Shown: positions 1-64,000 of the stretch, piece after piece
Layout: the number at the start of each line of letters is the position of its first letter
Position numbering within the stretch: position 1 is the stretch's first letter
From: Candidatus Nitronereus thalassa
Lineage (GTDB): Bacteria; Nitrospirota; Nitrospiria; Nitrospirales; UBA8639
Assembly (NCBI RefSeq): GCF_032191465.1
Contig: NZ_JAQOUE010000002.1
Location: 310,001 to 374,000, forward strand
Length of the DNA: 64,000 nucleotides
Direction: 5' to 3'
Position numbers and translations under genes: made by a program
The notes under the pieces: generated by a model
Database searches by the model: none
What the model was told of the DNA's origin: nothing
What the model saw: the letters and a program-made list of their open reading frames with translations, nothing else

Positions 1-190
1 GCTTACCGTTGATCGCATAGGTGGTAAAGCGTTCGCCATTATTCAAATTTGAGACCATCACGAGTTCATACGGAAGGATGCCCGCGGCATCGAGGAGGTC
101 TTCATCGACCGTTAAACTGCCTTCATATTCCAAGCATGCGTCGGTCACCACCGCACGATGAATTTTAGCCCGCAACATCTGACGTAACAT
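1..190 (-). CDS. panD: Aspartate 1-decarboxylase, partial (C-terminus beyond window)
   Basis: The reverse strand from ATG at 190 reads [18 protein letters not shown] and continues in frame to the window edge (63 codons). This is the start of PanD, the pyruvoyl enzyme that makes beta-alanine from aspartate for pantothenate and coenzyme A. The self-cleavage site is visible as Gly-Ser in YEGSLTVD near residues 24-25, followed by the conserved ILPYE segment. The stop of gatC lies 18 nt upstream, so the two are probably co-transcribed, gatC first. Only the N-terminal half is present because the window ends; nothing suggests a broken gene. Confidence 0.93.
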
Positions 191-208
191 TCGTCTATTC
201 CTTCTCGT

Positions 209-502
209 TCAACGATCGCTAATAATTTTTGGCACTTGAAACAACCCATCCTTCGCAGCAGGAGCATTCCCCACGGACTTGTCTTGGGGCAAGGATTCGC
301 GCACCTCGTCGTCTCTCAACACATTGGCCTGACTCACGACGGAGGCCATCGGGCTTACCCCATTGGTGTCTACCTGATTGAGTTCTTCCATATAGGTCAA
401 AATACTGCTGAGATGTTGACTCAATTGATCCTTTTCCCCCTCGCTCACTTGAATCCGTGCGAGATCAGCCACATATTCTACTTCCTGTTGACTAAGTTTC
501 AT
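209..502 (-). CDS. gatC: Asp/Glu-tRNA amidotransferase subunit C
   Basis: 97 residues, the usual GatC length. It starts MKLSQQEVEYVADLARI and has the family pattern of an N-terminal helix pair, the LNQVDTNGV segment and a C-terminal DGLFQVPKII motif. GatC stabilises the GatAB amidotransferase that converts misacylated Glu-tRNA(Gln) or Asp-tRNA(Asn). An AAGG-type ribosome binding site precedes the ATG on the reverse strand. Neither gatA nor gatB is adjacent; the downstream neighbour is panD. No separate promoter or terminator is obvious in the roughly 230 nt between this gene and radC. Confidence 0.95.
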   Translation of the reverse strand: MKLSQQEVEYVADLARIQVSEGEKDQLSQHLSSILTYMEELNQVDTNGVSPMASVVSQANVLRDDEVRESLPQDKSVGNAPAAKDGLFQVPKIISDR

Positions 503-730
503 TAGTCACCTTCTTCCCTTCAGGCTTTCGTTCAACCCAGTTGAGCCTTCGAAACCTCAGTAGTGTGGGTATTTGACCATGAATATATAGAAAAGGGCAA
601 CGATTTGAAAAGCCGCACTTGTAGCATGAAGCCCGAGCTAAAATCTACTAAAACGGCCCCCAGTCTCATTGCTCCTTATTCATCAGAATTCGTTGGTCAC
701 GATAACTCTGGCCTTTTCAGGTCAGAATTT

Positions 731-1423
731 TTACGCTATCCATCCTTCATCCGCAAAAGACACAAATCGCCCATCACCAATAACGACGTGGTCCAGAACT
801 TGAATCCCCAGGATGTTTCCAGCTTCCTGGAGACGTCGGGTAAGGATTCGATCCTCGCTACTCGGCGAGGGGTCCCCGCTGGGGTGATTGTGAAGAAAAA
901 TGACTGCCGCGGCTGATTCACGTACGGCTTCGTTGAAGACCTCTCGGGGATGCACGAGACTGGTGGTGAGACTGCCTTCCGACACTGTCAGATCCCGAAT
1001 CACGGCATGTTTGGCATCCAATAAAATCACCTTAAATACTTCGTGCCGCAGGTCACGAACCAGGGGATAGTAATGTTGAAACACGATTTGGCTATTCGCG
1101 ATCTTGGTTCCGGTCGTCAGTGGGGTAGAAAGCACCCGCTTACCTAACTCAATTGCTGCTTTTATTTGTGCGGCCTTAGCCGGACCAATCCCTGGAACCG
1201 CACAGAGCTCTTCGAGGGAACGATTGGCTAATCCCTGCAATCCTTCCAAATGGTGAAGGAGATCCATTGCCACCTGGACCGCTGAAAAATCTTGCCGACC
1301 CACGCGAAGAAGAATTGCCAGCAACTGCGCATCCGATAAACTTGCCGGGCCTGCCTCTAATAAACGTTCACGAGGCCGTTCAGATTTCGGCCAATGCGCA
1401 ATGCCCCTAGACTTCTGATTCAT
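731..1423 (-). CDS. radC: RadC family JAB/MPN-domain protein
   Basis: About 230 residues. The N-terminal part (WPKSERPRERLLEAGPASLSD) and a helix-hairpin-helix segment (LCAVPGIGPAKAAQIKAA, about residues 75-95) are followed by the MPN domain with the metal-binding motif HNHPSGDPSPSSED (about 177-190). Known RadC proteins have this layout; the biochemical role is unsettled despite the historical DNA-repair name. The frame opens with TTG at 1426 directly before ATG at 1423; I prefer the ATG, which has GAGG about 9 nt upstream, although the TTG would also fit the site. It is read away from rsmD. Confidence 0.93.
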   Translation of the reverse strand: MNQKSRGIAHWPKSERPRERLLEAGPASLSDAQLLAILLRVGRQDFSAVQVAMDLLHHLEGLQGLANRSLEELCAVPGIGPAKAAQIKAAIELGKRVLSTPLTTGTKIANSQIVFQHYYPLVRDLRHEVFKVILLDAKHAVIRDLTVSEGSLTTSLVHPREVFNEAVRESAAAVIFLHNHPSGDPSPSSEDRILTRRLQEAGNILGIQVLDHVVIGDGRFVSFADEGWIA

Positions 1424-1660
1424 CAAGAAAGACCTCGCCAGTTAGGTATCCTCGAATCTTTCGCCTCAGTAATACTTGTGACCTTTCGGGGTATAAAAAT
1501 ATCAGAGACAAAAGTCCACAAACAAACACTTGGTCCCAACAAACCTCGCCTCACTACAAGTAGGTTTTAATACGTAATTTATTCCACCTCACGCAGGCTC
1601 TCCCTTCTTGCTGCTGTTCAAAATGGTGTGCTAAGGTTTTTCCCTTGTGGGAAAACCCGA

Positions 1661-2251
1661 ATGACCATGCGCGTAGTGGCGGGATTTCAGAAAGGGAGGC
1701 GACTGAAACAGCCCACAGGCCGCGGCCTTCGCCCGACCTCGGCACGGGTCAAAGAGGCATTATTTTCCATCATTGCCGAACGCCTTACCAACGCCAATGT
1801 TTTAGATTTGTATGCTGGAACAGGCGCCCTTGGGCTGGAAGCCCTAAGTCGAGGAGCACGAAAGGTTATCTTTGTAGAAAACCAGCCAACCTCGATTCAA
1901 ATTCTTCGCGAAAACATTGCTCTTTGTGAACTCATGCATAACAGCACAATTATTGACCAGGATGTCACGGAATATTTAAGCGCTGATTTTCCCCGGCGGG
2001 ATGACCATCCATTTGATTTGGTGTTTGCTGACCCACCTTATGAAGTCTCGGATTTAGAACCGCTCCTCAAGAAACTTGATACCTGTGACAAATTGGCTTC
2101 CCACGGATTAGTCGTGGTGGAACATTTTAAAAAGACATCCCTTCCAGTAACCACCGGACGTCTCCATCAAACCCGACAAGCTCGGTATGGCGATACGATA
2201 TTGACGTTTTACAAGCTCTTCTTGCCATTGAAAGATGATTCATGCGGATAG
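1661..2251 (+). CDS. rsmD: 16S rRNA (guanine-966-N2) methyltransferase RsmD
   Basis: 196 residues from the ATG at 1661; a second ATG at 1667 begins the conserved MRVVAGFQKGRRL, and a GTG at 1628 would add an unconserved stretch. The protein has the SAM-binding motif VLDLYAGTGALGLEALSRGA, the acidic FVENQ loop and the catalytic motif FADPPY, the pattern of RsmD, which methylates G966 of 16S rRNA. The stop overlaps the start of coaD by 10 nt, the widespread rsmD-coaD pairing that implies translational coupling. No clear Shine-Dalgarno precedes either ATG, so the exact start is uncertain. Confidence 0.93.
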   Translation: MTMRVVAGFQKGRRLKQPTGRGLRPTSARVKEALFSIIAERLTNANVLDLYAGTGALGLEALSRGARKVIFVENQPTSIQILRENIALCELMHNSTIIDQDVTEYLSADFPRRDDHPFDLVFADPPYEVSDLEPLLKKLDTCDKLASHGLVVVEHFKKTSLPVTTGRLHQTRQARYGDTILTFYKLFLPLKDDSCG

Positions 2252-2727
2252 GCGTCTACCCTGGCACCTTTGATCCCATAACACGGGGACACACGGACAT
2301 TGTGGCCCGTAGTCTCCATTTATTCGATCGTCTCTTTTTGGCGGTCGCCCCTAACCCTCGAAAAGAACCTTTGCTTTCCATCGCCCATCGAGTTGAATTA
2401 GCCAAAATCGCCACGAAAGAGTTTCCCCATGTGGAAGTGGAGCCCTTCGATGGACTTTTGGTGAAATATGTCCGGGATCGTGGTGCCCATGCAATTATTC
2501 GTGGACTACGTGCCTTGTCAGATTTCGAGCATGAATTTCAAATGGCGTTACTCAACCGAAAAATTGACGAGCAGTTGGAAACCGTATTTCTCATGCCGAG
2601 TGAAGAATTTTCATATCTGACTTCCAGCATTGTAAAAGAACTCGCGATGTTTGGTGGCCCGTTGGAAGATTTTGTCCATCCTGAAGTGGCCAACAAACTT
2701 CGGCAATGTTATACCAAACACCCATGA
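2242..2727 (+). CDS. coaD: Phosphopantetheine adenylyltransferase
   Basis: 161 residues, standard length. The nucleotidyltransferase signature GTFDPITRGHTDI is at residues 9-21, with RGLRALSDFEHEFQMA around 90-105 and YLTSSIVKEL near 126-135, all diagnostic of CoaD. It catalyses the penultimate step of coenzyme A synthesis, adenylation of 4'-phosphopantetheine. The gene overlaps rsmD upstream, and its TGA overlaps the next ATG (ATGA), so rsmD, coaD and the aminotransferase form one tightly coupled operon. With panD at the window start this gives two CoA-pathway genes within 3 kb, in different transcription units. Confidence 0.97.
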   Translation: MRIGVYPGTFDPITRGHTDIVARSLHLFDRLFLAVAPNPRKEPLLSIAHRVELAKIATKEFPHVEVEPFDGLLVKYVRDRGAHAIIRGLRALSDFEHEFQMALLNRKIDEQLETVFLMPSEEFSYLTSSIVKELAMFGGPLEDFVHPEVANKLRQCYTKHP

Positions 2728-3920
2728 CGACACTTTCCTCTCGCTCCACTCGCATTGTTCCCTCGCCGACCTTAAGCATTACGGCGAAAGCCAAGGCCAT
2801 GGCAGCCCAAGGGATTGATGTCATTGATTTCTCTGCAGGCGAACCCGCTCAAACCACCCCGAACTTTATTCGAGAAGCCGCGATCGCCGCCATTCAATCA
2901 GGATTTACCCGATACACCCCAGTGCCTGGCACGGATGAACTCCGCCAAGCCATCATCGAAAAATTTCAACGCGACCAGGGAGTTACCTACGATAAATCTC
3001 AGATTTTGGTGTCCTGTGGTGCCAAACATTCCCTGTATAACCTTTTTCAGGCGCTACTGGATCACGGAGATGAAGTCATAGTTCCCGCGCCATATTGGGT
3101 GTCGTATCCCGATCAGATTCGCTTGGCGGATGGCACACCCGTCATTTTAGAAACTCGGGAAACGGACAACTATGCCATTGATCCATCAGCCCTGGAATCC
3201 TGCATTACTCCACGGACGAAAGCCGTGGTGTTAAACAGTCCATGCAACCCTACCGGAGCAATCTATTCTCGAAACACGCTTGCACAAGTAGCCACGATCG
3301 CGAAGAAGTACAAGTTGTTGGTGATCTCCGATGAAATTTACGAGAAGTTAATATTTGGAGACCCTCCCTTTCTCAGCATCGTGTCCGTGGACCCGGAGAT
3401 TGTTCCGCAGACGATACTGGTGAATGGCATGTCCAAATCTTACGCAATGACAGGGTGGCGTATCGGATATGCCGCCGGACCCAAAGACCTGATGGCGGCC
3501 ATGTCCAATATTCAAGGCCAAAGCACCTCGAATCCTACCTCCATCGCCCAAAAGGCCTCTGTGGCCGCGCTTCAGGGGGGAAACGACTTCTTTAAAGAAA
3601 TGGTTCAGGACCTTCGCCCCAAACGCGATCTGATGGTAGCTGAGCTCAACGCGATTCCCGGCGTCACCTGCCCCATCCCCTCAGGTGCTTTTTATGCTTA
3701 CCCAAACATCTCGGGAATTCTGGGCCGTCGCTACACGAAAGGCACCATTACTACCTCTGCGGATTTAGCTGCTTATCTGTTGGAAGAAGCCCAGATCGCC
3801 AGCGTTCCTGGTGAACCTTTTGGAAGCCCCTCTCACCTTCGAATGTCCTACACACCAACCATGGAAACCATCCAACGGGGCATGGCACGATTTCAGTCCG
3901 CCATTCAATCCCTTTCCTAA
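2724..3920 (+). CDS. Class I pyridoxal-phosphate aminotransferase (aspartate/prephenate type)
   Basis: 398 residues from the ATG at 2724, whose ATGA overlaps the coaD stop. An in-frame ATG at 2706 lies inside coaD and is less likely. Class I fold-type I features are clear: the IDFSAGEPAQTTP N-terminus, the NSPCNPTGA substrate/PLP loop, SDEIYEKL, the Schiff-base lysine in NGMSKSYAMTGWRIGY and a C-terminal LRMSY arginine. The sequence looks like subgroup Ib aspartate aminotransferases, several of which also use prephenate; substrate choice cannot be read from sequence alone. It is the last gene of the rsmD-coaD operon. Confidence 0.93.
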   Translation: MTTLSSRSTRIVPSPTLSITAKAKAMAAQGIDVIDFSAGEPAQTTPNFIREAAIAAIQSGFTRYTPVPGTDELRQAIIEKFQRDQGVTYDKSQILVSCGAKHSLYNLFQALLDHGDEVIVPAPYWVSYPDQIRLADGTPVILETRETDNYAIDPSALESCITPRTKAVVLNSPCNPTGAIYSRNTLAQVATIAKKYKLLVISDEIYEKLIFGDPPFLSIVSVDPEIVPQTILVNGMSKSYAMTGWRIGYAAGPKDLMAAMSNIQGQSTSNPTSIAQKASVAALQGGNDFFKEMVQDLRPKRDLMVAELNAIPGVTCPIPSGAFYAYPNISGILGRRYTKGTITTSADLAAYLLEEAQIASVPGEPFGSPSHLRMSYTPTMETIQRGMARFQSAIQSLS

Positions 3921-4002
3921 GATCAGGACTTGCCTTGACTTCCTGAATTTTGGTGTTATTGAACTATGCCATTACTGTTGATTCCCCAAGGAGGAGAACC
4001 CC

Positions 4003-4470
4003 GTGCCTATTTATGAATATCAATGCGAAACGTGCGACCATAAATTTGAAGTCCAACAAAAATTTTCTGACCCCCTCGTTGATGCTTGCATCAAATGTGG
4101 AAAAAGTGTCAGAAAATTGATCTCCGCACCTGGCATTGTGTTTAAAGGCACCGGTTGGTACGTAACGGATTACTCTAATAAACTGAAAGATCCTAATTTA
4201 TCGAAGCCAAGCTCTTCAGCAGACGGCAAACAAGACAGCGGCACGACAGGCTCCCAAAGCGAAAGTGGCAGCGGAGATACTAGCTCCTCCAGCACGAAAA
4301 CCGACAACAGTTCAACAACATCTTCTTCCTCAGATAGCTCATCCTCGGCGGGGAGTCCTCCCTCCACCTCCGGGTCGGCATCGTCTTCGGGGTCATCATC
4401 GGGATCACCTACAAAATCAACGGCTTCCACTCCAAAACCCAAAGCTTCCTCGTCTAGTTCCAAGAACTAG
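4003..4470 (+). CDS. FmdB-family zinc ribbon protein with Ser-rich tail
   Basis: 155 residues starting with GTG, preceded by a near-perfect AAGGAGG site. Residues 1-45 are a typical FmdB/CxxC zinc ribbon (MPIYEYQCETCDHKFE, then CIKCGKSVRKLISAPG), followed by the FKGTGWYVTDY motif common in this family. From about residue 65 to the end the protein is low complexity, dominated by Ser, Thr, Gly and Pro with a few Lys, and probably disordered. The domain has been proposed to be regulatory, but its role is not known. It is read convergently towards the SGNH hydrolase only 18 nt away. Confidence 0.88.
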   Translation: MPIYEYQCETCDHKFEVQQKFSDPLVDACIKCGKSVRKLISAPGIVFKGTGWYVTDYSNKLKDPNLSKPSSSADGKQDSGTTGSQSESGSGDTSSSSTKTDNSSTTSSSSDSSSSAGSPPSTSGSASSSGSSSGSPTKSTASTPKPKASSSSSKN

Positions 4471-4488
4471 GGGATTCACTTCGCGGGC

Positions 4489-5166
4489 TCAACCTTCAGA
4501 AAGAATGTCTCCAAAGGGTATCGCCAGAAGGTGACGCCAAACTAATCGAGCAAACGCTTCATAGCCTGCCGTATTTAAATGCAGGCCATCACTTGAGTAC
4601 CGAGAAGCCAGCAGTTGATCTGAACCTTCAACAGTTTCTGAAAAGAGGTCCAGGCATGGGATCGTCAGTGCCCGACACATCTCAACGATCTGACGATTTA
4701 ATACTAATCTTTGATCAATATGGAATTTCAACCAAGGGGGAATCGAGGGCTTAGAACCACTTTTATGGAGACCTCCTGGATCACCCTCTCCAGTTTCCAC
4801 ACGAATCGACGGCACCGTCACTCCCACAGGCTGGATTCCGGCTTCAATTGACAATTGATACAGTTGTTCAAGATTTTGGGAAATCCGCCCAGGACTCACC
4901 CCCAGACCTAGATCGTTTGTCCCACCTAAAATGACGGTCACTTGAGGCCTACGAGTGACCACATCCCGAGAAAAACGTTTTACCATGTCGTCCGTGACCT
5001 CTCCGCAAATGCCCGTCACCACAATCTGCGCCCGAGTGGCCACCCATTTTTGGAGAAAATCGCCATAGGGAGTATCTTCTTCCTGATGATCAACATAAGG
5101 GTTCCTCTGATAACCAGCGGTCAAACTATCTCCAAAGCAGACCAAATAAGGATCGTATAACTCCAT
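4489..5166 (-). CDS. SGNH/GDSL hydrolase
   Basis: 225 residues. The four SGNH blocks are present: FGDSLTAG (nucleophile Ser, about residues 11-18), the glycine of TGICGEVTDD, GGTNDLG (about 81-87) and DGLHLN with the catalytic Asp and His near the C-terminus. This is an esterase/lipase-like or thioesterase-like enzyme of the TesA/Arylesterase type. There is no signal peptide, so it is probably cytoplasmic. GAAAGG stands about 9 nt before the ATG. The substrate cannot be inferred; neighbours give no hint. Confidence 0.9.
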   Translation of the reverse strand: MELYDPYLVCFGDSLTAGYQRNPYVDHQEEDTPYGDFLQKWVATRAQIVVTGICGEVTDDMVKRFSRDVVTRRPQVTVILGGTNDLGLGVSPGRISQNLEQLYQLSIEAGIQPVGVTVPSIRVETGEGDPGGLHKSGSKPSIPPWLKFHIDQRLVLNRQIVEMCRALTIPCLDLFSETVEGSDQLLASRYSSDGLHLNTAGYEAFARLVWRHLLAIPFGDILSEG

Positions 5167-5291
5167 ACATCAAGCCTTTCGTTCTCTTGGGGAAATTCAA
5201 TATTCCATAAATTGTATGCGCCCAGCTTTAATTTGTTTATCCTGTATAATAGGCCATGATACATCACAACCTAGAAGCTCTCATGGCGCCC

Positions 5292-5320
5292 TTGACACGG
5301 CAGCATGGAGTGAATAATCT
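5292..5320 (+). promoter_or_regulatory. Sigma-70-type promoter for ompH
   Basis: TTGACA (5292-5297) and TAATCT (5315-5320) are separated by exactly 17 nt. The -35 box is a perfect consensus match and the -10 box matches at 4 of 6 positions. The predicted start near 5327 would give a leader of about 105 nt before the ompH ATG. A separate TATAAT at 5245-5250 lacks a convincing -35 partner. Confidence 0.6.
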
Positions 5321-5431
5321 CGTGAGCTTATTGTTTTCTGCTAGATGTACAGTGCTTCAGTAGTGAAAACATCCCCTACCATTTGAGAAACCTGACGTTT
5401 ATTGATTAGCCCTGATAAGGAGGCCTTTGTC

Positions 5432-6007
5432 ATGCCAAGAGGACGTGAACTGATTACCAACATTATGCCGCAACAAACAGCTATTCTACTTCTGACCATT
5501 TTTATGGTCGGTGTAGGGTTTGGCTTCCCGCAGGCTTTTGCTGCGAGCGATTTTAAAGTGGGAATCGTGGACCCACAAGCCGTGATTGAAAAGTCTAAAT
5601 CCGGCAAACGGGCCTTGGAAACCTTAAAAGAACATGCCACCGTTCGGCAAAAGCTCCTCGGTTCTGATGAGGAAGAACTCAAAGCCCTACAGGAAGAACT
5701 CCAAAACACCAAAGGGCTTAGTGAAGCTGACACGAAAGCCAAACAGGGACTCTTCCAAAGAAAACTGCAGGAATACCAAAAGCGGGGTCAAGAGTTTCAA
5801 CAAGAACTCGCTCAAAAACAACGATCTATGGTCTCTGACTATATGGGAAAGATCGAAGCGGCCACCAAGGCCGTAGCTGACCGCCATGGATTTTCTCTCG
5901 TCATCGACAAAGGGAGCGAATCTACATTGAAAATAGTGCTTTACAGCCGGAATGGACTCGACATCACCAATGAAGTTGTCAAGGAATTTGATAAGAAGTT
6001 CCCCTAA
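5432..6007 (+). CDS. OmpH/Skp-family periplasmic chaperone
   Basis: 191 residues from the ATG at 5432, chosen because AAGGAGG (5417-5423) stands 8 nt upstream; the open frame extends back to a TTG at 5402. An N-terminal hydrophobic segment (QTAILLLTIFMVGVGFGFPQAFA) is a signal peptide. The mature part starts FKVGIVDPQAVIEKSKSGKRALE, then has a long charged coiled coil and ends in GFSLVIDKGSE...ITNEVVKEFDKKFP, the standard Skp/OmpH layout. Skp trimers hold unfolded outer membrane proteins in the periplasm. The usual neighbours bamA and lpxD are not here; the gene stands alone. Confidence 0.9.
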   Translation: MPRGRELITNIMPQQTAILLLTIFMVGVGFGFPQAFAASDFKVGIVDPQAVIEKSKSGKRALETLKEHATVRQKLLGSDEEELKALQEELQNTKGLSEADTKAKQGLFQRKLQEYQKRGQEFQQELAQKQRSMVSDYMGKIEAATKAVADRHGFSLVIDKGSESTLKIVLYSRNGLDITNEVVKEFDKKFP

Positions 6008-6067
6008 GATAACAATCGGTTTATCAATGCCTGGCCGTCTAGGAAAATTTCCCTCATAGCTTGCCAT

Positions 6068-6451
6068 TTATAGAGAGTTAGGGCCTGGCTCAACGGGAAA
6101 TCCCGCCTGACGCCAGGCCTTGATGCCTCCTTCCATCGAAGCCACTCGAGTATAACCCATTTCCATAAGATTCATGGCCGCCAAAACCGAACGATACCCT
6201 CCCCCGCAATACAACACAATTTTGGCATTTTTATCAGGAATCAGGGTCTCAATATCGCGCTCCAAAATTCCTCTTCCCAAATGTACAGCCCCCTGGGCAT
6301 GGTCAATCATCCATTCATGATCTTCCCGTACATCAAGAAAATGAAATGGCTCGTGACGATCCTGCCAATCCTTCACCTCTCTAACACGACATTCGGAAAC
6401 ACGCGAACGAATTTTTTCGACTAATCGTTCAAATCCTGGATTATGGGTCAC
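6068..6451 (-). CDS. Rhodanese-domain protein
   Basis: 127 residues from a GTG at 6451. I chose this start because a perfect AAGGAGG (6459-6465 on the reverse strand) sits 7 nt before it, while the longer frame to 6493 has no such site and starts inside that leader. The rhodanese fold is shown by FLDVREDHEWMIDHAQGAVHLGRG, the active-site loop YCGGGYRS with the catalytic Cys, and the closing MEGGIKAWRQAGFPVE. It probably moves sulfur or acts as a sulfurtransferase-like carrier in the cytoplasm. Single-domain form; substrate unknown. Confidence 0.88.
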   Translation of the reverse strand: MTHNPGFERLVEKIRSRVSECRVREVKDWQDRHEPFHFLDVREDHEWMIDHAQGAVHLGRGILERDIETLIPDKNAKIVLYCGGGYRSVLAAMNLMEMGYTRVASMEGGIKAWRQAGFPVEPGPNSL

Positions 6452-7418
6452 GAACAATCCTCCTTTTTCTCGCATCTCAGCCGAACACAGCACCCAACAA
6501 GACCAACAATCTCATACGCTCCCTCCGAAAAACTCCTCTCTTCATTTGAATACTCCAATGCACCACCGCTCCAAATAGTTGAAAAAACACATGAATTTAC
6601 GCTTTTTCCACCACGACAAAGGACGCAATTTTGTAACCCAGGGCAGATATAAGGCGGCCATTTACACCTTCGACCAGATTACTCTCTGTTAAAACACCCC
6701 AAGTTATTGGAAATAATCAACATTCCATTAGACTAACCACATCAAAATAGAAGCCTCTCTATCTTTTTATAATTTCATTATGATAATCTACGTTTTTTTG
6801 CGTTGTTCCTACGAAAAAAATAAACCCCCGTATTTCTGGTACATTGAAAAATTAGGACCCGGTGCCCAAAGGGTAAAGTAAGCGCAAAATCCTAGTTACA
6901 GATTGTGGCTGTGATATAAGTAATAGTTTTAAGTTCTTCTTAATTGTAGAAAATCGCCACAACAAAACGCGGTTTTCCCTCTGGACCTTATCTTTACCTA
7001 AATGACGTATGGACAATAATGAATAATTTATGGGAAATGCTTAGTCCCTCACAATCAGCTAAGGCCCAATAAAAAATTTTCCTAATGGGGTGCTCAGAAT
7101 TTATTTTCAAAACGCCGTAGTCACTAAAAGTATCAATATTGAACATTAGTTTTTTGATCAGGTCGTTTATTTTGCCAGGGAATATATTTCCAATTGTAAA
7201 AAAGCACAGGAGACAGGTTACAATAGCTTAGGTAGGATTGGTTTCAACAGTATTTGAGAAATACATCAAGTTAGAAAGACAATCTACCTTTCATGAAGGA
7301 AAATGTGATATATGACTTCCTCACATTTACGAATAAATATTAAATTTTTAACCGCATGAATTAATGTTAGATAGAATAATAGGCAATAATTAGGGAAAAA
7401 TTCCAAGAGGTTATTCAA
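6452..7418. other. AT-rich intergenic stretch, no gene seen
   Basis: About 970 nt with visibly lower G+C than its flanks and no frame with coding character. The only structure I could pick out is an 8-bp inverted repeat, AAATGTGA (7301-7308) and TCACATTT (7321-7328), about 90 nt before the next gene, which could be an operator or hairpin. Confidence 0.5.
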
Positions 7419-7922
7419 ATGGCAAAAGGCAAAAATTCTATAAACGTTCGTGGAACAATGGAGCCTTTAAGTGCGTGGAAACGTCATAAGGCCCTGCAGG
7501 AACTGGCTCGCTTTATGGGGCAGGAGGGCCGAGACCATCTCACCCAACTAGAATATGACCTTGCCGAAGAGAAGACCTATTCGGTTCAATTTTTTGTTCG
7601 ACATTGGGGGTCATGGACCCGTGCAGTCCAAAAAGCCAGGGAGTTGGTTGACCAACAAGATACGCCGGAACCCGAAACTTCTCCGTTTGCCGGATGGGTT
7701 GCCTGCCTCTGCGGGAAGGCCTGCCATTGTGAAAAACGTTTCTGGAGTCCTGACCGTCGCCGAATTCGGATGTGTGATGCCTGTCGATCCTGGTCGGACA
7801 AATTATCTGTCGATGATCAGTTTTTCTATTTAACGGATGATACTGTCCTTAATACTCGCGTTAGAAGCACAACCAAACAAGGGCGGCCTAGAAAGAGTGA
7901 AGTCGAAGTCAGCGCCAAGTAA
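7419..7922 (+). CDS. Putative DNA-binding protein: HNH-repeat-like region, Cys cluster, AT-hook-like tail
   Basis: 167 residues, not a family I can name with certainty. Residues about 22-75 (KALQELARFMG...YDLAEEK...FFVRHWGSWTRAVQKA) follow the pattern of the homing-endonuclease-associated repeat: a helix, a conserved Tyr-Asp, then HWGSWxxAV. Residues about 94-122 carry six Cys and one His (CLCGKACHCEKRFW, then MCDACRSW), suggesting a zinc-binding site. The tail has GRPRKSE, resembling an AT-hook. No nuclease active site is visible, so binding rather than cutting is the better guess. It lies alone in an AT-rich gap, which may indicate acquisition. Function unknown. Confidence 0.6.
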   Translation: MAKGKNSINVRGTMEPLSAWKRHKALQELARFMGQEGRDHLTQLEYDLAEEKTYSVQFFVRHWGSWTRAVQKARELVDQQDTPEPETSPFAGWVACLCGKACHCEKRFWSPDRRRIRMCDACRSWSDKLSVDDQFFYLTDDTVLNTRVRSTTKQGRPRKSEVEVSAK

Positions 7923-8578
7923 GGGGGATTGTCAAAAGAATTTCTGACTTTCAAATTCTCCGACACAAGTTAAGTGGGCTATGACCAATTTGTGGGAATG
8001 ATTTTGTTCTTACTTTCTCTTGGTACACCCAGAAAAAGCAGAGGACTTCCTTCATTTTCCTTATGTCCGATTGATTCAAAAAATCCATTTTATTACAAAG
8101 AGAGGACCCCTTAACCTCAATGGGAAGGGGCTTTCTCTTTTTATACTGATAATGTTCGCCAAAAAAATTTCAAAGAACCTTGTCCGAAAATACTTTCCCT
8201 TCTCCTCTTCACCTATATTGAAGAGTTACTAACCATCCTCTCTAAACGAAACCACACAATTATTTTCTACCAACTCTTTAAATACCAAGTACTGGCTGAT
8301 TTCCCCTCTTTGTTTCTCAGTGAAAAATTTTACCTACCGAAGAATTCCATTTTCCTGGCAAGTTCTAAGGTTATTTTTCATAGGGCCGTTTAGCTCTATT
8401 CATGCGTATATAATACATCTGGAAGATCCCCTATAAAAGCCGCTAGGCTTACAGAGCTGCGAACCTTGTAAATTCAATAGGTTGTCGATCTTGTTCGGCC
8501 TCATAACTCTAGGCAAACGGGATTGGTTGGAAAAAAACAGTTTCCAAAATATTTAATCTTAGGGGAAAATACATTAGC
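7923..8578. other. Intergenic stretch before the large kinase
   Basis: About 650 nt. It holds the terminator-like hairpin listed separately at 8097-8142. The rest is AT-rich with no convincing gene; a 70-codon frame at 8020-8232 runs through the hairpin and looks non-coding. The kinase promoter must lie here, but I could not fix it. Confidence 0.45.
8097..8142 (+). terminator. Rho-independent terminator-like hairpin
   Basis: AAAGAGA plus CCCCTT (8097-8112) pair with AAGGGG plus TCTCTTT (8125-8140), a stem of 7 and 6 bp with a 3-nt internal mismatch, ending in a run of T. It would end transcription from the gene at 7419-7922, about 175 nt upstream. Confidence 0.55.
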
Positions 8579-11500
8579 GTGGAATTACCTTCCCAAATGA
8601 TTAGGGAACCTTCAAAAGGCAGTCTGGCAATGCGTTCCAAGGATGAAACCCTAACCCAAGCCAAGCACCTTTTACTCACACAGAAGCTCATTTGGGAGGA
8701 AATCCTTAAGCGAAAGGATTTCGGCTCCATTCTGGGGACCCTTTGTCTCCAGATGGAAAAAATCATTTCTCCTTCAATTTGTGCCATTCTTCTTTCAAGT
8801 GACCAAACCAAGACGAAGACTTTTCGAATGGCCCCTAGTGGTTCCATCGCCTTCTGCGCAGATCTTGATGAGTTCGACCCTCATGAATTTTTAGAAATTT
8901 CTGACATGGTAATCTCGCAAGATGAAGTTCTCGCCTTTCCAGAAGTAGAGACAAATGCAGGCTGGAGCAGGATCCACCATCGTATAAATAAATATGGTAT
9001 TCAATCCTGGTGGTCGATTCCAATAGGGAAAAAGAATCAACAACCTATGGGAACTTTGGTGATTTTTCATGAGGAAAACCACCGGCCTTCGACATTTGAA
9101 ATCTATGCCTTGAACACCGCTGCACAGCTAGCAGAGCTAGCTATTGAACAACGCCAGAATGTACTGGACCATTCCACGAATCGTACCGACCGATTTCAAA
9201 ACTTGTTTGATTCGGCACCTGTGGCCTATCTCACCAGCACCATGGAGGGAAAAATTCTGAGTGCGAACGCCTGCGCCGCAATGTTAACAGGTCTCGAACC
9301 TGATGAATTACCGGGAAGATCAGAACTCGACCTGTATGCCCCTACCCTCCGAGGAAAACGTAAGGCTGAAAGGCTTCATCATTGGATCCAACATGGACTC
9401 GAAGTGGAGAAGGAAGAGTTAGAACTGGAACGACCGGATGGCACTCGACGATGGGTCAGCCTCACCGTTGGGTTAATTCGAGATTCTTTAGGAAATCCCA
9501 TAGAAAGACGAAGCATTCTTGAAGATATTTCCAACCAAAAACAAGCTCAGCAATTATTGGACGAACAGAAATCCATTTTAGAAATGATTGCCAAAGGGCA
9601 ACCTCTTGCCCATACCCTTTTACGCCTATGTGAGGGGATCGAAACGCTTACACCCGGGATTCAATGCGCGATCCACCAATTGCACAACACGACCCTCCAT
9701 TTACTGGCCGCGCCTTCTCTCCCTCGCTCCTACGCGCAAACTATAGATGGCATGAAAATCGGCGTGGGCATGGATTCCTGTGGAACGGCCGCATATCGCC
9801 GAGAACCCGTCATCGTTTCAGATATTGCCACGGATCCGTTATGGCATCAGAGCCGGACCGTCGCCTTAGACCAAGGATTCCAGGCTTGTTGGGCCATCCC
9901 CATCGTCTCATCTGACAATGAAGTCTTGGGCACTTTGGCCATGTATTGCTTGCAACCCCGTACTCCCTGTCAGGAAGATTGGCAGATTATTGAGGCATCA
10001 AAAAAATTGGCAGGGATCGCGTTGGAACAAGAGCGCGATCGTTTAGCCCTCCAACAAAGCGAAGCCAGATTTCGAACTCTCTACGAAGACAATCCCACCA
10101 TGTACTTTACCGTCGCCTTGAATGGGACCGTACGTTCAGTCAATCAATTTGGAGCCTCGCAACTGGGATTTTCTCCTGATGAACTCCGAGGAACATCCGT
10201 ATTTTCTCTTTGTCACCCTGATGACCTTTCGATCGTTCGCCAGACATTCGACGCCTATCTTCACGATCCTTCCGATCTGGAAAATTTGGAATTTCGTCAT
10301 GTTCGAAAAGATGGAACCGTCATTTGGGTGCGAGAAACCATTCGGCTCATACACAGCAAAGAACAAGAACCAGTTCTGTTCCTAGTCTGTGAAGATATCA
10401 CCAATCAAAAACTCACGAGTGAAACCCTTATTGCCAGCGAGGAGGCAATTCGTAAACTCTACGACATTACCTCTTCACCAAATTTAGATTTTGAAGCCCG
10501 CATTCGCGCGTTACTTCAACTCGGGTGTGAGCGATTTCATCTTTCATCGGGACTTCTTGCCCATGGCGTCGGGGAAGACCTCACCCTCCAATATATCCAT
10601 ACTCCTTCATCCTCTTTAGTCGAAGGCACCACAGTTCCCATGCAACACACCTTCTGGGGTCTTACTATCGGATCACCTGAACCCATTGGCATTGAACAAA
10701 TCAGTGAACTCTCATTGCCTACTTCCGTTTGCCATTCCACGTTCAATTGGCAAAGCTACCTTGGAACCAAAGTTATGGTTGGGCATGAAACCTATGGCAT
10801 TTTGTGTTTTGGCAGTCCGCAAGTCTTCAAAGGTAAATTTTCCGAAGCCGAGAAAGACTTCCTACAATTGATGGCCCGTTGGATAGGGACGGAACTTGAA
10901 CAAATTCAAGCACGTGAGGCGTTAGAAAAAAATCACGCCGTCCTCCATGCCGTCCTCGAAGGCTCCATTGATGCATTTTATGTTAAAAATTTACAGGGTT
11001 CCTACCTCATGATTAACTCGGCAGGTGCCCGATTATTGGGGAAATCCCCTTCTGAGGTCATTGGGAAAAATGACTTTGATCTACTCTCTACTGAACAAGC
11101 CATCGCCCCGCGGCAAAAAGACTTGGAGATATTAGCGTCCCAGCAAAGCCAAACCTTTGAAGAACAAGTCACCATTTCCAACGTCACTCGAACTTACCTT
11201 ACGACCAAGTCTCCGTTTTACGATTCCGCGGGTAACATCATCGGCATTTTCGGAAATGCCAGAGATATCACCGAGCGCAAACGAGGAGAAGAAGCTCTAC
11301 AATTGACCCAACAAGTCTTCGACATTTTACCAGATCACGTCTCAGTCGTAGGCCCGGATTACCGTTATCGACGGGTGAATACCGCCTATGAACAAGTTCA
11401 CGGCCTTCCTGCTCAGGACATCATTGGCAAACATATTTCTGACCTGCTAGGGCAGGAAATTTTTCAGCGCGACATCCAACCACTCTTCAATCGTTGCCTT

Positions 11501-12325
11501 CAGGGAGAAAGTGTTTCCTATGAACGCTGGTTCCAATTCCACGACGGATATAGACGATTTATGGCTGTCACCTACTCTCCATTGTGGGATCAGGATCATC
11601 ACCAGGTGGAAGCCGTCGTGGTCAATGCCCGTGATTTAACACCACGGAAACACATGGAAGAAGCTCTTAAGGAAAGTGAGGGTCGCCTGCGGGTACTCCT
11701 TGATGAACGCATTCGAATTAGCCAAGACCTTCATGACCATGTGCTCCAATCCATTTATGCCGTTGGGCTAATGATTGCAGCTATCCGAAAACCCCTTGAA
11801 ACCCAAAACTTTTCCGAAGTGTATGAATTTCTAGACCAAGCGGTGTTGCAAGTGAATAACTCCATCACGGACATTCGTGGTTTTATCGAAGGTCTGCCCA
11901 AGGACCTAGATGATATTGGAGACTTTTCCACCGAACTGACCAACCTGGTTCAATCGATGTCCATTCCGGATGGACCAACATTTCAATTGCGCCTTGATCA
12001 AGAAGCTCTTGATCTGCTGTGTCAACAAAACACTCTGCACCTTGTCAACATCGCCAGGGAATCGATGAGTAATTGTCTGCGCCATGCCCAAGCCACGGAA
12101 AGCACCATCAGCTTAACCAGAGAAAACGGCCATTTGCGTTTTGAGATCGCCGATAATGGCATTGGATTCATTCCCCTAGAACGCTCACACGCAGGTCACG
12201 GCCTTATCAACATGAAAGCCCGCTCTGAACATTTACAGGGAACGATGACCATCCGCTCTGCTCCCCATGAAGGAACCCGAGTGATTATTCACATGCCAAC
12301 CGCTGCACCAAACCGAGGGAAGTAA
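8579..12325 (+). CDS. Large cytoplasmic PAS/GAF sensor histidine kinase (NarL-partner type)
   Basis: 1248 residues from a GTG; ATGs at 8597 and 8630 are alternatives. No membrane segments are visible, so it is cytoplasmic. By eye the order is a GAF-like domain (about 20-195), PAS (205-320), GAF (335-490), PAS (498-610), GAF-like (620-775), PAS (785-900), PAS (905-1025), then a HisKA_3 dimerisation domain with the phospho-acceptor His in ISQDLHDHVLQ (about 1045-1055) and an HATPase_c domain (NIARESMSNCLRHA, then DNGIGF). The HisKA_3 type matches the NarL-family regulator 6 nt downstream. Four PAS and three GAF-like modules suggest integration of several cues such as redox, gas or small ligands; no haem or flavin ligand can be assigned. 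Confidence 0.92.
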   Translation: MELPSQMIREPSKGSLAMRSKDETLTQAKHLLLTQKLIWEEILKRKDFGSILGTLCLQMEKIISPSICAILLSSDQTKTKTFRMAPSGSIAFCADLDEFDPHEFLEISDMVISQDEVLAFPEVETNAGWSRIHHRINKYGIQSWWSIPIGKKNQQPMGTLVIFHEENHRPSTFEIYALNTAAQLAELAIEQRQNVLDHSTNRTDRFQNLFDSAPVAYLTSTMEGKILSANACAAMLTGLEPDELPGRSELDLYAPTLRGKRKAERLHHWIQHGLEVEKEELELERPDGTRRWVSLTVGLIRDSLGNPIERRSILEDISNQKQAQQLLDEQKSILEMIAKGQPLAHTLLRLCEGIETLTPGIQCAIHQLHNTTLHLLAAPSLPRSYAQTIDGMKIGVGMDSCGTAAYRREPVIVSDIATDPLWHQSRTVALDQGFQACWAIPIVSSDNEVLGTLAMYCLQPRTPCQEDWQIIEASKKLAGIALEQERDRLALQQSEARFRTLYEDNPTMYFTVALNGTVRSVNQFGASQLGFSPDELRGTSVFSLCHPDDLSIVRQTFDAYLHDPSDLENLEFRHVRKDGTVIWVRETIRLIHSKEQEPVLFLVCEDITNQKLTSETLIASEEAIRKLYDITSSPNLDFEARIRALLQLGCERFHLSSGLLAHGVGEDLTLQYIHTPSSSLVEGTTVPMQHTFWGLTIGSPEPIGIEQISELSLPTSVCHSTFNWQSYLGTKVMVGHETYGILCFGSPQVFKGKFSEAEKDFLQLMARWIGTELEQIQAREALEKNHAVLHAVLEGSIDAFYVKNLQGSYLMINSAGARLLGKSPSEVIGKNDFDLLSTEQAIAPRQKDLEILASQQSQTFEEQVTISNVTRTYLTTKSPFYDSAGNIIGIFGNARDITERKRGEEALQLTQQVFDILPDHVSVVGPDYRYRRVNTAYEQVHGLPAQDIIGKHISDLLGQEIFQRDIQPLFNRCLQGESVSYERWFQFHDGYRRFMAVTYSPLWDQDHHQVEAVVVNARDLTPRKHMEEALKESEGRLRVLLDERIRISQDLHDHVLQSIYAVGLMIAAIRKPLETQNFSEVYEFLDQAVLQVNNSITDIRGFIEGLPKDLDDIGDFSTELTNLVQSMSIPDGPTFQLRLDQEALDLLCQQNTLHLVNIARESMSNCLRHAQATESTISLTRENGHLRFEIADNGIGFIPLERSHAGHGLINMKARSEHLQGTMTIRSAPHEGTRVIIHMPTAAPNRGK

Positions 12326-12331
12326 CATCTC

Positions 12332-12991
12332 ATGATTCAAATTTTGTTAGTCGAAGACCATGAAGTCGTCCGCATTGGCTTGAAAACCATTCTCGCTCAA
12401 AATCCTCAATTCAATATTGTCGGGGAGGTTGGCACCTGTGAGGAGGCCAAACAGGAAGCTGTTCGACTTCAACCCAACGTAGTCCTCATGGACCTTCGTC
12501 TTCCCGATGGAAGTGGTGTCGATGCCTGTCGGGATATTCTTCAAACTTGTCCAAAGACCCGCATTCTCTTTTTAACATCCTATAGAGATGAAGATTCAAT
12601 GCTGGCGGCAGTCTTGGCCGGGGCATCGGGCTACCTCCTCAAGGAAGTGAGTCCGGATCGTCTCACACAGGCTATAGAAATGGTCGCGGAAGGGCATTCC
12701 ATCCTTGATCAGGGCGTGATTGAAAAAGTCAAAGAATGGGTCAACAAAAAAACTCAACCGCAAGCCCCCGCGAAAAAGTGGGATTTATCTCCGCAACAAT
12801 TTAGGGTATTGGAACAAGTCGCCGAAGGCAAAACCAATAAGGAAATCGGCCGCTTTCTAGGACTCAGCGATAAGACAGTGAGAAATTATCTTGCCACAAT
12901 CTTTGAAAAACTCAGAATAACTCGTCGCAGTCAAGCCGCCACTATGTTCACTAAACAAAACCTCAAGGATTCTCAAACGCCGGACCGCTGA
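12332..12991 (+). CDS. NarL/FixJ-family response regulator
   Basis: 219 residues. Receiver domain at 1-120: acidic pair E8-D9, phospho-acceptor D54 in VVLMDLRLPDGSG, T82 and K104. A LuxR-type helix-turn-helix occupies about 148-208 (LSPQQFRVLEQVAEGKTNKEIG, LSDKTVRNYLATIFEKL). It starts 6 nt after the kinase stop, so the pair form one two-component system of the NarL/DevR type. Target genes are not evident; the next gene begins about 490 nt downstream. Confidence 0.95.
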   Translation: MIQILLVEDHEVVRIGLKTILAQNPQFNIVGEVGTCEEAKQEAVRLQPNVVLMDLRLPDGSGVDACRDILQTCPKTRILFLTSYRDEDSMLAAVLAGASGYLLKEVSPDRLTQAIEMVAEGHSILDQGVIEKVKEWVNKKTQPQAPAKKWDLSPQQFRVLEQVAEGKTNKEIGRFLGLSDKTVRNYLATIFEKLRITRRSQAATMFTKQNLKDSQTPDR

Positions 12992-13479
12992 CCCTTTCCA
13001 GCGAACAGATTCAGAAAATTACACGCCTCCTTACTCACAACCATCTCATGCAACCGAGGCTCAGATCCACTTCCCGAGAGGAGTGAGCCCTGACTACGCC
13101 CGAGGCATAAACTGTTCATATATCCTCTACGTTGCGTTCTTGTTCATGAAAATCAAAGCCATATAGTCTAGGAAAAAGTTCTGGATCAATAAGGCAACAT
13201 ATGAGAACATCTGTTGAAAGCTATGAGTAATTTCAACCAGTCAACAATGGAAATGATTGGCATCCAAAGCGTTTCCATTTCCTGACAAAGGTCATGGATG
13301 CCAATTCAATTTGAAAAGAGTTACGACCGAAATCGCTTGTAAAAGCCAATCAAAATATCGCGTAAGAGGAATTAGGCAGTACACCTGGAAGTATCTCACC
13401 ATTTCTCCAATAATTAGATACGAAAATTAGATACAAACGCGGACGACTTTTCTCTCGGCAATAAATTTCGAGGAAGAAT
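12992..13479. other. Intergenic stretch, no gene seen
   Basis: About 490 nt between the response regulator and the GCS2-like gene. It has only very short frames. A small direct repeat of ATTAGATAC occurs around 13415-13435. No convincing promoter or RNA was recognised. Confidence 0.4.
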
Positions 13480-14967
13480 TTGGGATTATCTATCGACAAA
13501 GAAGTGTTTGAGAAACAGGATTACGCTCTCTTCGCAGGCCGCTTACAACAAAGCCTCAGCATTCTCCATGAACTACTCGGTCGTCCTGGATTTGGAAATG
13601 GACCCCTTTCCCTTGGCGCCGAACTCGAGCTTCCTATTATCGATCAACACGGTCAGGCCTTTCCCATCAACCGCTCTCTTCTAGCACAAAGCGCTGACTC
13701 GTCACTTCAACTCGAACTCGATCGATTCAATATCGAATATAACACGACGCCTCTTCCCCTCAGTGGATCCCCCTTTACGGCATTAGAAACTCAACTCACA
13801 AACGCATTAGACACCATCAACAACCTCGCCGCTTCACAAGGCGGACGTGTCGTACCCATTGGCATCCTCCCCACTCTCACCGAAGCTGACTTACAACCCC
13901 AAGCCTTAACCGATCTCCCCCGTTATCGGGCACTCTCTTGGGCACTACGTCAACAACGGCATGCCCCGTTCCGAGTTTGTATCGACGGAAAAGAACCCCT
14001 CACCCTGGCCTGTAATGATGTCACTTTGGAAGGAGCCAACACCTCGCTTCAATTGCACCTTCGCGTTCCACCGACGGAGTTTGCCAACATGTATAATATG
14101 GCTCAATTGGTCACCCCAATTGCCGTGGCCGTATCAGCCAATTCACCGATATTTGTCGGCCATCAATTGTGGGATGAAACCCGCATCGCCTTATTTAAAC
14201 AGGCAATTGATTATCGGCCACCTCACCAAAAAGATTGGAGCCAACCAGCACGGGTTTCCTATGGAAACGGGTGGATCCGCGATGGCGCCTATGAATTATT
14301 TGCGGAAGCCGTTGGACTTTTCCCTCCCTTACTGCCTCTACTCAGTGAACACGCCCCTATGGATTCCTATCAACGTGGTGAGCTTCCGGCCTTGGAGGAA
14401 TTGCGCCTGCATCAGGGCACGGTCTGGCGATGGAATCGCGCGATTTATGATCCAGCCATGGGTGGACATCTTCGGATTGAGCTTCGGACATTGCCCTCGG
14501 GACCAACCCCAATTGATATGGCAGCCAATGCCGCTTTTCTATATGGTATGATCTTGGGACTCCAAACCCAGGCTCAGCATCTCCTGCCGATCTTCCCCTT
14601 TGATTATGCGCACCGAAATTTTTATAGGGCCGCACAGGTGGGATTGCACGCAAAACTCTTATGGCCATCCAACTCCCCACCCTCCCCCTCTGAGGTACCC
14701 GTGCGGGAACTGGCAAGGACCATGCTCCCACTTGCCAAACAGGGTCTACTCCATGCCGGCGTGGACCAAGGAGAGACAGAACGCATGCTAGGAATTATTC
14801 AGCAGCGAGTGGACACAGGGATAAACGGCGCCACATGGCAGCGTTCCATGCTCACGAAATTTGAGCAACGGATGTCAAGGAGGGAGGCCTTGGCCGCCAT
14901 GCTTGAAAAATACTTGACCCATGCCAATGAAGGACGCCCGGTCACCGAATGGGAACCCTGTCCATGA
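13480..14967 (+). CDS. Glutamate-cysteine ligase family 2 (GCS2)-like protein
   Basis: 495 residues from a TTG preceded by GAGGAAG at close spacing. The sequence has the carboxylate-amine ligase pattern: GPLSLGAELELPIID near the N-terminus, the ELDRFNIEYNTTPLP segment, LEGANTSLQLHLRV, and HLRIELRTLPSGPTPID. GCS2 enzymes join glutamate to an amine (cysteine in YbdK-like members), but many family members act on other substrates, so the product is open. The stop overlaps the start of an AstE/AspA-like hydrolase by ATGA, and the two are surely co-translated. That points to a shared metabolite such as a glutamyl or acylated amino acid. Confidence 0.8.
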   Translation: MGLSIDKEVFEKQDYALFAGRLQQSLSILHELLGRPGFGNGPLSLGAELELPIIDQHGQAFPINRSLLAQSADSSLQLELDRFNIEYNTTPLPLSGSPFTALETQLTNALDTINNLAASQGGRVVPIGILPTLTEADLQPQALTDLPRYRALSWALRQQRHAPFRVCIDGKEPLTLACNDVTLEGANTSLQLHLRVPPTEFANMYNMAQLVTPIAVAVSANSPIFVGHQLWDETRIALFKQAIDYRPPHQKDWSQPARVSYGNGWIRDGAYELFAEAVGLFPPLLPLLSEHAPMDSYQRGELPALEELRLHQGTVWRWNRAIYDPAMGGHLRIELRTLPSGPTPIDMAANAAFLYGMILGLQTQAQHLLPIFPFDYAHRNFYRAAQVGLHAKLLWPSNSPPSPSEVPVRELARTMLPLAKQGLLHAGVDQGETERMLGIIQQRVDTGINGATWQRSMLTKFEQRMSRREALAAMLEKYLTHANEGRPVTEWEPCP

Positions 14968-15998
14968 AACATCAGTCTGAGGTTCTCCGGATTTGGGAAC
15001 ACCCACGACCTGAAGAAGTAGGGGATTCGGTAGAAGAATTTTTGCGACTTCTTGGCGGGCCTACCTGGATCGAAATCCCCGGCAAGGATCAATCACGATC
15101 TCGTGCCATTGTCACTCTGCTTCACGGCAATGAACCGTCCGGTGTCCACGCCATTCATCAATGGCTTCGACTGGGCAACCAACCGCAAGTAAACGTCGCA
15201 TGTTTCCTCGGCGCCATCGACGCTGCCCTTGCACCTCCAGGCTTTGCACTTCGAACATTGCCAGGGCACAAAGACTTAAATCGGTGCTGGAAGGCACCCT
15301 TTGATGGGACAGAAGGGCGCATGGCCCAAGAAGTTTTGGATCAATTGAGGCTTATGAAGCCCGAAGCGTTAATTGACCTTCATAATACATCAGGGCGAAG
15401 TCCGAGTTATGCCATTACCACCCAGACCGGGAACAAGCAGAAAACCCTGACCTCCCTCTTCTCCGATCAACTCGTCATTACGGATTTGCGATTAGGGGCC
15501 CTGATGGAAGCCATCGAGTTTGAAATTCCCACCATTGCCGTGGAATGCGGTGAATATCACGATCCTCAGTCTCACCAATTGGCATTTGACGGAATCAATC
15601 GCTTTGCCCAGACGGATGATCTCTTTTCCAATGAAATAGAGAACTCCAACATCACAGTTTTTGAACACCCGGTACGTATTGAACTTCAAAAGGGTCGGAT
15701 AGTGGCCTATGGCACTTCGCCAATCACCACAGCCGATTTGACCCTCCGAGCTGATGCCGACAAATTAAACTTTGATATGTTGTATTTCGGGGAACAAATT
15801 GGTTGGGCAGGACCGGACGAACTCAATGTGCTCACGGCCTTTGATGCAAAAGGAAATAATCGCGTCAAAGAAATCTTTTCCATCAACAAAGGTCAACTCC
15901 ATCTCGCTCAAGCGGGAAGAATCCTCATGATGACGACAGACCCCATCATGGCCTCTACCGACTGCTTGTTTTATTTCCTTCCCGCCACGAACCGATAG
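14964..15998 (+). CDS. AstE/AspA-family zinc hydrolase (succinylglutamate desuccinylase/aspartoacylase-like)
   Basis: 344 residues from the ATG at 14964 that overlaps the upstream stop; an ATG at 14949 would add five residues. M14-type zinc motifs are visible: LLHGNEPSG (zinc His and Glu), the basic HKDLNRCW substrate loop and ALIDLHNTSG with the third zinc ligand; VECGEYHD may supply the catalytic Glu. Family members remove acyl groups from N-acyl amino acids such as succinylglutamate or N-acetylaspartate. No other arginine-catabolism genes are present, so a role in the AST pathway is unlikely; a joint role with the GCS2-like ligase is more plausible. Confidence 0.82.
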   Translation: MKHQSEVLRIWEHPRPEEVGDSVEEFLRLLGGPTWIEIPGKDQSRSRAIVTLLHGNEPSGVHAIHQWLRLGNQPQVNVACFLGAIDAALAPPGFALRTLPGHKDLNRCWKAPFDGTEGRMAQEVLDQLRLMKPEALIDLHNTSGRSPSYAITTQTGNKQKTLTSLFSDQLVITDLRLGALMEAIEFEIPTIAVECGEYHDPQSHQLAFDGINRFAQTDDLFSNEIENSNITVFEHPVRIELQKGRIVAYGTSPITTADLTLRADADKLNFDMLYFGEQIGWAGPDELNVLTAFDAKGNNRVKEIFSINKGQLHLAQAGRILMMTTDPIMASTDCLFYFLPATNR

Positions 15999-16298
15999 CC
16001 TCGGTCCCAATAATAAGTGTTCCAAAAATTTCCCCATAAGGGGAGATCAACTCCAAATTTCTATCTCTCCAACACCGACAAACACCAAACTACGTACTTC
16101 CCCACCCCTCTTTCGAGTAATTTCAACCTCCCCCCCTTTTGGGGTACTCTGCTTTCGTCTTTCGTGAAGTAAATTACATTTATTCACCCTGGCACGGAGG
16201 CTGGAAACAGACTCACCCCCACAAGCCAGACAAACACAATCAGGGAAGGGATGCCCATTTTGTTTTTGTCTGCACAGCCATCTACGGAGATCAAGACC
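15999..16298. other. Intergenic stretch before the haem peroxidase
   Basis: About 300 nt. It contains two small C4/G4 hairpins (TCCCC-ATAA-GGGGA near 16030 and CCCC-TTTT-GGGG near 16140). Neither is followed by a strong T run. The peroxidase leader holds GGAGA near 16285-16289. An in-frame ATG at 16251 directly abuts a purine run and is not preferred as the start. Confidence 0.4.
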
Positions 16299-17987
16299 AT
16301 GTCAATTAACCGACCAACATCCCAATCAAAACGATTTCATCATCACATCAGCAGATGGTCACTCATGACCACCTGTTTCATTTTTGCACTCCTCGGGACA
16401 ATACCGCTGGAAGGCTGGGCGATCGAAACCAGAACCATAGATGGTACATACAACAACGTCCAAAACCCGGAGTGGGGCAGTGCCGACTCTCAACTCGATC
16501 GAACCATTGACCCCGACTACCAAGATGATATTGCCCAACCGGCAGAGTACAGCCGCCCAAGTCCTCGATCTATTTCCAACATCGTGGCCGCGCAGTCTGA
16601 ACTTCGCTTCAATGACATGGGCGCAACAGATATGGTCTGGCAATGGGGGCAATTTATCGATCACGACCTCGATCTTACCACTGAGGCCCACCCACCCGAA
16701 GAATACGACATCAAAATTCCTGAAGGGGATACATATTTTGACCCCCAATCTTCCGGCAACGAAATCATCCCTTTTCACAGGTCAGTGTATGATCCCAACA
16801 CAGGGACCGATACCTCAAATCCTAGACAGCAACTCAATAACATTACCTCGTACCTTGATGGCTCGATGATCTACGGTTCCGATCCCCAACGGGCTCTGGC
16901 TTTACGAACCTTAGATGGAACCGGTCGGCTCAAGACCAGCAAAAAGAACCTTCTACCTTTCAACACCGATGGCCTCCCTAATGCTGGCGGACCGGACCCA
17001 AACTTATTTTTAGCGGGGGATATACGCGCCAACGAACAAGTGGGACTCACCACCATGCACACGTTATTCGTGCGCGAGCACAACCGGTTGGCAAAACGTA
17101 TCCGTAAACGAAACCGCCATCTTACAGGGGATCAAATTTACGAACGAGCACGACGAAGAGTTGGAGCCTTTATCCAAGTCATCACGTACAACGAATTTAT
17201 TCCAGTATTACTTGGGCCCAAGGCCTTGTCACCCTACGGAGGTTACAATACCACCGTCGATGCCTCGGCTGGGAATATCTTTTCGACCGCCGCTTACCGC
17301 CTCGGCCATAGTATGCTGTCACCAGAAATTTTTCGGCTCAAGAAAAATGGGAAACCCATTCGCGCTGGACACCTGGCACTTCGTGATGCATTTTTCGCTC
17401 CTGGCCTTTTGCGGCAGGAAGGAGGCATTGAGCCTATCCTCCGTGGCCTCAGCAGAAAATTGGCCCAAGAGGTGGATAATTATGTCATAGATGACGTGCG
17501 AAATTTCTTGTTTGGCAAACCCGGGGAAGGTGGTCTTGACTTGGTATCGTTAAATATTCAACGAGGTCGGGACCACGGACTACCTACCTACAATGAAGCA
17601 CGCCTTGAGTATGGATTCACTCCAGCAGCAGACTTTTCTCAGATTTCATCAGACCCGGAAATTCAAGAGCGTCTCGCGCTAGCATATGATCACCAAATTG
17701 AAATGATTGACGTGTGGGTCGGTGGGTTGGCCGAAGATCATGTTCCCGGCGCGCTGGTGGGGCCACTGTTCTTTAAAATCCTCAAGGAGCAATTCGAGCG
17801 ATTCCGGGATGGAGATCGCTTCTTTTACAAAAATATGTACTCGCGATATGAAATTAAGAGGCTCGAAAATACAACATTAGCCGATATTATCAGACGAAAT
17901 ACGAGAATCGGCCACGAGATTCAAGACAATGTGTTTCGCCTATCACATAAAAAATACCGGAAACATGCCCGGGACCATGACGATTGA
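16299..17987 (+). CDS. Exported animal-type haem peroxidase
   Basis: 562 residues from the ATG at 16299, which has GGAGA 9 nt upstream. A signal peptide is visible (basic KRFHHHISRW then a hydrophobic TTCFIFALLGTIPLEGWA). The catalytic signature of the animal haem peroxidase family (myeloperoxidase/peroxinectin type) is intact: distal His122 in WGQFIDHDLDLT, catalytic Arg259 in LFVREHNRLA, and proximal haem-ligand His337 in AYRLGHSML. LNIQRGRDHGLPTYNEAR is also typical. Such enzymes oxidise halides or phenols with H2O2. Bacterial members exist but are uncommon. No partner genes are obvious; a DCC thiol-disulfide-like protein lies downstream. Confidence 0.92.
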   Translation: MSINRPTSQSKRFHHHISRWSLMTTCFIFALLGTIPLEGWAIETRTIDGTYNNVQNPEWGSADSQLDRTIDPDYQDDIAQPAEYSRPSPRSISNIVAAQSELRFNDMGATDMVWQWGQFIDHDLDLTTEAHPPEEYDIKIPEGDTYFDPQSSGNEIIPFHRSVYDPNTGTDTSNPRQQLNNITSYLDGSMIYGSDPQRALALRTLDGTGRLKTSKKNLLPFNTDGLPNAGGPDPNLFLAGDIRANEQVGLTTMHTLFVREHNRLAKRIRKRNRHLTGDQIYERARRRVGAFIQVITYNEFIPVLLGPKALSPYGGYNTTVDASAGNIFSTAAYRLGHSMLSPEIFRLKKNGKPIRAGHLALRDAFFAPGLLRQEGGIEPILRGLSRKLAQEVDNYVIDDVRNFLFGKPGEGGLDLVSLNIQRGRDHGLPTYNEARLEYGFTPAADFSQISSDPEIQERLALAYDHQIEMIDVWVGGLAEDHVPGALVGPLFFKILKEQFERFRDGDRFFYKNMYSRYEIKRLENTTLADIIRRNTRIGHEIQDNVFRLSHKKYRKHARDHDD

Positions 17988-18079
17988 TGGCGATCTGATG
18001 ATTCAAGTATTTCCTAGCACGCTCAAGCCTTACCTCGTCAGGTAACAGATTCTCATATTGAGAACGTCCTTCACGACTG

Positions 18080-18111
18080 CCCAAGCTCTTTTCTGAGGAA
18101 GAGAGCTTGGG
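18080..18111. terminator. Perfect 10-bp hairpin, possible terminator
   Basis: CCCAAGCTCT (18080-18089) and AGAGCTTGGG (18102-18111) form a perfect 10-bp stem with a 12-nt loop, 93 nt after the peroxidase stop. There is no T run on either side, so an intrinsic terminator is not certain; it could also stabilise mRNA. Confidence 0.4.
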
Positions 18112-18239
18112 TGACCAATGGCAGGCCAGAGATGTATCCTTGAGCCTGGTACTCCTGCTCCTTTCCTATATAAAGTGTATACTGAAAAAAGCCCTGGCCC
18201 AAGACTGGAATCCATAACCCGGATATCTAACAAGTACAC

Positions 18240-18674
18240 ATGGATTTTCGAGATCCATCCTCGCCACCAGATTCAAACGGCCCAATTATTTTGTACGATG
18301 GGACTTGCCATCTGTGCACCAAAACGGTGCAGTTTGTGATTCAACGCGATCACCGGAAGCAATTTCGTTTTGCCTCACTACAATCCTCGTTTTCGGACAA
18401 ATTTGTTGAACAGAATTCTGAAAAACAGGAACGATTGGAATCGATGGTGCTTATCATCGGAGATCACGTCTACCGCCGATCAACCGCTGCTCTGATGACT
18501 GCCAAAATGCTGGATGGATGGTGGCCAATACTCGCGGCCTTGTTATGGATTCCAAAACCGCTTCGAGATATGTTCTATCATTGGCTGGCCAAGCACCGCT
18601 ATCAAGTCTTAGGAAAACGTGAAACCTGTTGGAGGCCAACCCCGGATCTCGCAGATCGATTTTTGGACACATAG
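18240..18674 (+). CDS. DCC-family (DUF393) thiol-disulfide oxidoreductase-like protein
   Basis: 144 residues. The family motif LYDGTCHLCTKTVQFV is at about 18-33 and gives the DCC name (Asp-Cys-Cys, here DGTCHLC). The middle has the usual SMVLI and YRRSTAALMTAKML segments, and the end holds the RYQVLGKRETC stretch. These proteins have a thioredoxin-like fold and are thought to be thiol-disulfide oxidoreductases, though physiological partners are rarely known. No signal peptide. The start has only a weak ribosome site. Its own promoter is not clear. Confidence 0.87.
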   Translation: MDFRDPSSPPDSNGPIILYDGTCHLCTKTVQFVIQRDHRKQFRFASLQSSFSDKFVEQNSEKQERLESMVLIIGDHVYRRSTAALMTAKMLDGWWPILAALLWIPKPLRDMFYHWLAKHRYQVLGKRETCWRPTPDLADRFLDT

Positions 18675-18746
18675 CCCAAAATAATCCGGGCAACGCCCAC
18701 TCACTCCCGGCCTCTTCTGAAAAGAAATTCTCACTCTCCGTGAGGG

Positions 18747-19016
18747 TCAAACCTGTCCCAAGGCCACGTAACACACAATATTCTGTGCTGCGATTTTTGG
18801 GGTGGCATAGGACCAAGTCCCATCACTATTCAAATGGCCTCCAACTTTCACATGAAAATAACCGGTGATTTCTTTCCAACTACAAATGCATGGCACCGAA
18901 CTCTCCCGAAAAAATTACTGGTCCAGCAGCTCTGGTGGAAAGTCCTAGTGGTTACCTACGAATTCACCATGGTCACTCTGGGTGAGAGTTACATCTTTTC
19001 AAATAGCCTTGGCCAT
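18747..19016 (-). pseudogene. DUF427 protein pseudogene with three in-frame stops
   Basis: Reading the reverse strand from ATG at 19016 gives 90 codons in one unbroken frame that line up with DUF427 from start to end, but with stop codons at positions 6 (TGA), 24 (TAG) and 34 (TAA). Recognisable pieces are MAKAI, VTLTQSDHGEFVGNH, DFPPE, FRESS, CSWKEITGYFHVKVGG and DGTWSYATPKIAAQNIV. Each stop falls where the family has Trp or Tyr (MAKAIW, GNHY and EYF), one base away from a sense codon. No frameshift is needed over most of the gene. This is a young, full-length dead gene. The family is small, cytoplasmic and of unknown function. Confidence 0.8.
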
Positions 19017-19133
19017 AATTCTTTTCATTCGCAGTCAGTGAACGTTCTGCTTGGTTATTTCGGAAAAATTTTTCTAGGGACGATCAAATCAAGTATACTC
19101 ATGAATGACTGAATGCCCAATGAAAGGAATTCC

Positions 19134-19829
19134 ATGTTTACACCCCCACGATATTCAAATATGTTAGGAATTGGATTTGCTATGGCGTTCAGCCTCGCCC
19201 TCATCGCCCCATCATCTGCCTCACCCCTTCCTGGGCCAACTCAGATTCGGCATCAATCCGTCCCTATCCTAGGAGTCACACTGAACAAAGCCCAACAACC
19301 AGTAGGCATTGTCATGTATGTGATGATTCATTTTCAGAAACGTCCGGATCATGATGGGCTGAAGGTGCAATTTCGAAAAGTTCCTGGTCGTTTTGGACCA
19401 CTTGCCCGAAAAGGTGTCGCTACGGCCATTGACCGGGCAGCAAGGGCTGCACGGCTTCAGGATGATTCTTGGACTGTTGTCCTTGAATTTCCCTACTCAG
19501 GGTTAACCATGTTTGGGGATAGCCTCTCCGCCATGGTGGCATTGAGTGTCGTAGCCCTTGCCAAAGGCGAGACCGTACAATACGGCAGAACCCTCACAGG
19601 GACTATTACCGAAAATGGTAAGATTGGAACAGTGACTGGAATTCCCTATAAAGTATATGCTGCTTATTCTGAACAATTAGAGAGGGTCCTCATTCCCGAT
19701 GAGCCCCACCCTCTGGATGGAGAATGGCGCATTCCGTTCCTTATGCATGTCTCATTCGTCGGAACTCTTGAACAAGCTTATCAGGGATTGACGGATCATC
19801 CTCTTTTTCCCAACCCTGTTTCTCCCTAA
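19134..19829 (+). CDS. Exported protein with a stand-alone Lon-type (S16) protease domain
   Basis: 231 residues from the ATG at 19134, chosen because AAAGGA stands 5 nt upstream; an ATG at 19113 is in frame. A hydrophobic N-terminus (GIGFAMAFSLALIAPSSAS) looks like a signal peptide. The C-terminal half matches the Lon proteolytic domain: SGLTMFGDSLSAMVALSVVALAKG with the likely nucleophile Ser130, GTITENGKIGTVTGIPYKVYAA with the likely general base Lys173, then VLIPDEP. There is no AAA+ ATPase or PDZ domain. This would be a periplasmic, ATP-independent Ser-Lys protease or a derived non-peptidase. Function unknown; no partner gene stands out. Confidence 0.75.
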   Translation: MFTPPRYSNMLGIGFAMAFSLALIAPSSASPLPGPTQIRHQSVPILGVTLNKAQQPVGIVMYVMIHFQKRPDHDGLKVQFRKVPGRFGPLARKGVATAIDRAARAARLQDDSWTVVLEFPYSGLTMFGDSLSAMVALSVVALAKGETVQYGRTLTGTITENGKIGTVTGIPYKVYAAYSEQLERVLIPDEPHPLDGEWRIPFLMHVSFVGTLEQAYQGLTDHPLFPNPVSP

Positions 19830-20096
19830 GCCTCCTTCTCCCTTCCCGGCAAACAAGACGAATCAATTAGACGATTTGTCCCTAGCAAGATAGCGCAACA
19901 TACCTAAGCAAATCGCGTATATTCAGTCATAAGAGGTGATAGACCTCACATTAAGGTCGTGATTTGACGCATCGACGATCCAAGGCCAAATTTAATAGAA
20001 TTCCTTCAATTAAATAGAAATCTATTGGATCAAAACCGTTAAATGAAACTCGGTATATAGGAAATATGATTACTTTTTATTAGGAGAACCAAACAA

Positions 20097-20333
20097 ATGT
20101 TTACATTTCATCAGATTAGTGACAAGAGAGGATATGCCGTCGCCTTAAGTAAAACGGCTCTGTTGCACGAGGTGGGACGATTGGCGATGTTGGCTTATGA
20201 ACTAGGCGCAACACTGCCAGAAGTCAAGGCAATTTGCGGCGCAGCCTATGGCGATTGGGATGAGACCCAACACCGAATTGTTTTTCAAGAATTACCTTTC
20301 ACAAAAGAGAGCGTGGGAGAATATCAAAGCTAA
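20097..20333 (+). CDS. Small hypothetical protein
   Basis: 78 residues with AGGAG about 10 nt before the ATG. Composition is ordinary and soluble: MFTFHQISDKRGYAVALSKT, a predicted helix LLHEVGRLAMLAYELGA, then EVKAICGAAYGDWDE. I do not recognise a family. It lies alone between the Lon-type protein and the convergent PEP-CTERM gene. The good ribosome site and the even composition suggest a real gene. Confidence 0.5.
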   Translation: MFTFHQISDKRGYAVALSKTALLHEVGRLAMLAYELGATLPEVKAICGAAYGDWDETQHRIVFQELPFTKESVGEYQS

Positions 20334-20551
20334 CAACTTTGAATCGGAAAAAGGTTTTTGCCCGTTTCCAAGTTTCGTAATTACTCCCATAAGCCACACT
20401 CAATCATTCAGAAAAGTACCACATTCAGAAATTGACCACATTGAAAAGCACCATCTAGACCCATAATCGCCTTGGAGCATCTGGTAGCCTTTGCCCAAAA
20501 ATACGAGCTCCCATTTTTTCTTATCCTTTTAGGGATACACAGAAAAATTCA

Positions 20552-21208
20552 TTACCCTTTGGCCATTTTCCGACGACAAGTAATTATTCCAACCAAGCCG
20601 GTCCCGAAGAGCAACATAGACGTGGGTTCAGGAATAGGATTAGTGCTTGGGGGAGTACCTGTCCTAAAGATGAGATTATCAGCAAGGACGCTGTTCGGAA
20701 AGTCACCAGTACTTCCAAACTCAATACGGTCAATACCCGCAACGTTCAAAGTTAAAATTCTTCCCCCAACTTCCCCAGCTGGCAGAAAATTGGTGTCCGT
20801 CCCAATCAAAATATTGACGGAGTTATAAGCCCGCAAAAACAAACTATCAGCATCAACCCCAAAATCACCCAATGCAATAGAAACAAAATTCACATTGCCC
20901 CCTATTGCCCCAAGGAATTGCCCCACAAACGGAAAAGATTGAACGCCAGGGACACCTTCTATGCCTCGACTCCCTGAAAGTGGAAGTCCGGGCACACTAA
21001 ATGAAGTCTGCACAGTGGCTGATCCCGGAATGAATATTTGCACACCACCCAAATCCACATTTTCAATGTTCACATTCGCCCCAAAACCTTCAAAATCAAT
21101 CGTGACAGCCGAAGCCGTACTCGCCACCCCAAACATTGCCACGAACAAACCGGCCGCGATAGCCAACTTCATCCGTGAAATGCTCCGTCTCGAACATTCG
21201 ATAATCAT
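20552..21208 (-). CDS. PEP-CTERM sorting-domain protein (copy A)
   Basis: 218 residues with AAAGGAGAGG before the ATG. The N-terminal signal peptide (MKLAIAAGLFVAMFGVASTASA) leads into a beta-rich exported domain beginning VTIDFEGFGANVNIENVDLGG. The C-terminus is a PEP-CTERM signal: PIPEPTSM, a hydrophobic stretch LLFGTGLVGIIT, then a basic CRRKMAKG tail. Such proteins are cut and sorted by exosortase, often to the surface or the exopolysaccharide matrix. It is a paralogue of the gene at 21782-22438, same length and same strand. No exosortase gene is in the window. Confidence 0.9.
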   Translation of the reverse strand: MIIECSRRSISRMKLAIAAGLFVAMFGVASTASAVTIDFEGFGANVNIENVDLGGVQIFIPGSATVQTSFSVPGLPLSGSRGIEGVPGVQSFPFVGQFLGAIGGNVNFVSIALGDFGVDADSLFLRAYNSVNILIGTDTNFLPAGEVGGRILTLNVAGIDRIEFGSTGDFPNSVLADNLIFRTGTPPSTNPIPEPTSMLLFGTGLVGIITCRRKMAKG

Positions 21209-21320
21209 GATTATTCCCCTCTCCTTTCAATGTTTCCTAACACAATAGTTACCTGAGAGAAGCCACGACATGGCATATTGAACAACTGACGAGGCTCACT
21301 CACCTATCCATATTCAATAA

Positions 21321-21334
21321 GCAATTTTTAAGCC
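21321..21334 (-). promoter_or_regulatory. Sigma-54 (-24/-12) promoter for copy A
   Basis: On the reverse strand TTCGGCTTAAAAATTGCT has the invariant GG-N10-GC spacing and the TTGC half of the consensus TGGCACN5TTGCW. The same element at the same relative place precedes copy B. The predicted leader is about 100 nt. Confidence 0.6.
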
Positions 21335-21464
21335 GAATAGTCCACGAATTCGTCATTTTGCGCACATTGGAGATTGGTTCATACTGCTTGAATGCCGTTA
21401 GTTTCAGTTACACCTCGTACACTAGGGGTTTTTCAAAGTATGTCTTTATTTCATTCCGTAGGAC

Positions 21465-21484
21465 TTGTAAACTTTACTGACGTT
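21465..21484. promoter_or_regulatory. Conserved 20-mer with palindrome, likely activator site (copy A)
   Basis: TTGTAAACTTTACTGACGTT occurs here and, identically, at 22709-22728, though much of the surrounding sequence has diverged. It holds the perfect dyad GTAAA-C-TTTAC (21467-21477) and lies about 130-140 nt upstream of the sigma-54-type element, the usual place for an enhancer-binding protein. Confidence 0.6.
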
Positions 21485-21708
21485 CCATAGGCATTCCGAT
21501 ATCAGAACATCGAATTTTCCCTTATTTCATACGGGCTTTTGAATGATTCCCAACGTGTTAAATAATCTGACATCCTGATCGCTACTTTTTGATGATTCCA
21601 GATGGAAGATTACGAATCATCCGAATGGTTTGAGGAGCAAACTAAAAAGGAGTGAACTGACAAGAGGCTGAGATACCCTGAAGTTTTTTTGAAAAGAACC
21701 CTTATTTG

Positions 21709-21744
21709 CCGGAGCCCCATACCTCAACGATATGCGGGCTCCGG
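21709..21744 (-). terminator. Hairpin after PEP-CTERM copy B
   Basis: CCGGAGCCC (21709-21717) and GGGCTCCGG (21736-21744) form a perfect 9-bp stem that can extend by three pairs past a bulge. It lies about 40 nt past the stop of copy B. It has no long T run but is well placed to separate the two copies. Confidence 0.5.
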
Positions 21745-21781
21745 GATTATTCTAACGATAGTTTCTCATGACAAAATGAAG

Positions 21782-22438
21782 TTACACATTGCCCTTTTTG
21801 CGACGCCAGACAATAATTCCAGCCAAGCCAGACCCTAAGAGAACAATGGAACTGGGTTCAGGAGTAGGATTGGTGTTGGGCAGAGTGCCCCACTCAAAGG
21901 TGAGATTATCGGCAAGGACACTGTTCTCAAAGGCACCCGTGCTCCCAAACTCAATGCGGTCAATACCAGCAACACTCAGCGATAAGATTCTCCCCCCGTT
22001 TTCTCCACTAGGCAAAAAATCAAAGTCTGTCCCAATTAAACCATTGGCTGAATTATACGCCCGCAAGTAAAGATTATCAGAATCAGCACCAAAGTCACCT
22101 AAAGCAATAGACACAAAGTTTACATTGCCGGCCAATGCCCCAAGAAATTGACCAACAAACGGATTAGCATGAGTACCAGGGTTACCTACGATTGCCCGAC
22201 TCCCCGTCAATGGTCCGCCAGGAGTACCAACTGAAGTTCGCACTTCAGCTGATCCTGCAATAGATATTGCCACTCCACCTAAATTGACATTTTCAATGTT
22301 CACGTTCGCCCCTAGACCCTCAAAGTCAATGGTCAGGGCCGAAGCCGTGCTTGCGATACCAAACAGGGCCAAAAGCGAACCTGCCGCAATGGCTAACTTC
22401 ATTCGTGAAATTCCTCGTCTTGAACATCCGACAATCAT
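21782..22438 (-). CDS. PEP-CTERM sorting-domain protein (copy B)
   Basis: 218 residues from the ATG at 22438, chosen for the AAAGGAGAGG leader shared with copy A; the longer frame reaches back to 22600 through the promoter region. Signal peptide MKLAIAAGSLLALFGIASTASA, then LTIDFEGLGANVNIENVNLGG and a mid-part almost co-linear with copy A (GNVNFVSIALGDFGADSD, VAGIDRIEFGSTGAF, NSVLADNLTF). The PEP-CTERM tail is TPEPSSIVLLGSGLAGIIVWRRKKGNV. Same likely fate as copy A: export and exosortase processing. Both copies keep intact frames, so both are probably used. Confidence 0.9.
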   Translation of the reverse strand: MIVGCSRRGISRMKLAIAAGSLLALFGIASTASALTIDFEGLGANVNIENVNLGGVAISIAGSAEVRTSVGTPGGPLTGSRAIVGNPGTHANPFVGQFLGALAGNVNFVSIALGDFGADSDNLYLRAYNSANGLIGTDFDFLPSGENGGRILSLSVAGIDRIEFGSTGAFENSVLADNLTFEWGTLPNTNPTPEPSSIVLLGSGLAGIIVWRRKKGNV

Positions 22439-22564
22439 GATGCCTCTCCTTTCAATTAAATGGTTTGTTGAACAATGTTCATTTTTAAGAGAAACAACGA
22501 CATGACCTATTAAAAGGCAGACGCAGTTCTCAACATCTGGCCAATACCAACAATCTACATATAG

Positions 22565-22578
22565 GCAATTTTCAAGCC
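22565..22578 (-). promoter_or_regulatory. Sigma-54 (-24/-12) promoter for copy B
   Basis: The reverse strand reads TTCGGCTTGAAAATTGCC, with GG-N10-GC and TTGC as in copy A. The predicted start would give a leader of about 115 nt before the ATG at 22438. Confidence 0.6.
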
Positions 22579-22708
22579 GAATACTCCTCGAATACGTCAA
22601 ATGGCGTATGTTGGATATTGCTTGATACTAGTTGAATGCAGTTGCCTGCACTTTTCACATCACCATAGTCGGCTATCCCTGGCTTGATTTCCTATTAATT
22701 CATCAAAA

Positions 22709-22728
22709 TTGTAAACTTTACTGACGTT
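22709..22728. promoter_or_regulatory. Conserved 20-mer with palindrome, likely activator site (copy B)
   Basis: Identical to 21465-21484, with the dyad GTAAA-C-TTTAC at 22711-22721. It is placed about 130-145 nt upstream of the copy-B sigma-54-type element. Confidence 0.6.
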
Positions 22729-23005
22729 TAAAAAAGTTAAGAAATATAGAAATCTGTATTTCCCCTTGTTCCTATAGAGGTTTTTGGAGGCTTCTAGACA
22801 TGTTAAATTTTTCGACAAACCTAGCCTCTATTTTTCAACGACATTCAAGGAAAGAAGGTTTTGAATCTTCCAAACGAACTGAAAAACGGAAATCAGAAGG
22901 ATGGAATTGATGAAAGGCAGTGACACCCTGAAAAGTATTTCGGAAAAACCATCGCTTGGTATTTATTGGGATATTGAAAACTATCTATCCCAAGGGATTG
23001 GGTGG

Positions 23006-23082
23006 TGGTGCCCCCGGCGTGACTCGAACACGCGGCACGCAGTTTAGGAAACTACTGCTCTATCCACCTGAGCTACGGGGGC
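23006..23082 (-). tRNA. tRNA-Arg(CCT)
   Basis: The reverse strand folds into a full cloverleaf of 77 nt with encoded CCA. The acceptor stem is GCCCCCG/CGGGGGC (7 bp), the D arm GCTCAGGTGGATAGAGC, the anticodon stem GTAGT/ACTGC with loop TTCCTAA giving anticodon CCT, and the T arm GCGTG-TTCGAGT-CACGC. It reads AGG arginine codons. A TAATAT sequence about 6 nt upstream could be its -10 box. Confidence 0.96.
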
Positions 23083-23300
23083 GGCCAAATATTACTCACG
23101 AAAAATGGTCGGTTTACGAAAGAGGGAAAGTCTACCGCAACATCATTGACGAAACAAGGAAAGACGAAAATTTCAACCTCCTCTCGCCTCACCTTACAAA
23201 GACAGCATTATTCCATATAATAGTAGGAAGCATCCTGCGGAACATACAATCAAAGTAAAAAACCCAAAAACAAGGTGTCTGTTGTCGAGGAAGTAAATTC

Positions 23301-23903
23301 ATGGCCATTCGTTTGATATTTCTGTTGGCAATTTCTCTTGGATCCCTAAACCAAACTGCATGGAGTCAGACCGAAGAAGCCTGGTTCTCCTCCTTCGTCA
23401 CCATTTCTGACAATGATGTAGCGACCCTGACTGCCGACGTCATGTTAGCGGCTCCGCCTGAAACCGTCTATGCGGTGCTCTCGGATTACCCGAACTGGCC
23501 GGATCTATTTGCCCAACCGCCCACCATCAACACCATCCAGCGGAACAATAACCATGTCCGAGTCAGTATGACGTTCAAAGTGTCATTTCTACCAATCGGG
23601 TTACGTCTAGCAACCGATACTGAAGAAATTCCCACGACTCTATTAAAAACAACATTGATCGAAGGTGATTTCGAACAGTATGAGTGGATATGGACATTCC
23701 GCCCCTTACAAGATCCGCAGCACACGAAGGCTTCGGTTGTGGTCCATGTGCAGCCATCAGTATGGATTCCCCATTGGCTCTTGGAATGGGTCCTCACGTC
23801 GAGCTTCACCGAGCATCTTCATAAATTGCGAGAGGCAGTCCAAGTCCGCTATCGTGAACAGGGAGCCACCACGATCACCTCCGCACCTCCGAATACTCCA
23901 TGA
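23301..23903 (+). CDS. Exported SRPBCC/START-like protein
   Basis: 200 residues with GAGGAAG 7 nt before the ATG. The signal peptide (MAIRLIFLLAISLGSLNQTAWS) is followed by a polyketide-cyclase/COQ10-like SRPBCC pattern: ADVMLAAPPETVYAVLSDYPNWPDLF at about 45-70, then beta strands and a C-terminal helix (LTSSFTEHLHKLREAVQVRY). The fold binds lipids or other hydrophobic ligands; the ligand is unknown and the export is notable. The stop overlaps the next start by 4 nt (ATGA), so it is translationally coupled to the radical SAM gene. Confidence 0.75.
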   Translation: MAIRLIFLLAISLGSLNQTAWSQTEEAWFSSFVTISDNDVATLTADVMLAAPPETVYAVLSDYPNWPDLFAQPPTINTIQRNNNHVRVSMTFKVSFLPIGLRLATDTEEIPTTLLKTTLIEGDFEQYEWIWTFRPLQDPQHTKASVVVHVQPSVWIPHWLLEWVLTSSFTEHLHKLREAVQVRYREQGATTITSAPPNTP

Positions 23904-24916
23904 AACTTATTTCCAATCCACAAAATCCATTTCTTTCAGATCAACGAGAGCTCCTCGAGCCCGCCCCTCAAGTCGACACGGACGTCTATGAAGAAGAAAC
24001 GGGATCCATCCTCAGCCGCAATGACAGTCCAGACCTGCCTTTCCGGTGGAGTGTGAATCCCTATCGGGGCTGCTTTCACGCCTGCGCCTATTGCTATGCG
24101 CGGCCCAGCCATGAGTATTGGGGCTTTGGCGCCGGGACAGACTTTGAATCCAAACTCATCGTAAAACCCAATGCAGCCGAAGCCCTACGAACAGCATTCA
24201 TGAAACCCTCGTGGAAAGGCGAACTTGTTGTATTTTCTGGAAATACCGATTGCTACCAGCCGCTGGAAGCGATTCATGAACTGACGCGTTCTTGCCTCGG
24301 CGTCTGTGCAGAGTTCCGGAATCCGGTGACCATCATAACCAAGTCTGCACTGATTCAACGGGACCTTGATATTCTCAAGACCCTGAATGAGCAAGCCTGG
24401 GTGCGCGTCTACTTCAGCATCCCCTTTGCCGAGAACGACATCGCGCGAAAAGTGGAACCTCAGACGCCATCGATTACCAAACGCTTTGAGGCGATGACAC
24501 ACCTTGCGCAAGCTGGCATCTCCACGCATGTCTTTATCGCACCGGTAATCCCAGGTCTAAATGACCATGACATTCCCAGCATTCTTCGCCGCGCAAAAGA
24601 GGCCGGAGCCAAAGACGCATCCTATATTCTCTTGCGATTAAATGGGAACGTCGAAATGGTTTTTCTTGAACGTATGGCCCAGGCCTTTCCCGATCGAATC
24701 AAAAAAATCATAAACAGATTAAAAGAGGTCAGAGGCGGAACCTTGACCGAGAAAAAATTTTTCAAACGCCATCAGGGACAAGGTTCTACTTGGAATGCCA
24801 TCCAACAGTTGTTCGATACAGCCTATCGCAAGGCTGGGTTTCCACTTGAGCCCGACCAGCCCATTCCCCACACCTTCCAGCGCCCAGGACATCCACAGCA
24901 ACAATCGCTGTTCTAG
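23900..24916 (+). CDS. PA0069-type radical SAM protein
   Basis: 338 residues. The cluster motif CFHACAYCYARPSHEY gives Cys58, Cys62 and Cys65 (CxxxCxxC). The N-terminus has the family segment SILSRNDSPDLPFRWSVNPYRGC, and further on are VFSGNTDCYQPLE and HVFIAPVIPGLND. This group (PA0069/Rv2578c, near the spore photoproduct lyase branch) is widespread but its reaction is not known. It overlaps the exported SRPBCC gene, which may be chance or a shared lipid-linked function. Confidence 0.88.
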   Translation: MKLISNPQNPFLSDQRELLEPAPQVDTDVYEEETGSILSRNDSPDLPFRWSVNPYRGCFHACAYCYARPSHEYWGFGAGTDFESKLIVKPNAAEALRTAFMKPSWKGELVVFSGNTDCYQPLEAIHELTRSCLGVCAEFRNPVTIITKSALIQRDLDILKTLNEQAWVRVYFSIPFAENDIARKVEPQTPSITKRFEAMTHLAQAGISTHVFIAPVIPGLNDHDIPSILRRAKEAGAKDASYILLRLNGNVEMVFLERMAQAFPDRIKKIINRLKEVRGGTLTEKKFFKRHQGQGSTWNAIQQLFDTAYRKAGFPLEPDQPIPHTFQRPGHPQQQSLF

Positions 24917-25068
24917 GAATCTTCCTATTCTCATTCCCTTACCGTTCTTAGTTACACCTTGTCGAATCTCTGGTGAACCATTATTCTGCTTCAGCGGTTG
25001 GCATAGGAGGGGTTGAACGTTACAATCGTCTTAACCGGACCAAATCTAGAGAACGGAAGGATTCGTTG

Positions 25069-26289
25069 ATGGCAATCAAGCAATGGATTGAGGCCTTGAG
25101 CCTCTGTGGGCTGTTGACCTTCGGACTCACCGCCTGCGAGGAAGCTAAGACCCCGTGGGACCTGCATAAAGATGCTGGAGAACTACGGATGCAGCAAGGC
25201 CGATTCCAGGAAGCAGAAGACGAGTTAAAGGCCGCACTTCAAGAGGCTGAGAAATTTGGCGAACAAGACAGCCGATTACCGCAAACCCTCACGAAGCTCG
25301 CGGTTCTTTACGACGTGCAAGGCGACTATGACAAAGCCGAGCCCCTTCTTCGCCGAGCGGTTGATCTACACCGTAAAAATTTGAAGGCCAACGATCCGGA
25401 ACTCGCAATCAGTTTGAGCAACCTGGGCGCACTTTACCATGCTCAAAAACAATACGACAAAGCCGAACCGTTGTTTTTGGAAGCCTTGGGCGTTCGGGAA
25501 GGAGCGCTAGGCAATGATCATCTCGATGTCGTGTTGGATCTCAAAAATTTGGCTGGAGTCCATGCCGCCCGACAACAGTACGCTCAAGCCGAGCCCTTCC
25601 TGGTTCGCGCCTTAGCCATTACGGAAAAAAATGTGGGACCGGATGATCCGATACTGGTGGAGCACCTCAACAACCTCGCGTTATTGTATCGAGCGCAACA
25701 ACGATACGACCAAGCCCTGCCACTTCTTCAACGGGCCATTAGCATTAATGAAAAGGCATTTGGGATGGAAAGCCCTGGGTTGATCGGCAGTCTTAATAAT
25801 TTGGCCCTGATTCATATCACGCAAGAAGCCTTCCCCAAAGCAGAAATCTTGCTCAAACGCGTCGTCAGCATCACGGAATTATCGTTCGGCCCCGACAATC
25901 CACGACTCGCGCCAAGCCTCACAAATTTGGCGGAACTATATCGCAACATGAGCCAGTTCGATAAGGCCATTAGCCTCCTCGAACGTGCGCTTAAAATAAA
26001 CGAAGAAAAATTTGGACCCGATGACGCCAAGGTCGCCAATCTGTTAAATAATTTGGCCCTTCTGTATTTTAATCAGGAACAATACGACAAAGCCGAGCCT
26101 TTGATGAAACGTGCTTTAGCAATCAATAAAAAAACAATGGGCGAAGAGCATCCGACCGTGGCACGAACCCTTAAAAACTACGCGGCCCTCCTTCGAAAAA
26201 CACAGCGTGCTGCCGAAGCGGATAACCTTGAGGCCCAAGCGGAAGGCATCCTCAAAAACAGGAGCAGCGCCAGGAATCGTGATCTCTAA
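25069..26289 (+). CDS. TPR lipoprotein, kinesin-light-chain type
   Basis: 406 residues from the ATG at 25069 with GGAAGG 8 nt upstream; the frame extends back to 24973 without support. Lipobox LTAC near residue 22 marks a lipoprotein. The rest is about eight TPR units with the long 42-residue period of kinesin-light-chain repeats, each containing a variant of LNNLALLYRAQQRYDQALPLLQRALSI. These repeats bind protein partners. Its location would be the inner face of the outer membrane or the periplasmic face of the inner membrane. No interaction partner is suggested by context. Confidence 0.88.
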   Translation: MAIKQWIEALSLCGLLTFGLTACEEAKTPWDLHKDAGELRMQQGRFQEAEDELKAALQEAEKFGEQDSRLPQTLTKLAVLYDVQGDYDKAEPLLRRAVDLHRKNLKANDPELAISLSNLGALYHAQKQYDKAEPLFLEALGVREGALGNDHLDVVLDLKNLAGVHAARQQYAQAEPFLVRALAITEKNVGPDDPILVEHLNNLALLYRAQQRYDQALPLLQRAISINEKAFGMESPGLIGSLNNLALIHITQEAFPKAEILLKRVVSITELSFGPDNPRLAPSLTNLAELYRNMSQFDKAISLLERALKINEEKFGPDDAKVANLLNNLALLYFNQEQYDKAEPLMKRALAINKKTMGEEHPTVARTLKNYAALLRKTQRAAEADNLEAQAEGILKNRSSARNRDL

Positions 26290-26442
26290 GGACTTGGCAG
26301 GTTCTTGGGTTCCCTCTAGGACCGCCAGACCGGGTTATTTTCCGTTAATTTCTGTTTTTACCACTTGCAACAAGCCGGATAAACGCCGACAATAGAAGAT
26401 AGGATTAAGAACATTCATTCAGGGAGTATCGAACCAAAAAGT

Positions 26443-26826
26443 ATGGAGAATGTCTTACGAATCATCATCATCTTTGTCTGGTGTATGTTTTTCGGATTTT
26501 TTTCCGTCATGGGATATCTTGACGAGACCATGACGTCCCAAAGAAAATCCCTGATTTTGGCGGGTTTAGTAGCCGTGCTGGCTATCTACCTAGCGTTTGA
26601 ATGGTTTACACGAACTGAGGAGAAGGGCGCTCCTGAAGAAATACTTCAAGCGGGCAAGAATGAACCGCTCTTGGAAAAAGATGGTCCTGGTACGCAATTG
26701 GACGAACGCGTACTCAGACGGTTACATCTTTACACCAAAGATAATGAAAAGGAATTAAAAGCTGCCCTCTCATCCCAACCCGCCAAGAAACAAAAAACGC
26801 CTGCTCTTTCTGGAACTAAAAAGTAA
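26443..26826 (+). CDS. Small inner-membrane protein, unknown
   Basis: 127 residues. Two hydrophobic helices are visible (about 5-24, IIIIFVWCMFFGFFSVMGYL; about 37-53, LILAGLVAVLAIYLAFEW), followed by a charged soluble tail rich in Glu and Lys ending in AKKQKTPALSGTKK. No family recognised. It is the only gene between the TPR lipoprotein and the converging SoxD-like gene, whose stop is 35 nt away. Confidence 0.6.
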   Translation: MENVLRIIIIFVWCMFFGFFSVMGYLDETMTSQRKSLILAGLVAVLAIYLAFEWFTRTEEKGAPEEILQAGKNEPLLEKDGPGTQLDERVLRRLHLYTKDNEKELKAALSSQPAKKQKTPALSGTKK

Positions 26827-26860
26827 CCCTCAACGCCAGTTCCACCGCCCGTTTCCAGAA

Positions 26861-28879
26861 CTAGTTTGTGGAAGCCGCCAACCCTTTGAGCGATAAGGCA
26901 CGCTTGGGTGCGCGAGCCAACGCAAGATTGAACTGCGCCTTGGCTGAATTCACTCTTCCAGTTTCCAACAAGACTTCTCCATATAACTCATGCGCCGGCT
27001 TCACAGGAAACGGTGGGCCGTAATCAAACGGAATGGTATCCGCCAACTGCGTGGCTTCTTTTAATAACGCCAATCCTTGTTTGACATTGCCTTCAACTAC
27101 AAGAAGCAGGGCTGAGAGCTGTTTCTTCATTACCCGAGCCGACAAAATTTGCCCAGAGGAATGAGTGGCTTCTGCCGAATTAATCAACTCACGAAGTTTG
27201 CCCAATGCCTGACGAGCTTGATCTAAAGCTTGGGTCTTGACCCCACTCAACCCAATCGCAAACATTTCGTTGGCAACCCCAGAAAATCGAAGCCCAGAAC
27301 GATCTTCATCCAACCCGCGAACATCCCATTGCTCGCTCTCAACAATGAAGGTTCCTCGCATCGCCGCCAGAGAGCCTTTGATATACGGGGAACCGTCCTG
27401 TGCCGCATCTTCGTGGACCATATCTAACAATTGCTTGGCCTCTTCAATGCGGCCTTGTTGTAAGTAGGCATACATCAGCCAATACAAGGTATGATAGGAA
27501 CGCTCACTTACACCCAAGCCTTTTTCCTTCCGACGCGCTTCGCTTGCCTTCCAACTGATTTCGTTGGCCTTGACCACGTCATCCCACATGCCTAAGGCCA
27601 TAAAAATATGTGACGGCATATGCTGGGCATGTGGAGCAGCCGGTGCAATCTGCGAATAGGTCCTGGCTGCACGAAGCCCCAAGAAAGCATGCTCCGGATC
27701 ATCATACGCATGGATCATGTAATGAACCGCGCCAGGATGCCGTGGATTCTGTCGAAACACCGACTCGGCAATCTCCGCAGCCTGAAGATAAACTTTGGAG
27801 TCACGTTCCCCTTGCGCCGTCCCCAATAAGGCCAGCGCATAAAAGGTCGCGGCTTCATGATCCTTTGGATATCGCTCACTCAGAATCCTCATTCGCTCAG
27901 CATAGGCATAGTCTCTTGCCACCTTATCGCCTTCACCATACAAGGCATGGATGGCATGTAAGTAACCTTTCTCACGTTCTGTGGGTGCCTTGGCCATTCG
28001 CTCTTCCTCGGTAGACCCCAATCGAGCAAGCACCTGTCTGGCGGCATCATAATATTGCTCATCCCAAAGGGGATGATTCAACGTCATCGCCTCACCCCAA
28101 TAGGCCATGGCAAAATCTTGATCAATCTGTTGCGCCTTTTGAAACGCCGCCTGCGCGTCATCATATTCGAAGCTATGGAGTAACAGAACGCCTCGAAGAA
28201 ATTGTTGCTGAGCCTTACGAGATCCAGATATCGGAAAATCTATTTCGCCCAGAGTAGGAGCGGGAGTTGATTTGGAAGGAGGCTTCGGTGGATTCACATC
28301 AGGCCGAGGGTCAGGTACAAACCCATCGCGATGCAGCATGCGCACTTTCGGCAATGTTTTTTGATTCATCACGACATCTGGCCCAATCAAGCCATTGCGA
28401 AACAGCAACCAGGCCACCACAGCATAGACTTGGCTGGGATTCAACGATTGCGGTGAGGTAAAGGGCATGGCCCGTTGAATATAATCGAACACCGTAGTGG
28501 CATACGGCCAATGACTGCCAATGGTTTTCACCGGATGATCCGTGGCTAGCGTCCCTTGACCGCCCACCAGTTTAGGCATAGGCCCTTCCACACCAGTAGC
28601 CCCATGGCAACTCGCACATTGCTCAGCATACACCTTCGCGCCTTCATCCACTGCCCCACTTCCTACAGGCAACCCCGCACCATCCGGGGCCACATCAATA
28701 TCCCATGCACGTACTTCTTTATCTGTCGCAACCCGCCCCAGATGAAAGCTACCGTGGCCAGTTTCACCAAAACTCACCATCGAAGACATCCCAAGAACCA
28801 AAAGTGAAAAAAGAAAAAGACTGTGATAAATGCAAGACATCACAGGTCTATCGGTTAAAAAATTTTTGAAAGCCTTCAC
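26861..28879 (-). CDS. Cytochrome c (SoxD/SorB-like) fused to a TPR domain
   Basis: 672 residues from a GTG with AGGA about 8 nt upstream. A signal-like hydrophobic segment (YHSLFLFSLLVLGMSSMVSF) precedes a mono-haem cytochrome c domain at about 45-175 with CASCH and downstream Met candidates, including AMPF. The WDIDVAPDGAGLPVGSG lead and NPSQVYAVVAWLLF resemble the haem subunits of sulfite or sulfane dehydrogenases. A Pro-rich linker (about 195-215) leads to a long TPR region (about 225-665) with HAQHMPSHIFMALGMW. The SoxC-like partner is upstream by 74 nt on the same strand. Fusion of such a haem subunit with a 450-residue TPR domain is unusual. Confidence 0.85.
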   Translation of the reverse strand: MKAFKNFLTDRPVMSCIYHSLFLFSLLVLGMSSMVSFGETGHGSFHLGRVATDKEVRAWDIDVAPDGAGLPVGSGAVDEGAKVYAEQCASCHGATGVEGPMPKLVGGQGTLATDHPVKTIGSHWPYATTVFDYIQRAMPFTSPQSLNPSQVYAVVAWLLFRNGLIGPDVVMNQKTLPKVRMLHRDGFVPDPRPDVNPPKPPSKSTPAPTLGEIDFPISGSRKAQQQFLRGVLLLHSFEYDDAQAAFQKAQQIDQDFAMAYWGEAMTLNHPLWDEQYYDAARQVLARLGSTEEERMAKAPTEREKGYLHAIHALYGEGDKVARDYAYAERMRILSERYPKDHEAATFYALALLGTAQGERDSKVYLQAAEIAESVFRQNPRHPGAVHYMIHAYDDPEHAFLGLRAARTYSQIAPAAPHAQHMPSHIFMALGMWDDVVKANEISWKASEARRKEKGLGVSERSYHTLYWLMYAYLQQGRIEEAKQLLDMVHEDAAQDGSPYIKGSLAAMRGTFIVESEQWDVRGLDEDRSGLRFSGVANEMFAIGLSGVKTQALDQARQALGKLRELINSAEATHSSGQILSARVMKKQLSALLLVVEGNVKQGLALLKEATQLADTIPFDYGPPFPVKPAHELYGEVLLETGRVNSAKAQFNLALARAPKRALSLKGLAASTN

Positions 28880-28953
28880 AGTTATTTTCCTTGTGGCTCC
28901 GTTATCTCACAACACCCAAGCTCTGGAAACATAAGATGTTGTGGAAATGAACT

Positions 28954-30225
28954 TCACGCTTGGACATTATGCACATGCCCATCTTTATCTATTTTCCAAC
29001 TTTGGATGGCGTTGTTATGGTAATAAGAGTTAGTTCCGCGAACGTTGATGAGTTGTTTCAATGTAGGTTGTAGGTAACCGGTTTCATCCATGCAACGGCT
29101 TTGAAGAATGGCTTCTTGCCCGTTCCATTCCCAGGCAAAGCGAAATCTAGTGTGACATTTGGGTAATATAGGTGTCTGCAATTCAGCGGCATTCCAGGTT
29201 TTTCCTCCATCAAGACTCACCTCTACTTTTGTAATCACACCTCGACCACTCCAGGCAAGACCTCGGATTTCGGTGAACCCTTTTTCCGTTAATTGTTGAC
29301 CACCGGACGGATTCGTAATCACGGACTTGGCTTCCATGTCGAATGTGAATTGACGTGCGGTGCCATCAGGCATCAAATCCGTATATTTCGAAGTTTCTTC
29401 TCGCGTCATCATGGGAGAGTCCACCAGCTTTAATCGCCGCAACCACTTAATGCAGGTATTGCCTTCCCACCCGGGCAACAATAAGCGAAGGGGATAACCT
29501 TGTTCCGGACGAATCGGTTCGCCGTTTTGCGCGTAGCACAACAAGGCTTCGTCCATGACCCGGTCCAAGGGCACACTTCGCGTCATGGCTGCGGCATCGC
29601 TGCCTTCGGCAAGCATCCAAGTGGCTTGGGGGTTGAGATGTGCTGCTTGCAACACCGTGGAAAGCCGAACTCCCGTCCATTCACTGGTACTCGTGAGCCC
29701 GTGAATTTCCTGAACCGTTGTTCCTTTTGGCCCTTTCCATTCTTTACCACTGTTTCCTGAGCATTCCACAAAGGCGATCCGTGAAGTGGCGGGAAAGCGC
29801 TTCAACTCATCCATCGTAAAGATCATGGGGTGTTCCACCAGCCCATGCACTAATAAACGATGACGGCTGGGGTCGATGAGGGGCACGCCATTATGATGGC
29901 GTTCAAAATGGAGGGCAGAGGGAGTAATGATACCATACAAGTCTTGCAATGGCGTGCGCGACCGTTGAGGTTTCGTCAATCGTTGGGATTGCTCGAATCG
30001 GGACCTTGTCCCATATTCCGAGGCAAGCGCTCCAGGAACTTTTGTAGGATCCACAGGCACTTCTTGGGTGGAACCGATCCGTGGGGTCAACAGCAAACTC
30101 GCAGCAGTCAAACCTAGAAGCGAACTGGCCCCCAACAAAAATGCGCGCCGATTCGGCGGGTCTTTGGGACGGCTTGTACCCTCCGGACGGTCATCGGCAA
30201 CCATAGGAAGAGATTGTTCGCTCAT
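28954..30225 (-). CDS. Tat-exported SoxC-like molybdopterin oxidoreductase
   Basis: 423 residues from the ATG at 30225, chosen because AGGAGGG lies 6 nt upstream; the frame runs on to 30270. A twin-arginine signal is present (NRRAFLLGASSLLGLTAAS). The sulfite-oxidase fold follows: RHHNGVPLIDPSRHRLLVHGLV, the molybdenum-ligand Cys in FVECSGN, HGLTSTSEWTGV, GYPLRLLLPGWEG and a C-terminal dimerisation domain with VEVSLDGGKTW. It resembles SoxC of sulfane dehydrogenase. With the haem protein downstream it would form a periplasmic two-subunit enzyme passing electrons from sulfite-, sulfane-like or another oxyanion substrate to haem. The substrate is inferred. Confidence 0.9.
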   Translation of the reverse strand: MSEQSLPMVADDRPEGTSRPKDPPNRRAFLLGASSLLGLTAASLLLTPRIGSTQEVPVDPTKVPGALASEYGTRSRFEQSQRLTKPQRSRTPLQDLYGIITPSALHFERHHNGVPLIDPSRHRLLVHGLVEHPMIFTMDELKRFPATSRIAFVECSGNSGKEWKGPKGTTVQEIHGLTSTSEWTGVRLSTVLQAAHLNPQATWMLAEGSDAAAMTRSVPLDRVMDEALLCYAQNGEPIRPEQGYPLRLLLPGWEGNTCIKWLRRLKLVDSPMMTREETSKYTDLMPDGTARQFTFDMEAKSVITNPSGGQQLTEKGFTEIRGLAWSGRGVITKVEVSLDGGKTWNAAELQTPILPKCHTRFRFAWEWNGQEAILQSRCMDETGYLQPTLKQLINVRGTNSYYHNNAIQSWKIDKDGHVHNVQA

Positions 30226-30422
30226 GACATTCCCTCCTGAATGGCGAAAGCCTTCGGCTCGGCCAACCATTGATCATTCTATCGGGTCTTCACCCTCCGG
30301 ACAAAGGAAAAGAACTAAAAACTACAGAGCTGGAGGCTTAAGAAAAACCTTGGACGGGACGACCAAGATAAGCGAGAGGTTATCATAGGCCAGGCATTCA
30401 AGGAAAAGGCACGACACCAACT

Positions 30423-31007
30423 ATGCCACATCATTCATTTATACTCGTCGTTATCCTTTCCATTATCTCCCTCACAGGGTGTGGCTCACACATTGACTGG
30501 AAACCTGATACCCAAGAAATTCATTCCTGCGTCCCTGACCATCCTCCCACATGGGAAGAATTCACAAAGTCCTATGGAAACTATACCAATTCCGCGCAGA
30601 CCGCGGTTGCGATCACCTTGGCTCAGATGGAACCACCAATATTCCAAGCACGATTCGATTCAGATCGGTCCTGGGTCCAACCCCACATTGTAGAAGCCTG
30701 GCATCCCTATAAAAAGAGTATTGCCCAACGTTTGTTGCGACATGAACAACTACATTTTGCCATCAGTTGTTTGCTAGTTCGACAGGCAAACATGTCCATA
30801 AAACCAGGAGACAACCCTCACCAGATGCTGCAGTTTGTTCGCATGACCTCCAAACGGCTGAATCAACTCTACGATCAGGCCACCAACCACGGAACCATCC
30901 AAGACAAACAAGAAGAATGGGAACGCGACGTGGAACAGCAACTCGAAGAAGTCACAAGGATGCGATCGCACCATTCAACTCGTACGGCATTTGACATCCA
31001 GCCTTAA
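30423..31007 (+). CDS. DUF922-like lipoprotein, putative zinc protease
   Basis: 194 residues. Lipobox SLTGCG near residue 20. The core holds RLLRHEQLHFAISCLLVRQAN (about 102-122), an HExxH zinc site as in DUF922 proteins, which are predicted secreted metal-dependent proteases. WHPYKKSIAQ just before it is also family-like. The C-terminal part (LNQLYDQATNHG) contains the third-ligand region typical of the family. It is read divergently from the SoxC-like gene; no functional link is evident. Confidence 0.75.
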   Translation: MPHHSFILVVILSIISLTGCGSHIDWKPDTQEIHSCVPDHPPTWEEFTKSYGNYTNSAQTAVAITLAQMEPPIFQARFDSDRSWVQPHIVEAWHPYKKSIAQRLLRHEQLHFAISCLLVRQANMSIKPGDNPHQMLQFVRMTSKRLNQLYDQATNHGTIQDKQEEWERDVEQQLEEVTRMRSHHSTRTAFDIQP

Positions 31008-31079
31008 GCGCTTTTCCTTCGTTGTTTTGCAGCTGATTACGACTAATTGCCGATTATTCTTGGGAAGAACACCATCCAG

Positions 31080-32129
31080 CTACGATACCACTTGGTATTT
31101 ATCTCTGATCGCTGCAAGATTTATGGGATGATATTTTTTCCCCATGGTTTTAACCCGATTGACTACAGACTCGTGAATTATCGGTTGAATAGTCTTGATC
31201 AGCTTGTTCCCTCTCTGCACAGCTATCTTCCGTGCGCCCATTTTGTAATCCAAGAAACGCTTTTTATGCGCATGCAGCACACCAGCACCCTGAGGATTTT
31301 CAGGGATTTCTTCCAATGCACCGGGATGAAAGACCAAGCCGTGTTTTTGAGCACATTGAATCATATAGCGCAGTGGCACATCGGCTAATCGACGCTTGTC
31401 GTACCCTCCCCCTACATCAGAATGCACCCCAGCAAACCATACCTCTTTGACCCTCTTGGGATCATGATTCATGAGGGTGGGCTCAAACGGATCACGGTTT
31501 TCATCAATCGCAAGCAAATGATAGGCCTTCTTTATATTCTTGGCGATCGTGAAATCCCGGAAGAGATTGATTTTTTGAAAGGGAATACCAAAGAGATTCA
31601 CTGGAATGCCAAAGGAAGCCACAGTATCCCACACCCCTAACATCTCAACATCGATGTGGTGCGCTTTGCCATGGGATTCATAATCCTCAAACTGGCCTTG
31701 ATAATCCTTCACAACGGTAATGGACTCTGGAATTCCTTCCTGATGGATTTTCATGGCGAGCATCCGTGCGATAGCCGCGCCCCGACTAAATCCAAAAATG
31801 AAAATTCGATCGCCTGGACGGTAATTAGTGGCCAGCACGGTATAGGCGTAATCGCGAATTTGGTTCCCGCCTGTACCAAAGACTCCCCCGAAAAATTGGC
31901 CGAGAACACTATTGTCCTGTTGATTCCCCACACCTGGAAAATATCGCACGAACTGATTCTTGGCATTCCGATCCAAGGCTTGACTGAGTCGATAGACATT
32001 CGTATGCCCCCGCCCCTGCTCAGAACTGTCCGTAGGATCGTTCCAGGTTCCATCGATACACAACACAACGTTGCGCGTTCCTTTACTGATCTGATCGAGA
32101 TCGCTGTGGTACGTATACTTCACTGCCAT
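31080..32129 (-). CDS. DUF2235-family alpha/beta hydrolase
   Basis: 349 residues from the ATG at 32129, which has GGGG about 8 nt upstream; the frame extends to ATGs at 32174 and 32201 that lack a site. Features of the Tle1-like phospholipase family: NVVLCIDGTWNDPTD, nucleophile elbow GFSRGAAIARMLA, VWDTVASFGIPV and the GVHSDVGGGY motif with the catalytic His. Some DUF2235 members are type VI secretion effectors, but no secretion or immunity genes are nearby and there is no signal peptide. A house-keeping esterase is equally likely. Confidence 0.85.
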   Translation of the reverse strand: MAVKYTYHSDLDQISKGTRNVVLCIDGTWNDPTDSSEQGRGHTNVYRLSQALDRNAKNQFVRYFPGVGNQQDNSVLGQFFGGVFGTGGNQIRDYAYTVLATNYRPGDRIFIFGFSRGAAIARMLAMKIHQEGIPESITVVKDYQGQFEDYESHGKAHHIDVEMLGVWDTVASFGIPVNLFGIPFQKINLFRDFTIAKNIKKAYHLLAIDENRDPFEPTLMNHDPKRVKEVWFAGVHSDVGGGYDKRRLADVPLRYMIQCAQKHGLVFHPGALEEIPENPQGAGVLHAHKKRFLDYKMGARKIAVQRGNKLIKTIQPIIHESVVNRVKTMGKKYHPINLAAIRDKYQVVS

Positions 32130-32347
32130 ACCGTTAACCCCTTTCCCTAAAAAAAATTCATGATGGTGATACATCGTGATTTCTGAGAGCATTATATTCA
32201 TATTCTTGAATTTGCCAAGAATGAATTACTTCTGCATGACTTGGATGACGAAGACCTTCTCATGAAGGAAGGCAAACCATGCCGTTGATCCAAATGTAAC
32301 AATCTACTTTTTAGACAGACTACCATAAAACTGACCCGCGCCACGTT

Positions 32348-33214
32348 ATGATGCATCAAGAAAACGACCTCATGACCGCTCGACTTCTTGACCTTTCTCC
32401 AGCCGTATCACGATTTTTTCTTTTGGCCCGACTCCTCATTCTCATGAGCTTTGGATTGGAAATCGGACCAAGCCAGGCCGGACAAGAAATCCCCCAATCC
32501 AAACCTCACTCCGGCACACTTGGCCATCGGCCAACACTTACAGCGCAATGGAAATATCTTGGCGTAGAAGGTCCTGAACATTGGAGTATGCTCACGCCGG
32601 AATATCGAACGTGTGAAGAAGGAAGACAACAGTCCCCCATCAACATCACCATGACTCACCATGGCCATGCTCCTGAAACTTTGGAGTTTCATTATCAGAC
32701 CTCGGAACTTCACGAGTTGAATAACGGCCATACCATTCAGGTCTCACACACTTCGGGATGTCACGTAAATCTCAATCACCGTCGGTATCAATTGCGCCAA
32801 TTTCATTTTCATGCACCAAGTGAGCACCACATCGAAGGAAAGACATTCCCTATGGAAATGCATTTGGTCCATCAGGATACGCAAGGACATGTTCTTGTCA
32901 TTGCCATCATGCTGAAGATCGGCGCCGAAGAGCCCGTACTCCAAAATCTCTGGACCTGGCTTCCCAAACAAATTGGGCAGGAAGTCTCCATCCCTCTGAG
33001 CCTGAGCATTGCGGATATTCTCCCGAAACATACCCGCCATTTTTCCTATTCAGGATCCTTAACCACCCCACCCTGCACCGAAGGCATCCAATGGATCGTG
33101 CTTGAGGGTCCCATTCTCATTTCGCAAAAGGATGTCGATCAATTCGTGGACATTATTGGACATAACGCCCGACCGATTCAGCCATTAGGCAATCGGCACA
33201 TCGACAAACGATGA
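32348..33214 (+). CDS. Alpha-carbonic anhydrase, exported
   Basis: 288 residues; start uncertain among ATGs at 32348, 32351 and 32372. A hydrophobic N-terminus (FFLLARLLILMSFGLEIGPSQA) suggests export to the periplasm. The alpha-CA signature is intact: QQSPINI, zinc ligands in FHFHAPSEHH and EMHLVHQD, and YSGSLTTPPCTEGIQW. It interconverts CO2 and bicarbonate, which in an autotroph would help carbon uptake. It stands between the DUF2235 gene and a GH15 gene without obvious coupling. Confidence 0.95.
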   Translation: MMHQENDLMTARLLDLSPAVSRFFLLARLLILMSFGLEIGPSQAGQEIPQSKPHSGTLGHRPTLTAQWKYLGVEGPEHWSMLTPEYRTCEEGRQQSPINITMTHHGHAPETLEFHYQTSELHELNNGHTIQVSHTSGCHVNLNHRRYQLRQFHFHAPSEHHIEGKTFPMEMHLVHQDTQGHVLVIAIMLKIGAEEPVLQNLWTWLPKQIGQEVSIPLSLSIADILPKHTRHFSYSGSLTTPPCTEGIQWIVLEGPILISQKDVDQFVDIIGHNARPIQPLGNRHIDKR

Positions 33215-33367
33215 CAAATCTGTTGGCCCCGAATGGATAAGCCAGAAATTCGGCTGAGAAAATTTCTCGAAAATCTTCAACATACTTGGGGTTCTCCCAC
33301 AATAATCCGATACATCGTGTATAATCACGGTCTCTGTAGACACGACTGAACCATGACCTAACACCCA

Positions 33368-35188
33368 ATGCCTTACCAACCCATTGAAAATTACGGTCTT
33401 ATCGGCAATATGCGAACCACGGCCTTGGTGGGCATGAATGGGTCCATCGACTGGTTTTGCTTCCCCCATTTCGACTCTCCAAGTATTTTTGCCGCGATTT
33501 TGGATGATCACAAAGGGGGACGGTTTCAGATTCTTCCCCATACGCCCAATGCCAAACACAAACAATTTTATTGGCCAGACACCAATGTGCTCGTCACACG
33601 ATTTCTCTCGGCCCAGGGCGTAGGGCAAATCATTGACTTCATGCCTGTGGGGCTTAAGGAAACGGACTTGGGCTATCATGGAATCATTCGCCGTGTACAA
33701 GCAATCCGTGGGAGCCTGAGGTTTAAACTCGTATGCGTTCCCTCTTTCAACTACGCCAGGGATCCGCACACTACCACCCTCACCGCGGATGGCGTGTGTT
33801 TCGAAGCCAACGGGTTAAGCCTTCGCTTGGGCTCCACCATCCCCTTGCAACAAGAGGGGACGGGCGTGACGGCCGAGTTTGAACTACAAGAAGGGCATGA
33901 GTTGAGTTTTTCACTTCAGGAAATCGAACGAAACAGCGACTGTTGTGTGGCCGTTTCTCAAGAGCAAGCCGAAGACCTCTTTCATCAAACGGTAGCGTAT
34001 TGGCGCCGATGGCTGGCAAAATGCACCTATCGCGGTCGATGGAGGGAAATGGTCTATCGTTCGGCACTCACGCTCAAAATGCTCACGTTTGAACCTACCG
34101 GCGCCATCGTGGCCTCCCCCACTTGTAGTCTTCCCGAGGGAATTGGGGGACCTCGGAATTGGGACTACCGGTACACTTGGATTCGCGATGCTGCCTTTAC
34201 CTTATACGGCCTATTGCGAATTGGATTCACCGCCGAGGCGGAAAAATTCATGCATTGGCTGGAAGCGCGCTGTCATGAATTGAAGCCCGACGGCTCACTC
34301 CAAATCATGTATGGCATCGATGGTCGTCACGAACTTCCCGAAATCACGCTAGACCATCTGGAAGGGTATCGACAATCCACACCGGTTCGTGTGGGGAACG
34401 GCGCCTACGACCAACTGCAACTGGATATTTATGGCGAACTGCTGGATTCAGTCTACCTCTACAATAAATACGGCTCCCCCATTTCCTATGATCTGTGGAA
34501 ACACTTACGTCGCTTAATTAATTGGGTCTGTGACAATTGGCAAAGACCAGACGAAGGCGTGTGGGAAGTGCGTGGAGGGCAGCAACATTTTCTCTACTCC
34601 AAACTCATGTGCTGGGTGGCTTTGGATCGAGGGTTGCGGCTCGCGGACAAACGATCGTTTCCTGCAGATCGGGAGCGATGGCTCAAAACTCGCGATACGA
34701 TTTATGAAGAGATTATGGAAAAGGGATGGAGCCATTCCCGTCGCGCTTTTGTCCAACGGTACGGAAGCGAAACGTTGGATGCCGCCAATCTCATGATGCC
34801 CCTGGTCTTTTTCGTGTCCCCCACAGACCCTCGCATGTTGAACACGTTAGATGCGATCAACCAACCTCCCGAGCGTGGTGGACTTGTGGCCAACGCGTTA
34901 GTCTATCGATACAACGTAAACGAAACCGAAGATGGGCTCGATGGCGAAGAAGGGACGTTTAATATTTGCACATTCTGGCTTGTTGAAGCATTGACTCGTG
35001 CAGGTCGGACGGATGAAGCGCGGCTCATGTTCGAACAAATGATCGGATACGCCAATCACCTTGGCCTTTATGCCGAAGAAACCGGTCATCACGGAGAAGG
35101 CCTCGGGAATTTCCCCCAGGCATTTACACATCTGGCACTCATCAGCGCCGCATTTAACCTCGATCGTGCCTTAGGGTCAAAGGGATAG
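33368..35188 (+). CDS. Glycoside hydrolase family 15 (glucoamylase/trehalase-like)
   Basis: 606 residues. N-terminal beta-domain begins [37 protein letters not shown]. The (alpha/alpha)6 barrel carries [40 protein letters not shown] and the [16 protein letters not shown] segment with the catalytic carboxylates. This subgroup of GH15 includes bacterial trehalases and glucoamylase-like enzymes; it has no signal peptide and is likely cytoplasmic, so trehalose or glycogen-type substrates are the best guess. No trehalose synthesis genes are in the window. Confidence 0.92.
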
Positions 35189-35380
35189 ATTTTTCTTGAC
35201 TCCCAAACAAAACCCGTAAGTTCCTTCCTCTCGACAAAGACAAATCTTATCTAAATTCTTCAGTCCTTTTTCAATATTATGTGTAATATCGCGGAAAGTT
35301 CTGAGACTGACCGTTTCCATATATCACGAGGTACATAACCTAGATTTACCCTAAGCTCTGGAACACATGAAAAGCTTGGC

Positions 35381-35968
35381 ATGAAGAACACGTTCAAAAC
35401 TCTTCTGAATGAAGTCGACTCCTGTGACGTATGTAAACCATACCTGCCCCTGGGGCCACGGCCGGTGATTCAACTCCATCCCAAAGCTTCCATTTTAATT
35501 GCGGGACAAGCGCCGGGAAAAAAGGTTCATGAATCGGGAATTCCGTTCGATGACCCCAGTGGAGATCGCCTTCGGGAATGGATGGGGGTTGATCGAGAGG
35601 CTTTTTATGACGCTACAAAAATTGCGATATTGCCAATGGGCTTCTGTTATCCGGGAACCGGGAAATCCGGAGATCTTCCCCCAAGGCCAGAATGTGCACA
35701 AACCTGGCGTGCGCAGTTATTGGCTCAAGTACCTCACCTGCAACTCACATTGGTGATAGGACAATATGCCCAGGATTACCATCTTGCCAATTTGACATAT
35801 AAGACCCTCACCGAGACCGTCAAAGCCTGGAAAACATTTTGGCCGACTCATTTGCCGCTCCCTCACCCCAGCCCTCGCAATAATATCTGGCTTAAACGCA
35901 ACCCGTGGTTCCAGGAAGAACTCTTACCAATTCTTCAATCCAGAACTCGAAAATTGTTAAGTCCTTAA
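35381..35968 (+). CDS. Uracil-DNA-glycosylase superfamily protein
   Basis: 195 residues. Motif 1 is recognisable as GQAPGKKVHESGIPFDD (about 47-63) followed by GDRLREWMGV; motif 3 appears as PHPSPRN near 165. The layout resembles the family sometimes annotated as UDG-like in COG1573. N-terminal SCDVCK has two Cys, and a few others follow, but the four-Cys iron-sulfur pattern of family 4 is not clear. Base-excision activity is therefore only probable. Confidence 0.75.
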   Translation: MKNTFKTLLNEVDSCDVCKPYLPLGPRPVIQLHPKASILIAGQAPGKKVHESGIPFDDPSGDRLREWMGVDREAFYDATKIAILPMGFCYPGTGKSGDLPPRPECAQTWRAQLLAQVPHLQLTLVIGQYAQDYHLANLTYKTLTETVKAWKTFWPTHLPLPHPSPRNNIWLKRNPWFQEELLPILQSRTRKLLSP

Positions 35969-36028
35969 TTCCCCACCTCATTTCCCATACGCGGGAAGAA
36001 GAGACGGAGTCCACAAAATATCGATCTC

Positions 36029-37681
36029 TCAAAATCGTGAACTCGTTAATGTCACATCCGCATCGGCCCAAGCCTTTTGGAATTGGGCTTCGACAAGTTG
36101 CATCTCTTGAGTCTGGCCTTGGGCTTTAAGGCTTTCCTTGAGTCCAAACAGCGACCATCCGCTTTGCGGGTGATACTCCAGATCCTGCCGGTAAACTTGC
36201 TCAGCCTCTTTCGCTCTTCCTGCTTCCAGCAAGACGGCTCCCAAGACCTGGCGCGGGGGCAAATACCAGTCCTTGGGCTCGGTATAGGTCAACCCATCTT
36301 CCAAGGCTATCGCATGTTGTAAATGAGCCACCGCTTTATCTGTGTGCTGCTGGGCGACAGCTAACTCACCGGCGAGAATTTCTGTGCCGATCTGAAGAAG
36401 CAGGGAAACCGAATTGAGTCCCAAAATCGTTAAATCGGCAATTGCCGGATCATTCGCGATACGTTGCAACGCGGCCAACTCTTGTTGGGCGTATTCCATG
36501 TTTCCTTTTCGAAGGTACGCTAACCCTCTGGCATAGTGCCACACCCCTTTGGGATACAGAAACTCTGGAGCTGGCTCACGGAAAATACTCTGCCATTCGC
36601 CAAATAAGGCTTTGGTATATAACGGAATGATAGAAAAGTGCTGAAGAGTGGCGCCTATTCCAGGATTGGTCAACATCGTTTGATCCACATGGTGAGCCGT
36701 ATCCATGGCCGATTCTAATGAAACTTTCTTCATTCCCAGTTTGGTCGCGGCAGCCCACAGAAAATGATGGTTATGCGGAACATAGGCTAATGGATAGAGA
36801 CCCTCCGTGTGCGAATGCGATAAATACCCGGCATCCGCCTTCGTCGCATGCTGATTGGCTTGAATCGCATCACGATATCGACCGACGCGTATGTAAATAT
36901 GCCCAGGCATGTGGACCAGATGTCCGGCTCCAGGGACCAGCGTGCGCAATCGATCTGCGCTCGGAACCCCTCGTTCAGGTTCCGGTGACGCTTCGACGGC
37001 ATGAATATACAGGTGATTCGCCAATGGATGATTGGGATCCAAGCGTAGCGTATTCTCAAGCACATTTAAGATTTCAGGAGTCCAGTCATGAGGCTTTCCA
37101 GTCTTGTCCCAAAAATTCCATGGATGCAGATCCATCAAGGATTCGGCAAAAAGACTCGCAACCGTGGAATCGTGAGGGTACGCAGCCTGAACCTCTCGCA
37201 TGGCCGCAGCATAACTTTGATCTAAAGCCCCACGATCGGCCTGTGCATCAGATGCATAACGATGTCCCAAGGCATTGATTAACGCTTGCTCTTTGGTAGA
37301 AGCAGACTTGGCGTGTTGTTTGGCATGACTGATGGCTTCATAGGCGATAGGGATCGCGGCATCGGCCATCGGCGCATTAATATTGGGGCCCAATACCAAG
37401 GCTTGCCCCCAATAACACATGGAACAGTTTGGGTCGAGCCGAGCGGCTTCCACAAACGAACGATGGGCCTCGGCATGATTGAAGGCATAGGCAAGAACCA
37501 TCCCCTGATCGAAATAATTCTGGGCCTGTGACGAATTTGTGGTGATGGGGTAGTGGAAATCTCCCAAACCCTCAAAAAGCGGTACGTGGGAAGAGGAGGC
37601 CTGCTCAGGAGACACAGTCGTACACCCTGACAACACCAACACTAAGGCAATAATTCCTAAGACATACCTGTTCCGATTCAT
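36029..37681 (-). CDS. TPR lipoprotein with HMPGHI motif
   Basis: 550 residues. Lipobox LVLSGC near residue 19. The body is TPR-like from about 50 onward (YFDQGMVLAYAFNHAEAHRSFVEAARLDPNC). It shares a characteristic HMPGHIYIRVGRYRDAI with the HMPSHIFMALGMWDDVV of the cytochrome-fused TPR region at 26861-28879, as well as the CYWGQAL/AYWGEAM element, so the two are distant paralogues in that domain. The conserved His residues suggest a ligand- or metal-binding role rather than plain scaffolding. A 29-codon membrane ORF lies just upstream on the same strand. Confidence 0.85.
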   Translation of the reverse strand: MNRNRYVLGIIALVLVLSGCTTVSPEQASSSHVPLFEGLGDFHYPITTNSSQAQNYFDQGMVLAYAFNHAEAHRSFVEAARLDPNCSMCYWGQALVLGPNINAPMADAAIPIAYEAISHAKQHAKSASTKEQALINALGHRYASDAQADRGALDQSYAAAMREVQAAYPHDSTVASLFAESLMDLHPWNFWDKTGKPHDWTPEILNVLENTLRLDPNHPLANHLYIHAVEASPEPERGVPSADRLRTLVPGAGHLVHMPGHIYIRVGRYRDAIQANQHATKADAGYLSHSHTEGLYPLAYVPHNHHFLWAAATKLGMKKVSLESAMDTAHHVDQTMLTNPGIGATLQHFSIIPLYTKALFGEWQSIFREPAPEFLYPKGVWHYARGLAYLRKGNMEYAQQELAALQRIANDPAIADLTILGLNSVSLLLQIGTEILAGELAVAQQHTDKAVAHLQHAIALEDGLTYTEPKDWYLPPRQVLGAVLLEAGRAKEAEQVYRQDLEYHPQSGWSLFGLKESLKAQGQTQEMQLVEAQFQKAWADADVTLTSSRF

Positions 37682-37724
37682 ACTCCCCCCACCTCCCTGC
37701 TTGGTTATTCCCTACCCACCATAT

Positions 37725-37814
37725 TTACTTAGGCCGCTTGCCCTTCAGTAAAACTACAAGCCCAAGAATTCCGATTATCAAAACAAGTACACCGAAGTAT
37801 TCCAACCCACCCAT
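37725..37814 (-). CDS. 29-residue single-span membrane protein
   Basis: The reverse strand from ATG at 37814 encodes a short protein starting MGGLEYFGVLVLIIG, continuing as ILGLVVLLKG and ending in a basic KRPK tail. GAGGTG stands 5 nt before the ATG. It has one clear transmembrane helix and lies 43 nt ahead of the TPR lipoprotein on the same strand, so the two may share a transcript. No known family recognised. The start, site and composition all fit a real small gene. Confidence 0.5.
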   Translation of the reverse strand: MGGLEYFGVLVLIIGILGLVVLLKGKRPK

Positions 37815-37951
37815 GAATCACCTCATCAAGGAACAGTTTGATAGTATTATTGTGCGGAATCCGAGGACCCGACGCAAGAGGCAGGTAAGTTTGGAGGCTT
37901 GAATTTCACACATTAGAATGACAGGATAGAACATCTTCCACCTCGGATCGC

Positions 37952-38323
37952 GTGACCGTGAACCTCACCCATTGCGCCGTTCCCATTCTCAGGATTTTTG
38001 ACGTCGACAAAACACGAGAATTCTATATCGACTATTTGGGTTTTCAAGTCGATTGGCAACATCAATTTGAAGTAGACACACCCCTCTACATGCAGATTTC
38101 ACGGGATAAGCTCAAGTTACATCTTTCCGAGCACGTGGGTGATTGCACACCCGGTTCAGCAGTATTTATCGAAATCAGTAATATTGAAGAACTTCATAAG
38201 GAACTCGCAGCAAAAAATTACAAATATTTTCGCCCCGGCATTGAAATCGCGCCGTGGAACGCCAAAATCATGGAATTAATCGATCCATTTGGTAACAAAC
38301 TTCGCTTCACGCAAGATGATTGA
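37952..38323 (+). CDS. Glyoxalase/bleomycin-resistance-fold protein
   Basis: 123 residues from a GTG. The VOC pattern is clear: VPILRIFDVDKTREFYIDYLGFQVDWQH at the N-terminus and WNAKIMELIDPFGNKLRFTQDD at the end. YMQISRDKLKLHLSEHVGD is typical of bleomycin-binding-like members. Family members bind or convert small molecules with a metal or by sequestration. Followed after 19 nt by a second VOC gene. Confidence 0.85.
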   Translation: MTVNLTHCAVPILRIFDVDKTREFYIDYLGFQVDWQHQFEVDTPLYMQISRDKLKLHLSEHVGDCTPGSAVFIEISNIEELHKELAAKNYKYFRPGIEIAPWNAKIMELIDPFGNKLRFTQDD

Positions 38324-38342
38324 AACCAATAGTTAGAACACC

Positions 38343-38735
38343 ATGCCTGAAAAATCCGCTCAATTTCTTCGAGCAACTCCGGTATTACGAGTGGCAAACT
38401 ACCCTAAAGCTCGGGCGTATTATGTTGACAAGCTAGGATTTCAAGTAGCGGAAGAAGGTGGCGACCCAGCACGATTCGGAATTATTCAACGCGGGAGATG
38501 TATTCTGTTTCTCGATTCCTGGCATGAGGGCAAAGAAAGTTCAGGGCAAGTCTGGGATGCCTATATCCACGTCTCCAATCTGCAAGAACTTTTTAAAGAG
38601 TTTGAATCAGCCGGAGCGACTATCGCCCGTCCTATTACCAAAACCGTCTACGATATGCTGGAATTCGAGATCACGGATCCAGATGGGAATCGTTTATGTT
38701 TTGGTGAAGATACTGATCCAGCAACTTGTTCTTAA
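38343..38735 (+). CDS. Glyoxalase/bleomycin-resistance-fold protein
   Basis: 130 residues with the same VOC layout: TPVLRVANYPKARAYYVDKLGFQVAEEGG, then ILFLDSWHEGKE, AYIHVSNLQELF and MLEFEITDPDGNRLCFGED. It follows another VOC protein and precedes a methyltransferase by 25 nt, so the three probably form one transcript. The two VOC proteins are clearly different, not a recent duplicate. Substrate unknown. Confidence 0.85.
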   Translation: MPEKSAQFLRATPVLRVANYPKARAYYVDKLGFQVAEEGGDPARFGIIQRGRCILFLDSWHEGKESSGQVWDAYIHVSNLQELFKEFESAGATIARPITKTVYDMLEFEITDPDGNRLCFGEDTDPATCS

Positions 38736-38760
38736 TCACGATTCTTTCAAGGACACGCTT

Positions 38761-39579
38761 ATGACAAACACACCAAACATTGAAGCTGTGAAATCCAAAA
38801 TGAAATCCACGTGGGAATCTGGAGACTATGGGGCATTTGCCAAGTATATGGAACCCGGTGCCATCGAGATTTTAGCTTCCTGGAATATTGCTCCTGGCGA
38901 AAAAATGCTCGATGTGGGATGCGGCGCTGGGCAGACAGCGATTCCGGCGGCGAAGAATGGTGTTCATGTGGTAGGGGTGGATATTGCTTCAAACTTGATT
39001 GAACAGGCCAAAAATCGCGCTCAAGCCGAGGGGGTGGATGCCAAATTTGAAGAAGGCGATGCCGAACAATTGAACTTTCCAGATGCCTCCTTTGATGTGG
39101 TGATCAGTCTGATCGGCGCCATGTTTGCACCACAACCAGAAAAGGTGGCGAGTGAACTTCTCCGTGTCTGTCGGCCAGGTGGCCGCATCATCATGGGCAA
39201 CTGGACACCCCAAGGCCTACCCGGCCAAATGTTCAAAACCATTGGAAAGTATATTCCGCCTCCTCCAGGTGTTCAGCCCCCACCGCTATGGGGCGATGAA
39301 GAAACCGTTCGCCAGCGACTTGGGGAAGGCACAAGTAGTCTGAAGCTAACGCGAAGGCTTTACCCTTCTTGGCATTACCCTTTTCCGCCAGAAAAAGTCG
39401 TCGACTTTTTCGGCCAATTCTTTGGTCCCATCCATCGAGCCTTTAATACCCTAGATGAAAAATCTAAAACCGCAATACGACAAGACATTGAAAACCTTTT
39501 TTCTCAATTCAACCTAGCCACGGATGGCACCACCCTATTAAAAGCGGAATTTTTAGAAGTCGAGGCAACTCGAATTTAG
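38761..39579 (+). CDS. Class I SAM-dependent methyltransferase
   Basis: 272 residues from the ATG at 38761, with AAGGA about 8 nt upstream; a longer frame begins inside the preceding gene. The SAM motif is EKMLDVGCGAGQTAIPAA, with VVGVDIASNLIEQAKNRA and FDVVISLIGAMFAPQPEKVASELLRVCRPGG following, of the UbiE/Methyltransf_11 type. PPPPGVQPPPLWGD is typical of a subgroup of small-molecule methyltransferases. It is the last gene of the VOC-VOC-methyltransferase group. Confidence 0.88.
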   Translation: MTNTPNIEAVKSKMKSTWESGDYGAFAKYMEPGAIEILASWNIAPGEKMLDVGCGAGQTAIPAAKNGVHVVGVDIASNLIEQAKNRAQAEGVDAKFEEGDAEQLNFPDASFDVVISLIGAMFAPQPEKVASELLRVCRPGGRIIMGNWTPQGLPGQMFKTIGKYIPPPPGVQPPPLWGDEETVRQRLGEGTSSLKLTRRLYPSWHYPFPPEKVVDFFGQFFGPIHRAFNTLDEKSKTAIRQDIENLFSQFNLATDGTTLLKAEFLEVEATRI

Positions 39580-39708
39580 GAAAACCTATATGAGTTATTC
39601 GATATCATCCCCTCCTTTTCATTTACTCTCCTGCCAACCCAGCCTTTCAGCCATGTAACACTCACAGGATCTGACAGACTACCCATCAATTCGTAAAGGA
39701 ATAAACTC

Positions 39709-40710
39709 ATGAAGTCCTGGTCACGTCGGAACTTGCTCAAAACAGCAAGCAGTCTCGTGTTGGCATCGGCATTGCCGACTCCCAGCATTTCCCTGGCTGG
39801 GATGTGGAGTCAGTTGTTTGGGGGATTTGGGCGCGAGGTTTCCCCGATTACTCCCAATGACGAATTCTATATCACCTCGTACCGCTCCCCGCCGGATATA
39901 CGGCTTTACGATTGGGCATTGACGCTTAAAGGTTTGGTCAAATCACCCATGACTCTCACCTACTCAGAACTTCTTGCCCGACCAACAGTTTCAGAAATTG
40001 TCACGTTAGAATGTGTAGGAAATGCGGTTGGGGATGAGAGTATTGGCACCGCTGAATGGAACGGTGTCTCCTTGAAGACCTTGCTCAATGAAACAGGCAT
40101 TGAGTCCAATGCCTACGATGTCGTCCTTCGCGCCGCGGATGGATATTCCGATAGCATCCCCATTGAACGGGCGATGCATGGCGATGTCTTGGTCGCACAC
40201 CAAATGAATGGCGTGACACTCCCAACTGGACATGGTTATCCTGCCCGCCTCATTGTCCCTGGCGTTTACGGCATGAAGCATGTGCAGTGGCTGACGGAAA
40301 TCGAACTCGTTCCTCGAGATTATCAAGGCTATTACCAAAAGCAGGGTTGGACAGATGATGCGACTGTGCAGACGAAGACCTGGATCACCGATCCTCAAGA
40401 TTATGACGAATTACCGAGTAAGGATTTTCTGATAAAAGGGTTTGCCTTTGCGGGCATACGAGGCATTCGGTCCGTAGAAATCAGTCTTAACGGCGGGGAT
40501 ACCTGGCATCCCGCACATTTAAAGCCAGCACAGTCTCCTTATTCGTGGGTATTTTGGGATTATTTATGGAAGGAACCCAGGCCTGGAGTGTATGTCCTCC
40601 TTGCACGGGCAACCGATGGTACGGGTATGATGCAATCATTTCTTCATCAAAAGCCCTTTCCTAAGGGAGCCACCGGTATTCAAGAATTGTTTGTGAAAGT
40701 GTCTGAATAA
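39709..40710 (+). CDS. Tat-exported sulfite-oxidase-family molybdoenzyme
   Basis: 333 residues. Twin-arginine signal SRRNLLKTASSLVLASALPTP. The molybdopterin domain has TPNDEFYITSYRSPP, the molybdenum-ligand Cys in TLECVGNAVG, TAEWNGVSLKTLL, GYPARLIVPGVYGMKHVQWL and a C-terminal domain with VEISLNGGDTW. It resembles the stand-alone YedY/sulfite-oxidase-like branch and differs from the SoxC-like protein at 28954. A DUF547 lipoprotein gene starts 6 nt after the stop, so it heads the run of genes that leads into the MNIO cluster. Confidence 0.9.
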   Translation: MKSWSRRNLLKTASSLVLASALPTPSISLAGMWSQLFGGFGREVSPITPNDEFYITSYRSPPDIRLYDWALTLKGLVKSPMTLTYSELLARPTVSEIVTLECVGNAVGDESIGTAEWNGVSLKTLLNETGIESNAYDVVLRAADGYSDSIPIERAMHGDVLVAHQMNGVTLPTGHGYPARLIVPGVYGMKHVQWLTEIELVPRDYQGYYQKQGWTDDATVQTKTWITDPQDYDELPSKDFLIKGFAFAGIRGIRSVEISLNGGDTWHPAHLKPAQSPYSWVFWDYLWKEPRPGVYVLLARATDGTGMMQSFLHQKPFPKGATGIQELFVKVSE

Positions 40711-40716
40711 CGAGCA

Positions 40717-41514
40717 ATGAGTCCAATTCAAAAGAGAAACATCCTTACAATTTTCCTTTTTTTGTTTTTGGTTGCAGGCTGTTCATCGGTTCCTCAATCG
40801 TTCCACCCCCAACACCCTATAGCTCCTCAGGTTTTTACACACAATGCTTTTAACGATGTTCTCCAGAACCATGTTTCTGATGGAATTGTGAAATACCATG
40901 AGATCGCTCGTGACCCTCGATTTCATACCTACCTCGAGGAGCTCAATCGGGTTGATCCAAATGCCCTATCCACTCGAGAAGCCAGACTGGCCTTTTGGAT
41001 AAACGCCTACAACGCTTTTGCTATCAAGGGCATTCTAGACGGGTACTCGCCACGCACCAAATTTGGCCAATGGCGATATTTTATTTCTCGAAAATATCGA
41101 GTCGGCGGAGAAACTCTCAATCTCAATAATCTTGAGAAGAAAATTTTAATTCCCGAGTATCGCGAACCACGCATCCACTTTGCAATCGTGTGCGCTTCCC
41201 AATCATGTCCGAAACTTCGTTCCGAAGCCTTCACTGCTGAACATCTTGAAACTCAACTTAACGAGAATGCCCGTCAGTTCATCAACGATCCAACCAAGAA
41301 TCGGTTTGACCGCGAACACAGGGTGGCCTATCTCTCAAAAATTTTCGATTGGTTCACCGAGGATTTTGTCGCGCATTCCGGCTCTTTGACTGCATATGTA
41401 ACCCAATTTGTAGATGACCCGCTCCTCGCACAGGATCTACGTACTTCCATTTATACCGTAGAATTCCTCGATTATGATTGGACGTTGAACGGCATTCCTC
41501 CCTCTGATTCCTAG
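40717..41514 (+). CDS. DUF547 lipoprotein
   Basis: 265 residues. Lipobox LVAGCSS near residue 22. The DUF547 core is recognisable: FWINAYNAFAIKGILD, FISRKYRVGGETLNLNNLEKKIL, EPRIHFAIVCASQSCPKL and a C-terminal FLDYDWTLNG. The strongly conserved NAYN, HFAI and CxxxSCP elements suggest a catalytic pocket, but no activity is assigned to the family. It follows the molybdoenzyme by 6 nt and precedes the MNIO gene by about 70 nt. Confidence 0.88.
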   Translation: MSPIQKRNILTIFLFLFLVAGCSSVPQSFHPQHPIAPQVFTHNAFNDVLQNHVSDGIVKYHEIARDPRFHTYLEELNRVDPNALSTREARLAFWINAYNAFAIKGILDGYSPRTKFGQWRYFISRKYRVGGETLNLNNLEKKILIPEYREPRIHFAIVCASQSCPKLRSEAFTAEHLETQLNENARQFINDPTKNRFDREHRVAYLSKIFDWFTEDFVAHSGSLTAYVTQFVDDPLLAQDLRTSIYTVEFLDYDWTLNGIPPSDS

Positions 41515-41585
41515 CGACCCTGTAAAATTCCCGAAGTTGTAATATTTCTAACTTTTGTGCGACTACTTTCATAACCAGGCACGAT

Positions 41586-42449
41586 ATGGACACACCCAGG
41601 ACCAATCCTCAGGTTGGCGTCGGCCTTCGGCCCACCCATTATCCCTTTCTTCAAGAAAAGCCCGAAGTGCGCGTGCAATGGTTCGAGGCCATCAGCGAAA
41701 ACTATATGGACTCTGAAGGCCGTCCCATTGACATGCTGGAACTCGTTCGCGCGGATTACCCTGTGGCGCTTCACGGGGTTTCCCTTTCGATTGTCTCGGC
41801 GGAGGGAATAAGGCACGATTACCTTGCAAAACTAAAAATTTTGATCGATCGCATCAACCCCTTTATTGTTTCGGACCATCTCTGTTGGACCGGCCACCAG
41901 GCAGCCAACCTGCATGACTTGCTTCCCTTTCCGTTCACCGAAGATGCGCTTCGAGTTATTCAAGACAATGTTGATCATGTCCAAAATTATTTGAAACGAC
42001 ATATCTTGCTGGAAAATGTTTCCACCTATCTCTCGTTTCCTCAATCACAACATACAGAATGGGAGTTTCTCACCATTGTGTCCAACACCACGGGCTGCAA
42101 ATTATTGCTCGACGTGAATAATCTCTATGTAAACTCCCAAAACCATCACTTTGATCCGCTTAGGTTTGTGGATGCCATCCCCACCGACCTGATTGGACAA
42201 ATTCATTTGGCGGGATACACGGATATGGGAACCTACTTATTTGATACCCATTCCAACCCCGTATCCACCGAGGTTTGGAATTTATTTTCGCATGTCATTG
42301 CCCGTGCTCCGGATGTCCCGGTGCTCATTGAATGGGACGATGACATTCCGGAATTCCCTCGACTCGAAGAGGAAGCCCTCAAAGCCGCTGCCATTTGGGA
42401 AAATCACCATGGACCAGTTGACGCTCAAGCACTTTCAACAATTATTTAG
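41586..42449 (+). CDS. MNIO (DUF692/BufB-like) multinuclear iron enzyme
   Basis: 287 residues. The metal-binding pattern of the MbnB/BufB family is complete: His63 in ALHGVSLS, His98 in SDHLCW, Glu143 in LENVSTY, Asp176 in LLDVNNLYVN, His207 in IHLAGY, Asp220 and His222 in FDTHSNPVS, and Glu249 in IEWDDDIPEFP. Known relatives bind two or three iron ions and oxidise cysteine or other side chains in ribosomally made peptides, with a DUF2063 partner presenting the substrate. The DUF2063 gene overlaps the 3' end by 41 nt. No bufferin precursor (DUF2282) or other Cys-rich peptide is seen. Confidence 0.93.
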   Translation: MDTPRTNPQVGVGLRPTHYPFLQEKPEVRVQWFEAISENYMDSEGRPIDMLELVRADYPVALHGVSLSIVSAEGIRHDYLAKLKILIDRINPFIVSDHLCWTGHQAANLHDLLPFPFTEDALRVIQDNVDHVQNYLKRHILLENVSTYLSFPQSQHTEWEFLTIVSNTTGCKLLLDVNNLYVNSQNHHFDPLRFVDAIPTDLIGQIHLAGYTDMGTYLFDTHSNPVSTEVWNLFSHVIARAPDVPVLIEWDDDIPEFPRLEEEALKAAAIWENHHGPVDAQALSTII

Positions 42450-43212
42450 TCAGGCCACGCTCCCCAGCTTGGAACCTGAGCCCCCCCCAACGATCGGTGA
42501 TCTCATCGTGCCCGGAGGGGCACTGACCGCTTCCGACGCTCTCAACGTGTATGGCACTGGAGTGGTCGTCAGGCTCACCGAAGCTCTGGGTGAAACGTTT
42601 GAGGCGGTCTGGTGGGTTTGCGGAGACGATGACTTTTTTCAACTGGCAAAATACTACATTCAGACGCATCCCTCCTCGACCTACAATCTTTCACACTATG
42701 GAGAAACATTTTCTGAAATGCTGGATCGCTTGGGCCCATTTCCGGATTTGCCCTTTCTCGGTGACCTCGCTCGATATGAATGGCTGTTTAAATGCCTGTT
42801 TCACACCAAACAACACGACTCCGTGGCTCAAGATGCCCTGCAATCATTAACCGAAGAAGCCACTATTCGATTTCATTTTGGAAGCGCGGTCACACTCTTT
42901 ACCTCCCGTTATGCCATTTACGACCTATGGAAACTCCGCGGCGCAGAGCATGACGGCACTCCACCGACTGCATGGGATCGTCCGCAATCCCTAGTGCTGT
43001 ATAAAAAGGACAAACAAATTTTTATACGCGAAGTGGACGATGCAGAGTATGGTATTCTTTACGCCTTACATCACGGAGCTTCTCTGGACGCGGCGCTCGC
43101 CTCCGCAGGCGATGCACATCCCGAGTTTGATCAGCAGCGGGTTTCCGATCTGTTTCAAATGATGTTTCATACCGGAATCATTCACCACATCGATATTCAG
43201 CCATCACCCTGA
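42409..43212 (+). CDS. DUF2063 (BufC/HvfC-like) MNIO partner protein
   Basis: 267 residues from the ATG at 42409, which overlaps the MNIO gene by 41 nt. The DUF2063 domain runs over about 1-110 (LTLKHFQQLFSQATL, GALTASDALNVYGTGVVVRLTEALGETFEAVWWVCGDDDFFQLAKYYI) and is followed by a C-terminal half with LPFLGDLARYEWL and the winged-helix-like end typical of HvfC/BufC. In bufferin and methanobactin systems this partner holds the precursor. A run of eight C (42481-42488) at the Pro-Pro-Pro stretch could slip. Confidence 0.88.
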   Translation: MDQLTLKHFQQLFSQATLPSLEPEPPPTIGDLIVPGGALTASDALNVYGTGVVVRLTEALGETFEAVWWVCGDDDFFQLAKYYIQTHPSSTYNLSHYGETFSEMLDRLGPFPDLPFLGDLARYEWLFKCLFHTKQHDSVAQDALQSLTEEATIRFHFGSAVTLFTSRYAIYDLWKLRGAEHDGTPPTAWDRPQSLVLYKKDKQIFIREVDDAEYGILYALHHGASLDAALASAGDAHPEFDQQRVSDLFQMMFHTGIIHHIDIQPSP

Positions 43213-43230
43213 CACGCAACTGGTCCACCC

Positions 43231-44244
43231 ATGCACATGACCACCGACACCCTCCCTGTCCTTCGCAACCTCATCACAAGAAAACCACTGTTGGCTATTT
43301 TTGAAGTTTGTCTGCGTTGCAACTCCGCCTGTGGATATTGCGATCTTCCCCTAAATGTGGGTCGGTATGAAATGTCGCGAGAAGAGATTCGCAAAGCCTT
43401 TCAACACCTCTATGACCACGGCCTGCGGTTTTTGTTTATTCAAGGTGGGGAGCCTTTAGTGCGCCGTGATCTGCCGGAGATCTTAGAAGACCTATACGCG
43501 ATCGGGTTTCATCTCACGCTCATTACCAATGGAACGAAATTGACGAAGCCCCTCGTGGATCGCTTCCGGCCATTAAACGTGAATATTTCTGTCAGCCTCG
43601 ACACCCTCGACCAAGAACGCTATCACCACATTCGAGGCCGAGACCAATTGCCTGACGTCCTTCGAGGCATCGACTTGCTCCAGGACTATCCACATCCGAA
43701 ATTTCTCACATGCATCGTGAGTGAACCCAATCGACACGATGTCCTCGACGTCGCTCGATTTGCCAGAGCCCGCGGGTTCATCCCTGTGGTCGGTGCCTAT
43801 CACTGGAACGTCGAACGGTATGGGAAAGTGGATATGACCTTGCAGTATGAACGGGCCATGGCCAAACATGTTTTTGAGCAGCTTCTTGAATCAAATGTAG
43901 TGCCCGCCGGGTATTTTCGTCGATACCTTCATGATAATGTCAATTGGCTAAATGGCACTTCACTTGCCCCTTGCGATGCAGGCAAATACAGCATCGCCAT
44001 TGATGCCTCCGGTAATGTAGCACCATGCTTGGCCTTACACTCCGCTGGAAATCTCCGGGAGCAATCCCTGCCTGAGATCCTTGAGAAAATGGATGCCAAG
44101 GCGATCCGTGTCTGCTCCGACCAATCCTCGTGCAATATGATGTGCAGCCGGGTCATTGGATCCTTACTGCGCCATCCGATTGATGCCATACGCACTCCAC
44201 AAACCGTGGCTCCCATAAGGAACATGTATGCTCGTCAAGCCTAA
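43231..44244 (+). CDS. Radical SAM protein with SPASM-like C-terminus
   Basis: 337 residues. The cluster motif CNSACGYC gives Cys30, Cys34 and Cys37; FIQGGEPLVRRDLPEIL and LITNGTKLTKPLVDRF complete the SAM barrel. The C-terminal part has PCDAGKYSIAIDASGNVAPCLALHSAGNL and a cluster CSDQSSCNMMC, an arrangement of Cys like the auxiliary iron-sulfur sites of SPASM proteins (PqqE, AlbA). Such enzymes usually modify peptides. It starts 19 nt after the DUF2063 gene and overlaps the ferritin-like gene by 17 nt. Combination with an MNIO enzyme in one operon is the point of interest. Confidence 0.9.
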   Translation: MHMTTDTLPVLRNLITRKPLLAIFEVCLRCNSACGYCDLPLNVGRYEMSREEIRKAFQHLYDHGLRFLFIQGGEPLVRRDLPEILEDLYAIGFHLTLITNGTKLTKPLVDRFRPLNVNISVSLDTLDQERYHHIRGRDQLPDVLRGIDLLQDYPHPKFLTCIVSEPNRHDVLDVARFARARGFIPVVGAYHWNVERYGKVDMTLQYERAMAKHVFEQLLESNVVPAGYFRRYLHDNVNWLNGTSLAPCDAGKYSIAIDASGNVAPCLALHSAGNLREQSLPEILEKMDAKAIRVCSDQSSCNMMCSRVIGSLLRHPIDAIRTPQTVAPIRNMYARQA

Positions 44245-44905
44245 TGAACGTCTGCCGTTGGCGGCACTCCTGCAATTTCTGGAATTAGGCGAACGACTCG
44301 CCCATTCCTGCGCTACGACTCAAGCCGCACTCGCACCGACGAGCAAGATACGCGATTTCCTGAAAAGGCAGGCGAGACAGGAAGCCATGCACGCCACCAT
44401 CTTTCGCACGACACGAAAGTGGATCGCCCCACGACAGCCCGACGGCTCCAACACGCTCAAGCCATTCGAGGACTACCGTTCGTTACTGTGTGATTCGCTT
44501 GACCGCAAGCAATTTCTTGAATCCATTTTAGCCGAGCAGGTCATCCTGGAAAGTTTGGGAGAAGCCATCCTGCATAAAATAGAAATTGGCCTTCAAAAAC
44601 GGCATGCCCCCTTTCAACGACTGCGCCGCATGTTGCTAGCTCAGGAAGCCGCCCACCACGGCTTTGGGAACCACGTCCTCCAACGGGCCGTTGCGGACCA
44701 CGAGATCACCAAAGAACAACTGCAAGAACAGGCCATCCCCTATCTCTTGCTGTCCCAATCCATGATCATGGAATTACACGCGCTGTTCCAGGAGATTGAC
44801 GAAGACCCTCAAGAGTTTCTCGACCTTCAACAGCAACACCTTCCTCCATGGTTGGTCACCAGGAATACTAAACACGATGATTTACATAATCATTCCAGCC
44901 TATAA
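44228..44905 (+). CDS. Ferritin-like di-iron protein
   Basis: 225 residues, almost all helical. The metal pattern of a four-helix-bundle di-iron site is visible: Glu22 (LELGERLAH), Glu52-x-x-His55 (QEAMHATIF), Glu103 or Glu108 (ILAEQVILESLGEAIL) and Glu140-x-x-His143 (AQEAAHHGFG). That is the spacing of ferritin-like oxygenases and oxidases rather than storage ferritins. No known family name can be given. It overlaps the radical SAM gene by 17 nt and the glycosyltransferase by 29 nt, so all three are made together. Confidence 0.75.
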   Translation: MLVKPNERLPLAALLQFLELGERLAHSCATTQAALAPTSKIRDFLKRQARQEAMHATIFRTTRKWIAPRQPDGSNTLKPFEDYRSLLCDSLDRKQFLESILAEQVILESLGEAILHKIEIGLQKRHAPFQRLRRMLLAQEAAHHGFGNHVLQRAVADHEITKEQLQEQAIPYLLLSQSMIMELHALFQEIDEDPQEFLDLQQQHLPPWLVTRNTKHDDLHNHSSL

Positions 44906-45572
44906 CGAAGAGAACGCGCTTCCATTTACACTCTCTTCTTTACGGACAGCACACGGGTGTTGTGAAATTATCGTGGTCGATGGAGGGAGCACCGACCGTA
45001 CACCGCACATTGCGAAAGGCACACCCTCGGTCACCCTACTTACTGCTCCCAAAGGACGTGCCTCTCAAATGAATACCGGGGCAGCCTACGCCATTCAACA
45101 CAGCTATGACACTCAGAACTGGTTGCTGTTTCTCCACGCGGATACCACCCTCCCGGAGGGCAGCCTTCAACGTCTCCAGGCCATGCACACGGACGCCATG
45201 ATTCAAGCCGGAGGATTTTTTCACCAATTTTCCGGTGATGACTGGCGGCTTCGCTTCATTTCCTGGCTAGATAACTTTCGATGCACACATTCTCGCATCA
45301 TTTATGGAGACCAAGCGCTTTTTGTCCGATGCGGCCTATTTGAGCAACTCGGGGGCTTTCCCAATCAACCGATTCTCGAAGATGTGGCATTTTGCGAAAA
45401 GCTCATTCAACACACCCGCCCCATCCTTCTTACTCCCCCCGTTGTCACAGACTCTCGCAAATTCGTCCAAATGGGCATCTGGCGTAGCCTCGCCCGAGTG
45501 TTTCTCATCATCCTCAGCGTCGAGTTTCGGTTGCCTATGCTGGCACCAGCCTTTTTCAGAGATATTCGCTAG
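44877..45572 (+). CDS. Family 2 glycosyltransferase (TIGR04283-like, rSAM-associated)
   Basis: 231 residues from the ATG at 44877, which starts MIYIIIPAYNEE; the frame reaches back into the previous gene. The GT-A motifs are EIIVVDGGSTDRT, APKGRASQMNTGA, LLFLHADTTLP and the C-terminal GGFPNQPILEDVAFCEKL. VVDGGSTD plus GRASQMNTGA plus FLHADT are the hallmarks of the family called rSAM/selenodomain-associated transferase 2, which tends to sit next to radical SAM genes, as here. The C-terminal segment SLARVFLIILSVEF may contact the membrane. Acceptor unknown. Last gene of the cluster. Confidence 0.88.
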   Translation: MIYIIIPAYNEENALPFTLSSLRTAHGCCEIIVVDGGSTDRTPHIAKGTPSVTLLTAPKGRASQMNTGAAYAIQHSYDTQNWLLFLHADTTLPEGSLQRLQAMHTDAMIQAGGFFHQFSGDDWRLRFISWLDNFRCTHSRIIYGDQALFVRCGLFEQLGGFPNQPILEDVAFCEKLIQHTRPILLTPPVVTDSRKFVQMGIWRSLARVFLIILSVEFRLPMLAPAFFRDIR

Positions 45573-45823
45573 GCCTCATCCACTCAATGCTTTTCGATTC
45601 TTTTTTCTAGAGCATACGAACCTTTTACCCGGTCCAAAGCGCAATACTGAGAATTGGTATGTGCAGGGAAGTCGAGAACGCATCGCTCACTTTGGTGACA
45701 TTCTTCCTTCAGTTGGTTCGTACTCGATTTTCATAATGTGTTTCCCACCATTTCCATTTTGCCGGAACTTCAATTCTCATTGGGAAACTTCCACGTATCC
45801 TGGGATACTGCTACAATCACTCG

Positions 45824-48472
45824 ATGGATTTAATCACCACCCATTTGAACGCCGACTTTGATGGGCTCGCATCCATGGTCGCGGCGAGGAAATTATTTCC
45901 TGGGGCGATCTTGGCATTTCCAAGTGGCGCACAGGAACATGTCCGCCGATTTCTAGCGGTTCATGATGTTGGGCTCATGAAACTCAAAGACGTAAATTTG
46001 GATGAAATACAACGCCTGATTCTGGTAGATGTCCAGGAACCTGAGCGCATTGGTCGATTTCAGGAATTGTTTCACAACCCAAAAGTCCCAGTACATATTT
46101 TTGATCACCATCCAGAACCTATTGAGGATGTCACCCCATCGCTCTCAAATTCTCGCTTTCATCGAGTAGTAGATTCCGTGGGCGCTTCGGTGACGATCCT
46201 CCTAGAGCAACTTCAGGCTCAACAGATCACGCTTACACCATTTGAAGCGACAGTCCTCGCCATCGGGCTATACGATGAGACGGGTTCGCTGAGATACAAT
46301 TCGACCACGCCTAGGGATCTCGAAGCCGCCGCTGTTTTGTTACGTGCCCAGGCCGATCTCACGATGGTCACGGCATTTATGCAAACACCCTTGGACCCAG
46401 AACGGGTCGCCTTGCTGAACGATTTATTGCGAACCGGGGAAACGGTCTATGTTCATGATCAAAAAGTCCTTCTTGCGGCTAGCACCTATGACCGGTACCA
46501 AGGCGATTTATCCTCCGTCGCTGAGCAATTAGCCCATGTGGAAGGATATGACGCCATCATTGCTCTCATGCCAATGGAGGATAAATTTCAGCTCGTGGCT
46601 AGGAGCAAGTCACCGGAACTGAACGTTGGCAAAATTGCCGAACATTTTGGGGGAGGCGGTCATCCGCAAGCGTCGTCAGCCACCATAAAAGGCAAAACAC
46701 TCGTTGAGGTTACCGAACAAGTTCGTGAGCGCCTTCTTTTGGAACGCGACCGCACCCTGTGCGCAGCGGGGATCATGACCACTCCCGTTCGATCCGCCAA
46801 GCAAGACGCCACGATTCTTGAAACGGAGCGTGCGATGACACGCCTGGGAGTCAATGTCCTGCCGGTGCTCAATGCAAAAAAACAATTCCTCGGCCTCGTT
46901 TCTCGGGAAACCATTCAAAAGGCTCTCTTTCATCAAATGGCGGATCTGCCTCTTACGACCATTTTGCAAACCGACGTCTATACTGCCACCCCAGAGACGC
47001 CGTTTCATGATATTCAAACCCACATGTTGGAACGTAACCAGCGATTCGTCCCGATTCTCAAGGGCCGCCGAGTCATTGGGGTCTTCACGCGGACCGATCT
47101 GTTACGAACGTTGCATCATGACATCCTTGAAGCAGCCCATGCTCCAGTGAAGGCCACCGGACCAACACCTTCCTACCGGCAACGGAATGTGAAAAATCTA
47201 CTCCACACCCGTTTACCCGAGGACCTCTATACTCTTCTTGTAGCGATGGGTGAACAGGCTGAGAAACAGCAGGTGGGCCTCTATCTGGTGGGAGGATGCG
47301 TTCGAGACTTGATTCTCAATATTCCCAACTTGGACATTGACCTCGTCGTCGAAGGAAACGGCATCGCCTTTGCCAAATCATTTGCCAAACACCATGGCGC
47401 GCGGGTGAAGACACACGATCGTTTCGGAACAGCGACCGTCACATGTTCCGAGACTCGCAAACTCGATATTGCTACCGCCCGTACGGAATATTATGAGTAC
47501 CCGACGGCCTTACCCACCGTGGAAGACAGTTCCATCAAGAAGGACTTATACCGTCGTGACTTTACGATTAATACCCTGGCGATTTGCTTAACAAGGCATC
47601 GGTTCGGCGAGTTGGTGGATTTTTATGGGGGACAACGCGACCTCCATGACAAAATCATACGGGTATTGCATAGCCTCAGTTTTATAGAAGACCCTACCCG
47701 CGTGTTTCGCGCGATACGCTTTCAACACCGATTAGGATTTCGACTTGGCAAGGAGACGAGCGCACTGATTAAGGGAGCGGTGACCATGGATCTTTTTGAG
47801 CGCCTCTCTCCCTCTCGGCTCTTAAATGAACTTATCTTGCTCTTGTCGGAGCCCAAACCTCGAAACGCTTTGGAACAATTAGCCGAATTTAATCTCCTGC
47901 AATTCATCCACCCACAATTACGATGGTCATCTCAGCTGTCGGGCTTGCTTCACGGGGTAGAAGAATCGATCGAATGGTATACCTTGCTTTATTTGGATCG
48001 TCCTATGGATTCGTGGGTGGTCTATTGGATGGCACTCATGGAAGTTCTACCCTCAAAAGCCGTTCGGGACACTTCACGTCGCTTCCCTCTTCCTCAACAG
48101 CAAGTCAAGAAATTGCAGTGGATCGGGCGCGAAGCCTCGATACGTTTACGAAAACTCAGTAAACACCCGCCCCTCAAACCTGCTCAGGTGTACCGTACCC
48201 TTTGCGACTTACCGGATGAGGCCATCGTCTTTTTGATGGCCAAGACCCAAGCAGAATCCGTCAAACGACAAATCTCTGCATTCTTTACCTCGTATCAACG
48301 CATTCACCCGATTCTCAATGGGACAGACCTTAAAGCCATGGGCCTCAAACCCGGCCCACAGTTTCGCGCCATTCTTGAAAAACTGTTGGATGCCCGTTTG
48401 AACGGAGAGATTACCTCAGAATCCGATGAACGAACCCTGGCCAACCAGTTGATTCGAACCTTAAAAAAATAG
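45824..48472 (+). CDS. DHH-CBS-CBS tRNA nucleotidyltransferase (A-adding type)
   Basis: 882 residues. The N-terminal DHH/DHHA1 phosphoesterase module (LITTHLNADFDGLASMVAARKL, FDHHPEP, then FGGGGHPQASSA near 282-293) is followed by two CBS domains (about 315-430) and a class II nucleotidyltransferase head at about 485-620 with YLVGGCVRD, DIDLVVEG, RRDFTINTLA and FIEDPTRVFRAIRFQHR. Long enzymes of this architecture in Aquifex-, Deinococcus- and Geobacter-like bacteria add the terminal A (or CCA) to tRNA, sometimes alongside a separate CC-adding enzyme. The ATG has no Shine-Dalgarno, and a TACAAT box lies just before it, so the mRNA may be leaderless. Confidence 0.9.
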   Translation: MDLITTHLNADFDGLASMVAARKLFPGAILAFPSGAQEHVRRFLAVHDVGLMKLKDVNLDEIQRLILVDVQEPERIGRFQELFHNPKVPVHIFDHHPEPIEDVTPSLSNSRFHRVVDSVGASVTILLEQLQAQQITLTPFEATVLAIGLYDETGSLRYNSTTPRDLEAAAVLLRAQADLTMVTAFMQTPLDPERVALLNDLLRTGETVYVHDQKVLLAASTYDRYQGDLSSVAEQLAHVEGYDAIIALMPMEDKFQLVARSKSPELNVGKIAEHFGGGGHPQASSATIKGKTLVEVTEQVRERLLLERDRTLCAAGIMTTPVRSAKQDATILETERAMTRLGVNVLPVLNAKKQFLGLVSRETIQKALFHQMADLPLTTILQTDVYTATPETPFHDIQTHMLERNQRFVPILKGRRVIGVFTRTDLLRTLHHDILEAAHAPVKATGPTPSYRQRNVKNLLHTRLPEDLYTLLVAMGEQAEKQQVGLYLVGGCVRDLILNIPNLDIDLVVEGNGIAFAKSFAKHHGARVKTHDRFGTATVTCSETRKLDIATARTEYYEYPTALPTVEDSSIKKDLYRRDFTINTLAICLTRHRFGELVDFYGGQRDLHDKIIRVLHSLSFIEDPTRVFRAIRFQHRLGFRLGKETSALIKGAVTMDLFERLSPSRLLNELILLLSEPKPRNALEQLAEFNLLQFIHPQLRWSSQLSGLLHGVEESIEWYTLLYLDRPMDSWVVYWMALMEVLPSKAVRDTSRRFPLPQQQVKKLQWIGREASIRLRKLSKHPPLKPAQVYRTLCDLPDEAIVFLMAKTQAESVKRQISAFFTSYQRIHPILNGTDLKAMGLKPGPQFRAILEKLLDARLNGEITSESDERTLANQLIRTLKK

Positions 48473-48510
48473 GCTCTTCTCTTTTCTCTACCGTCACGCT
48501 AAGATCACCT

Positions 48511-48810
48511 ATGCCTGCTGCCTGGCCCATAGCCAAATTTCTTTTCAAGCTGGTCGCTCCCAGCATTCCCGAGATTGTTTCTTCCATTTCTAACCTGAAA
48601 CACCAACAGGAAGACGAGCAATCTCGTGAGGAAACGCTGGAGAGGAGGTTATTGGATATCGAACGAAACCTTGGCCAACAGCTTGAGGTTATTGACAACC
48701 TCACCAGACAAATCGCGACCCTTCAATTAATACTCCGTCGAACGTTCATCATGAGTCTTGTGGCACTCGTGTTGGCCCTAACAGGTCTCGTACTCATTTT
48801 CTATTCCTAA
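48511..48810 (+). CDS. Small coiled-coil membrane protein, unknown
   Basis: 99 residues. An N-terminal amphipathic segment (AKFLFKLVAPSIPEIVSSI), a charged coiled coil (NLKHQQEDEQSREETLERRLLDIERNL) and one C-terminal transmembrane helix (SLVALVLALTGLVLIFYS) are visible. It is 38 nt after the tRNA nucleotidyltransferase and 16 nt before the phosphoesterase, all on one strand, so it is likely in their operon. No family recognised. Confidence 0.65.
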   Translation: MPAAWPIAKFLFKLVAPSIPEIVSSISNLKHQQEDEQSREETLERRLLDIERNLGQQLEVIDNLTRQIATLQLILRRTFIMSLVALVLALTGLVLIFYS

Positions 48811-48826
48811 GTATTTATCCATCCTG

Positions 48827-49318
48827 ATGAAGCCTCCTCCCCATGATGCCCCACCCTGTTTCATCATTGGGGTCATCTCTGATACCCATGGGCTGCTTCG
48901 TCCAGAAGTCACCGACGCCTTAGAAGGCTCCCACCTCATCATTCATGCCGGAGATATTGGCAAACCAGAAATCATCACAGGGCTAGAATTTATAGCCCCT
49001 GTTTTAGCTATTAAGGGAAATAACGATGTAGGGCCCTGGGCAAAGTCCATACCCACCACGCAATCCACCACCATCGGAGAACATCACATCTTTGTGATTC
49101 ATGATGTAAAGCAGCTCGAGATTGATCCCATTCATTCACCATATACAGTGATCATTTCCGGACATTCGCATAAACCGACAGTAAATGAACACAACGGCAC
49201 GGTTTTTCTTAATCCAGGCAGTGCCGGACCAAAACGATTTTCTTTACCCACCACCCTCGCACGATTGAGCATCCAAGGACCACGCCTCTCCCACGAATTT
49301 ATTACGCTTTCAAATTAA
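48827..49318 (+). CDS. YfcE/MJ0936-type metallophosphoesterase
   Basis: 163 residues. All calcineurin-like metal motifs are present in order: GVISDTHG, IIHAGDIG, IKGNND, HDVKQ, SGHSHKP, and LNPGSAG. This small single-domain form belongs to the YfcE/MJ0936 group of phosphodiesterases, whose natural substrate is unclear. It ends the run starting with the tRNA nucleotidyltransferase. A CCCCC/GGGGG hairpin (49357-49372) follows about 40 nt after the stop. Confidence 0.93.
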   Translation: MKPPPHDAPPCFIIGVISDTHGLLRPEVTDALEGSHLIIHAGDIGKPEIITGLEFIAPVLAIKGNNDVGPWAKSIPTTQSTTIGEHHIFVIHDVKQLEIDPIHSPYTVIISGHSHKPTVNEHNGTVFLNPGSAGPKRFSLPTTLARLSIQGPRLSHEFITLSN

Positions 49319-49444
49319 TGAGCTAGGCAAATATTTCTTTTTTTATTTTGAATAATCCCCCTTTTGAGGGGGTTAAGATGCAGGAGGGGTCTGTCCGATA
49401 TAGCCTGCACAACGGAAATTATCATTAGGAGCCACTGAGCCCTC

Positions 49445-49723
49445 ATGAGTCAGACATCTACAGATTTGTCCCAATACATTCAAGACTTCACCGATGGTGA
49501 GTTGAAAGACTACACCTGCTTTGCCGGAAACTTTCGTGACCAGCGATTAGAACAAAGCTGTATGGCCGAAGCCGCGTTTTGGAATGCCATTGTCAATCTC
49601 TGCGTGGATGAACGGGTTCGTCGGAACGAAGAAACCCGCCGACTTGAAATCATGTATCGCACCGGCGTCGATCCGGAAAGAGAAAACGAACAACCCAACG
49701 AATCCGAAGGATCTCTCGCCTAA
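49445..49723 (+). CDS. Small hypothetical protein
   Basis: 92 residues, soluble and charged. N-terminal half has DLSQYIQDFTDGELKDYTCFAGNF, the middle a Cys-containing helix (CMAEAAFWNAIVNLCVDERVRR), and the end is acidic and Gln/Asn-rich (ERENEQPNESEGS). No family recognised. It has its own leader about 125 nt after the phosphoesterase. Confidence 0.6.
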   Translation: MSQTSTDLSQYIQDFTDGELKDYTCFAGNFRDQRLEQSCMAEAAFWNAIVNLCVDERVRRNEETRRLEIMYRTGVDPERENEQPNESEGSLA

Positions 49724-49888
49724 GGGCCTCTCCAGGCTTTTCCCCTCTGCCAATCTGCTAGCTTTCCTCATCCTTCCACCAACGGTGTTTTCTTATCGCC
49801 GGTTTAAAATTTGCAACGTCTAATTCAGCCCGTTTCTATTTGTTTAAATCTCAAGTATATTCCTCCTAATTCACGCAGGACTCATTCC

Positions 49889-50200
49889 ATGCTCAAACTC
49901 TTTGTTTCTCCCATGCTCGTGGAAGTGGAATCGTTAAAAGAAGTCCTTGAACAAGAAGACATTCTCTGTACCATCAAAAATCAACAAGGCTCATCCCTGG
50001 CTGGAGAAGTGCCCTTCGCGGAAGTCTTTCCAGAATTGTGGGTCAACGACGAGGATTTCCCAAAAGCACAAGAATTTTTAGAGCATTGGCGCCAAGCCCA
50101 ACCAACCGAAATTACTGCCTGGACCTGTTCTTGCGGCGAGTCGCACGAGAAAGATTTCACCTCCTGTTGGAAATGTGGAACAGAGCGTAAGCTCGATTAA
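49889..50200 (+). CDS. DUF2007-type protein with C-terminal zinc ribbon
   Basis: 103 residues from the ATG at 49889, with AGGA 8 nt upstream; the frame extends to 49811 without support. The first about 70 residues follow the DUF2007 pattern (KLFVSPMLVEVESLKEVLEQEDI, GEVPFAEVFPELWVNDEDFPKA), a ferredoxin-like PII-related fold said to be a putative signal transducer. The end is a CxC/CxxC zinc ribbon (WTCSCGESH, CWKCGTE). Role unknown. Confidence 0.82.
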   Translation: MLKLFVSPMLVEVESLKEVLEQEDILCTIKNQQGSSLAGEVPFAEVFPELWVNDEDFPKAQEFLEHWRQAQPTEITAWTCSCGESHEKDFTSCWKCGTERKLD

Positions 50201-50241
50201 ACATACTTGTTGCACCGAACATCAAGGAGAGAGAGTAAGAG

Positions 50242-53200
50242 TCAAGAGATTCGTTCAAGAGCTATTCGCTTTAAGGCTCGGAGATCCAACTTTCCTGTCC
50301 CCAACACGGGGATTTTTTCTACTTTCAGGAACGCGTCTTTTCGCGGGATGAATAAGTTTGGCAGGCCGGTATCGGAGAGTTTGGTTAATACTTCAGGGAT
50401 TGCCGATTCTTCCAATGTATGGAGAACCACCAGTTGTTCGCCCTTCTTTTCATCGGGAATGGATGTCACGGCCAGGACTTGTGTTTCCGCATTGATGGCT
50501 TGATGCAGCGCTTCTTCCACTTTTCCATGCGGCACCATTTCTCCACCGATTTTGGCAAATCGTGAGAGGCGATCGGTTATCGTGATAAACCCGTCCTCAT
50601 CGAGAATGGCAATATCTCCCGTGATGTACCATCCTTCGTGTATCGCTTTAGCCGTAAGGTCGCGGCGCCCCAAATACCCGTGCATCACATTCGGCCCTTT
50701 TACCAGTAACATGCCAGCCGTCCCTACCGGCAGAGGCTCAAACGAATCCGGATCAACGATGCGCACCGAGACCCCCGGCAAAGCGCGACCGACGGTCCCA
50801 CGCCTGGATGCCGATTGGTAGAATCCTGCCGCACGGAAGTCTGGACAATTCACCGCGATGACAGGGGCACATTCCGTGACGCCATACCCTTCAATAGGAC
50901 GAATGCCAAACTTTTCTTCGAAGGCTTGGGCGAGTCGCTCGGACAGCTTTTCGGCACCGGTCAATATAATACGAACCGACCCAAACTGGTCTGGTGTGCA
51001 ACGCCGTAAATAAAGCTGCAAGAAGGTCGGCGTGGCAATCAGAATCGTGACGCGCTGCTTATGAATCAATTCGCCGATGGCTCCAGCGTCTAATGGCGTA
51101 GGATGATACACCACGCCCACCCCATGATTGACCGCCAGCCAAATCGTGGCCAAATACCCGAACGAGTGAAAGAACGGCAAAATACCCAATAGCCGATCAT
51201 TCGGCCCCAGGTGAAACACCTGCGCCACACCCTCAACATTCGAATCAACATTATAATGACTAAGCATCACCCCCTTGGGCTCACCAGTACTTCCGCTGCT
51301 GAAAATAATCGTCGCCAGATCATCAATCTGTGGACGGATGGTCACACCCGCCGCTCGCTCCAACATTGAAATTGGGGCAAAGATCGCAAGTAACAATGCC
51401 GTGATTCGTTCTCCCGTGCCAATAGTTTTTCGTACTTCATCGATCCAAATGATCTTGATACCTTCTGGCAACTCAAGACCGGCTTTTTCGATAAACATCT
51501 GACTCGTGACGATGGTTTCCAACTGTGCTTGTTTCGCGGCTGCCTCCATTCCACTTTTTCCTGCAGTGTAATTCAGATTCACCGCAGTGCGGCCAGACAA
51601 AGTCGCGGCTAAATTCACCAGCACCCCACCTACGCTAGGAGGAAGCAAAATTCCCACGTTATGCTGGTGCTCCCAGAGCGGACGAAAGGCTCTGGCTAAC
51701 GCAATGGCGCCAACGAGGGATTCCAAGCATGAGACCTTTGGCCGAGTCAGGTCGGCAAATGCAAAGCGAAACGGATGACGCCGCACGGCTCGGACAAACG
51801 TATGATGCAATGGTGGCCGATTCGGCTTACGATAGGCCCAGGCCTGCTCCCCCAATTCTTGGACCGCATTTCGTACTTCTGCGGATGTCACCGTGGCTGG
51901 TAAGGGGACCCCGTACGAGATCGTCACTGGATAAGGAATCTGTTCAGGCCATTTTGTCAAAAACTTTCCACCGATAAAACTGAAAATGCTGCCCCACACA
52001 CGATCGAGATGCACGGGAACCACCGGAGCCTCACGGCCTTTGAGAATCCGTTCAAACCCTTGCTGAAATGGGAGGAGGCTACCTGTTCGTGTAATTTGTC
52101 CTTCAGGAAAAATACACACCAGCTCACCATCATCTAACCGACGTCCAGCATCCCGAAGTGCGGTTAAAATCTCCTTCGGCGACCCTTTAGAAGAGATGGG
52201 AATGGCCCCCATGATTTTCGCCAGTCGATGAAACAACGGATGCTCATAATATTGACGATCGACCACAAATCGAATGGGCCGATCCACGCTTGCCAAGAGG
52301 AGTAATCCATCTACAAACGACACATGGTTAGGCACGAGCAAGGCCCCGCCACGATCCGGAACATGATCGCGTCCAATGATATGGAGACGATACAGGGTGT
52401 GCGTCACCAGGAATAACACCATACGAATAAACGTTTCCGGCATAATCCTCACGGCCCACATTGTTAATCCGGCGGTCGCCATTCCGGCGGCCAGAATAAT
52501 ACTACTGGCACTCAACCCAAGAAAGGCCAAGAACCCGGTTCCCAAAGACCCGGCAAGCACACCAGCAAAGACGAACACATTATTAAAGGCAATAACCGCC
52601 CCACGCCGATCCTCAGGCGCACGCCACTGAATCAACGAATTAATGGGCACCACGATAAACCCACTCGACAACCCTAACCAGGCCATCCCGATCAACGTTC
52701 CGACAACGTCGGGCCTGAGGGCGCCAATCACAAACAAACCGACTGTTAATCCAATGGCGCCAAGGGGAATATGTCCCACCTCAACTTTGGAATGTGATAA
52801 TTTCCCGGCCAGCACAGATCCAAGACCCACGCCGATTCCAAATGTGGCTAATGGCAATCCTGCCCATGAATCCGTCAATCCCAACACCGCTTTGCTATAC
52901 ACCAAGATATCTTGCCCCACCAAACTGGCCACCATCCAATATCCAATATTTCCCATTACACCTAAACGAAGCACACGATCCGCTTGCACAGCATCCCATG
53001 CTCCTTGCAAAGTTTCCCGCAACCCTCCTTCTGCACGTGCACGCGGTACCGAGGGAATCGACAGGGAATACCTCAATCCGATGATAGAAAATACCAAGAG
53101 GACTCCTCCACCTAACCATGGTGAGGCACCCGATACTTGCAAAAACATTCCACCCAGTGCCGTTCCACCAATAATTGCGAGAAAGGTCCAGAGCTCTAAT

Positions 53201-53655
53201 TGACCGTTGCCAGCAGCTAATCGTTCATGAGGAAGCAACTCCGGCAAGATGCCATATTTGGCCGGGCTAAATAGCGCACTTTGGACCGCCATTGCGCCTA
53301 AAACAATTAAGGGCAAGAGCCCACCCTCCGGATTCATAAACAATGCCACCGTGCCTACACCCATCAATCCCACTTCGACGACTTTCATAATCACGATGAC
53401 AGAACGCTTACTGAATCGATCTGAAAAAACTCCCGAAAAAATCGAGACAACCACAAGCGGAAAAGTGAACACCACAAAGGTGATCGTCGTCTGTGCTTGA
53501 GCCGCAGCCTCATACTCCAACCCACTTCCCATCTGGGACGCCAACTGTTTGATGGCTAACAACGCCACCATCAGTTTCCAGGCATTGTCATTGAATGCCC
53601 CAAAGAATTGAGCGATGAGAAGTCCTCGGATGGGGTTAGGTGAAGACCTGTTCAT
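50242..53655 (-). CDS. LplT-PlsC-Aas fusion: lysophospholipid transport and acylation
   Basis: 1137 residues. Residues about 1-410 form an MFS-type transporter like LplT (LLIAQFFGAFNDNAWKL, FSGVFSDRFSKR). Then comes a PlsC-type acyltransferase (NHVSFVDG with the HX4D motif near 440; FPEGQITRTG), and from about 640 an AMP-binding acyl-ACP/CoA synthetase (IIFSSGSTGEPKG, GYGVTECAPVIAVN, YITGDIAILDEDGF). Together these import lysophospholipid across the inner membrane and re-acylate it, the job split in E. coli between LplT and Aas. Fusion in one chain is known in other bacteria. It stands alone and converges on the DUF2007 gene. Confidence 0.92.
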   Translation of the reverse strand: MNRSSPNPIRGLLIAQFFGAFNDNAWKLMVALLAIKQLASQMGSGLEYEAAAQAQTTITFVVFTFPLVVVSIFSGVFSDRFSKRSVIVIMKVVEVGLMGVGTVALFMNPEGGLLPLIVLGAMAVQSALFSPAKYGILPELLPHERLAAGNGQLELWTFLAIIGGTALGGMFLQVSGASPWLGGGVLLVFSIIGLRYSLSIPSVPRARAEGGLRETLQGAWDAVQADRVLRLGVMGNIGYWMVASLVGQDILVYSKAVLGLTDSWAGLPLATFGIGVGLGSVLAGKLSHSKVEVGHIPLGAIGLTVGLFVIGALRPDVVGTLIGMAWLGLSSGFIVVPINSLIQWRAPEDRRGAVIAFNNVFVFAGVLAGSLGTGFLAFLGLSASSIILAAGMATAGLTMWAVRIMPETFIRMVLFLVTHTLYRLHIIGRDHVPDRGGALLVPNHVSFVDGLLLLASVDRPIRFVVDRQYYEHPLFHRLAKIMGAIPISSKGSPKEILTALRDAGRRLDDGELVCIFPEGQITRTGSLLPFQQGFERILKGREAPVVPVHLDRVWGSIFSFIGGKFLTKWPEQIPYPVTISYGVPLPATVTSAEVRNAVQELGEQAWAYRKPNRPPLHHTFVRAVRRHPFRFAFADLTRPKVSCLESLVGAIALARAFRPLWEHQHNVGILLPPSVGGVLVNLAATLSGRTAVNLNYTAGKSGMEAAAKQAQLETIVTSQMFIEKAGLELPEGIKIIWIDEVRKTIGTGERITALLLAIFAPISMLERAAGVTIRPQIDDLATIIFSSGSTGEPKGVMLSHYNVDSNVEGVAQVFHLGPNDRLLGILPFFHSFGYLATIWLAVNHGVGVVYHPTPLDAGAIGELIHKQRVTILIATPTFLQLYLRRCTPDQFGSVRIILTGAEKLSERLAQAFEEKFGIRPIEGYGVTECAPVIAVNCPDFRAAGFYQSASRRGTVGRALPGVSVRIVDPDSFEPLPVGTAGMLLVKGPNVMHGYLGRRDLTAKAIHEGWYITGDIAILDEDGFITITDRLSRFAKIGGEMVPHGKVEEALHQAINAETQVLAVTSIPDEKKGEQLVVLHTLEESAIPEVLTKLSDTGLPNLFIPRKDAFLKVEKIPVLGTGKLDLRALKRIALERIS

Positions 53656-53799
53656 AAATTTGAGTGATGGCTCCCATAGCCAGATTGCGGACTAGAAAAA
53701 ACTCCCTCTCATACAAGGAATTTCTCGAATATATTGTTTCGGGAGCATACAGGATTGCGCCAAGGATTCAAAAGAAGACTCAAAGATGACATTAAGAAA

Positions 53800-54957
53800 T
53801 CAGTCAGGGAAATACAGACTTCCATGATTGACCAGTTCTAATAAGAACGGAAGATCTTCCTTGGTGTTGGACAAATGAGTAAATCTGATCACTCGCTGAG
53901 CGCATATTGATGCCACAAAGTCCGCTTGGCTCCGCGGACGACGAAAGCAACGACCATCCACAAATACCAAAATTTCCTCCCCATGTTCTTGGAAGGCAAA
54001 GCGGGACCCCTCATTTCGAAGCAGAGCTTCTCCCCCAGAAAGATGGGTTTGGAGATCCTTGAGACTATACATTTCCCGAGTCGGTTCTTCTTCTTGGTAT
54101 TTGGGAATTGTCACCGAACGTCCAAACCATTCGGCAACCTTGTCTTTGTCCTCGATATATTGGCGCAAGATCTGGTGAGCTTGGTTGATGGCCTCGGGAG
54201 AAATGCGCCCAGGATGCGGTTGAGGTTTCAGATCGGGATCGGCATAGCGAAGCTCCTCACTGAGGTCACTCGAAACAAAATGAGAAAACTCCTTTAACAT
54301 ATCGCCATGAGAGGGCGCGCGAAATCCCACCGAGCACGTCATGCAATCCTTACCCACGGCAATACCGTTATGCCCAACCTTCGGCGGTACATACAGCAGG
54401 TCTCCGGGCTCAAGAATCCAACGTTCTTTTGGCTTCCAATCGGTCAAGATCATGACCGGAGTATCCGGACGCCGGGGTGATCGCCCATCATACACCCCGC
54501 CCACTTCCCATTGCCGGCGTCCACTCACCTGCACCAAAAAGACATCATAGTTGTCGAAATGCGGCCCCACACCACCGCCGTCACCGGACAGGCTGATCAT
54601 CAAATCATCCACTCGCCAACTCGGAATGAAACTAAACTGATCAAGAAACTTTGCTGCCTCCGGCACCCAAAAATCCACGGCCTGCACGAGCAAGGTCCAA
54701 TGGTTCTCCGGCAATGTCCGAAACGTCTCCTCGGCAAATGGCCCATGTGTGAGGTCCCAGTGTTCACTACTCCCATCATGAATAATAAGACGCGATTCAA
54801 CCTGTTCTTCACACGCCAACCCCGCCAGTTCATCCGCCGCAATCGGCGGCACAACTCCTGGCAGTGCCTGCGGAATCAACAACGGCTTCTTCTGCCAATA
54901 CTCCGCCAAAAATTCTTCGACAGACAAATCACCGAGGGGACTGAAATTATTAGACAT
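53800..54957 (-). CDS. RoxA/YcfD-like JmjC-type 2-oxoglutarate oxygenase
   Basis: 385 residues. The N-terminus FLAEYWQKKPLLIPQALPG and SLSGDGGGVGPHFDNYDVFLVQVSGRRQWEVG give the iron ligands HxD (HFD); the third ligand is in YVPPKVGHNGIAVG. This is the pattern of YcfD, which hydroxylates an arginine in ribosomal protein L16 using oxygen and 2-oxoglutarate. The C-terminal domain is longer than the catalytic core needs, as in YcfD. It points to an organism exposed to oxygen. Confidence 0.9.
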   Translation of the reverse strand: MSNNFSPLGDLSVEEFLAEYWQKKPLLIPQALPGVVPPIAADELAGLACEEQVESRLIIHDGSSEHWDLTHGPFAEETFRTLPENHWTLLVQAVDFWVPEAAKFLDQFSFIPSWRVDDLMISLSGDGGGVGPHFDNYDVFLVQVSGRRQWEVGGVYDGRSPRRPDTPVMILTDWKPKERWILEPGDLLYVPPKVGHNGIAVGKDCMTCSVGFRAPSHGDMLKEFSHFVSSDLSEELRYADPDLKPQPHPGRISPEAINQAHQILRQYIEDKDKVAEWFGRSVTIPKYQEEEPTREMYSLKDLQTHLSGGEALLRNEGSRFAFQEHGEEILVFVDGRCFRRPRSQADFVASICAQRVIRFTHLSNTKEDLPFLLELVNHGSLYFPD

Positions 54958-54989
54958 AATGAATTACGAACCCATTGGAGAGTTAGTAG

Positions 54990-55200
54990 TTATCCACCCT
55001 TCGCGCGCTGGAGAGCCGCAGCCCCGAATCGACTGTTTAGGCGAAGACGGTTTGAACGCAGCGAGTTTCTGAGACATCTTATTCGGGCCGGAGGCGGAGG
55101 CACCCCCACGGGGACTGGCTCGGGGAATAATGGGTTTGGGCACTTTTGCCTAAACCAAAGTATCTCGTCTGCAGGGGAGAAACCCTGCAAAAAATAAAAC
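54990..55200. repeat. GC-rich intergenic element with repeat-like character
   Basis: Between RoxA and ElaA lies a block of G+C-rich sequence unlike its flanks. It includes an 8-bp inverted repeat GTTTAGGC (55035-55042) and GCCTAAAC (55148-55155), and a hairpin TGCAGGG (55170-55176) with CCCTGCA (55183-55189) beside an A run. The reverse-strand translation has the look of widely scattered spurious ORFs around intergenic repeats (RCLRNSLRSNRLRLNSRFG). I treat it as a probable dispersed repeat, not a gene. Confidence 0.4.
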
Positions 55201-55662
55201 TCATTTTCCTTTCACCATCTCAACATGCGGGATTCCATCTTCAAGGTACACCTCCGATACCCGCGAAAAATCATATTGCTCATAAAATTTCTGCAAATAA
55301 TCCTGCGCCGATATTCGGATAGCATTCCCAGGCCAGGTACATTGAATTTCCTTCAAGGTCCTTTCCATTAACTGACGTCCAAGGCCATTTCCCCTCGCCT
55401 CTCTCTTCACCACAAAGCGCCCGAAACTTACCTCGGGGTGCCGTAACCCAGCGGGAAGGATCCGCACGTAGGAAACCAATTGTCCGGTCGCATCCATCCC
55501 CAAAAGATGCCTGGTATCCACATGGCGATCATACGCATCCAGCTCAGGATATGCACATTGTTGTTCGACGACAAAGACATTCACTCGTAATTCTAGAACA
55601 TCAAAAAGCCGATCAATGGTCAATCGTTGAAATTGACTTGCTTCCCACTGCACATTCAGCAT
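55201..55662 (-). CDS. ElaA-type GNAT acetyltransferase
   Basis: 153 residues with the ElaA pattern: LFDVLELRVNVFVVEQQCAYPELDAYD at the N-terminus, the acetyl-CoA loop FVVKREARGNGLGRQLME, and ISAQDYLQKFYEQYDF with YLEDGIPHVEM near the end. ElaA is a conserved GNAT with no fixed substrate. Its reading frame is next to the repeat-like block and it is the only gene in its unit. Confidence 0.92.
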   Translation of the reverse strand: MLNVQWEASQFQRLTIDRLFDVLELRVNVFVVEQQCAYPELDAYDRHVDTRHLLGMDATGQLVSYVRILPAGLRHPEVSFGRFVVKREARGNGLGRQLMERTLKEIQCTWPGNAIRISAQDYLQKFYEQYDFSRVSEVYLEDGIPHVEMVKGK

Positions 55663-55881
55663 AGGGATGGAGCTTAAATTGAAAACTCCAGGGTGGCAAC
55701 CTGAAAACTTTTGTTGAATTTCCTATATCGGGAAAATGATGTCTTATCAGAACGTAGGGAGTAGCAATAATGAAAGTTCTTCCATCAAAAGTCGCGCATT
55801 TGATTGACAAAGGCAAAGTCTCCTTGTGCAGCCCAAAAATATTAACGAAACATTAGCCTATGATATCCAATCCCAACCGGA

Positions 55882-58251
55882 TTGGGGCAAAGAAAATTGC
55901 GTAAACGATTCGTCTCTCGTCATAATAACCCCAGCATGACTGATCACACGACACCTGACGAGCCTTCTTCTAGCAGAACCACCCACTTTGACCCTGGACA
56001 GAAGATTGACCCGTCATTAGAGACACCGGAGCAACTCAAAAAAGCCCTGCACCATCTGGGGGAACGGGTCAAAGAGCTCACGGCTTTGCACACCACTGCC
56101 CGTCTTTTTCAGGAAGAACACGCTTCTACCGAATCCCTTTTAGAAAAAATAGCCGCGCTCCTGCCTCCCTCCTGGCAATATCCCGACATTACCGCCGGTC
56201 GAATTTGTTTTGATGGGTTAAACATTACCACCCCGAATTTTCAGGACACGCCCTGGGTGCAAAGAGCCACCTTTCAATGCCAGGGAAATCGCGCAGGCTC
56301 CATTGAGGTGGTGTACTTGGAAGAAAAACCCCACGAGGTAGAGGGTCCCTTTCTTGCCGAAGAGCGTCACCTAATCAATTCTCTTGCCGAAATGCTCAAA
56401 ATTCATCTTGATCGGAAGCGGTCCCACGAGGAACTACGAAAACTTTCGAAAGTATACATGGATGCAACTGATCCCATCATCATCGAAGATTTGAATGGGA
56501 TCATTGTGGACGTCAACCCGGAAACAGAGCGTGTCTATGGGTGGACTTCCCAAGAATTAATTGGCCAATCCATCATGCAATTGGTTCCCCCAGAAGGGCA
56601 GGCCTTGTCTCAGGAACTGAGGCAACAATGCCAACAGGGTCACGTCGTGAGAAATATCTCATCTTATCGTCGATCAAAATCCGGAGCTGTGATGCCTATT
56701 TTGATCTCTCTTTCGCTTTTGACAGAGGAGGACGGCCAGCCAACAGGACTGGCGACGTTTACGAAGGACATCTCTGAATTAAAAGAAGCCGAGGCGGAAC
56801 TCAGAAAAGCGCACAACGAACTAGAACAACGTGTCCAAATCCGCACAGCCGAACTTTCAAAAGCCAATCACGCATTGACGCAGGAAATTGCCCAACGCAA
56901 AGAAGCAGAACATAACCTGGAAGAGGCACTTGAAAAGATTCAACGGAGCCATGACGACCTTCAGGCAATTATGAATCAATTGCACATTGGAATGGCCCTC
57001 GTTAATCGAGAAGGAAAGATTGTCTTTCTCAGTCAAGGCATGCGGCATCTTTCACTAAGGCATCCAGAACGGTTCATCGGGCATTCCTGGGAACAGTTAT
57101 TTGAGGACAAGGAACACCTGCCCGTTCTAATCGATATGATGGATCGTCCTTTACATAAACGCGAACGCGTGAAAATCCAGATGCCGTCTGTGGCGGGGGG
57201 TCGAACCTGTTTGGTCGAGGTGGATATTCGTGAAGACCCACGAGATGCTGAACAAAAAATTTTGTATGTCTATGATACTTCAGAGGTCGAGGACCTTCGA
57301 CGTCTGTTATCTGACACAGGAAAGTTCCAAGATATTATCGGCAAAAGCCCGGAAATTCAGGCTGTGTTTCAGCAGATTCAGGAATTGACACGTGTTGATT
57401 CCACAGTATTAATCGAAGGAGAAACCGGCACGGGAAAAGAATTAGTCGCACGGGCTATCCATCGTGCGAGCCATCGTCAACATGGACCATTCATTGCCGT
57501 CAATTGTGCAGGCCTGACAGAATCATTGGTCGCCAGCCAATTATTCGGGCATAAGCGAGGCGCCTTCACGGGTGCTGTTTCAGATCAGGAAGGATTGTTT
57601 GAAGCCGCCGAAGGCGGCACGCTGTTTTTAGACGAAATCGGGGATGTTCCTCTTTCCATTCAAACCAGTTTGCTTCGCGTGCTGCAGGAGCGGGAAATTA
57701 CCCGTCTCGGTGAATCCAAGCTCCGAAAAATTGATGTCCGAGTCATTGCGGCAACCCATCACAGTTTAGCCAAAGATGTGAAAGCCGGACAGTTTCGTGA
57801 AGACCTGCTTTACCGAATTCGGGTCGGGCGAATTCTTCTTCCCCCCTTGCGAGAACGACGGGAAGATATTCCTCTGTTATCCAGTGCATTTTTAGGTCAA
57901 TGCCGCGCTACCACCGGACGCCCCGTTGAAATGATCAGCCAGCAAGCCATGCGCCTCCTCATGGGTTATTCATGGCCTGGCAATGTTCGTGAACTGCAGC
58001 ATGCTATCGAATTTGCCGTCATCCGTAGTCGGGATGCGACTCTGCAACCACTTGACTTTCCTCCTGAAATTTTGGAGCAGAAGGATCTCCCTCTTCTCAC
58101 CAAAGGACACCAGTCTCCAATTCGGCAACAGGACTCTACAATCATGGAAGCCTTGGAGAAAACCGGCGGGAACCGATCGGCGGCAGCGAAACTTCTTGGA
58201 ATCAGCCGAGTGACCCTCTACCGGCGCCTTCACCGACTTGGCATCCAGTAA
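55882..58251 (+). CDS. PAS-containing sigma-54 activator (Fis type)
   Basis: 789 residues from a TTG; ATG at 55936 is an alternative and neither has a clear ribosome site. An N-terminal GAF-like segment (about 60-180), a PAS domain (about 190-305), a coiled coil (about 300-360), and a second PAS (about 360-475) lead to an AAA+ sigma-54 domain: Walker A GETGTGKE (about 513), GAFTGA loop, LFLDEIGD Walker B. It ends in a Fis-type helix-turn-helix (TGGNRSAAAKLLGISRVTLYRRL). No receiver domain, so control is by direct sensing. A sigma-54-like promoter lies in the gap after it, which makes the exported coiled-coil gene its most obvious candidate target. Confidence 0.93.
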   Translation: MGQRKLRKRFVSRHNNPSMTDHTTPDEPSSSRTTHFDPGQKIDPSLETPEQLKKALHHLGERVKELTALHTTARLFQEEHASTESLLEKIAALLPPSWQYPDITAGRICFDGLNITTPNFQDTPWVQRATFQCQGNRAGSIEVVYLEEKPHEVEGPFLAEERHLINSLAEMLKIHLDRKRSHEELRKLSKVYMDATDPIIIEDLNGIIVDVNPETERVYGWTSQELIGQSIMQLVPPEGQALSQELRQQCQQGHVVRNISSYRRSKSGAVMPILISLSLLTEEDGQPTGLATFTKDISELKEAEAELRKAHNELEQRVQIRTAELSKANHALTQEIAQRKEAEHNLEEALEKIQRSHDDLQAIMNQLHIGMALVNREGKIVFLSQGMRHLSLRHPERFIGHSWEQLFEDKEHLPVLIDMMDRPLHKRERVKIQMPSVAGGRTCLVEVDIREDPRDAEQKILYVYDTSEVEDLRRLLSDTGKFQDIIGKSPEIQAVFQQIQELTRVDSTVLIEGETGTGKELVARAIHRASHRQHGPFIAVNCAGLTESLVASQLFGHKRGAFTGAVSDQEGLFEAAEGGTLFLDEIGDVPLSIQTSLLRVLQEREITRLGESKLRKIDVRVIAATHHSLAKDVKAGQFREDLLYRIRVGRILLPPLRERREDIPLLSSAFLGQCRATTGRPVEMISQQAMRLLMGYSWPGNVRELQHAIEFAVIRSRDATLQPLDFPPEILEQKDLPLLTKGHQSPIRQQDSTIMEALEKTGGNRSAAAKLLGISRVTLYRRLHRLGIQ

Positions 58252-58297
58252 CACTTCCTCCCAGCACTCACTCCTATTTTCAACATGTTACATATGA

Positions 58298-58333
58298 AAC
58301 ACTAATGAAACAAATTTGTATCATTTTAGTGTT
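58298..58333. promoter_or_regulatory. Imperfect inverted repeat, possible activator site or hairpin
   Basis: AACACTAATGAAACAAA (58298-58314) and TTGTATCATTTTAGTGTT (58316-58333) form an inverted repeat with one small gap. It lies between the sigma-54 activator stop and the sigma-54-like element, about 75-110 nt upstream of that element. It could be an enhancer site or end the upstream transcript. Confidence 0.45.
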
Positions 58334-58407
58334 ACATGTTTACAAGTAGTAAGTTTTACTGTGTCTATAAATAGTTGTTTTTATTTAATTTTTAAAATTT
58401 AACAATT

Positions 58408-58421
58408 GGCATTGTACTTGT
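58408..58421 (+). promoter_or_regulatory. Sigma-54-like (-24/-12) element
   Basis: TTGGCATTGTACTTGTA matches TTGGCA and TTG at the right spacing, but the -12 dinucleotide is GT, not GC. The predicted start would give a leader of about 60 nt before the ATG at 58496. Confidence 0.4.
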
Positions 58422-58495
58422 ATATAGATAAATAGTGAATGAGTTTCATGGGGAAAATTAACCAAGAGATCAATAAGAAAAAGAAAGGAGGAACC

Positions 58496-59026
58496 ATGTT
58501 GTTCCAACGAGCTTTATTAACAATGGTTTTCTTTATGGTAGGTAGTACCTTGGCCCTGGCTGACAGTTCACAACTAATGAAGGACCAAGCGACAGGTGTT
58601 CAATCCGATCAGAAGAAGTTGGAAAGGCTTGAATCGAAAATTCAGGCACTAGAGTCACGAATTAACCAATACTTACCCAAGTCCTCCACAGAAGTCGACC
58701 TGGGCAGCAACCCGTATGATTCAGATGTGGTCAAAAGAATGGTGGGGTGGTCCTCTCAGGATCACCTGACCAAAGCGAGGGAACACCAAGAGCAAATCGA
58801 TAGTTTGGATAACAAAATTCAAAATCTCAATGATCGGATTGAGCGATTTAACAAAAAGCCGTACCTGGATACGAAAGGGTTTAAGCGAGACAACTTGAAA
58901 CGGTTAAAGGGAAATCTGGTTCAAGATCTTCGCGAAGCAACAGTGAAGACCGCTTGGCATCAGGAACAAGCCGAAAAGGTCATGTTTTCTGAATCCGCTC
59001 ATCACAACCCGCAACAAAACTCTTAG
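58496..59026 (+). CDS. Exported coiled-coil protein, unknown
   Basis: 176 residues from the ATG at 58496, preceded by AAAGGAGG; the frame reaches back to 58439. The signal peptide (LFQRALLTMVFFMVGSTLALA) is followed by helical, charged sequence with two coiled-coil parts: SDQKKLERLESKIQALESRINQYL and HQEQIDSLDNKIQNLNDRIERF. No cysteines in the mature part and no anchor or sorting tail. It is probably periplasmic. The strong leader and the sigma-54-like element suggest it is made in large amounts under a specific signal. Confidence 0.75.
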   Translation: MLFQRALLTMVFFMVGSTLALADSSQLMKDQATGVQSDQKKLERLESKIQALESRINQYLPKSSTEVDLGSNPYDSDVVKRMVGWSSQDHLTKAREHQEQIDSLDNKIQNLNDRIERFNKKPYLDTKGFKRDNLKRLKGNLVQDLREATVKTAWHQEQAEKVMFSESAHHNPQQNS

Positions 59027-59048
59027 TTGCGCTCAATCCTTCCACGCT

Positions 59049-59087
59049 GAAAGGGAACCGTCTTTTCCTCAAAGACGGCTCCCTTTC
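59049..59087 (+). terminator. Strong 17-bp hairpin after the exported protein gene
   Basis: GAAAGGGAACCGTCTTT (59049-59065) pairs with AAAGACGGCTCCCTTTC (59071-59087) over 17 positions with a single mismatch and a 5-nt loop. It lies about 23 nt after the stop. There is no long T run, but the hairpin is very stable. Confidence 0.6.
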
Positions 59088-59718
59088 AAATATCTATCAT
59101 CGCTGACACTACCAATACCAAACTAGTTCACCCCAGCTCGACTGTACAAAGCTTAACTTTAAACTTTACTAGGGATATTAACCAGGACAGTAGAGTTCAG
59201 AGAACTTCTCGGGACCAGGAGCGTGGACCATGAAGAATTCATAAAACATTGAACATTTTAGGGGGTTAGAACAGCTATATGGTTGAACCAAAATGGAAAT
59301 CCTAGGTGTATCAATCAGGATGGCTATAAGGGCTCACAGCCTTCAAAATTTGGGCCACCACCTCCCCCAACTCCCTCCAAAAATGTGTGCGCCAAGTCCA
59401 AGTTTTTCCTCTTGCTAAATTCAAAGGTTTGTATTAATTTCCTGCCCGCAAAATCGGTGTAGGACTTTGAAATCGTTCCAATGCACCCGTCTCAGGGTAG
59501 AATAAATAAGTCGTCGGGACAAGGGGATGTCGGTCATTCTATATAGGCTCTCATTGTTGAGAAACTCCTAGCTTCCAAGACGACCATTTGTCTCATAATA
59601 CACAGCGCTACGGCTGAACCGTAGTCTACATTCACCCCGGATTGATTCACGACATCGAATCAACTCAGAGGAGTTAGAATGATCACAACTTGCGCTCTGG
59701 TATTTCCAAGAGCAGAAA
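59088..59718. other. Intergenic stretch, no gene seen
   Basis: About 630 nt without convincing coding sequence on either strand. A 66-codon reverse frame at 59568-59768 has no family resemblance and overlaps the start of the SET gene. No RNA or promoter was recognised. Confidence 0.4.
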
Positions 59719-60135
59719 ATGGAACTAGCCATGTTGCTTGTTCGCACTATCATTCTTCCCAGCTCCATTCATGGCATTGGTCTCTTTGCTGACCAATTCA
59801 TCCCTGCCCAAACCGTCATTTGGCATTTCGATCCAAAATTCGATGTGGGCTACACCGATCAAGAATTTCAGAACCTTTCGCCAGCCGCTCAACTCCACAC
59901 CAGAAAATACTCCTACTTTTCCGCGGAAATGAATCTATGGATTCTCTGTGGGGATGATGCTCGATTCATGAATCACTCGGATCATCCCAACACGTTTGAA
60001 GAACCAGGGATTCGCACCATTGCCTTACACGACATTCACCCCGGAGAAGAACTGTTGTGCGACTACAATCAATTTGATGCACGGTCCTTTTCCGAAGACG
60101 ACTTCACGCCGGAAAAAAGCCTCGCGACCACATAG
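59719..60135 (+). CDS. SET-domain protein
   Basis: 138 residues; ATG at 59719 or 59731. SET motifs are present: SSIHGIGLFADQFI, WHFDPKFD, DDARFMNHSDHPNT with the NHS substrate-site motif, and GEELLCDYNQFD. SET enzymes methylate lysines using SAM; short bacterial versions of this type are fairly common and their targets are mostly unknown. It follows a long non-coding gap and precedes a 9-bp hairpin (60151-60184). Confidence 0.9.
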   Translation: MELAMLLVRTIILPSSIHGIGLFADQFIPAQTVIWHFDPKFDVGYTDQEFQNLSPAAQLHTRKYSYFSAEMNLWILCGDDARFMNHSDHPNTFEEPGIRTIALHDIHPGEELLCDYNQFDARSFSEDDFTPEKSLATT

Positions 60136-60150
60136 CACCTAAACGGCAAG

Positions 60151-60184
60151 CAAGGGCCTATCCTTTGGCGAAGACAGGCCCTTG
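60151..60184. terminator. Perfect 9-bp hairpin after the SET gene
   Basis: CAAGGGCCT (60151-60159) pairs with AGGCCCTTG (60176-60184) around a 16-nt loop, 15 nt after the SET gene stop. No T run follows, so it is a candidate terminator only. Confidence 0.45.
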
Positions 60185-60405
60185 TGGGAACACCACATCC
60201 ATGTTAGATTGATAGTCAATCGTGTAAGCACTCCTGAAATCGGGGGCAACAATCCCCAGGCAGACATGGAGTCAATCACGATCTTTTTTTTGTCCAAACG
60301 TCACCATCCCGCATCTGCCAAGCATTCCACTACAGCGTTACGGCGTATGGCTTGCCTGATCATTGCGACAAGGTCGTCAGGATATTTCTATCATTTTAGT
60401 GAGGT

Positions 60406-61419
60406 ATGTTCTTGTTTCACACATCGTGGTTCACCATTCGTACCTTTCTTCGGGATGCCGGAGGAAGTCTCTATCACATTTTTATCGTGGCGCTCAGCGC
60501 GGGCATCGCGCTCTTACTACCATTAGGCGCCAAACAATTCTTGACGTTCTGGTCACACGTGGAGCATGACAAATTTTCCATCATTTGCATGGAAATGACC
60601 GTGGCCGTCCTGCTCATCGCGGTCCTGAGCTATATCCATCGCAGCATCCGAGACCGCTCGATGGCTGCCGTGGCCACTGGGGCCGGGCTCGTGTCATTTT
60701 TTCCTAAACGCACGCCAGCGGCGCAGCATCACATTAAACAACTCAAAGAAGAACAAGGCACGGGCCGTACTATTATGGTCATTGGATCAAGCGGCTACAG
60801 CACCTTCGTCGATCAAGTGGGCGATCTCTCGTCCGTCCTCGATAAATGTTTAGGAGCGAAAATTCTCTTGGTGAACCCCAATGGGCAGGAAGCCAGTGCG
60901 CGAATCCAAGCCATGGGTCATCCCCAGCACACCTTGGCGACATTTCGTGAAGAAATCCGTCAGAGTATTGACCTGCTGAAACGGCTCAAGGCCATGGGAA
61001 AGGCTGTCAAACTTAAGTTGTATGCCGATCCGCCCCTGATCAAAATGGTCATCCTCGGAGATTACCTCTGGCTCCAGCACTACCATGCCGACCTGGATAT
61101 CCAGGATATGCCCGAATATGTCATGCGGCATAATCGCAAAGATCATGGACTGTATACGCTCTACGCCCATTACTTTGAAAATCGCTGGGAGAGTACGGAA
61201 ATTCCAGAATACGACCTGGAAACGGACGAGTTAGTCTATCGAAGCCGTGGAGGAAAAGAGATCCGTCGAGAACAGTTTGAAAGTCAGGCAGCGGCAGAAG
61301 AATCCAGGGCAACGGGAAAGTTGCTTCACATTAACCCTGACCCGCCACGACTGACGGCTTCCGCATCGCTCATGAACCCGCTCTGCAAGGCTAGCGAGAG
61401 CAGCGAGTCGCAGGGATAA
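60406..61419 (+). CDS. Membrane protein with a conserved cytoplasmic domain, unknown
   Basis: 337 residues. Two transmembrane helices (about 22-43, LYHIFIVALSAGIALLLPLGAK; about 60-76, CMEMTVAVLLIAVLSYI) precede a soluble domain of about 240 residues with a Rossmann-like start (GRTIMVIGSSGYSTFVDQVGDLSSVL, then KILLVNPNGQEASARI), then KLKLYADPPLIKMVILGDYLWLQHYH and YFENRWEST. Parts recall inactive phospholipase-D-like domains, but no HKD motif is visible. No family call is possible. The C-terminus is Ser-rich. Confidence 0.65.
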   Translation: MFLFHTSWFTIRTFLRDAGGSLYHIFIVALSAGIALLLPLGAKQFLTFWSHVEHDKFSIICMEMTVAVLLIAVLSYIHRSIRDRSMAAVATGAGLVSFFPKRTPAAQHHIKQLKEEQGTGRTIMVIGSSGYSTFVDQVGDLSSVLDKCLGAKILLVNPNGQEASARIQAMGHPQHTLATFREEIRQSIDLLKRLKAMGKAVKLKLYADPPLIKMVILGDYLWLQHYHADLDIQDMPEYVMRHNRKDHGLYTLYAHYFENRWESTEIPEYDLETDELVYRSRGGKEIRREQFESQAAAEESRATGKLLHINPDPPRLTASASLMNPLCKASESSESQG

Positions 61420-61463
61420 TCTATCGACACCCAGCAAGGGTTTGAGCAAAGGAGAAGCCGGAA

Positions 61464-61931
61464 CTACTCTGCTTTTTGGTTCAGCTTGGCGAGATTCAGT
61501 AAGTAGTGATCGAGGTGTTTGGCAAATAACTGACGGTCCCGCTGTGTCATCGCGGATGGACCACCCGTCTCAACTCCACTGGCCCTGAGAGTTTCCATGA
61601 AATCCCTCATCGTTAGCCGGGCTTGAATGGTATCAGCAGAATGCAGCTCACCGCGTGGATCCAATGCATGTCCACCCTTTGCAATCACTTCCGCAGCAAG
61701 CGGAATATCACCGGTAATCACCAAGTCCCCGACCTCCATTCTTCGGAGGATTTCAGAATCAGCCACATCAAATCCATCGACAACCTGGAGCGCAGATATA
61801 TAGGGAGAAGGAGGAGTATAGAGAAGCCGATTCGCCACAAGCGTGACCATTACACTTGTCCTCTCCGCGGCCCGAAATAAAATTTCCTTAATCACCTTTG
61901 GACAGGCATCGGCATCAACCCAAATCGCCAT
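61464..61931 (-). CDS. YaiI/YqxD-family (DUF188) protein
   Basis: 155 residues. The family motifs [21 protein letters not shown] at the start, [37 protein letters not shown] in the middle and [24 protein letters not shown] at the end identify it. The fold resembles PIN-domain nucleases with conserved acidic residues, but no activity is established. A tiny basic gene starts about 165 nt upstream on the same strand. Confidence 0.93.
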
Positions 61932-62096
61932 TGGATAACTTTCGTTTTTGCAGAGTGCCCAGACATTGAAGAAAGAGTCATATGCACTCTTACATGAAAA
62001 CCAAAATAAAAACCGTTGATTTTCATTCCGTCAGGCATGGTGGACTTTGCCGAAACAAAGCCCACCATATTTTTGAAAGGATAAAGCTTAGATATA

Positions 62097-62180
62097 TTAA
62101 CCCTTCTTCTTTTTCGCCTGTTGGCTAGCCTTCTGCTTTTGACTTTTCTCCTTATCCTTTTTTCCGCCCTTGTCTCCCAT
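62097..62180 (-). CDS. 27-residue Lys-rich protein
   Basis: The reverse strand from ATG at 62180 encodes a protein opening MGDKGGKKDKEKSQKQK, then ASQQ, ending AKKKKG. AAAGGAGGG stands about 5 nt before the ATG. About 40 percent Lys, no hydrophobic part. Small proteins with a near-identical MGDKGxKKDK start are, from memory, found in many bacteria, and their role is unknown. I consider it a real gene. Confidence 0.6.
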   Translation of the reverse strand: MGDKGGKKDKEKSQKQKASQQAKKKKG

Positions 62181-62646
62181 AGTATCCCTCCTTTCTCAAA
62201 AAGATTGACCGTCATGCAAGAGGAGTTTCTTGACTCCAAACCCCGATTACGTGAGCAAAAGATTTTCTTGTGCGCTAAAACACATCAGGAGAATTTTCAA
62301 GAAAACAATCCAGAGCATGCGCTGAGTGATCAACTATTGCAAGGGGAAGTTCCTGCTAGTGGAACAAGAAGATTTCTCATTCAATGTACGCCTTTGAGGA
62401 AAACTTATTGACCTCTCTCCAATAGTAAAAATTTGCCGCAAAAAGCATACTTTTGGAAGCCACAGATTCTCCTCAAAAAATTTTCCTCAGTCTAACAGGT
62501 CGATCAGGGGGGGGAAGGAACCTGCCCCTCCTTCACGGAAATATACTCAACCCACAGCGCCCATTTTTGCTTGCACAATTAGATCTATGGCGGTAGCGTA
62601 CCGCCTAAATATTCTTCGCGCACATCAATCCAGGGAGGGTGTGACG
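62181..62646. other. Intergenic stretch, no gene seen
   Basis: About 465 nt between the small basic gene and the TPR-PPC gene. It contains a run of eight G at 62507-62514. No gene or RNA was recognised. The GGAGGG ribosome site of the next gene lies at its end. Confidence 0.4.
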
Positions 62647-63918
62647 ATGTCGGCGGAATATCCCAAAAAATATTGGTGGCTTATCCTCATCGTCGTCCCA
62701 TTGGCCATCGCGGTGATTGGCATCCTACCGCAATTCACGGGTAAGGACGAAGCCGATTCCATCACTATTTCCAATACAGAATTTTCCGGGGATCTCCACT
62801 TCAACACTACGGATGTCATTATCAAGGAGTTTACCCAAATAACAGGGCAATCCTTGAACGACCATCACCTGCTGACCTTAATCAAGAAAGGTGTAAATCT
62901 GGTGAGGGGGAAAGAATACGAAGCCGCGCTCCCTCTCTTTCAAGAAATCACCAAGCAAGTGGATTTACCCTCCGTGCAAAACAATCTGGGCACGCTGTAT
63001 GCCTCAACCGGACAGTACACCGAGGCACGAAAATCCTATCAGCGAGCGATTGCCCAAGCGCCGACCGATCCTCACGTGCAATATAACCTGGGACTCTTGA
63101 AGTATCGTGATGGAGAGGTGGAATCAGCCAAATCACACCTCATGGAAGCCTCAAACATTGGGGCGGCCAAGGATATCGTCAGGAAAATAGAGGGCCAAAA
63201 AAAAGAGGGAACGCGGGAAAACGAGCCGAACAATGTGTTTAAGCAGGCGAGCAACATGACCCCTGGACGAACCATAGAAGGCGCGCTCACTGAGCCTTCC
63301 GATGCCGATTATTTTGTATTCGAAACTCCTCCCACCCATCGCGATATGCTGGAAATTCAGTTACAGAATCACACGGACGGATATCGCCCTTACCTGGCGA
63401 TTTATAATGGTCAAAAAAATGAATTTTGGCATCAAGGCGCGGAGAACTCAGGCCAAGACTTATCGTACCGATTTCCTGCGATTCCTAGCGGTAAATATTA
63501 TGTCTACGTAGGACAATGGAGTAATACGGCGGGGCAGTATGCCTTGCGGGTAAGTGCTTTACAAAAATTCGATGGATTTGAACCCAATGAAGACCTTCAA
63601 ACAGCCGCGCCGCTCTCCATGGGAAAAGAAGCCGAAGCCAATATCATGGATTCCGGAGACCATGACTATTTTCATTTTAAGACATCCTCCAACTTCGAAA
63701 AAATCACCCTTACCCTTCGCAATCAATCCAGCACGCTCCGGCCCTACCTGGTGCTATATAATGGGGTCAAAAAAGAACTGTGGCATGCCGGCGCCGATAA
63801 CGCCGGTCAGGATCTTCGCTATGAATTTCAACCGGCGCCCAATGAATCATACTATGTGTATGTGGGGCAATGGAGCGGCACACAAGGTCTCTACCGCCTT
63901 GCTGTTCAATATCAGTAA
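62647..63918 (+). CDS. Membrane-anchored TPR protein with two PPC domains
   Basis: 423 residues from the ATG at 62647, with GGAGGG about 8 nt upstream. One transmembrane helix (WWLILIVVPLAIAVIGIL) anchors it, probably with the rest in the periplasm. TPR-like repeats follow (about 85-195: YEAALPLFQEI, LGTLYASTGQYTEARKSYQRAIAQAP), then two copies of a PPC-type beta domain (about 210-320 and 320-423). Both share RPYLxxYNG, a tryptophan-His step and YYVYVGQWS, a clear internal duplication. PPC domains usually bind ligands or sit beside secreted peptidases; there is no peptidase domain here. Confidence 0.8.
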   Translation: MSAEYPKKYWWLILIVVPLAIAVIGILPQFTGKDEADSITISNTEFSGDLHFNTTDVIIKEFTQITGQSLNDHHLLTLIKKGVNLVRGKEYEAALPLFQEITKQVDLPSVQNNLGTLYASTGQYTEARKSYQRAIAQAPTDPHVQYNLGLLKYRDGEVESAKSHLMEASNIGAAKDIVRKIEGQKKEGTRENEPNNVFKQASNMTPGRTIEGALTEPSDADYFVFETPPTHRDMLEIQLQNHTDGYRPYLAIYNGQKNEFWHQGAENSGQDLSYRFPAIPSGKYYVYVGQWSNTAGQYALRVSALQKFDGFEPNEDLQTAAPLSMGKEAEANIMDSGDHDYFHFKTSSNFEKITLTLRNQSSTLRPYLVLYNGVKKELWHAGADNAGQDLRYEFQPAPNESYYVYVGQWSGTQGLYRLAVQYQ

Positions 63919-64000
63919 TGCTTCATAAACATTTGAGAGATTTAAGAAAGTTTCAAACGGCTAAGAAATTTTAATCAAGTCTGACCCTATTTCTTAATTG

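Follow-up and report, generated by a model that had tools for sequence, protein, structure and literature searches.

Organization of the locus

The window, by which we mean the whole 64,000-nucleotide stretch of Candidatus Nitronereus thalassa DNA that was analysed, carries a soxC-type gene and, 74-113 bases downstream on the same strand, a gene whose product joins a haem c domain to a TPR superhelix (Table 1). The molybdoenzyme scores above the cut-off of the NCBIfam SoxC family TIGR04555 (569.8 bits, cut-off 420) and below that of the SorA family NF052245 (145.1 bits, cut-off 600). Its top solved relative is chain A of 2xts (E 4e-109), the SoxCD sulfane dehydrogenase of Paracoccus pantotrophus; residues 104-437 align to SoxC of that structure. 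A twin-arginine signal (RRAF) is present at residue 41, and alignment with Cys185 of chicken sulfite oxidase identifies Cys170 as the molybdenum ligand. In the same alignment, the arginine that follows CAGN in the chicken enzyme corresponds to serine in the window protein and to glycine in 2xts.

Table 1. Positions of the described features in the window
Feature	Position	Strand	Remarks
soxC-type molybdoenzyme	28954..30270	-	438 aa; alternative start at 30225 possible
Fused haem-TPR protein	26861..28879	-	one frame, 672 aa; GTG start at 28879, ATG at 28840 possible
SoxD haem-1 domain, residues 46-198	28286..28744	-	phmmer match to 2xts_B, E 2.4e-40
Haem c motif CASCH, residues 88-92	28604..28618	-	sole C-x-x-C-H in 672 aa
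Met138 of RAMPF (residues 136-140)	28466..28468	-	aligned to RSMPF in 2xts_B
Pro-rich linker, residues 199-208	28256..28285	-	about 10 residues
TPR superhelix, residues 209-671	26867..28255	-	member of the seven-histidine TPR family
Stretch with H381, H386, H390, H417, H420, H424 and H463	27491..27739	-	invariant histidines
TPR_12 lipoprotein	24973-26289	+	convergent to fused gene
Small membrane protein	26443-26826	+	convergent to fused gene
Lipoprotein-like TPR paralogue	36029-37681	-	550 aa
Second sulfite-oxidase-superfamily protein	39709-40710	+	333 aa
Run of DUF692-type, DUF2063-like and radical SAM proteins	41586-44905	+	resemblance by eye

No stop or frame change separates the haem and TPR domains of the window gene. 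Met138 is the probable second axial haem ligand, as suggested by its alignment. The second haem c domain of canonical SoxD is absent from the fused protein, and the TPR superhelix occupies its position. Pfam families TPR_19, TPR_2 and TPR_14 score above cut-off from residue 226 onward, and their best stretches mostly miss the stretch of invariant histidines. The window pair is a SoxC-type enzyme with its haem c partner. Both proteins had been recognised as such in the earlier note, and both assignments hold (TIGR04555 score and 2xts_A match for the molybdoenzyme, 2xts_B match for its haem partner), as does the TPR extension after a Pro-rich linker, put there at 450 residues and here at about 465.

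Elsewhere in the window, the second protein of the sulfite oxidase superfamily falls below the cut-off of all NCBIfam families that it matched. The run of proteins that resemble, by eye, a DUF692-type, a DUF2063-like and a radical SAM protein is perhaps a peptide-modification cluster.

Distribution of the fusion

Of 48 genomes of the family, 11 contain a full-length match to the haem-TPR protein: all three of the window's genus and eight of the 14 of its sister genus. Ten of the eleven have an intact frame, whereas in G325, one of the eight sister-genus matches, the TPR part is interrupted by an in-frame stop. Five other sister-genus genomes encode the haem protein without TPR and one (G326) gave no match at all. 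In G333, soxD is followed only by a decayed TPR remnant of about 60 matching residues. Among the matches listed from 295 genomes spread over the phylum, full-length ones are confined to the same two genera. The best 80 TPR loci of genome contigs include the fused form only in G187 and G065 (L038 and L039) and a split form in G242 (L040), though fusions beyond these loci may be missed. Fused proteins of the two genera share 59-75% identity over their full length.

The fusion is real and clade-specific. A sequencing artefact between the domains, which the earlier note had named as a finding that would undo its reading, is rejected as the source of the fusion, the intact fused frame being present in ten assemblies.

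Similar pairs of soxC and soxD occur elsewhere. A SoxD-like match is present in 42 plasmid records, 30 of them listed; in the four regions opened, soxC is accompanied by a cytochrome c that stands alone (175-207 aa), and no TPR is annotated. Ten further regions were fetched (L130-L139). Seven of them (L130-L133, L135, L136 and L138) hold soxC-soxD without TPR nearby, L134 has a TPR gene of 29% identity 2.4 kb from soxC-soxD, and L139 (genome G290) one of 27% identity about 2 kb from soxC. For those opened, the notion that such fusions are common in SoxD, which likewise would have told against the earlier note, is rejected, since all four plasmid pairs and seven further clusters are unfused. 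Its statement that the architecture is not that of a standard SoxD or SorB stands, none of the other SoxD relatives opened being fused. In the viral contigs searched, no SoxC relative was found.

Origin and loss of the TPR domain

In G206 and G242, which belong to a neighbouring genus, soxC, a single-haem soxD and a separate TPR gene (about 500 residues) stand in a row. The TPR gene of G206 has its own signal-like N-terminus and overlaps soxD by 4 bases. In the phylogenetic tree of SoxC, twelve genes from fused or TPR-less loci group together (support 81/71) and the split pair (98/94) is their sister, all fourteen being joined with support 97/98. The split order is found in the sister of the fused group, and the fusion arose from such an operon.

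TPR-less genomes are dispersed within the fused group. The haem protein of L026 and L028 stops at the linker, and next to it lies the same flanking gene. The history is thus an operon, then a fusion, then at least two losses of TPR; low support at several forks leaves the exact number uncertain. Repeated loss or breakage implies that the TPR part is accessory and dispensable, with no catalytic necessity.

In G332, an unfused TPR gene shares the downstream neighbours of the window gene, that is the small membrane protein, a TPR_12-like lipoprotein and a gene resembling that at 23900-24916; its soxC-soxD lies on another contig, beside a relative of window gene 30423-31007. In both genera, several genomes carry relatives of the lipoprotein and membrane protein genes beside the fused gene; such relatives are also found in G332.

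A widespread family of TPR proteins

Relatives of the TPR half form a family found across many phyla, mostly as exported, stand-alone proteins. The family is very widespread, has no name in the libraries searched and is not generic TPR. No match for the TPR part was obtained in PHROGs. The lipoprotein-like paralogue of the window is itself a member (23-27% identity, seven of seven histidines). Members at L148:3953-5641, L150:3953-5656 and L153:3986-5626 have no evident signal peptide and carry a cysteine-containing tail (CFCR).

Thirty genomes with close TPR relatives were compared for SoxC. A SoxC-superfamily match was present in 24, at 7e-92 or better in nine, and no SoxC-type match was detected in the other six. 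In the Acidobacteria genome G296, a TPR gene of 54% identity overlaps the first half of soxC in a different gene order (L041); the remaining soxC and soxD are on a separate contig (L137), and the break in soxC may be an assembly fault.

Ten plasmid regions with TPR members were opened, nine of them annotated and one (Sinorhizobium) not. Metal-related genes lie near three of the nine annotated members. In Acinetobacter johnsonii, a cation diffusion facilitator gene is found 40 bases upstream of the TPR gene; on the downstream side are ArsR/SmtB, a heavy-metal P-type ATPase and cueR. In Rhodococcus, two ArsR-type regulators are encoded within about 3.5 kb of the TPR gene, and the Ilyobacter gene is followed by multicopper oxidase and cupredoxin genes. 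In Pseudohalocynthiibacter, a molybdopterin oxidoreductase is encoded directly downstream of the TPR gene; the other five annotated regions show no such neighbours. No common theme was apparent by eye around stand-alone TPR genes at 74 genome loci; the survey took in same-strand candidate frames, 46 of them downstream and 44 upstream, and frame picking was crude in GC-rich DNA.

No description of a TPR-cytochrome or histidine-TPR protein was found in the papers searched, which include few from subscription journals. The word tetratricopeptide does not occur in the main text of PMC10579370 or PMC12342949.

Seven invariant histidines

The seven histidines listed in Table 1 are identical in all aligned members of three overlapping sets: 16 of 16 in A2, 62 of 62 in A3 and 15 of 15 in A4. 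A2 comprises the fused rows, whole-genome matches and the window paralogue, collected without histidine-bearing patterns. A3 consists of 60 of the best 80 loci plus two window rows; the 20 omitted loci were near-duplicates or were left out for brevity, and of two loci flagged for broken frames one (L040) entered through its TPR stretch. Since the 80 loci were picked by patterns that include H420, H424 and W261, conservation of these residues in A3 is partly due to selection. No such pattern was used to collect the nine plasmid rows of A4. A4 takes in the Acinetobacter, Rhodococcus and Ilyobacter members, and identity to the window protein falls as low as 20% in it. Seven of its 22 invariant positions are histidines, compared with 16 histidines in 468 positions (hypergeometric P 1.6e-6, a descriptive figure as the rows are related).

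An AlphaFold2 model displays residues from about 210 to 671 as an all-helical superhelix (pLDDT mostly 95-99); the haem part is modelled poorly because only three alignment rows cover it. Six of the histidines are placed on helices 382-392, 416-428 (kinked) and 462-474, and H381 immediately precedes the first of these. Given their spacings (i/i+4 and i/i+3/i+7), each set would lie on one side of its helix. The three helices alternate with others in the model, in the manner of A-helices of successive repeats. In TPRs, A-helices line the groove.

By VIA-align, the TPR model matches Rap (Z 17.8, rmsd 4.9, 297 aligned), TTC7B (Z 17.7, rmsd 5.4, 347 aligned) and LGN (Z 17.3, rmsd 5.2, 294 aligned). 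As far as the model goes, its fold neighbours are ordinary TPR superhelices only. No metal-binding TPR is listed among the fold-search matches, which in itself proves nothing.

Possible function of the fused protein

To us it appears about evenly probable that the window encodes a periplasmic sulfite dehydrogenase of SoxC and single-haem SoxD, furnished with an accessory TPR module that would bind a metal or small ligand. SoxC, exported by the Tat system, would use its molybdenum to oxidise sulfite or another small oxyanion of sulfur, and the electron would pass to the haem c of the SoxD haem-1 domain, as homology with 2xts suggests. The TPR groove with its seven histidines probably binds a metal or small ligand, which might either pass electrons on to the haem or bring a substrate or acceptor to it. 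In favour of this reading stand, among other things, the metal-related neighbours of the distant Acinetobacter member and the overlap of TPR gene and soxC in G296. The module itself would derive from a separate exported gene adjoining soxD. Several points temper this proposal. TPR is missing or broken in genomes of the sister genus and is therefore inessential, and most soxC-soxD pairs examined elsewhere are devoid of it. Stand-alone TPR genes share no theme in their neighbourhood, only three of nine annotated plasmid members having metal-related genes nearby. Sulfur compounds besides sulfite may also be substrates of SoxC-type enzymes.

A scaffold without ligand, docking SoxC-SoxD to an acceptor cytochrome, an oxidase or an envelope complex in line with the proposal of the earlier note, would suit an ordinary TPR superhelix whose near folds include peptide-binding Rap and LGN. 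Yet strict conservation of seven histidines at 20-25% identity would be unexpected in a bare scaffold, and the family's stand-alone members have varied neighbours, six of 30 genomes lacking any detected SoxC-type match. We regard plain docking as rather unlikely. The conserved histidines point to binding of a metal or small ligand instead, and it is their conservation that makes a metal site conceivable.

The halves might also be functionally uncoupled, joined by a neutral fusion of neighbouring genes that one clade tolerates. Such an event is easily pictured from the adjacent, overlapping genes of the sister group, and repeated loss or decay of TPR would be in keeping with it. However, two genera have retained the fusion at the identity given above, with all seven histidines in eight of eight aligned proteins, and TPR and soxC are adjacent, in another order, in an Acidobacteria genome. 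Neutral fusion is accordingly held to be improbable.

A bolder version of ligand binding is a multinuclear metal centre made of histidines only, with six or seven of them on the three groove helices of the model. Dinuclear type-3 copper sites have a similar number of ligands. Such a centre within a TPR superhelix would define a new class of metalloproteins, acting as electron-transfer or catalytic partner of haem c; we consider it a long shot.

A sulfane dehydrogenase of the Sox thiosulfate pathway is very improbable, for despite the SoxC family score no SoxB match was found in the organism's own genome, and SoxY and SoxA are likewise without match, though there the controls were equally silent. 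The SoxB result is informative, the genome being 98.7% complete and the search having matched, below cut-off, in ten of 14 control genomes, which indicates that it works. Among the other sox genes to which the earlier note had directed attention, SoxB is without a candidate. Without SoxB, full Sox thiosulfate oxidation is unlikely, and without a SoxYZ-bound substrate oxidation of sulfite becomes the likelier role.

In our opinion, a TPR partner with a strictly kept set of histidines is a more interesting finding than the fusion as such. Through the fusion, a defined redox enzyme is linked to a very widespread, uncharacterised family of TPR proteins, whose function thereby becomes testable. If the histidines do hold metal, a large number of metalloproteins would be hidden under the labels "hypothetical" and "tetratricopeptide". 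Among the nitrite-oxidising Nitrospirales searched, enzymes of the SoxC/SoxD type are common, yet papers give the sulfite enzymes of these organisms no phenotype.

Comparison with known systems

Stand-alone pairs of soxC and a single-haem cytochrome c, annotated as "sulfite dehydrogenase", represent the same gene pair as in the window. Their haem subunit is similar in size to the TPR-less forms that end at the linker (L026 and L028). Unlike the window, the four such regions opened have neither a TPR domain nor an adjacent TPR gene annotated.

With SoxCD of 2xts, the window proteins share the SoxC chain and the SoxD haem-1 domain, which align over most of their length. The systems differ in that the second SoxD haem domain is missing and a TPR superhelix is found instead, and in that the genome has no detected SoxB.

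SorAB sulfite dehydrogenase belongs to the same superfamily as the window enzyme, but the latter stays far from the SorA cut-off (see above). On another contig of the genome, a SorA-like gene (L001:1069-2319, reverse strand, G000:C1; 589.3 bits, cut-off 600) is located between two multihaem cytochrome c genes. It may be the sorAB that papers count for this lineage. According to PMC12342949, sorAB is mostly restricted to Nitrospirales lineage IV, and PMC10579370 links no phenotype to sorAB of these bacteria. Judging from PMC12342949, the family of the window's organism is probably UBA8639, which corresponds to lineage IV.

Finally, the TPR half has its predicted fold in common with superhelix proteins such as Rap, OGT and LGN, from which it differs in sequence, identity to the model being 14% at most.

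Follow-up and report, generated by a model that had tools for sequence, protein, structure and literature searches.

A putative bufferin maturation gene pair embedded in a conserved Nitrospirales module encoding radical SAM, di-iron and glycosyltransferase proteins

Introduction

For the bufferins, oxidation of cysteine residues by an MNIO enzyme acting with a partner protein, export of the product and binding of metal are established in the cited literature (PMC12452194). The gene order bufA-bufB-bufC has been called strictly conserved, six cysteines are reported for 90% of Buf2 precursors, and additional conserved genes are found in bufferin clusters only in extremely low proportions; the suggestion has also been made that MNIOs encoded at another locus could act on unlinked precursors (PMC12452194). 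The words 'rSAM', 'ferritin', 'glycosyl' and 'Nitrospir' do not occur in the main text of that paper. The locus described here combines genes of the bufferin-2 kind with a radical SAM enzyme (rSAM), a ferritin-like di-iron protein and a glycosyltransferase (GT), and represents a new way of arranging components that are in part known, rather than one new five-gene peptide pathway.

Results and discussion

Layout of the locus

The window, that is the whole stretch of 64,000 nt of Candidatus Nitronereus thalassa DNA that was analysed, contains the following genes, with positions counted from its first nucleotide:

39709..40710, + strand: SUOX-family molybdoenzyme (PF00174, 157 bits; Tat-type N-terminus)
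40717..41514, + strand: DUF547 lipoprotein (PF04784, 107.7 bits; lipobox LVAGC, Cys22), part of the core of the older module
41586..42449, + strand: bufB, putative MNIO bufferin maturase (PF05114, 333 bits; NF050167, 345 bits)
42409..43212, + strand: bufC, DUF2063 partner protein (PF09836, 57.2 bits)
43231..44244, + strand: radical SAM/SPASM enzyme (Radical_SAM, 87 bits; SPASM, 38 bits)
44228..44905, + strand: ferritin-like di-iron protein with predicted ADO-like fold (invariant metal-ligand-type residues; structure model)
44877..45572, + strand: GT2 glycosyltransferase (TIGR04283, 203.5 bits, cut-off 182)

The SUOX gene is followed after 6 nt by the DUF547 gene, and this after 71 nt by bufB; bufB and bufC overlap by 41 nt, a gap of 18 nt separates bufC from the rSAM gene, and the rSAM/di-iron and di-iron/GT overlaps are of 17 nt and 29 nt, respectively. 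An earlier note on this DNA had given the same gene positions, overlaps and 6-nt spacing, with a gap of 19 nt where 18 nt is measured, and its assignments of the MNIO, DUF2063, SPASM rSAM, TIGR04283, molybdoenzyme and DUF547 proteins are confirmed by Pfam and NCBIfam. Rfam identified no RNA families between 37.5 and 47 kb of the window, and a scan of the locus for promoters and terminators gave predicted counts at the level of shuffled sequence, as expected by chance. The arrangement itself is not due to chance: some of its parts keep the same neighbours across dozens of genomes.

The bufBC pair and its distant precursors

The window MNIO exceeds the threshold of the NCBI BufB equivalog NF050167 (345 vs 310 bits), and a profile search of the host genome found it to be the only match to PF05114. 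Alignment of 10 BufB-type MNIOs showed H63, H98, E143, N144, D176 and N178 to be invariant, and likewise N179, N183, H207, D220, H222 and E249. The bufC orthologues in the buf loci of the host's family are 45-79% identical. As in bufferin-2 clusters (bufA2-bufB-bufC; NF050167, NF050166; PMC12452194), the gene for the DUF2063 partner directly follows bufB; and the BufB score, the partner gene and the presence of BufA2 in the genome support the view, taken already in the earlier note, that the two proteins are a RiPP maturation pair, probably of the bufferin kind.

Unlike bufferin-2 clusters, the window locus contains no peptide precursor, an absence that the earlier note missed, and its bufBC genes sit within an operon of rSAM, di-iron, GT and DUF547 genes. 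A genome-wide search for BufA2 yielded only two genes, in tandem at C2:569792-570394, 218 kb from bufBC, whose products score 63.0 and 62.3 bits (NF050166, cut-off 60). They resemble known bufferin-2 precursors in their signal peptides of Sec or lipoprotein type, as read by eye, and in their six conserved cysteines, which are invariant across 12 BufA2 sequences. That a precursor lies hidden in the window was considered, and is ruled out by the genome search and by the shortness (71 nt) of the gap between the DUF547 and MNIO genes. In seven relatives (L035, L037-L042) a gene for a small Cys-rich protein does lie directly 5' of the MNIO gene, as in bufferin-2 clusters, and in six of these it sits between the DUF547 and MNIO genes; the precursor of a representative relative passes the BufA2 cut-off (70.6 vs 60 bits). 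The order bufA-bufB-bufC at a single locus, not found in the window, is thus present in these seven and in L103. Across the 74 genomes searched BufA2 was found in 10, and among 18 genomes tested from the host's family 10 have both a BufB-type MNIO and BufA2 and eight have neither, although one of the eight (G026) is incomplete and has a DUF2063 gene at a contig edge.

Given a single MNIO and two precursors, we infer that host BufA2 is modified in trans by BufBC. Because the one bufferin maturase and the two precursors are encoded at separate loci, such maturation is open to test here without competing MNIOs, which makes this genome a clean candidate for a process, itself still presumptive, that could previously only be suggested for unlinked precursors (PMC12452194).

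An older module in Nitrospirales

Neighbourhoods of the di-iron gene were collected from 31 further loci and all their proteins mapped, giving 32 loci with the window included. The GT gene adjoins the di-iron gene in 32/32, the DUF547 gene is present in 29/32 (the three others are either cut by a contig end or from G027) and the rSAM gene in 21/32; an MNIO gene is seen in 10/32, and a SUOX gene in 8/32. The SUOX gene is therefore a frequent but optional upstream neighbour. Its homologues in the seven further loci are 53-60% identical, and the window enzyme falls below the NCBIfam cut-offs for SorA, SoxC, SorT and MsrP. In the DUF547 lipoprotein Cys22 is invariant across 13 orthologues; the model of this protein (pLDDT 90.7) found no fold match in the PDB, and the lack of a recognisable fold counts against the composite origin proposed below.

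The rSAM carries a CNSACGYC motif and five invariant C-terminal cysteines, and reaches the cut-off of none of the NCBIfam MoaA/PqqE/SPASM equivalogs, the best being TIGR02666 with 78.9 vs 284 bits. Orthologues are present in 57/74 di-iron genomes and all of them adjoin the di-iron gene, with the exception of one match truncated at a contig edge, so that the rSAM is an optional member of the module. The gene order of the sister family, which we take as the ancestral one, is VTT-FAD-dependent disulphide reductase-DUF3047-(SUOX)-(rSAM)-DUF547-di-iron-GT-CCA-transferase, and the position 5' of the CCA-transferase gene is conserved. Judged from this distribution, DUF547, rSAM, di-iron protein and GT appear to constitute a separate, older and vertically inherited Nitrospirales module which, though conserved, has apparently not been described.

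The di-iron protein

Searches of the di-iron protein against Pfam and NCBIfam returned no family match, against PDB sequences no meaningful match, and against plasmids no match. Across 13 orthologues E22, E52xxH55, E103/E108 and E140xxH143 are invariant. An AlphaFold model (mc3627fccaed9; pLDDT 84.6) lies closest to the aldehyde-deformylating oxygenases (ADO; Foldseek TM 0.78, VIA-align Z 24), followed by the R2lox proteins (Z 20-21). The earlier designation as a di-iron protein, which has no support from Pfam, holds by virtue of these invariant ligand-type residues and the ADO-like model, and the protein would represent a new ferritin-like family with an ADO-like predicted fold. With cyanobacterial ADO it has in common this fold, which matches along some 205 residues, and the ExxH/E pattern seen in ferritin-like di-iron enzymes; it differs in being only about 15-20% identical, with R2lox folds also near, and in that no acyl-ACP reductase partner is seen in the window locus. 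The predicted fold does not of itself indicate a fatty-aldehyde deformylating function.

The glycosyltransferase

The host genome houses a second TIGR04283 gene (C1:2884922, at ~2885 kb), 39% identical to the window GT, which on reading by eye adjoins a TIGR04282-like gene. In tests of 22 genomes the subfamily of this second gene was present in 22/22, and that of the window GT was confined to genomes carrying the di-iron gene; the window GT is by this criterion a TIGR04283 paralogue specific to the di-iron module. ArsS, which is above cut-off in 33/35 genomes tested, is encoded in the host at C1:1955317, in an ArsM-ArsS pair (C1:1954-1956 kb) with no GT gene nearby. The earlier note had linked the GT to the rSAM on the ground that TIGR04283 transferases tend to sit beside radical SAM genes. 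That argument concerns a different rSAM, namely ArsS, and since ArsS lies apart from the GT, which belongs to a module-specific subfamily, it has no bearing on the window rSAM. The locus is like TIGR04283/TIGR04282-ArsS neighbourhoods in that its GT passes the TIGR04283 cut-off, in that DUF547, rSAM and VTT/FAD-oxidoreductase genes lie nearby on a Burkholderia plasmid, and in that TIGR04283 and ArsS genes occur beside DUF547 in Hymenobacter; it is unlike them in lacking ArsS, in having an rSAM of another family and a distinct GT paralogue, and in the addition of the ADO-like di-iron protein.

Separability and repeated linkage

In most of the Nitrospirales genomes examined that carry the module, the MNIO is absent from the locus and BufA2 from the genome; the module core lacks an MNIO at L036, L043 and L079-L096. 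Conversely, G018 (97% complete) and G027 (99% complete) both have BufA2, BufB and BufC, and the rSAM was not found anywhere in either genome. From the occurrence of the rSAM without bufferin and of bufferin without the rSAM, it follows that rSAM, di-iron protein and GT need no bufferin, and bufferin no rSAM. In G018, bufABC and the di-iron module are even on different contigs, with bufABC adjoining the VTT-FAD reductase-DUF3047 genes. The proposal of the earlier note, that the five genes from bufB to the GT form one tailoring pathway, is unsupported because the module and BufA2/BufB/BufC each occur apart. The co-occurrence across genomes that it had looked to holds for rSAM, di-iron protein and GT, which travel together, but not for the rSAM with the MNIO or precursor (rSAM in 57/74, BufA2 in 10/74); similarly, of the scattering that it took as telling against a pathway, bufBC does prove separable and the rSAM/di-iron/GT set does not.

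Within the host's family, BufB lies inside the module in 9/10 BufB genomes, which are not independent of one another, and it does so in several gene orders: DUF547-bufABC-rSAM-diFe-GT; rSAM-MTase-DUF547-bufABC-diFe-GT; bufABC-MTase-(secreted protein)-DUF547-rSAM-diFe-GT; bufBC-diFe-GT (G027); and the order of the window (diFe, di-iron gene). In a tree the family's BufB sequences group together, and on the di-iron tree 3-4 changes of buf/no-buf label are required, a count that is slightly off because L034 was labelled 'no_buf' despite a DUF2063 gene at its contig edge; taken together, these results would allow a single insertion with later losses. The window retains the SUOX-DUF547-...-rSAM-di-iron-GT-CCA part of the neighbourhood, with bufBC inserted after DUF547, and the VTT-FAD reductase-DUF3047 part is found at C2:566-570 kb, directly 5' of the two bufA2 genes, so that the bufferin genes of the host are split across a neighbourhood which is contiguous in relatives. 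In the sister family, BufB-type MNIOs are present in 15 sampled genomes and near the module in G154 only, where an operon of DUF2282-type bufA, bufB, bufC and DoxX lies between the DUF3047/FAD reductase genes and the module.

Related combinations are found further afield. A plasmid of Burkholderia glumae carries, within about 20 kb, a DUF2282-DUF692-DUF2063-DoxX operon, a VTT/FAD oxidoreductase, TIGR04282, TIGR04283, ArsS, an rSAM and DUF547; we take this to be a gene neighbourhood that recurs in connection with metal or redox stress. The rSAMs of Burkholderia and Roseomonas were considered as orthologues of the window rSAM and rejected, the similarity being at superfamily level only. In a Pseudoalteromonas locus, VTT/FAD and DUF547 genes lie 5' of genes for a CDP-alcohol phosphatidyltransferase and a sterol desaturase. 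The association of bufBC with the module is probably not accidental, and the repeated linkage of bufferins with DUF547, TIGR04283 and VTT-FAD genes points to a shared function in metal or redox stress.

Origin and possible roles of the locus

The explanation that we consider probable is that the locus is composite, with bufBC, whose precursors are encoded in trans, placed into an older, MNIO-independent module and kept there for co-expression. The sequences themselves show which genes are present, the families to which they belong, that the two modules are separable and where the precursors are encoded. In the scheme proposed, with its putative chemistry and substrates for both modules, its candidate metal copper and its presumed co-regulation, BufB, with BufC as partner, would oxidatively modify the cysteines of BufA2-type precursors in the cytoplasm in an iron-dependent reaction; the precursors would be exported by means of their Sec or lipoprotein signal peptides, and the products, once in the periplasm, would bind copper or metals like it. 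In the older module, the rSAM and di-iron enzymes may modify the aglycone of a small-molecule or lipid-linked glycoconjugate, to which the GT would add a sugar, and the DUF547 lipoprotein would act in the periplasm. For this module, a pathway to a small molecule or lipid glycoconjugate that serves under metal or redox stress appears the most likely role, although the proposal has low specificity; the idea of a lipid derives from the Pseudoalteromonas locus, the VTT membrane protein and the resemblance of the di-iron protein to ADO in predicted fold. In the host's family the bufBC genes would have entered the module locus and stayed there while it was rearranged several times, the simplest reason being joint expression when metal or redox stress arises.

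Peptides are common substrates of SPASM rSAM enzymes, and this, with the tight gene overlaps in the window and the location of bufBC inside the module in nearly all BufB genomes of the host's family, in several orders, would fit a pathway in which a single ribosomal peptide, here BufA2, is processed successively by MNIO, rSAM, di-iron protein and GT to give an oxidised, cross-linked and glycosylated metallophore. Against this, the search for BufA2 was negative in over 60 of 74 genomes, almost all of them with the di-iron module; G018 and G027 possess BufA2 and BufB without the rSAM, with bufABC and module on separate contigs in G018; and the compact loci of the sister family show no sign of a further precursor ORF, so that a single pathway appears quite unlikely. 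Nor is there much to commend the alternative that DUF547, rSAM, di-iron protein and GT further process the ArsM-ArsS product to an arsenosugar or arsenolipid, the bufferins being another metal-stress system that shares the locus. The GT does pass the cut-off of a family labelled 'arsenosugar biosynthesis', Burkholderia and Hymenobacter plasmids place DUF547 near TIGR04283 and ArsS, ArsS is above cut-off in almost all genomes tested, and both the ADO-like fold and the DUF547-CDP-alcohol phosphatidyltransferase neighbourhood of Pseudoalteromonas hint at lipids; but the label is an annotation, the host ArsM-ArsS genes lie elsewhere with no GT gene nearby, the separate canonical TIGR04283-TIGR04282 pair is the universal one, and the rSAMs of Burkholderia and the window are not orthologues, all of which renders this route distinctly improbable.

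It is also unlikely that bufBC entered the operon as a chance event and persisted as a mere passenger, its co-location having no functional meaning. The single BufB group of the family is compatible with one insertion and later losses, and bufABC can stand alone, as in G018. However, the co-location has outlasted several rearrangements; the bufferin genes of G018 and the bufA2 genes of the host and G027 adjoin VTT-FAD reductase-DUF3047, the flank of the module in the sister family; a Buf1 operon was independently inserted in this same neighbourhood in G154; and genes of these kinds are also brought together on the Burkholderia plasmid.

With regard to the composite origin that we favour, it is observed that the co-location in 9/10 genomes is tighter than co-regulation alone needs, which counts against it. 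There is a slim chance that, in lineages where bufBC is embedded in the module, BufA2 has become a further substrate of the rSAM, the ADO-like di-iron enzyme and the GT. If so, the tailoring of the BufA2 metallophore would involve a sugar transferase and iron enzymes of three different kinds.

Gene content of the module loci

The closest relative, G027 (loci L078/L002), retains bufBC together with the genes for the di-iron protein and the glycosyltransferase; the rSAM gene is absent from its whole genome and DUF547 is absent at the locus. It offers a naturally occurring series of deletions in the module. Additional genes accompany the module elsewhere: in some loci a class I methyltransferase gene lies amid the buf, DUF547 and rSAM genes, as does a gene for a secreted protein (about 320 aa) for which Pfam gave no match, and in several sister-family loci a small secreted protein is encoded opposite to the module, the L085 copy likewise having no match in Pfam.

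L035:6214-8192 and L042:10601-12639, class I methyltransferase and secreted protein of about 320 aa
L085:7459-7917, L094:8218-8670 and L104:6093-6503, strand opposite to the module, small secreted protein

One contig, JADFRB010000016.1 (L003 and L034), is labelled Nitrospinota and is apparently identical to a contig of G026, a member of the window's own genus; a mislabelled MAG is likely.

MNIO proteins and neighbouring genes

In several sister-family genomes (G283, G238 and G172; L099, L100, L101 and L105) ArsS lies 11-21 kb from a BufB-type MNIO, an arrangement found twice in G283, and this proximity suggests a metal-resistance island bearing both. An open frame of about 500 aa in most sampled Nitrospirales genomes encodes a second, distant protein that is positive for PF05114; this protein is absent from the window's genome and may represent an undescribed MNIO-like family.

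G190:C1:388203-388961, distant PF05114-positive protein (example)

About 0.8 kb past the tandem bufA2 genes of the window's genome lie a sigma-factor gene and an anti-sigma-like gene. Sigma genes have been reported with Buf1 clusters and not with Buf2 clusters (PMC12452194).

L047:8195-9162 (about 571.2-572.2 kb on contig C2 of G000), strand opposite to bufA2, sigma-70-family factor and zf-HC2 anti-sigma-like gene

Within the window itself, positions 50242-53655 encode a 1137-aa protein that, from its sequence judged by eye, resembles an MFS-type transporter fused to an acyltransferase and an AMP-forming acyl ligase.
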